Part shown: piece by piece, positions 1 through 20,337 of the stretch
Numbering within the stretch: the first letter of the stretch is position 1
Layout: each line of letters starts with the position of its first letter
Origin: a virus
Length of the DNA stretch: 20,337 bases
Strand: one strand, 5' to 3'
IMG/VR virus record: IMGVR_UViG_3300035670_001477
Location: 1 to 20,337 of that record
Notes under the pieces: generated by a model
The model's database searches: none
Told to the model about the DNA's origin: nothing
What the model saw: only the letters and a program-made list of their open reading frames with translations
Position numbers and translations under genes: made by a program

Positions 1-171
1 CTCCAATGCGCTTTCGACGCGCTGCGAATCGCCGGCGCGACGGAGCAGCAGCTCCTCGAGCGCCGCAATAAGGACGACCGCGTTTGCGCCGACCTCGCCG
101 GCGTGCGCCCAGCGTCGGCAGTGTGCGTAGGTCGCGAGCAGGTCGCGGATTTGGTCGTCTGTCGGCGTCAT
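1..171 (-). CDS. Hypothetical protein, N-terminal 57 residues (runs off the left edge)
   Basis: An ATG at 171-169, overlapping the previous TGA, opens a frame with no stop to base 1. The visible part starts MTPTDDQIRDLLATYAHCRR and continues WAHAGEVGANAVVLIAALEE, then an Arg-containing helix (LLLRRAGDSQRVESALE). It is helical and soluble-looking. The chain of overlaps and the coding-like composition support a real gene; its identity cannot be judged from the fragment. Confidence 0.6.
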   Translation of the reverse strand, partial: MTPTDDQIRDLLATYAHCRRWAHAGEVGANAVVLIAALEELLLRRAGDSQRVESALE

Positions 172-473
172 GGTTTCACCTTTGCCGCGTCGGCGATTGC
201 GTGCAGTTGCTTTAGAGCCTTGCTCCACTTGAAGCCGTGCGAGCCTTTGTCCCACTTGGCAAATTCGACGATTGCCGCGTGGAGCCGATCGGCATCTAGT
301 CGCAGCTCTTTGATGCGCGCGAGCAGCAGATAGCGAGCCTGCGCCACTTCAGACGCCAGCGCGGCCTGCCTTCCGTATTGCGTTGCGGTCGCGATCGCAT
401 GATCGACGACCTCGTCGTCCGCCCAGGCGTAGCCGTGCTGGTTGCCGGCGTCCGATTGCTTTCGATTGGTCAT
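168..473 (-). CDS. Hypothetical helical protein (101 aa)
   Basis: I do not recognise this protein. It begins MTNRKQSDAGNQHGYAWADD, then forms a long Ala/Leu/Arg helix (ASEVAQARYLLLARIKELRL) and a second amphipathic helix, ending with a Lys/Trp-rich tail (FAKWDKGSHGFKWSKALKQL). No membrane segment is seen, so a cytoplasmic helical, possibly dimeric protein is likely. It is coupled to the endolysin by ATGA and to the next gene by ATGA (171-168). Context after the lysin suggests an accessory late gene; nothing more can be said. Confidence 0.6.
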   Translation of the reverse strand: MTNRKQSDAGNQHGYAWADDEVVDHAIATATQYGRQAALASEVAQARYLLLARIKELRLDADRLHAAIVEFAKWDKGSHGFKWSKALKQLHAIADAAKVKP

Positions 474-919
474 CGCTTCGCCTCCATCGCGCGCTGGACG
501 CGCTGCCAGTAGCCGACCGTCGCTTGCTTACGATGACCGCGCGGGCCGCCGTTGTGCACGCGCGCCAAGCGCTCGAGGTCTGAGTCGCGAACGGCCGCCG
601 ATGCGTAGCGCATCCAATAGGCGACGACGATGCGCTCGGCGTAAACGCGAAACCGGACGTCCTCGTAGGCGCCGCCGATTGCCGGCGCGTGCTCGACGGC
701 GTCCGACCAGTAGGCGCGCCAGATCTGGCAAGAGCCGAGCGCGTTGCCGGCGTCGCCGACGGCGTCGTCGCGGCCGGAGCTCTCGACCTGCACCAGCGCG
801 TCGAGCAGCGGGCGCAGTTTCGCGCGTGCGGCGTCGATCTGGTCGATGGTCGGAGCCTGCGCGACGAGCGCGCCGGCGAAGAGCAGCGCCGCGAAGGCGC
901 GAAGGGTGCGGCCGATCAT
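470..919 (-). CDS. Endolysin: exported lytic transglycosylase / lysozyme-like protein
   Basis: A 149-aa peptidoglycan-cleaving enzyme. Residues 1-21 (MIGRTLRAFAALLFAGALVA) are an Ala/Gly-rich hydrophobic signal ending AQA, so it is either cleaved by signal peptidase or stays tethered as a SAR endolysin. The catalytic domain has the SLT/goose-lysozyme-like order: ALVQVESSGRDD with Glu46 as likely catalytic acid, NALGSCQIW (59-67), and VHNGGPRGHRKQATVGYWQR (121-140), where 'HNGGP-x-G-x-[RK]' is a typical substrate-cleft segment. The length is usual for a single-domain phage lysin. The ATG at 919 overlaps the previous stop and is followed directly by the signal peptide; the ORF extension to 1027 is a shadow. 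The stop overlaps the next ATG (473-471). Confidence 0.82.
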   Translation of the reverse strand: MIGRTLRAFAALLFAGALVAQAPTIDQIDAARAKLRPLLDALVQVESSGRDDAVGDAGNALGSCQIWRAYWSDAVEHAPAIGGAYEDVRFRVYAERIVVAYWMRYASAAVRDSDLERLARVHNGGPRGHRKQATVGYWQRVQRAMEAKR

Positions 920-1152
920 CGTGCGACCTCCGGCTGCGGCGCTGCGGCGAGGTTGCGGCGCAAAGCGTCGCGCTCGCGCTCCGTCAGCGACGCGCGGACG
1001 GCCTGCGGGATGTGGTCGTAGGACCAAAACCAGCGCCAGCGCTGCGCGTAGACGTCCCAGAGACGAGCGTGCAGCAGCTCGACGCCGTCGAGGTCGTAGC
1101 CGTCAGAGAATGCCCAGACCGGGCGCTTGCGGTATGTCGTGCGGGTGTTCAT
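916..1152 (-). CDS. Hypothetical protein rich in aromatic residues (78 aa)
   Basis: I do not recognise this protein. It begins MNTRTTYRKRPVWAFSDGYD and has an aromatic middle (VYAQRWRWFWSYDHIP) followed by an Arg/Ala-rich helix (TERERDALRRNLAAA). No signal peptide or convincing transmembrane segment is seen. The ATG at 1152 is the only in-frame ATG of a sensible protein; the longer ORF back to 1764 runs through the 103-aa gene in another frame and is a shadow. The leader has no Shine-Dalgarno and contains the 17-base duplication, so translation may depend on something else. Its TGA (918-916) overlaps the endolysin ATG, which suggests coupling and perhaps a role in lysis control. Confidence 0.55.
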   Translation of the reverse strand: MNTRTTYRKRPVWAFSDGYDLDGVELLHARLWDVYAQRWRWFWSYDHIPQAVRASLTERERDALRRNLAAAPQPEVAR

Positions 1153-1167
1153 GTCGTGCGGGTGTTG
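1134..1167 (-). repeat. 17-base tandem duplication at the start of the 78-aa gene
   Basis: Plus-strand bases 1134-1150 and 1151-1167 are the same 17 bases except for the last one. The ATG of the 78-aa gene (1152-1150) lies at the junction: the duplicate inside the gene encodes its first residues (NTRTT) and the other copy makes up its leader. This looks like a recent slippage duplication. Confidence 0.85.
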
Positions 1168-1173
1168 AGGGTT

Positions 1174-1193
1174 GCGGCGCCCGTAGGCGCCGC
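1174..1193 (-). terminator. Perfect hairpin with UACG tetraloop after the 103-aa gene
   Basis: On the minus strand GCGGCGCC-TACG-GGCGCCGC forms an 8-bp all G/C stem closed by a C-UACG-G loop, one of the stable UNCG tetraloops. It begins 9 bases after the stop at 1203. No U-run follows, so it is not a classic Rho-independent terminator; it could be a weak terminator, a pause or an mRNA-processing or stability element. Confidence 0.5.
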
Positions 1194-1202
1194 GGGTAAG
1201 GT

Positions 1203-1514
1203 TCAGAGCGAGAGGAAGAATCCGGTCAGTTGCTCGACCGTGCCGCGCAGCGCGCCGGCGTAGACGTGCTCGACGCGCGCGAGCTCGCGGCAGTTGAGGC
1301 CGCGGATCTTGTAGGTCGAGACGACGTAGGTATCGGTCGCCAGGTCGAGGTCGATCTGCAGATGCGAGCAGAGAGCGCCGCGGCCCATACGGCAGCGCAG
1401 GCCGGCTTCGAGCTGCAGCAGGTCGCGCGCGCCGGTCATCGCGACGAAACGCGAGCCGCCGAGCTGCGAGAGGATGGTTTGCGCGATCTGCTGCGAGTTG
1501 GTCGTCGTGTGCAT
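1203..1514 (-). CDS. Conserved small hypothetical protein, moron-like position (103 aa)
   Basis: The core LSQLGGSRFVAMTGARDL is a motif I recall from small uncharacterised proteins of phages, plasmids and other mobile elements ('QLGG-x-[KR]F-x-AMTGA'), usually about 90-110 residues, with a basic middle and a short beta region (LQIDLDLATDTYVVSTYKIR). No function is established for that group as far as I know. There is no transmembrane segment, signal peptide or metal motif; cysteines 41, 49 and 75 are scattered. The ATG at 1514 lacks a Shine-Dalgarno. Unlike its neighbours it has no start overlap: a 291-bp gap lies upstream and a hairpin lies just downstream of the TGA. That layout suits a separately expressed accessory gene (moron). 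Confidence 0.7.
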   Translation of the reverse strand: MHTTTNSQQIAQTILSQLGGSRFVAMTGARDLLQLEAGLRCRMGRGALCSHLQIDLDLATDTYVVSTYKIRGLNCRELARVEHVYAGALRGTVEQLTGFFLSL

Positions 1515-1805
1515 GCAGACACAATCGGCAGAAGCCCGTCGCTTGTCTACTGCTTTCCGTTCTTTTTCCGTTTGCTTGTCGCAGGTGCGGTCGGCGGCGC
1601 AGTTTGCGCGCGTCTGCGTCCTGCTCGATTTGGCCTAGAAAGACATCGAGCCGACCTGCCTTGCAGCAAGCCGGCCCGAAAAGAGCGTAGGACGGTCGTG
1701 CGACCCACGAGGTCGCGGCTCGGTCAGGAGCCAAGCGAGAGCATGCCGCGCCGGCCTGCCGCAATCTACACCAGCTCGCGCGGATCTACGCCAGCTCGCG
1801 CCGAT
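1515..1805. other. Longest non-coding gap in the window (291 bp)
   Basis: No convincing gene is seen on either strand; ORFs passing through have shadow composition. The gap holds two of the 20-base repeats, a 6-bp-stem hairpin on the minus strand (GCGACC-TCGTG-GGTCGC, about 1700-1716) and, near its low-coordinate end, an A-rich stretch on the minus strand (about 1548-1572) that contrasts with the GC-rich surroundings. It breaks an otherwise overlapping gene chain, so it probably carries regulatory sequence for the gene at 1203-1514. Confidence 0.6.
1521..1549 (-). promoter_or_regulatory. Weak promoter candidate for the 103-aa gene
   Basis: On the minus strand TAGACA (1549-1544, five of six matches to TTGACA) is followed after 17 bases by GATTGT (1526-1521, three of six matches to TATAAT, including the conserved A2 and T6). 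Transcription would begin near 1514, at the ATG itself, giving a leaderless mRNA; this would fit the absence of a Shine-Dalgarno. The -10 match is poor, so this is only a candidate. Confidence 0.22.
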
Positions 1806-1823
1806 CTACACCAGGCCGAGCAG
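1764..1823 (-). repeat. Three tandem 20-base repeats around the 3' end of the small lipoprotein gene
   Basis: Copies start at 1764, 1784 and 1804. Copies one and two are identical at 18 of 20 bases; copy three matches only the first 11. On the minus strand each holds a TAG (1808, 1788, 1768). Since 20 is not a multiple of three, the TAGs fall in all three frames. The third copy includes the stop of the 58-aa lipoprotein gene. Confidence 0.85.
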
Positions 1824-1982
1824 CAAGAGCAGCAGCGTCTCGAGGTCCTGCCCGACGGCGAGGACCAGTTTCTCGGCGGTCTGCCAAAACTCGACCGGCG
1901 CGTCGGCCAGCGCCTGCGTCGTCGCACAGCCGGCGAGCAGCATGCATGCGATGACCAGTCCGGCTGCGGCGTTCGACTTCAC
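1806..1982 (-). CDS. Small lipoprotein (58 aa)
   Basis: Start is GTG at 1982-1980, overlapping the previous TGA as GTGA. The product begins MKSNAAAGLVIACMLLAGCA, a textbook lipoprotein signal peptide with lipobox LAGC and Cys19. About 28 residues follow, then a Leu-rich C-terminal end (ETLLLLLLGLV) that could insert in a membrane. Small lipoproteins next to a longer membrane partner recall Rz1-type outer-membrane spanin subunits, but it lacks the usual Pro-rich stretch. A longer ORF reading back to 2144 is a shadow of the preceding gene. The TAG stop (1808-1806) lies in the third copy of a 20-base tandem repeat. Confidence 0.68.
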   Translation of the reverse strand: MKSNAAAGLVIACMLLAGCATTQALADAPVEFWQTAEKLVLAVGQDLETLLLLLLGLV

Positions 1983-2392
1983 GGCTCGACCGTCGGCGCC
2001 GGCGACACCGCGCGGACGCGGTCGCGCAGCTCGTCGACCGCTGCGTAGAGCTGTTGCGCGGTTGCGCGCCGGCGGTTGTTGACCGAGGCCGCATAGCCGC
2101 CGATGCCAAGCAGGCCGAGCAGCTGGACGACCAAGCCGTACCACTCTTCGACGCCGGCGACGCGGCCGTCGCCGTTCTTGTCCGCCTCAACGATTGCTTG
2201 GCGCACCTGGCCGACCGTCGTTGCCAGTTCGCGACCGCGGTCGCCGAGTTGCTCGAGGCCGGCCTCGACGCCCTGCAGCGCCTCCTCGGCCTTGCCCGTT
2301 GCCAGGTCGACGCGATCGACGGCGTCGCTCAATCGGGAGTAGAGCGTGCAAGACGGCGCGAGCAGCGCCACGAAAAGTATCAGCGTTTTCAT
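1979..2392 (-). CDS. Lipoprotein with coiled coil, EF-hand loop and internal TM (137 aa), spanin candidate
   Basis: The protein starts MKTLILFVALLAPSC; residues 11-15 are a lipobox-like LAPSC with Cys15 as the lipidation site. Residues 20-70 form a heptad-rich helix (LSDAVDRVDLATGKAEEALQ). Residues 71-82 (DKNGDGRVAGVE) fit the EF-hand calcium loop exactly: D71, N73, D75, G76 and E82. A transmembrane helix follows (84-103, YGLVVQLLGLLGIGGYAAS), then a basic tail NNRRR. An outer-membrane lipid anchor plus an inner-membrane TM in one protein of this length is the architecture of one-component spanins such as T1 gp11 (about 134 aa). The EF-hand is not a known spanin feature. Start overlaps the previous stop; the end overlaps the next GTG start. 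A holin accessory role is an alternative. Confidence 0.65.
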   Translation of the reverse strand: MKTLILFVALLAPSCTLYSRLSDAVDRVDLATGKAEEALQGVEAGLEQLGDRGRELATTVGQVRQAIVEADKNGDGRVAGVEEWYGLVVQLLGLLGIGGYAASVNNRRRATAQQLYAAVDELRDRVRAVSPAPTVEP

Positions 2393-2637
2393 CGGATGTC
2401 TGGAACTTTGAGGGTCGGATTCATCTCGCGCAGCGACCTTGCGAACATCTCAAGGCGCTCGCGGTCAAGCTTGTGTCGGTCCTCGATGTATTGACGCAGG
2501 CCTCCGACCGCAAACTCGACTTGCAGCAGACGAGACTGGATGACTAGCGCGCCGCCGACAATCGAAACGATGAGCGATAACGGCATGACTGCGTCGCGCA
2601 AGTTGATCTGCCCGCGTTGGTCAGGTTGGCCCATCAT
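2389..2637 (-). CDS. Small membrane protein with one TM and a coiled coil (82 aa), holin-like candidate
   Basis: Two adjacent ATGs (2637 and 2634) can start this gene; both touch the previous TGA. After a polar N-terminus, residues 17-34 (VMPLSLIVSIVGGALVIQ) form a transmembrane helix, followed by a charged coiled-coil-like segment (RQYIEDRHKLDRERLEMFAR). A single TM with a long charged C-terminal helix fits small phage holins and also inner-membrane spanin subunits. It is the first of three membrane-associated genes in a row, with a lysin about 1.5 kb further on, so a lysis role is plausible. No family can be named with certainty. The end overlaps the next gene as ATGA (2392-2389). Confidence 0.6.
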   Translation of the reverse strand: MMGQPDQRGQINLRDAVMPLSLIVSIVGGALVIQSRLLQVEFAVGGLRQYIEDRHKLDRERLEMFARSLREMNPTLKVPDIR

Positions 2638-2888
2638 GCGACTCCGAACGTAAGTACGTCGCCGAGGTCGAACGTGTAGGTGCTTTGCAGCCCGTTGAGT
2701 TGATCGACAGCCATCTGCTTGAGAACTTCGACTACGTCTGGAGATAGCTCGTTGTAGGCAGCGACGTATCCGACTTCGCCTGTGAGGATCCCTTCTACGG
2801 TCTCCGTCAGTTCGTAGTCGACGCAGTATTCCACGTCGCTGCCCGATAGCTGCATATGCGGCGTCTTGAATAGGATCTTCGGGTTCAT
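2634..2888 (-). CDS. Small acidic hypothetical protein (84 aa)
   Basis: I do not recognise this protein. It starts MNPKILFKTPHMQLSGSDVE and is acidic, with predicted beta strands at both ends and a helix around ELSPDVVEVLKQMAVDQLNG. No signal peptide, transmembrane segment or metal motif is seen. The ATG at 2888-2886 overlaps the fibre stop (ATGA), so I prefer it to the longer ORF that begins at 2918. Its own stop (2636-2634) overlaps the start of the membrane protein downstream. Position between fibre and lysis-region genes suggests either a fibre-assembly helper or a tip accessory protein, but that is only context. Confidence 0.6.
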   Translation of the reverse strand: MNPKILFKTPHMQLSGSDVEYCVDYELTETVEGILTGEVGYVAAYNELSPDVVEVLKQMAVDQLNGLQSTYTFDLGDVLTFGVA

Positions 2889-4414
2889 AGCTGTTGCGCC
2901 ACCTGGCGAATCTGCCAAGAGAACAGTTGCAGCGTCTGCGTCGCCGTCGCTGTGCTGCTGCGTGCGCGCAGTTCAATCGTCTGCGTGCCAGTCAGGTTGC
3001 TGGCCGTCGTGTTGAACGAATGGCGCACCGTCGATGTGGCGATGCTGTTGGCTGTGTTGGCACCAGCAACTGCGTTGCGCTGCGCATACAGGGTGGCACC
3101 AGCGTTGGATGTGCTGGCCACTGCAAAGATGCCCTTGACGCGGAAGGTAGCTCGGTTGGTTGCGCCAGTGGGGATCGTCGTGCCGTCGATGGCTTCCAGC
3201 GTGAAGCTGCCTAGTGCGATCTGCCAACGGTAGGTAGCCGTCGCGCCGCTGTTGTTGAGCAGCGTCCCGTAGGCTTCGATTTCGAACGAGTCGCCCGCCG
3301 TGACCGTCACGCTCTTGCTGACCAAAGCCGTGTAGCTAGTGACGTTGATCGCCGTGTTGCTCATCGGAGCATTGGCAAACGCGATCGAACTGCTACCGCT
3401 GGCCAGCGTGTCCCACTTTGCCGAGGTGTCGCTTGTGGCCACAAGCACCTGCCCAGCCGTAGGTGCTGGGCTGGACGAGATCTCGACGATGGTCGTGTCC
3501 GTTCGCAGGCCGCTCGCTGTGCGATCGTCGCTCAGGCGCGAGTCGTCGCCGATGCACACCGTGCTGCTCGATGTGCCCGTTGCGATGCGAGCGATGCCGA
3601 GCGTGCCGGTCGTGACGTGCGATGCATCGAGCGACGTCCAGGATTGATCGCCTCGCAGATACGTCGACGCGCTCGCCGTTCCGCTGCTCGCGAGCCGGCT
3701 CGTCGGGATCAGGTTCTGCACGTCATTTGTTCTGCCCGGCCCCATGACGAGCAGCTCGCCCGTGCTCGCGTGCACGCGGACGACTCGCCCGATGTTCTGG
3801 ATGAGGTCAGTCGTGCCCGTCGGCCTGGTCGGCGTCAGGCCGCCGCCGACGGCGACGTAGGCCGTGCCGTTGACCAAATACGCCGAGGTGTCAAGGCCGC
3901 GCACCATTCCAAGCGGCACTGCGAAACCTTCGTCGTTGTGCAGCAGCGTCTGTTCGAGAACGCCGATTGCCGGCATCGTCGCCGCGTTGCCGGCATCGGC
4001 GCCGGCGACTTCAGTCGCGGCAGATGCGCCAACCGATCCGGTCGCATAGACCGGTGTGCCGACGGTCAGCGTGCCGCCGCTGGTGTTCTTGACCGGAAAC
4101 CGGGTCGCCTCGATGTGCTGCCAGGTCGAATCGCCGCGCAAAAACGTCGAGTCGTCGCGCGTGCCGGTCGCGTCGATCGTCCAGACGGTGCCGCTGCTCG
4201 AGACGACCACGTCGCCTTTGTCCCCGTCAGTAACGCCACCGCCGCCTCCGAGGTCGTCGACGCGCGCAATGTCGCCGGCTCTCGCTCGCAAAACCGTCTC
4301 GCCACCGTTGCCGCCGACCAGCACAATCTGATCGCCGTCGATGACGCGAGCCGTGCCCGCGACGACGTAGACCGTGCCGGTCGTGACGGTGTTTCCGAGA
4401 CGATCCAGCGCCAT
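2885..4414 (-). CDS. Tail fibre / receptor-binding candidate (509 aa)
   Basis: The protein is modular and low in charge. Residues 1-50 form a small beta domain; a Gly run (56-60) leads into the fibre motif VTDGDKGDVVVSSSGTVWTI (61-80). Two short units with the same core occur: FLRGDSTW (91-98) and YLRGDQSWTSLDASHVTTGT (252-271), typical of trimeric phage fibre stalks. From about residue 350 a jelly-roll-like C-terminal domain is rich in Thr/Ser/Ala and ends WQIRQVAQQL. It follows the tip protein genes and precedes the lysis region, the usual fibre place. The ATG at 4414 overlaps the previous TAA. The C-terminal domain is the best candidate for receptor contact; the sugar or protein recognised cannot be read from sequence. 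Confidence 0.7.
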   Translation of the reverse strand: MALDRLGNTVTTGTVYVVAGTARVIDGDQIVLVGGNGGETVLRARAGDIARVDDLGGGGGVTDGDKGDVVVSSSGTVWTIDATGTRDDSTFLRGDSTWQHIEATRFPVKNTSGGTLTVGTPVYATGSVGASAATEVAGADAGNAATMPAIGVLEQTLLHNDEGFAVPLGMVRGLDTSAYLVNGTAYVAVGGGLTPTRPTGTTDLIQNIGRVVRVHASTGELLVMGPGRTNDVQNLIPTSRLASSGTASASTYLRGDQSWTSLDASHVTTGTLGIARIATGTSSSTVCIGDDSRLSDDRTASGLRTDTTIVEISSSPAPTAGQVLVATSDTSAKWDTLASGSSSIAFANAPMSNTAINVTSYTALVSKSVTVTAGDSFEIEAYGTLLNNSGATATYRWQIALGSFTLEAIDGTTIPTGATNRATFRVKGIFAVASTSNAGATLYAQRNAVAGANTANSIATSTVRHSFNTTASNLTGTQTIELRARSSTATATQTLQLFSWQIRQVAQQL

Positions 4415-5040
4415 TAGTAGGCCTCGACGATTGCTCGCACGTTGGCGACCGTGGTCGGGGTGCCGACGGCCGTCGCCGTGACGGTGTAGACGTCGAGCTC
4501 GGCGACCGTGGTGTTTTGGTCAGGCGTCAGCGAGTAGGCCGCAAACGCGACGAGCTCCGCTCCACCGCCGACGCCGGCGAGCGCGGTGTAGGTGCCGACG
4601 TTTGCGGAAAAGCCGGTCACGGGCGAGCCCGGCGCCGAAGCCGGGTAGCGTGTGACCTGGAAGCGCCATTCGTTCGCGACCGTGCTCGTCGTCGCAGTTT
4701 CGCCGACGATGAGAACACGCCGCAGCGTGCCGGCGCGAAGAGCAGCGCCGCATCGAAACGTCGTCGTCGCCGACATGCTCGCGACCACGTCGCTCGCCAT
4801 CGTGTAGGTGCTTTCAGTCGCGAGCGGAGCGACGCGCAGCCAAGCCGTGTTCGCGGCGTTGCGGATCTTAAGGTAGCCGGAAGTCGTATCGGCCCAAAGC
4901 ATGTAGGCGACCGTCGACGCCGGCGCCGCCGCGCCCGAGTTGAGCGTGCGCAGCGTCTCCATTGCGTCGGGGAATGTGGTCTTAAGGACGACGTTTGCGT
5001 AGTCGGTGCCTGCGGGGGGAAGGTTCCAGCTCTGGGACAT
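4414..5040 (-). CDS. Tail-tip / fibre-associated protein (208 aa)
   Basis: It starts at the ATG 5040-5038, two bases after the stop of the 1336-aa tip protein, with no clear Shine-Dalgarno, so re-initiation is likely. The N-terminal 80 residues contain a pattern common in phage fibre-attachment proteins: AMETLRTLNSGAAAPASTVA followed by YMLWADTTSGYLKIRNAAN. The remainder is a beta-rich domain (RRVLIVGETATTSTVANEWR, then VGTYTALAGVGGG) ending EAY. I see no enzymatic motif. It probably links the tip to the fibre encoded next, with which it shares a TAATG junction (4416-4412). A longer ORF up to 5763 exists but its extra part is a shadow of the tip gene. Confidence 0.6.
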   Translation of the reverse strand: MSQSWNLPPAGTDYANVVLKTTFPDAMETLRTLNSGAAAPASTVAYMLWADTTSGYLKIRNAANTAWLRVAPLATESTYTMASDVVASMSATTTFRCGAALRAGTLRRVLIVGETATTSTVANEWRFQVTRYPASAPGSPVTGFSANVGTYTALAGVGGGAELVAFAAYSLTPDQNTTVAELDVYTVTATAVGTPTTVANVRAIVEAY

Positions 5041-5042
5041 GG

Positions 5043-8000
5043 TTAAATGTTCACGGCGTAGCGGAGACGCGAGACCGCGGCAGCATAGCCGACGTTTTCG
5101 CGCAGGATGCGGACGCGCGCCTGCATCTTCGAGGCGACGCGATATTGGTCGACATGCGGAGCCCACGACGACCAGGCGCCGTTCGCGTAGTAGCGGCTTT
5201 CGAGCTCGACGAGCGTATGCGAGCCCGGCTCGCCGACGTTGCCGTGCACAAGAAACGAGGACGGCAGATCGTCGATCGGTTGCGCCAGGTCGTCGACCGT
5301 GGTCTGCCAGTCGATGCCCGGAAACAACGAGCTCGACGGTCTGCCGTCCAGGTTGCGCCAGAGCGCCTCGCCGCTGCCTATCGCGAACGCCAAAGCGTCG
5401 ACGGTTAGGAGCTCGATTTCCTTCGCCTCGCAGGAGACCTGCCAATAGGCGGAGGCCTGGAATCCGAGCAGGACCTCCGGGCCGGTGTAGGTGCCGTCGA
5501 GCGTGCCCGACGTTAAAGCGATCTCGCCGCCAGAGTATGCGGTGCCGGCGTGCGTGCCTGCCGGCGTCGTCACCAGGTCGTCGAGCGCGTAGATCTGCGC
5601 GGTGCCATACGGACGCCAGGCCGGCGCCGTGATCGTCTCGATCTGCCCGTAAAGCCCGGCCGTCGTATGCGCTGCGAGCAGCAGCGAGCCGCCGAACGGC
5701 GCATGCTCGAGGCGCGCGGACGGTTGCCGTCCAGAGTAGACCGTGCGACCAGCGGCCCAGCATGCTCCGACGCGCAGCTCGTAGCCCTCGACGTCGCGCA
5801 TCGCGAGCTCGTCCCAGGTCACGGCGACGTGATCGCCGGCGTCGGTTGCGGTCGCGTTGCTACAGGCCGGATGCCAGGCGGGCGCGAACTCCTCGACGCT
5901 AAAGCTAAAGATCGCGCCCGATTCCGGCGCTCGGTAGCTGCCGTTTGCTTGCTGCAGCACGGCGGCGATTTGGTAGCGATTGCCAGGCGCGGCGGTCTTC
6001 CATTCGACCGAGTTGGCGCTTGTGTCTGCGAGCGTTTCCCACGTTCCGCGGTCCGCGTTGCGCAGGTAGATCCGCACGTTTGCAGCGGATTTCGCCGGCG
6101 GTTTCGACCAGGCCACTAGGTAGCTGCCGTCGCGTTGCGCGATAACCTGCAGATCCGAAACCTCTGGTCCGTCTTCCTGCGCCGGCTGCCGCAGAAGGCC
6201 CGCCGGCGCGGTCTCGGTGCCGTCGACGCCCTCGGCCGCGTATTGCGCCGGCGTGACCGGGTCGTGGATTGCCGGGACCCACTGAATGCATTTGACCTCG
6301 CGCTTTAAGTCGGCCTGCAGCGTGATCGAAACGACCTCGTAGGTCTCGACGAGTTTGTCGGTTAGGCCGACAACGGCCGCCGCGCCGCGCGTGATCGTGA
6401 CCGGCGCGCCCGAGACCGTGAGGCGCGAGACGCCGCCGCTGGTAACGATTCCCGTGATCGCGCGCGTCTGCGCGACGCCGTTGGAATCGCGCACGACGAC
6501 CTGCGTCGCGCCGACGATGACATGGTCGACCTCGATCTGATTGGTCGCGACCGCGCTCTTGTAGACGGTGACGGCGGACGGCACGTCTGCGCCGAACGGC
6601 CGCAAGGTCTCGTGCTCGAAAAGGATCAGGTCGCCGATCTCTGCTGCCAGCGCCCAAGGCCCGGTTCGGAACGTCAGCTCGCGACGCACCAAACGCTGCA
6701 CGCGGTGCCGGAAGATACCCTCGCGGAAGATCTGCGACGGCCTGGTTACGCCGTAGGCCTGGATCGTTTCGGGCCGGTAGTCCTCCGGCTGCAGGTTCGC
6801 CGGGTCATTTAGCGCGCTCTCGAAGTCCTCGACGGGGAAGACGTCCTGCGAGTAGAGCTGCGTCTCGTTGAGATACTGGAACAGGAAAGCCGTCGGCCGA
6901 TTAGCCTTCGGAAGCCAGGTCACCTGGACGTTTTCGACCTGCGAGCTCGAGAGGAGCTGCACGGCGGCCTTGGCGGGAACGGAGACGCCGGCGTCGCTAT
7001 GTGCGTCGCGGTATTGATACGAGACCGAGATCTTGCCGTTGCGATAGACCGGAGCCGCGCGGCCGGCTGCGCAGATTGCGAGGACCCATTCCCAAGCCGG
7101 CCGCGGCGCGTCGCCGACCAGGTCGCAGCAAAACGCAGGCTCGCCCCACGGCGACGCCGGCGACGGATCCGAGTCGCAGAAAGCGGCCCAGCGACGAAAC
7201 GCCGGTAGGTCGATATCGGCCTCGCCGAGCCAGCGACCGAGGCCCCACGGCGCCAGTAGGAAATCGAGCAGGATCCAAGCCGGGTTGCGGCCTGGTGGGT
7301 GGTCCATGAAATCGAACGGTGCCGCCGGCACGTCCCAAGTCGGCGAGCTCCAGCCGTTGGTTGCGTCCCAGACGCGGACCTTGGCGCCATCGACGCGCAC
7401 GCTGAACTCGGGCAGGCCGCCAGAAAAGCGCGCGCCGGCGCCGATTTCAAAACCAAGGACGGCCGTGCGTGGATACGCCAAACGGTGCGGCGTCGTAAAA
7501 GTCACGTTACGCCAGACGGCGCTCGAGGATGTGCCGACGCCGCCGGCGTTGGTGCGGCGCAGGATTCGGACCTCAATAGGCCCGGCAATTGGCGCGGCAT
7601 TCGGTGCAGCAAGTAGGCCCGTCCACGAATCCAAAAGGACCCGTTGGCTACTCGCGGAAACGACGCGAGTCGTCGACGTTTGCGTCGGGTTTTGCGAATC
7701 GTAAAAAGCGCGCCAAGGTTGGGTGCCGACCGGACGCCACGCAAACTCAAACGAGACGGAGTAGGTTTGCTGCGTGCCGGTCGGGCTGACCGAATACAGG
7801 CCGCCAGTGAATGACAACACAAAACCGACGGAGACCAGATCGTCTGTCGATGCGTAGGTGTAGACGAATTGGTCGTCGATGTTGTTGAGCTGCGCTTGCG
7901 GTCCGAACGTCGTGCTAGTGCCTGGGAAGACGTCCGACGGCATCGGCGTTTGGTCAAATGAGCCGGGACGAATCCACAAGCGAACGCCCGGCACTTCGAC

Positions 8001-9053
8001 AATGCGCTGCCCACTAGAAACGATTGCAGGATTGGTCGCTTGTGTTCCGCCGACAAAAAAGGTCGGCGGCGTTCCTACATTTGGGTCGCCTGGATCGTAA
8101 CCGCTGAAGCTGGCCTCCTGCCCGATAATGTCGCTGCTAATGGGCAAACGACCAGAAACCAACACAACAACAGGCCGGCGAACGTCGCCTGCCGCAAACT
8201 CGTTGATCCGATACGTGCCGGCTTCTCGGTATCCAATGCCGAGCCCAGCAAACTCCCACGCCCGCAACAATTCGTTGACGATCGGCAAACGCAAAGCGAG
8301 TCCCGTCATCGGGTCGACCGTCCACGGGTTAACCAGCAGCTCGTAAACGAAAACCGTGTTGGTCGGGTTTGTGACGAGATTCCCGTCGATTCTTATATGG
8401 TCGGGGACGTTGGCGTAGCTGTTGGGGTAACTAGACCCTGGCGGAAGGATAGCGCCTAAGCCGTTGAGCTCGTTTGCTTCGACGTCGCCGACGCGAGCGA
8501 TCGGTCCCTCGCACAATGCGAGCATGACGCGAAGACGATCGTCGGAGCCGTTTTGCAGTTGCGTCGCATAGATATCGGTATAGACGACCTGGCCTCCGAC
8601 AGCATGCCGACCGTAGACCCAAGGGACGGGGAATCCTTGCCCGTAGTTGGTCTGGATGCCGTCCCATGCGTAGGTCGCGCTTTGCTCGTCTCCGCGCTCC
8701 TGCCCGATGCCCTGCGGCTTAGGCCGCGGCGAGACGAGGTAGATAATGTAAGAGACCGCAGCCGATACTGCGGCAATTACAAGCGCCTCGATGATGATCG
8801 GGCCGAGCGCCTCGAGGCCCGTGCTCGTGATCGGCAGCAGCATTACGTCGCAGCCGTCGCGCAGGTCGTCGTCGAGCTGCGCGTCGTCGAGCCTTTGACC
8901 GTCGACCGCGCACTCAATCGCTACGCTCTTCGGCAGATGCTGCTGGACCTGGAAAGCCAGCGCGCGCGCACTAAGGCCTTGCCGAGCCTCGACCGAGAAC
9001 GTCTCGACGCCGTCAGTCCCTAGAAGACCCTTACGGACATGCAGCCGGATCAT
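5043..9053 (-). CDS. Central tail-tip / host-specificity protein, natural gpI-gpJ fusion (1336 aa)
   Basis: This is the receptor-interacting tip of the tail. Residues 1-75 (MIRLHVRKGLLGTDGVETFS...) look like the ubiquitin-like beta-grasp of lambda gpI. Residues 83-107 are strongly hydrophobic, as in gpI. From about residue 120 the protein is gpJ-like: YGQGFPVPWVYGRHAVGG, then a large central region with the phage-tail_3 pattern (NVQVTWLPKANRP, QAYGVTRPSQIFREG, LAAEIGDLILFEHE). Fibronectin type III-like repeats follow (VSDLQVIAQRDGSYLVAWSK, later HVAVTWDELAMRDVEGYEL), and the C-terminus is probably variable. Lambda gpJ is 1132 aa with gpI separate. The ATG at 9053 has a GAGG about nine bases upstream and lies 23 bases inside the gpK-like gene; the ORF extension to 9275 is a shadow. 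The stop TAA is at 5045-5043. Confidence 0.88.
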   Translation of the reverse strand: MIRLHVRKGLLGTDGVETFSVEARQGLSARALAFQVQQHLPKSVAIECAVDGQRLDDAQLDDDLRDGCDVMLLPITSTGLEALGPIIIEALVIAAVSAAVSYIIYLVSPRPKPQGIGQERGDEQSATYAWDGIQTNYGQGFPVPWVYGRHAVGGQVVYTDIYATQLQNGSDDRLRVMLALCEGPIARVGDVEANELNGLGAILPPGSSYPNSYANVPDHIRIDGNLVTNPTNTVFVYELLVNPWTVDPMTGLALRLPIVNELLRAWEFAGLGIGYREAGTYRINEFAAGDVRRPVVVLVSGRLPISSDIIGQEASFSGYDPGDPNVGTPPTFFVGGTQATNPAIVSSGQRIVEVPGVRLWIRPGSFDQTPMPSDVFPGTSTTFGPQAQLNNIDDQFVYTYASTDDLVSVGFVLSFTGGLYSVSPTGTQQTYSVSFEFAWRPVGTQPWRAFYDSQNPTQTSTTRVVSASSQRVLLDSWTGLLAAPNAAPIAGPIEVRILRRTNAGGVGTSSSAVWRNVTFTTPHRLAYPRTAVLGFEIGAGARFSGGLPEFSVRVDGAKVRVWDATNGWSSPTWDVPAAPFDFMDHPPGRNPAWILLDFLLAPWGLGRWLGEADIDLPAFRRWAAFCDSDPSPASPWGEPAFCCDLVGDAPRPAWEWVLAICAAGRAAPVYRNGKISVSYQYRDAHSDAGVSVPAKAAVQLLSSSQVENVQVTWLPKANRPTAFLFQYLNETQLYSQDVFPVEDFESALNDPANLQPEDYRPETIQAYGVTRPSQIFREGIFRHRVQRLVRRELTFRTGPWALAAEIGDLILFEHETLRPFGADVPSAVTVYKSAVATNQIEVDHVIVGATQVVVRDSNGVAQTRAITGIVTSGGVSRLTVSGAPVTITRGAAAVVGLTDKLVETYEVVSITLQADLKREVKCIQWVPAIHDPVTPAQYAAEGVDGTETAPAGLLRQPAQEDGPEVSDLQVIAQRDGSYLVAWSKPPAKSAANVRIYLRNADRGTWETLADTSANSVEWKTAAPGNRYQIAAVLQQANGSYRAPESGAIFSFSVEEFAPAWHPACSNATATDAGDHVAVTWDELAMRDVEGYELRVGACWAAGRTVYSGRQPSARLEHAPFGGSLLLAAHTTAGLYGQIETITAPAWRPYGTAQIYALDDLVTTPAGTHAGTAYSGGEIALTSGTLDGTYTGPEVLLGFQASAYWQVSCEAKEIELLTVDALAFAIGSGEALWRNLDGRPSSSLFPGIDWQTTVDDLAQPIDDLPSSFLVHGNVGEPGSHTLVELESRYYANGAWSSWAPHVDQYRVASKMQARVRILRENVGYAAAVSRLRYAVNI

Positions 9054-9438
9054 GCGTCCAGACCTCGGCCGGCTTGCGGCGCCATCGGTCGGCGGGTCGC
9101 GCATACGCCGAGCCGAGATCGGCGTCGGCGGACCAGACGTAACCGCGTGCGACAATCGCGACCCATGGGTGCGTGGAATAGAACAGCAGGACGTCCCCTT
9201 CGCGCAAGCCGACGGGCTCCGCTCTGCGGAACCAGCACGGCGGAAAGCCGGACGCCGCCGCGACGTCGCCGGCAATCCATCGTCGCCGCAGGTCGGCCCA
9301 CGGATCCGGCGCGCAGATGCCCAAGCGCCGGCAAACCTCGAGCACGGTTCCGAGGCAGTCGAGCTCGACGCCGGCGCGACGAGCTCCTAGCCGATAGCGG
9401 CTCGCGAGAATGTCCTGCCATTCGTCGGCCGTCGTCAT
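9031..9438 (-). CDS. gpK-like tail protein, NlpC/P60-type fold, doubtful catalytic site
   Basis: A 135-aa protein with a Cys-containing helix ELDCLGTVLEVCRRLGI (Cys28 as the candidate nucleophile), then ICAPDPWADLRRRWIAGD, and a beta segment LREGDVLLFYSTHPWVAIVA. The order matches NlpC/P60 and DUF6950-like phage proteins encoded between gpL and gpI/gpJ. In active enzymes the strand after GDV usually carries 'HVAIV'; here it reads 'HPWVAIV', with His90 displaced by two positions, and the second conserved His near 'vlHa' is not seen (VWSAD). It may therefore be a non-enzymatic tail-tip assembly factor rather than a peptidoglycan peptidase. The ATG at 9438 overlaps the gpL-like stop; the upstream ORF extension is discarded. 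The gene overlaps the next start by 23 bases. Confidence 0.62.
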   Translation of the reverse strand: MTTADEWQDILASRYRLGARRAGVELDCLGTVLEVCRRLGICAPDPWADLRRRWIAGDVAAASGFPPCWFRRAEPVGLREGDVLLFYSTHPWVAIVARGYVWSADADLGSAYARPADRWRRKPAEVWTHDPAACP

Positions 9439-10136
9439 CGCTGGCGCGGGATGCCTGGAAAGCCCCCAAAGCGCTGCGGATGCAGGACCGGCAGGCCTCG
9501 CGTCTCGTGGTCGAGGCCTCGAGCGACGCAGCCGGTAAGAGTTTTTGGGCATGTCGTGTAGGCCGCCGCGGCGTTGATGACGTAGCCGCACTCGGCCGAG
9601 CCAAATGCCCAGCGGCAGCGGCCGGCGACGTAGCGATCCTGCGGGGATTGCCGCGCGAAAAAGTTAGCCCGCTCCAGCCGAAACGAGATCGCCTCGTCGT
9701 TGGCGTATGCGGTCGCGATCTGCATCTCCCATAGCTGGTATTCGTGGTTCGGGTATGCGATCCCCAAGCCGCCGGCCGGCACTAGATAGATCTTGCAATA
9801 GTTGCCTTCGAGGCCTGCGCCGGCGTGCATGTAGCGCATGAGGACCTTCGTGCTGTTGTCGATCGAGAGCTCGACCTGCGGCAGATCGCCCTCGCCGTTT
9901 TGCTCGATCGGCGAAAACGTGAACGAGAACGGCGACCAGACCGTCGCGCTCGGCGCCGATGCCGGCCAGGTAATCGCCGTCGGATGGTTGCAGAGTCGCA
10001 GGATGAGGCCGGGCGTCGATACGGCTCCGCTGCCTGCGGGTCGCGCGACCTCCAGCTCGACGAGCCAGATAAGAGGCTGCGTGCCGTGCGGCTTTTCGAT
10101 CTCGGTCAAAAAGGACGACGGAAGGGTGATCGGCAT
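9435..10136 (-). CDS. Minor tail protein, lambda gpL-like, with iron-sulfur cysteine set
   Basis: A 233-aa protein starting MPITLPSSFLTEIEKPHGTQ. The C-terminal domain has the BR0599/gpL-like signature PQDRYVAGRCRWAFGSAECG and the usual ending RFGGFPGIP. Cysteines 174, 183, 196 and 203 match the four [4Fe-4S] ligands of lambda gpL (173, 182, 205, 212): the first pair is 9 apart and the last pair 7 apart in both, while the middle distance is 13 here and 23 in lambda. gpL is part of the tail-tip complex and helps join gpJ to the tube. An in-frame extension to 10448 exists, but the ATG at 10136 overlaps the previous TGA and begins the conserved protein, so it is chosen. The stop overlaps the next ATG. 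Confidence 0.88.
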   Translation of the reverse strand: MPITLPSSFLTEIEKPHGTQPLIWLVELEVARPAGSGAVSTPGLILRLCNHPTAITWPASAPSATVWSPFSFTFSPIEQNGEGDLPQVELSIDNSTKVLMRYMHAGAGLEGNYCKIYLVPAGGLGIAYPNHEYQLWEMQIATAYANDEAISFRLERANFFARQSPQDRYVAGRCRWAFGSAECGYVINAAAAYTTCPKTLTGCVARGLDHETRGLPVLHPQRFGGFPGIPRQR

Positions 10137-11959
10137 CAGTCGGTCCAGATGAGCTCGGCGACGCGGACGCCGATTGCGTAGACGTGCCCGCTGACCTGCT
10201 CGACGTTTGGCGCGTCGAGCTGGACGACGGCGATATCGGCGCCCTCGCGATGCGGACGGAAACGGAAAGCCGGGTTTGCCGTCAGGAAGGCGGCCAGGGT
10301 CGTCGCATTCGCCCCCGAGAGCGCGGACCATTGCAGCGAGAACTGCCGGCGGACGGTCGCGAAAAGCGGCCAGGTGCGGACGTAGCCGGTGCTGCCGGCG
10401 ATCGCCTCGGTCGCGACGGTTGCGTCCTCGCTTTGCTCGGCGTCGCACGCAATCGGAAGCGGCAGCAGCGTCGCAGGGTTCGCGCTTTCGCGGCCTGGCG
10501 TCAAGGTTAGATACGACGGGACCGCCGGCAGCGTCGGGTCGGGGTCGACGCCGGCGACGAGGTTTAGCTGCAGGATCTGCACGTCGCGGACCGCGATGCT
10601 TTCCTGATCGGCCAAGACGCCGCCGGTCCAGCGCGTGCGGTATTGGATCGCCTGCGTCGTGCCGGCGAGACCGATGCGCGACATGGTCGACAGCAGCACG
10701 CCCTCGCCGGCGGTCAGATCCGAGCGCGCGTGCACGTTGGTCGTCGAGATCGGCGTGCCGGTGTTGCTGTAGATCTCAAGGCAGTAGTCCTGCGTCCCGC
10801 GCGTCTGGACGATGCCGCGCGCCATGACGATCGGCAAAGTCGGGCTGCCCGTCGCCGATCGCTCGAGCGCCAAGTATGCGGCGCCCTCGGCCGGCGTGGT
10901 CTGGAAACGGTTACCGGTGACGGCCGGCCAGCTCGTCTCGGTGCGCGCAAGCACGTCGTCGAGCAGGTCAAGACGTAGCGCGATGCTGCGCTCGACCACG
11001 ACCTGCGCGAGAGCCTGCCCGGTGCCGACGTAAGGCGCAGGCTGCACGGCGCGGAAGGTCGGGAACCAAGTCCCGCTTGCGGGGTTTTGCTGATACCACC
11101 AGGCCGTCTGGCGCATGATCGGACGGATCCGAATGTTGCCGAGATTGCTCGGGAAATTGCGGGCAAGACCGAGGCGCGGCTGCGTCGCGTCCGGTCCGGT
11201 GCCGACCTTGTAGTCGTAGGTCGTCGTCGACGGCAGATACTGCCCGGCCGAGAAGCGCGGAGCCGTCGGGATCGTCGTCGTGCCGTTTCCAAGCGCTGGT
11301 TGATAGCGCCAATGCAGGAAATGCAGCCACTTCTGCGAGGCCGTGCCGGCCTGCGTTGGGAACGTGCAAACGAAAGGCGTCGACGTCAGTCCTGGGAGAC
11401 CGCCGGAGAGCGGTGCCTCGGTGCCAGGCGTCGGGCTCTGGACGACGATATCGCCGGCGGGGATTGCCGTGCGATCGAGCCAGAGCCATTGGACGTCTGA
11501 GACCTGGTAGCTGTACTGCTGCCCGGCATCGGTATCGCGGTTGCGGTCGATGCGCGCGTAGAGGCAGATCTGCAGCGAGCTCGAGATCGACAGGGTCGCG
11601 CCCCATTCGTTCGCGGCATCGGTCACGAGCATGAGCTCGAAGGGGATCGAAGTCTGCGGCCCGACCGCGGGCTCGAGCATGATCTGCACCAGATCTTGGC
11701 TAGCTACGAGGCCGGCCGTCGTGCCGAGGCAGATCTCGGCCATGCCGCGAGTCCAGGCCGGCGTCGCCGTTGCGTTGCGGATGTTGTGCAGCATCCCGCG
11801 CACGAAGATCGCATAGGAGCGCGCGCCGGTCGGCATTGTGCTCGCTGGCAGGGTTGCGATGCGCTGGAAGTTAGCGGCGGTGCGACCTGGATCGGGCGCC
11901 AGCGCGGTTACGGTCGCCGTCGATCCTTCGACGTAGACGTCGCCGTAGCGGGTCGGCAT
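10136..11959 (-). CDS. Tail-tip / distal tail minor protein (607 aa)
   Basis: It occupies the place of lambda gpM between tape measure and gpL but is far larger. It is beta-rich, without transmembrane segments. Two regions look like related beta-sandwich units: one ending SYQVSDVQWLWLDR (about residues 149-162) and one ending SIAVRDVQILQLNL (about 462-475), each preceded by a domain-sized beta region. The last 75 residues form a small module (RQFSLQW, AFRFRPHREG, VRVAELIWTD) resembling both DUF2460-like tail proteins and the 115-aa protein encoded at 16464-16811. The likely role is the hub or distal tail ring that starts tube assembly, possibly with carbohydrate-binding-like folds. The ATG at 11959 overlaps the tape measure stop; the TGA at 10138-10136 overlaps the next start. 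Specific family unassigned. Confidence 0.6.
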   Translation of the reverse strand: MPTRYGDVYVEGSTATVTALAPDPGRTAANFQRIATLPASTMPTGARSYAIFVRGMLHNIRNATATPAWTRGMAEICLGTTAGLVASQDLVQIMLEPAVGPQTSIPFELMLVTDAANEWGATLSISSSLQICLYARIDRNRDTDAGQQYSYQVSDVQWLWLDRTAIPAGDIVVQSPTPGTEAPLSGGLPGLTSTPFVCTFPTQAGTASQKWLHFLHWRYQPALGNGTTTIPTAPRFSAGQYLPSTTTYDYKVGTGPDATQPRLGLARNFPSNLGNIRIRPIMRQTAWWYQQNPASGTWFPTFRAVQPAPYVGTGQALAQVVVERSIALRLDLLDDVLARTETSWPAVTGNRFQTTPAEGAAYLALERSATGSPTLPIVMARGIVQTRGTQDYCLEIYSNTGTPISTTNVHARSDLTAGEGVLLSTMSRIGLAGTTQAIQYRTRWTGGVLADQESIAVRDVQILQLNLVAGVDPDPTLPAVPSYLTLTPGRESANPATLLPLPIACDAEQSEDATVATEAIAGSTGYVRTWPLFATVRRQFSLQWSALSGANATTLAAFLTANPAFRFRPHREGADIAVVQLDAPNVEQVSGHVYAIGVRVAELIWTD

Positions 11960-14184
11960 CAGCTCGCCGCCCTTTGGATCGCGCTTCGGAAGCTTGAGCG
12001 CGTTTCCATGGTGTTGGTGATGATCCCGCGCAGCGTGCTCTGCTGCTCAAGCAGCGCCCGCTGCACATCTCGCGAGTCCATCGCTTGGATATTAATCGAG
12101 ACCTGCGTGCCCGTTTGCGCGCCGCCGCCCACGAAGGAGACCGGGATGCTGCGGTTATCCGGCAGAGGCACGAAGGCCTCGGCGGTATTGCCCTCGCCGA
12201 AAAGCGCCATGGTCGGCCGGCGAGCGATGCCGCCTCGCGCAAACGCGCGGACCGGCGCCGTGCTTGTCAAGTTGCCCGGCAGAATGCCGCCGGATTCCAT
12301 CGCCGGACCGCCGAACAGCGACGAGACGATCTTCGTCGCGAGCAGTTTCGCGGCGATGCGCGCGATCTCCTGCAGGACTACAATTGCGAAGTCGCGGAAG
12401 GCCTGCGCGGCACTCTTGGTGCCGGTGATGATATCCGTAAAGGCGTCCGTTAGGCCGTCGCCGATGCTGTTGACGAGCTGCGCGCCGGCTTCGCGGCCGG
12501 CTGCGGTTAGGTCCGTGAGCTGCCGCACGGATTCGCGCGCGCCCTCTTGGAATCCGCCCCAGAAGTCGCCGCCGGTCACAAGCTGCTTTAGCCGTTCCTG
12601 CCGCGTGTTGAGTAGCGCCAGGACCTCGGCGTATTCCTCGGCCGAGATCTTGCCCTCGTTAAAGATCTCCTCGAGCTGCAGCTTGTCGGACTCAACGGCC
12701 AAGACGCGGATCGCTTGCTCGTTTTCGCGAAGCGCGGCGATCTGCTGCTGCACGGCTAGCGTCTCTTTCTGCGTCGCCAGCGCGTCGGAGCGAGAGACCG
12801 TCGGCGCCTGCTGCCCTCGCGTCGAACGGAAGACCGAGGAGATCTGCGAGCCGACCTGGCGCGCGTAATCGGAGAGCGATGCCAGCGACGGCAGACCGAG
12901 CGCCGGCACGCCGTTGGTCTTCGGGTCGTTTGCCGGCGCGGCGGCCTGTTGCTGGACGACCTGCTGCGTCGCTGCGGCTTCGCGCCGGATTGCATCGGCC
13001 GCCGCGTCGCTTTGCTCGGCGATCTCTCGCTTCAGGTCTCGCAGGCGCTGCGCCACGCTGCCCGTTTGCTCGAGTTGCCGTTTGGCCTGCTCTTGCAGCA
13101 GGATGGTCTGCTGCGTCTCGGCGAGCTCGTCGCGAATGTCCTGGACGTTGCGGCCTCCGCGCAGGCCGGCGCCCGTTGGACCCAGCACGGTGTTAAGGCG
13201 CGTGCGCTTTTCGTAGAGACGTCCGAGGAGTTGGTCGATCTCGACAATCCGGCGCTTGTCTTCGTCCGAGATCAGGTTAACGCCGGGGATCTCGTCGATG
13301 AGGTCGATCAGGCCGATAATCGCGTCGACCGCCGCCGAGACGGCCGTCACTACCAGTGTGCCGATGGCCTTTGCGAAGTCCGCGACCGCTTGTCGATTGT
13401 TGGCAATCAGCCGCGCAAGACGGTCAAGATAGCCTGCGACCTCTGGCCCAAATGCCTGCAGCAACGACCGGCCGACCGAGTCGGTCGCAATACTGAGCTT
13501 GTCGAGCGCGTCGCCGACGGCGGCCGCTGCGACGGCTTGTTCTTGTGTCAGTGTTGCGCCGATATCGCGCACGTCGGCGATGTTCTGCTGGAATTGTGCG
13601 ACGCCCTGCCCAATTGCCGGCAGGAGCTCCAAGAATTGCTTAGGGACGACCTTGCCCAGCGCGACGGCTTTGTCTTGCTCGGTGTTGTATTGCTCGAGGC
13701 CGGCCGACATTTGCTCGAACAGCGCCGAAGGCGCCAGATTGCGGAGCTCGTCGAGGGTGATCCCAAGATCCTCGAAGCCGGCGACGACCTGCCGATTGCC
13801 GTCCAGCGCTTGGCGCTGCGCTTTGGCGAGCGCGAGCACGGTGCCCTCGAAGGCGTCGCCGTTGATGCCCGAGAGCTTAAACGCGGCCTGCAGCTCGGAG
13901 AGATTCTCGACCAAGTCGCCGGTTGCGGTTGCGAGATCCTGCAGGTCGCCAGCCTGCTCGGCAGTCTCTCGTGCGAACTGCGCGAACTTGATCGCGCCGA
14001 ACGCGAGGCCGACGCCGGCGAGCGCGGTCTTCACGTTGAAGAGCGCGCCCTTCAGGTTTTGGAAGGATCGCACGGACACCAGCGCGAAACGGCCGATGCT
14101 GCGCTCGAGCGCGTTTAGGTCGCCTTTGATGTAGTTGCGGAGCCGAGCCTCAATCGAGAGCGTGCGTTTTTCAGATCGTGCCAT
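11959..14184 (-). CDS. Tape measure protein
   Basis: At 741 aa this is the second longest protein here. It has long Ala/Gln/Leu-rich helices with coiled-coil character, a hydrophobic stretch near residues 52-68, a second near 271-298 (TLVVTAVSAAVDAIIGLIDL) and a Gln/Ala-rich linker near 400-420. The C-terminal part has the common tape measure ending: AFRDFAIVVLQEIARIAAKL, then GGIARRPTMALFGEGNTAEA followed by FVPLP. The protein sets tail length and may enter the cell envelope during DNA ejection. Start ATG 14184 has AAGGAG at 14198-14193 with an 8-base spacer; that site overlaps the TAA of the upstream extension. The stop overlaps the next start (ATGA, 11959). Identity is secure from size, composition, ending and position. 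Confidence 0.92.
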   Translation of the reverse strand: MARSEKRTLSIEARLRNYIKGDLNALERSIGRFALVSVRSFQNLKGALFNVKTALAGVGLAFGAIKFAQFARETAEQAGDLQDLATATGDLVENLSELQAAFKLSGINGDAFEGTVLALAKAQRQALDGNRQVVAGFEDLGITLDELRNLAPSALFEQMSAGLEQYNTEQDKAVALGKVVPKQFLELLPAIGQGVAQFQQNIADVRDIGATLTQEQAVAAAAVGDALDKLSIATDSVGRSLLQAFGPEVAGYLDRLARLIANNRQAVADFAKAIGTLVVTAVSAAVDAIIGLIDLIDEIPGVNLISDEDKRRIVEIDQLLGRLYEKRTRLNTVLGPTGAGLRGGRNVQDIRDELAETQQTILLQEQAKRQLEQTGSVAQRLRDLKREIAEQSDAAADAIRREAAATQQVVQQQAAAPANDPKTNGVPALGLPSLASLSDYARQVGSQISSVFRSTRGQQAPTVSRSDALATQKETLAVQQQIAALRENEQAIRVLAVESDKLQLEEIFNEGKISAEEYAEVLALLNTRQERLKQLVTGGDFWGGFQEGARESVRQLTDLTAAGREAGAQLVNSIGDGLTDAFTDIITGTKSAAQAFRDFAIVVLQEIARIAAKLLATKIVSSLFGGPAMESGGILPGNLTSTAPVRAFARGGIARRPTMALFGEGNTAEAFVPLPDNRSIPVSFVGGGAQTGTQVSINIQAMDSRDVQRALLEQQSTLRGIITNTMETRSSFRSAIQRAAS

Positions 14185-14196
14185 GGTCTGCGCTCC

Positions 14197-14613
14197 TTAT
14201 TTTTTGGCCTGCTGCTGCGCCATGCGTCGATGCACGCCGCGCCAGTGTTCGATCTCCTGCATGATTAGCGGCCATGCCTGGGTAAAGGTCGCGGCCTGGT
14301 CTTGCCATCCGCCGGAGTCCGGCATAACGCCATTCTCGACAAGCGCGGCCGCCGTGATCGCATGCAGCTCGCGCTGCGAGACCAGAGCATTTGGGCAGCG
14401 GTGAATGCCGACGCGATTCGTTCCTTGGCAATGCACGCACGAGTCGTCTCGACCACCGCAGAACGGGCAAGGGTCGATCCATGCGATCGGCTCGGGGGTT
14501 GCCGCGTCGCATCCCCACTCGCGTCGTTTCGCCTGGTCGTGCTTGCATTGTGTGCATGACATTTCGAATCCAGAGCCGCGCGGCGCGAGCGCGACGACGG
14601 CGGCCAGGATCAG
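14197..14613 (-). CDS. gpT-like extension made by -1 frameshift: eight-cysteine zinc-ribbon-like domain
   Basis: This is the -1 frame after the slippery site. Slippage gives the chaperone's 132 residues plus 138 more (about 270 aa, spanning 15008-14197). The extension begins LILAAVVALAPRGSGFEMSC and contains eight cysteines in CxxC-type groups: SCTQC, a lone Cys after REW, PCPFCGG, CVHCQG and RCP, enough for two zinc sites. The C-terminal half is helical (WRGVHRRMAQQQAKK). Lambda gpT, the counterpart, is about 144 aa and joins gpG by the same kind of shift. A separate start at ATG 14562 (121 aa) is possible and a GGA lies upstream of it, so independent translation is not excluded. The TAA stop overlaps the tape measure Shine-Dalgarno. 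Zinc binding is inferred from spacing only. Confidence 0.72.
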   Translation of the reverse strand: MILAAVVALAPRGSGFEMSCTQCKHDQAKRREWGCDAATPEPIAWIDPCPFCGGRDDSCVHCQGTNRVGIHRCPNALVSQRELHAITAAALVENGVMPDSGGWQDQAATFTQAWPLIMQEIEHWRGVHRRMAQQQAKK

Positions 14614-15008
14614 TTTTTTACGTCGTCGGTCGTGAGCTCGTTTCCGCGCATGATTGCGAGCGCGATCTCGGTCGCGTCCTCGACGCCGAGTCGATTTACC
14701 GAGGCCTCGCTTGCCGACACGGGGAGACCGATGCCGCAAACGGTCGCCGGCGCGGCATCGAGCGCGAACGGGACCTGCGCCCCGTCTGCGTCCAGAAAGT
14801 TAGTCCAGCCGGCGATGCCGGCGCGGAGCGCGACAGTCATCCACGAGCCGATTGCGGCGTCCTCGCCTTCGCGAAGGTCGCGCAATCGGAGCATGATTAC
14901 CGTCGGCAGGCGCCGCAAATGGAACGTCGTCTGCTGCGCCTTTGGCAAGGCGCGGTCGTTCGAGACGACAAAGTCAAAGGTCTCTTTGGTGCTGCGTGCA
15001 ATAGGCAT
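14610..15008 (-). CDS. Tail assembly chaperone, gpG-like (zero-frame product)
   Basis: A 132-aa protein beginning MPIARSTKETFDFVVSNDRA. The pattern of beta strands, 'R-x-LP-x-x-x-QTTF-x-L-R' and a helical C-terminal half is that of siphophage tail assembly chaperones, which coat the tape measure before tube polymerisation. It lies between tail tube and tape measure, the fixed position of gpG. An in-frame ATG at 15053 would overlap the tail tube gene by 29 bases; I prefer 15008 because the upstream residues are not chaperone-like. Neither start has a good Shine-Dalgarno. The last sense codons GTA AAA AAC precede TGA and contain an exact -1 slippery heptamer, so a second, longer product is expected. 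Confidence 0.75.
   Translation of the reverse strand: MPIARSTKETFDFVVSNDRALPKAQQTTFHLRRLPTVIMLRLRDLREGEDAAIGSWMTVALRAGIAGWTNFLDADGAQVPFALDAAPATVCGIGLPVSASEASVNRLGVEDATEIALAIMRGNELTTDDVKN
14613..14619 (-). promoter_or_regulatory. Programmed -1 ribosomal frameshift site A AAA AAC
   Basis: On the minus strand the zero frame reads GTA AAA AAC TGA; the heptamer A-AAA-AAC is in the exact X-XXY-YYZ phase and touches the stop codon. The -1 frame is open for 138 further codons. About seven bases downstream, GGCCGC (14605-14600) can pair with GCGGCU (14579-14574) around a 20-base loop, a plausible stimulatory hairpin at the usual distance. Position between tail tube and tape measure matches the lambda G/GT system, so this is very likely functional. 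Confidence 0.85.
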
Positions 15009-15024
15009 GAGGGGAAGTCTTAGA

Positions 15025-16455
15025 CTAGATCTGGGTAAAGTAGATCTCGTCATCGCCGCTTTCGTTAATGCGGCGAGGCCGGACCGTGACGTCGAACGTC
15101 GCGATGCCGTCGGAGTCGCCGAGCTGGACCTCGGTAACCTGGCAGACCGGAGCGACGATCGTCATCACGTTTCCGGGGGTCGTTCCCAGCACAAAGCCGA
15201 CGCGCATCGTCGCGCCGCTGTTGCGGATCGCTTCCCAGTCAAACCCTCCGTGGATCGCGTCGACGGTGATCGTAAACGCCGGATCGCGGTCGGTGATGTT
15301 GGAGCCCGTCGCGCCGCCGGCGCGGTTTGCGTCCAGGTTCGGGTTGACGGTGTTGCCCTGCGCGAAGCTCACGCGCTTCGTCGGAATGCGCAGGCTCGCC
15401 GATCCGTAGCCGTAAACGCAGAACGCGCCGAGCAGACGCGGCGGACGAATGGTCGAGAGGCCCGACGTCGTCACGGCCGGCGCGTCGACGGTTGTCCCAA
15501 TGTCGCCCGAGAACGTCCAGGAGAACTGCATAGGCTGCCCGACCTCGCCTTCGAGCGTGAAGTCGCCGCGCGCGCCGAGCAGATCGCGCTGCCGGCCGTC
15601 GAGGTTGTGCCGAATGGTCAGGGACGGCGTAAGCGATTGCGCGGCCGTCGTGATGGTCGTCGTCGACGTGCCGTCGGCAGCGCGTAGCGTGTAGGTCGCG
15701 AGCGCGGTGCCATAGAGCAGAGAGGCCGAGAAGTCCGTCATCGTCGAGCCATTGTCGACGAGGAGCTGCATCGCGCCGATCGTCGTGCCGACCGGGTTTT
15801 CGATCGTCACGACAGCGCCGGCGGCAGGCGCCGTGCCCGTCCAAGATGCGGCCGTGACCGCGATGGATTTCGTCGACGTCGGTTTGCAGACAATGCCGGG
15901 AGCTGATGCTGCTGCGCTGGCAGTCGAAGTCGATGCCGTAGATGCGCCGGTCGTTAGAGCCGCGGTAAACGTGCCCGTGACGTTTGCGACGACGAGCACG
16001 TTGCCCAGTGTTGATGCGACATGCTGCGGCACGCCGGAGACACCGGCGGAGTAGATGCCGACGATGACGCCGACAATCGTGCCGCTGCTCTGCGTGACCT
16101 GCTCGCCGAGCTGGAATCCGATACCGGTCACGGCGCCGAGCACCAAGACCTGCGCGGTTGCCTCGCTATAACCAGACGCAAAAAGCAGCTTTTGCCAATC
16201 GGGAGCGGCGACCGGAATCGTAGCGTCGCCGCTGCCGCGGAAGTCGCTGCGGAAAGTCACGGTGCGCGTCTGCCGGCCCACCGGTGCAAAGTCGCGCGAA
16301 AGCGACGCGCCGGACGGCACGCGGTCCAGGACGTCGATGCTATCCGAGAGCGCGGGATCGAAGACGAGGATCGCGTCCGAGCCCGCCGGCGAGGCCGACG
16401 TGCCCTCGGAGGTTTCGACTTTCGCGAGGAGCTGTTGCTTGCGGTTGACGGGCAT
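15025..16455 (-). CDS. Major tail tube protein with inserted domain
   Basis: A 476-aa protein. The outer parts match phage tail tube proteins: the N-terminus starts VNRKQQLLAKVETSEGTSA, followed by a beta segment with RTVTFRSDFRGSG, and a later GARGDFTLEGEVGQPMQFSW strand pair typical of tube subunits. Between about residues 100 and 185 there is a Val/Gly/Thr/Ser-rich segment with the pattern 'F-x-x-GE-x-V-x-x-x-SG-x-x-V-G-x-[IV]' ending in a run of Thr/Ser/Ala, which looks like an inserted or surface domain. Tube proteins of many siphophages are about 200-350 aa, so this one is long. The start at 16455 has an AGGAAAA Shine-Dalgarno just after the previous TAG. It lies between terminator and chaperone genes, as expected. 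Confidence 0.75.
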   Translation of the reverse strand: MPVNRKQQLLAKVETSEGTSASPAGSDAILVFDPALSDSIDVLDRVPSGASLSRDFAPVGRQTRTVTFRSDFRGSGDATIPVAAPDWQKLLFASGYSEATAQVLVLGAVTGIGFQLGEQVTQSSGTIVGVIVGIYSAGVSGVPQHVASTLGNVLVVANVTGTFTAALTTGASTASTSTASAAASAPGIVCKPTSTKSIAVTAASWTGTAPAAGAVVTIENPVGTTIGAMQLLVDNGSTMTDFSASLLYGTALATYTLRAADGTSTTTITTAAQSLTPSLTIRHNLDGRQRDLLGARGDFTLEGEVGQPMQFSWTFSGDIGTTVDAPAVTTSGLSTIRPPRLLGAFCVYGYGSASLRIPTKRVSFAQGNTVNPNLDANRAGGATGSNITDRDPAFTITVDAIHGGFDWEAIRNSGATMRVGFVLGTTPGNVMTIVAPVCQVTEVQLGDSDGIATFDVTVRPRRINESGDDEIYFTQI

Positions 16456-16463
16456 GGGTTTTC

Positions 16464-16811
16464 CTAGCTATGCGCGAGCATTTCGTCGAACTCCGCCGAG
16501 ATGCTCGCACTCGCGGCCGAGGTCCAGTTAACAGATGGCGCGGAATGGTAGCGAAGCCAGACGACCTCGCCGGTCCGCGGAAGGGTGTAGGCGAACGTCT
16601 CGAACGGATGCTCGCGGTAGTGCCTGCGGATCGCGTCCGCCGTGGCGCCATAGCTATCGCGCCACGAGAACAGAAAGCGACGCGGCGCGAGCTGCGGGTC
16701 CGGCGTGCGAGTCATCAGCAGATTGCCAGACGCGCTTTGCATGCGTGCCTGCATGATCTGCATCGAGACGCCGGACGGGCGTGGCAGCGACGTTGCGGCA
16801 GTGTCGGCCAT
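16464..16811 (-). CDS. Minor tail module protein (115 aa), unknown role
   Basis: Start ATG at 16811 overlaps the tail-terminator TGA. The N-terminal 45 residues are polar. Residues 45-112 form a compact domain: RRFLFSWRDSYGATADAIRRHY, then FETFAYTLPRTGEVV, and an acidic end (SAEFDEML). A similar arrangement is seen at the C-terminus of the 607-aa tail-tip protein encoded at 10136-11959 (RQFSLQW, FRFRP, VRVAELI), so the two may share a tail domain. The domain is also reminiscent of small M-like or DUF2460-like tail proteins. It is encoded immediately before the tail tube. I cannot assign a precise function. Confidence 0.5.
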   Translation of the reverse strand: MADTAATSLPRPSGVSMQIMQARMQSASGNLLMTRTPDPQLAPRRFLFSWRDSYGATADAIRRHYREHPFETFAYTLPRTGEVVWLRYHSAPSVNWTSAASASISAEFDEMLAHS

Positions 16812-17254
16812 CAGATCGTCGGGTCCTGGTAGTCGTGCCGGTAGCGGAATTGCAGACGCACTACGGCCTGCAGCTCGTTCTGCTCGTCAGGGTCCGAGAC
16901 CTCGTGCCCAAGGACGACGGCTTCGGTGTAGTCGGGGTCGAGTCCCCACGAGTCGGGGTCGTGCACTTTGCGCTCGACCTCGACGACCATCCGGTCGAGG
17001 TAGCGGTAGGGATTGCCGTCGTCGAGCGCTGCGTCGGCGTCCTCGCTGCGCACGGTCAGCAGCACGCCGACCTGCATCGTCGCCTGGTAGGTCTCGTTCG
17101 TCGCGATCGTCTTGTCCTCGGACGCGAAGAAAACGACCGCACGGACGGACGCGTCGCCGTAGTTAACGGCGCCGCGGAGTTGCGAGCTCCAGCCGGCAAT
17201 CGAGCCGAGGCGCGTAACAAAGGCGCCGAGGATCTGGTCGCGGATGCTGCCCAT
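16811..17254 (-). CDS. Probable tail terminator protein
   Basis: A 147-aa protein beginning MGSIRDQILGAFVTRLGSIAG, the typical start of gpU-like tail terminators: an N-terminal helix with 'R..I...L...L..i'. It then shows beta strands around VRAVVFFASEDKTIA and YQATMQVGVLLTVR, an acidic loop rich in Asp, and a closing beta strand (QAVVRLQFRYRHDY). Tail terminators cap the head-proximal end of the tail tube and stop polymerisation. An in-frame extension to 17395 exists, but the start at 17254 is preferred: its ATG overlaps the previous TGA (ATGA) and the extension is only an Arg-rich shadow of the previous gene. The stop overlaps the next ATG (16811-16809). Family call by pattern and by position upstream of the tail tube. 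Confidence 0.6.
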   Translation of the reverse strand: MGSIRDQILGAFVTRLGSIAGWSSQLRGAVNYGDASVRAVVFFASEDKTIATNETYQATMQVGVLLTVRSEDADAALDDGNPYRYLDRMVVEVERKVHDPDSWGLDPDYTEAVVLGHEVSDPDEQNELQAVVRLQFRYRHDYQDPTI

Positions 17255-18003
17255 CAGGTGCGACCCTTTCGCCAATCGGCGAACATCCCGTCGGCGGCTT
17301 CGGCAAAGCGCTGGTCGCGCTGCTGCTCGAGAGCGTCCCAAGCCGCGTAGAATTGAAGGAGCGGATTCATTTCCACCGTCTTGGTCAGGATCCACCGCAG
17401 GCGGCGCTTTCGCGCGACGATCCTGCGCGGGCCGCCGCGGCCCGGCTCCGGCTTGCTCTCGTATCTGGTCGTCTGCTCGTAGACGAGTCGGTTGCTGTTG
17501 CGCTTGCTCGGCACGGTCACGAGCTTTTTTCCTGGGTAGCGGGCTCGAAATGCCGAGATTGTCGCCGGCCGGGTGCGGATCGGGACGGCCATGTAGCGGG
17601 CGCTCTTAATGTCCTCGCCCTCTTCGTGGATCCGCAGAATGTCGTTGCCCGTGTAAATGTCGCCGCGGATCTCGGGGATGAGACGGTCGGCCTCTTCGCG
17701 GGTGCGCGCGGTCCGTTGGATCGGCAGGACCTGGTAGGAGACCTGGTTCGGGTTCGGAGGCGTGCCGCCGAACTGCACGTTGGTCACGTTAATCGGTTCG
17801 CCCCGTTGTCCCGTGCCGCCGCGTCCAAATCGGTTGCCCTTGCGTGCGAGCCAGCCTTTGCGGTGGTCGAGCAGCGTCAGGTAGTTAAAGCGCCGGAGAT
17901 GAAAGTAGGCGCTGCGCGGTGCCAGGATCAGGTAGCGCAGAGCCTCCGTCGTGTCGACCGTCACGCTAAAGCCGGTCGCCCCGTCTTTGAGCCCGGCGCG
18001 CAT
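17254..18003 (-). CDS. Putative neck / tail-completion protein (249 aa)
   Basis: I do not recognise a specific family. The protein is strongly basic, especially residues 45-75 (KGWLARKGNRFGRGGTG) and a later Arg/Lys cluster (GGPRRIVARKRRLRW). It ends with an aromatic helix carrying a WDAL motif and a FADWRKGRT tail. That ending (a 'FYAAWDAL...RF..AAD' helix) resembles C-termini of tail-completion or neck proteins that follow head closure in many siphophages. Its place between head closure and tail terminator fits such a job. At 249 residues it is larger than typical HK97 gp10-type proteins. The ATG at 18003 overlaps the previous TAA by one base; the TGA at 17256-17254 overlaps the next ATG. 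Confidence 0.45.
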   Translation of the reverse strand: MRAGLKDGATGFSVTVDTTEALRYLILAPRSAYFHLRRFNYLTLLDHRKGWLARKGNRFGRGGTGQRGEPINVTNVQFGGTPPNPNQVSYQVLPIQRTARTREEADRLIPEIRGDIYTGNDILRIHEEGEDIKSARYMAVPIRTRPATISAFRARYPGKKLVTVPSKRNSNRLVYEQTTRYESKPEPGRGGPRRIVARKRRLRWILTKTVEMNPLLQFYAAWDALEQQRDQRFAEAADGMFADWRKGRT

Positions 18004-18347
18004 TAGGCCTCGACCTCGAGGGCGAACGTGCCCTCGTCCTGCGTGATGATTCTGCGCACGCGCGCGACGAGCTCCGCTCCGCCGAGCCGCATCGCGAGCG
18101 TGACGCGATCGCCCGGCACGACGGCCTCGACGCCGTAGGTCGTGCCGCGCGGGATCTCGATGATCGCTCGCAGCCGGCCGACCTGGCGCGCGTCGCCGGA
18201 TGCCGGCTCGACGTCCAGACGGTTAACCACCGCGCGGACCTGGCGCTCTGCGCCGGTCTTCGGTGTGTAGGTAATGACCTCGCCCAGATGATCCAGGCGC
18301 GTAAGCGTATCGCGCGCATGGCGCGCCATCGTTTCGCGCAGCGTCAC
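18003..18347 (-). CDS. Probable head-closure / head-tail joining protein
   Basis: A 114-aa protein with a helical N-terminus (MTLRETMARHARDTLTRLD) followed by a small beta-barrel-like region containing GEVITYTP, an IIEIPRGTTYGVE strand, PGDRV and a final strand pair ending QDEGTFALEVEA. Length, order of elements and position resemble the head-closure or FII-like head-tail joining proteins of siphophages, which sit under the portal and receive the tail. The start is a GTG (18347-18345) overlapping the stop of the preceding gene. The stop overlaps the next start by one base as TAATG (18005-18001). The call rests on pattern and position, and is reasonable but not proven. Confidence 0.5.
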   Translation of the reverse strand: MTLRETMARHARDTLTRLDHLGEVITYTPKTGAERQVRAVVNRLDVEPASGDARQVGRLRAIIEIPRGTTYGVEAVVPGDRVTLAMRLGGAELVARVRRIITQDEGTFALEVEA

Positions 18348-18559
18348 GTCTTCGACCTCCGCGGCCTGCTCGCCGGCGCGGGCGCCGGTGCGGGCTTGTC
18401 GTCGAGCTCGGCAACGACGCCGACCTCGACGACCTCGGATACGCGCAGCAGATCTCGCCGAAACGAGAGCACGAGCTCGCCCGGACCGACGTCGTCGGCG
18501 ATGCGGACCGTCCCAAGGACGCGCCCCGTCGAGATCTCCTGCAGCGTGTAGTCGCGCAT
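18344..18559 (-). CDS. Small hypothetical head/neck-region protein (71 aa)
   Basis: I do not recognise this protein. Residues 1-50 look like a compact beta domain (LGTVRIADDVGPGELVLSF). The C-terminus is a low-complexity tail of alternating Pro and Ala followed by Arg/Ser/Lys, which is likely disordered. It starts 7 bases after the decoration gene stop and overlaps the next gene by a GTGA (stop TGA 18346-18344, GTG start of the neighbour 18347-18345), so its translation is probably coupled to the head-closure candidate. Placed between capsid and connector genes, it may be a minor head or accessory assembly protein, but nothing in the sequence decides this. Confidence 0.55.
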   Translation of the reverse strand: MRDYTLQEISTGRVLGTVRIADDVGPGELVLSFRRDLLRVSEVVEVGVVAELDDKPAPAPAPASRPRRSKT

Positions 18560-18566
18560 CGTCAGA

Positions 18567-19016
18567 TCAGGGGAGAAGCGCGCTCGCCTTGAACGCGACG
18601 ACGACCTTGTTCGTGCCGGACGCGCCGGCGGTGATGACGCGCATCATTTCGCCGACGGTCGTGCCCGTAACGGCGCTGCCCGTTTCGAGGCGGAGCGTGT
18701 CGGTGTTCGTCGCTTCGATGCTGTTGCCAGCGACGCCCCAGTGAGTCGCGGTCGTAACCGTGTCCTCGATGCCGGCCTCGAACGCGCCTTGGATTCGCAT
18801 GCGAATCGTCGTTTGCCCGCTGCCGTTCAAAACCGTCTCGAGCGCGATGCCGCCAAAGACGCCAGCGCCCGAGAGGTTCGCGATCGCGCCGGACGCGATC
18901 ATGCAGTAGGAGCCGGCGTAGATCGTCGTCCCCGCCGTGATCGGCAGCGTGACGTCGATCGTGGGAACGTCCGCGAGGTAGACGCGGAGCTTTTCACTAG
19001 TCAAGTCGGAAGCCAT
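18567..19016 (-). CDS. Probable capsid decoration / head-stabilising protein
   Basis: A 149-aa, beta-rich, Gly/Ala/Thr-rich protein encoded just after the major capsid gene, 15 bases downstream of its stop. It opens with a basic/acidic stretch and then reads as short beta strands (TIDVTLPITAGTTIYAGSYC, then a GAGVFGGIALETV segment), a pattern seen in phage head decoration and DUF2190-like proteins that bind the outside of the mature shell. The position after the major capsid is the classic place for such a gene. The ATG at 19016 has a strong Shine-Dalgarno (AGGAG at 19030-19026, 9-base spacer), in keeping with high copy number. No catalytic motif or transmembrane segment is seen. The role is inferred from position and composition. 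Confidence 0.55.
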   Translation of the reverse strand: MASDLTSEKLRVYLADVPTIDVTLPITAGTTIYAGSYCMIASGAIANLSGAGVFGGIALETVLNGSGQTTIRMRIQGAFEAGIEDTVTTATHWGVAGNSIEATNTDTLRLETGSAVTGTTVGEMMRVITAGASGTNKVVVAFKASALLP

Positions 19017-19031
19017 GGTGCTTGTCTCCTA

Positions 19032-19952
19032 TCAGTTGAAGGTGAGGCGAACCGTCTGGTCGAAACGACCATAGCCGCCGTTGCAAACGCGCTTCGCGAA
19101 ATACATGCGGGCGTCGTTCAGGGTGTGGAAGTCGGAGCCCTCTTCGAGCGTCGACATCATCGGCGGGACCTCGTCTTGCCAGACGAAGGCGCGAACGTCC
19201 GCGTCGGTGCGGAAGACGTAGGCGACCGTCGCCGACGTCAGTCGCGAGTTAATGTAGGGGACGATCTCCATGCCGGTTGCCATGAGCTGGTTGCTCGAGC
19301 CGCTCGTCAGGAAGTCGTTACGAATCGCTCCGACCACCGAACCATAGAGCGCGGCCGGCACCATGACGGCGAAGCGACGCGCGAACTCGTTACGCGGCTC
19401 GCCCGAGTCGTCGACGAAGGACATGATCCGCGTGATCGCCGTCAGGATGCCGCTCGCGGCCTCCGCAACGGTCGGCACGCCGGTCGCGGTGCACGTCTGC
19501 GTCACGGTGTTGTTGACCGTCGCGCCGCTCTCCGTGACGTGGTTCGACGCATAGAACGCCAAGCCGTCGTACGCGTTGCCGTTCGCGATCAGCAGGTCGG
19601 AGATAATGCGCTGCGGGAGCTGCGCCGCGCGGGCTGCAAGCTCGTTCACGCGCACCAAGATCTGGCCCGTCTTGTCACGGCGGAGATCGTCTTCGTCGAT
19701 CTGCAGACCGGCGGAGAACTTCTTGTTGCGGACCGAGAACTCAAACCGCTTCATGCTCTGCGCCGTGCGGTTGCTGCTCCATTCGGTCAGCGACGGCGAG
19801 TCAGAGAGGAAGGTGTAGGTCTCGCTCTCTTGGTTGGAGGCGAACATCGTCGCGACGTCGGCGGTCCAGCCGGCCGTCTGCGCTTCTTCCAATCGCTTGA
19901 AAAACGCCCCGATGATCGCGCGCGACCCGAGGCCCTTGAGGTTGAGAGTCAT
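19032..19952 (-). CDS. Major capsid protein, Mu gpT-like
   Basis: This 306-aa protein would form the icosahedral shell. It matches the Mu-like major head subunit gpT pattern: an N-terminal helix, ETYTFLSDSPSLTEW near residues 44-58, the segment RNKKFSAGLQIDEDDLRRD near 75-93, then a YDGLAFYASNHV motif near 128-139 that corresponds to the gpT 'YDG-x-x-F-[FY]-x-x-x-H' stretch. The length is close to the roughly 300 residues usual for gpT. The ATG at 19952 has an excellent Shine-Dalgarno, AAGGAG at 19966-19961, with an 8-base spacer, one of the best in the window and suited to the most abundant virion protein. The gene follows the protease/scaffold tail and precedes the decoration candidate. The family call is firm; the fold and role are taken from the gpT family. 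Confidence 0.88.
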   Translation of the reverse strand: MTLNLKGLGSRAIIGAFFKRLEEAQTAGWTADVATMFASNQESETYTFLSDSPSLTEWSSNRTAQSMKRFEFSVRNKKFSAGLQIDEDDLRRDKTGQILVRVNELAARAAQLPQRIISDLLIANGNAYDGLAFYASNHVTESGATVNNTVTQTCTATGVPTVAEAASGILTAITRIMSFVDDSGEPRNEFARRFAVMVPAALYGSVVGAIRNDFLTSGSSNQLMATGMEIVPYINSRLTSATVAYVFRTDADVRAFVWQDEVPPMMSTLEEGSDFHTLNDARMYFAKRVCNGGYGRFDQTVRLTFN

Positions 19953-19967
19953 CTGTGTTGCTCCTTA

Positions 19968-20337
19968 TTACTTGGCCTTGGTGTCCTTGTGGAACTTGCG
20001 CACGTTGGCCTGGTTGCGCTGGTAGGCGAGCCAGACCTTTTGGTCGCCGCCGAATTCTTCTTGGAGCTCGGCGCTGGTCTCCCATTGCGCGAGCCACTTC
20101 TTCTCGCCCTCCGGCTGCGCAGCGAGAGCCGCGTCGGCGGATTGCGGAACGACCTGCGCCGAGTTGCCGACCGCGAGGCTCGCGGTCGAGCTCGCCGGCA
20201 GCAGACGCGCGTGCGAGAGCTTGGCGCGCAGGTCTTGGTTGATCTTGCTTGCCGCATCGGCCAGCGACGCGCCGCTCGAGATGAGCTCGCGCGCCAAGTC
20301 GTGCTGCGCTTCGGCAGCCTGCGACAGAATTGCGAGC
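19968..20337 (-). CDS. Prohead protease/scaffold, C-terminal part (partial, enters from the right edge)
   Basis: The reading frame is open from the window edge to a TAA at 19970-19968, giving at least 122 residues. A TTG at 20297 is in frame, but the frame continues upstream, so the true start is outside. The visible part is Ala/Gln-rich and helical, with the motif ASLADAASKINQDLRAKL and an acidic/aromatic tail (KKWLAQWETSAELQEEF, then WLAYQR). Such tails occur at the C-terminus of Mu gpI-like and S49/ClpP-like prohead proteases that carry a scaffold region; I recognise this from memory. The gpT-type capsid gene directly downstream supports it, since protease/scaffold then gpT is the Mu order. 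The catalytic domain is not visible, so a separate scaffold protein is possible. The stop is followed at once by a second TAA and the capsid Shine-Dalgarno (TAATAAGGAG). Confidence 0.5.
   Translation of the reverse strand, partial: LAILSQAAEAQHDLARELISSGASLADAASKINQDLRAKLSHARLLPASSTASLAVGNSAQVVPQSADAALAAQPEGEKKWLAQWETSAELQEEFGGDQKVWLAYQRNQANVRKFHKDTKAK

Follow-up and report, generated by a model that had tools for sequence, protein, structure and literature searches.

A probable programmed -1 ribosomal frameshift joining G-like and T-like tail assembly chaperone parts in an uncultured phage

The tail chaperone locus and its overlapping frames

The window, the whole stretch of DNA analysed here, is a 20,337-base uncultured virus record with its structural genes on the minus strand. 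Upstream of the chaperone locus, Pfam and PHROG matches identified a Mu gpT-like major capsid protein and a tail terminator-like protein; a head-tail attachment-like protein scored just below its Pfam cut-off. To judge by its position, the ORF immediately preceding the G-like ORF probably encodes the major tail (tube) protein; the tape measure gene lies on the other side of the locus (Table 1). This order is the standard one for a G/GT locus. The virion genes of 476, 115 and 249 aa (window 15025-18003, minus strand), including the putative tail tube gene, had no match to any Pfam or PHROG family. Because several virion genes lack such a match, the phage group is poorly represented in these libraries.

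Protein searches recovered relatives of the G-like ORF with 46-99% identity. No significant Pfam or PHROG family was found for G, and a PDB sequence search with the G profile returned nothing. Chaperone families are numerous and have diverged widely, so the missing curated-family match does not exclude G from the chaperones. Modelled with AlphaFold2 (mean pLDDT 86), G resembles tail assembly chaperones of solved structure at moderate scores (Z 5-7). Its best matches among solved structures were 3KLU (YqbN, Z 6.6), 3FGX (Z 5.7) and the HK97 tail assembly chaperone 2OB9 (Z 5.3). With 3KLU and 2OB9 the likeness is one of modelled fold, at ~10% identity to G and with no detectable sequence relationship; by Foldseek alone, 2OB9 ranked third at E 3.7. 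In the viral structure library, the named matches of the G model were mostly tail assembly chaperones, including the CcrColossus pre-tape-measure chaperone. Searches of cultured phages by tblastn with the G proteins of the window and of relative L040 gave no match, and two scans of cellular genome contigs found no relatives, hence no prophage or host link.

The 3' end of the G-like ORF (15008-14610, minus strand) reads GAC GAC GTA AAA AAC TGA, positions 14621-14610 being GTA AAA AAC TGA in the zero frame. The heptamer A AAA AAC (14619-14613) is therefore in phase, and its last base adjoins the stop codon (14612-14610). The -1 frame is open from 14613 to a stop at 14199-14197, a distance of 138 codons, and ends 12 bases before the tape measure gene, whose ATG is at 14184. 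A GC-rich stem (14605-14600 with 14579-14574) can form after a 7-nt spacer. A preliminary description of this DNA had reported the in-phase heptamer abutting the zero-frame stop, the 138-codon -1 frame leading to the tape measure gene and a GGCCGC/GCGGCU stem about seven bases downstream, and all three were borne out by the sequence.

The letters AAAAAAC by themselves mean little as evidence, because 0.63 occurrences would be expected in the window by chance and one was found. The in-phase motif is rare. Given the codon usage of the window, an in-phase X XXY YYZ heptamer (Y = A or T) has a chance of ~0.00055 per codon position, and that of one adjoining a given stop is ~0.0005; only three such heptamers were found in the 11 window genes tested. 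The heptamer also uses codons that this 65% GC phage avoids, GTA accounting for 4% of Val codons and AAA for 27% of Lys codons. Elsewhere in the window, an in-phase A AAA AAG lies at 17524-17530 on the minus strand, inside the 249-aa ORF (18003-17254) and 267 nt before its stop, and may be a chance occurrence.

Table 1. Coordinates of the tail chaperone locus and of its sequence elements in the window
Feature	Position	Strand	Basis
476-aa ORF upstream of G, probably major tail (tube) protein	15025..16455	-	gene order as in RcDurkin and phiCbK
G-like ORF of 132 aa, counterpart of gpG (short tail assembly chaperone), ending ...DDVKN stop	14610..15008	-	open frame, relatives, fold
Slippery heptamer A AAA AAC, in phase	14613..14619	-	sequence; in-phase X XXY YYZ in relatives
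Zero-frame stop TGA, adjoining the last base of the heptamer	14610..14612	-	sequence
T-like -1 frame, 138 aa, Cys-rich, proposed GT fusion part	14197..14613	-	third-position changes; conserved residues
Leader LILAAVVALAPRGSGFE, specific to the -1 frame, almost invariant in nucleotide sequence	14563..14613	-	fourfold sites
5' stem arm GGCCGC	14600..14605	-	folding consensus and pair counts; pairs retained or replaced by G-U
3' stem arm GCGGCT	14574..14579	-	consensus fold and pair count
Outer stem arm (possible), with partner 14607-14611; weaker, conserved in only part of the relatives	14567..14571	-	
Internal ATG of T, at T codon 18; could be a separate start, though only in the clade of the window	14560..14562	-	start-codon comparison
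Tail tape measure protein, 741 aa	11959..14184	-	PHROG tape measure families, best E 8e-17; PF09718 above cut-off

Conservation of the heptamer and of the downstream RNA

Close and distant relatives were found by protein searches of viral contigs with G and T. Close relatives of the window keep AAAAAAC-TGA. An in-phase X XXY YYZ heptamer is kept in seven of the nine relative lineages whose discovery depended on protein similarity alone (identity of 46-86% for G or 29-86% for T), as A AAA AAC in five (L011, L036, L038, L023 and L024) and as G GGA AAC in two (L012 and L028). The zero-frame stop adjoins the heptamer in most relatives, and follows one codon later in L024 and six codons later in L023. 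Retention of the heptamer in homologues was one of the checks proposed in the preliminary description, and it came out in favour of the frameshift in these seven lineages, L027 and L029 having only looser sites.

The two forms of the heptamer have the X XXY YYZ pattern in common but differ in letters and in encoded residues (KN vs GN). Because the pattern is common to both forms and the letters and residues are not, the replacement suggests that slippage, not the protein, is what selection has maintained. With the residues fixed, a slippery pattern has a synonymous chance of 0.01-0.07 per lineage under the codon usage of the window; multiplied over the eight independently found lineages (the window and the seven relatives with a strict heptamer), and ignoring shared ancestry, these chances are of the order of 1e-12. 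In all eight the heptamer ends in AAC, never in AAG. Four further lineages (L039, L040, L047 and L048) were added by a DNA-pattern search that used the signal itself, and were left out of the heptamer evidence.

The distant relatives L027 and L029 are without a strict X XXY YYZ heptamer. L027 has G GGG GAG TGA in the right phase, with a GTG overlapping the G stop (L027 2097-2839), and in L029 a correctly phased G GAA AAG precedes the G stop by a few codons (L029 2010-2905). These sequences resemble the looser patterns named 'five' and 'twofour' in the PRFect paper (PMC10885494), and are candidate slip sites only. Reinitiation is a possible route of T expression in L027, because the GTG overlaps the stop there.

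Beyond the heptamer, the leader is nearly frozen at synonymous positions. Among the protein-found relatives only, fourfold-degenerate sites in the first 13 T codons differ in 9.4% of comparisons vs 51.7% elsewhere (permutation p 2e-5); with L039 and L040 added and the search-pattern codons excluded, the values are 29% vs 52% (p 0.017). In 9/9 sequences the core pairs of the GC-rich stem, 7 nt downstream of the heptamer, are either retained or replaced by G-U, and sliding the stem partner by 1-3 columns halved the number of paired cells or worse. No compensatory (both-side) changes were seen in the stem pairs of these nine sequences, and scans near the site for Rfam families, promoters and terminators found nothing. 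The case for an RNA element rests on conservation, because the folding energies of the stem were not significantly below those of shuffled sequences. A stimulatory downstream stem is likely, not proven.

The Cys-rich -1 frame and alternative routes to its expression

The pattern of substitution indicates that the -1 frame is coding. When the window is compared with its close relatives, most changes in T are at third positions of this frame (20/29 with L007 and 39/57 with L011). Conserved residues include eight cysteines (C20, C23, C35, C49, C52, C59, C62 and C73) and the motifs WGCDA, RCPN and GGWxDQ. C20, C23, C35 and C73 form a wider core that is widely kept, and the second set (C49, C52, C59 and C62) is absent from L028 and from the cultured phage RcDurkin. 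The domain is probably zinc-binding, the two Cys sets suggesting one core zinc site and one optional second site. T had no significant Pfam or PHROG match, its model (mean pLDDT 74, a modest confidence) found no fold match in structure searches, and this Cys-rich domain is listed in no library searched.

In one contig (L010, 3300016665_000251), positions 1-330 carry a stretch resembling the end of a tRNA and the beginning of a purD-like gene, which are fused to T at GCCGCCGTCGTCGCGCTCGCG. A second contig from the same metagenome (L004, 3300016665_000189) ends at the same spot, and the junction is probably an assembly chimera at this shared word.

The window by itself would also allow T to be a separate gene, with G stopping at TGA and T starting at ATG 14562 from its own ribosome site or by reinitiation. 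This in-frame ATG, just before the first Cys codon, is present at T codon 18 in the window, L007 and L011, and the GTG that overlaps the G stop in L027 could serve similarly. However, the ATG is absent from L012, L036, L038, L039, L040 and L047. The open T frame of L039 was found to have no ATG, GTG or TTG before T codon 66; from the heptamer, L036 and L040 have none up to T codons 28 and 41, respectively, earlier ones lying only well inside G. Because a usable T start codon is absent from these relatives, their full T should hardly be producible except via G. In addition, relatives conserve the 17 codons between the stop and the ATG as coding sequence of the -1 frame, and retention of the heptamer would lack a reason if T were a gene of its own. 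We therefore regard separate initiation as very improbable.

Transcriptional slippage on the A6 run, adding or removing a base in some mRNAs, would yield the fusion with no ribosomal slippage. The six-A run that it calls for is present, but six A residues are short for polymerase slippage, and L012 and L028 have GGGAAAC, with runs of only three, at the same place. We give this explanation slightly less credence still. Frame changes at homopolymers are a common error, but the negligible possibility of a sequencing or assembly error, or of a decayed fused gene, is already refuted by the sequences of the relatives, the same frame break occurring in independent contigs from many metagenomes, in divergent lineages and in cultured RcDurkin, where A AAA AAG is in phase.

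The ribosomal frameshift is thus the reading that we favour. The sequences themselves show that the signal is present and conserved, that the -1 frame is coding and that several relatives lack a T start codon.

Known frameshift systems and a model for the site

The locus resembles the gpG/gpGT system of phage lambda, the ratio and roles of whose products are summarized in PMC5009743. Both have the order tail protein, G, -1 T and tape measure; as in lambda, a -1 shift at a heptamer close to the 3' end of G would give the window a long as well as a short product from a single start. Unlike lambda, which uses G GGA AAG, the window has A AAA AAC; its stop abuts the heptamer, its T is Cys-rich and its G is without a Pfam or PHROG match. 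In the Caulobacter phages phiCbK and Colossus, the pre-tape-measure chaperones have AAAAAAC and GGGAAAC (PMC3556154), exactly the two heptamers of the family of the window, and phiCbK reads A AAA AAC TAA, with an abutting stop, although its T part has no significant similarity to that of the window. The g-t genes of the haloarchaeal viruses HCTV-1 and HCTV-2 use G_GGA_AAC and A_AAA_AAC (PMC5009743); the likeness here is of the heptamers as published, and the hosts are archaeal.

There are also two cultured relatives. Rhodobacter phage RcDurkin gp42/gp43 (MW677511) was reached by a very weak tblastn match (E 4), and its -1 frame gave a 38.6-bit profile match to the T model. It has an in-phase heptamer and a -1 frame with C..C, GC, RCP and GILPxPGGLxQQ, but the heptamer is A AAA AAG, the stop follows ~28 codons later and there are four Cys vs eight in the T of the window. 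In the deposited annotation gp42 is a 'tail assembly chaperone', gp43 is 'hypothetical' and no frameshift is given. Given its in-phase A AAA AAG and the homology of its -1 frame, the region 2492-3384 of this genome (L051, MW677511.1) probably encodes a frameshift fusion that the annotation overlooks. In Sinorhizobium phage phi3LM21 (L050, MF614628.1, 11655-12160) the chaperone gp40 ends GCA AAA AAC GAC TGA, the -1 frame continues into gp41 and to the tape measure gene, and the capsid gene is related to that of the window; its T is short and of unrelated sequence. Again, gp40 and gp41 are annotated as two genes. The prediction that ordinary annotation would report two genes at such a site is thus matched by both deposited genomes.

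We conclude that the site is very probably a programmed -1 ribosomal frameshift of the lambda G/GT kind. The proposal that a -1 frameshift joins G-like and T-like chaperone parts, made in the preliminary description, is strongly supported by the conservation and position of the signal, the loss of the start codon in relatives and the modelled fold of G. Most ribosomes would read GTA AAA AAC and stop at TGA, releasing the 132-aa G-like chaperone. A minority would be slowed by the GC-rich stem 7 nt downstream and slip back one base on A AAA AAC, AAA and AAC re-pairing as AAA and AAA. These ribosomes would read through T to give a fusion of ~270 aa (...DDVKN-LILAAVV...). The predicted role of G is to coat the tape measure protein, and that of GT is to bring in tail tube subunits via its Cys-rich, probably zinc-binding T domain. 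Lambda is the model from which we infer that slippage occurs, how often it does so and what G and GT do.

The preliminary description also held that A AAA AAC is more efficient than the G GGA AAG of lambda and could give more of the long product. This claim is unsupported for bacteria, and the E. coli data are contrary to it: A_AAA_AAC shifts far less readily than A_AAA_AAG, and G_GGA_AAG shifts very readily (reviewed in PMC5009743). On mammalian ribosomes A_AAA_AAC is among the most shifty heptamers (PMC5009743). Frameshifting of 6-7% was measured for two phage tail chaperone genes in GeneTack-based experiments (PMC3711429), which for this site would be a fair guess at the order of magnitude only.

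This kind of frameshift is well known and common in phages, and the chaperone family is not covered by the libraries searched. The locus thus adds a divergent tail assembly chaperone family unlisted in those sequence libraries, and the natural replacement of A AAA AAC by G GGA AAC suggests that the slippery pattern itself is under selection. The order of G, a -1 T with Cys pairs and tape measure provides a simple guide for correcting the annotation of split fusions, including those of two deposited phage genomes. A speculative and rather unlikely extension is that the AAC-ending heptamers are matched to host lysine and asparagine tRNAs that favour an AAC slip codon in the bacterium, with T as a new two-module zinc-binding chaperone domain. 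The constancy of the AAC ending raises a testable question about the tRNAs of the host.
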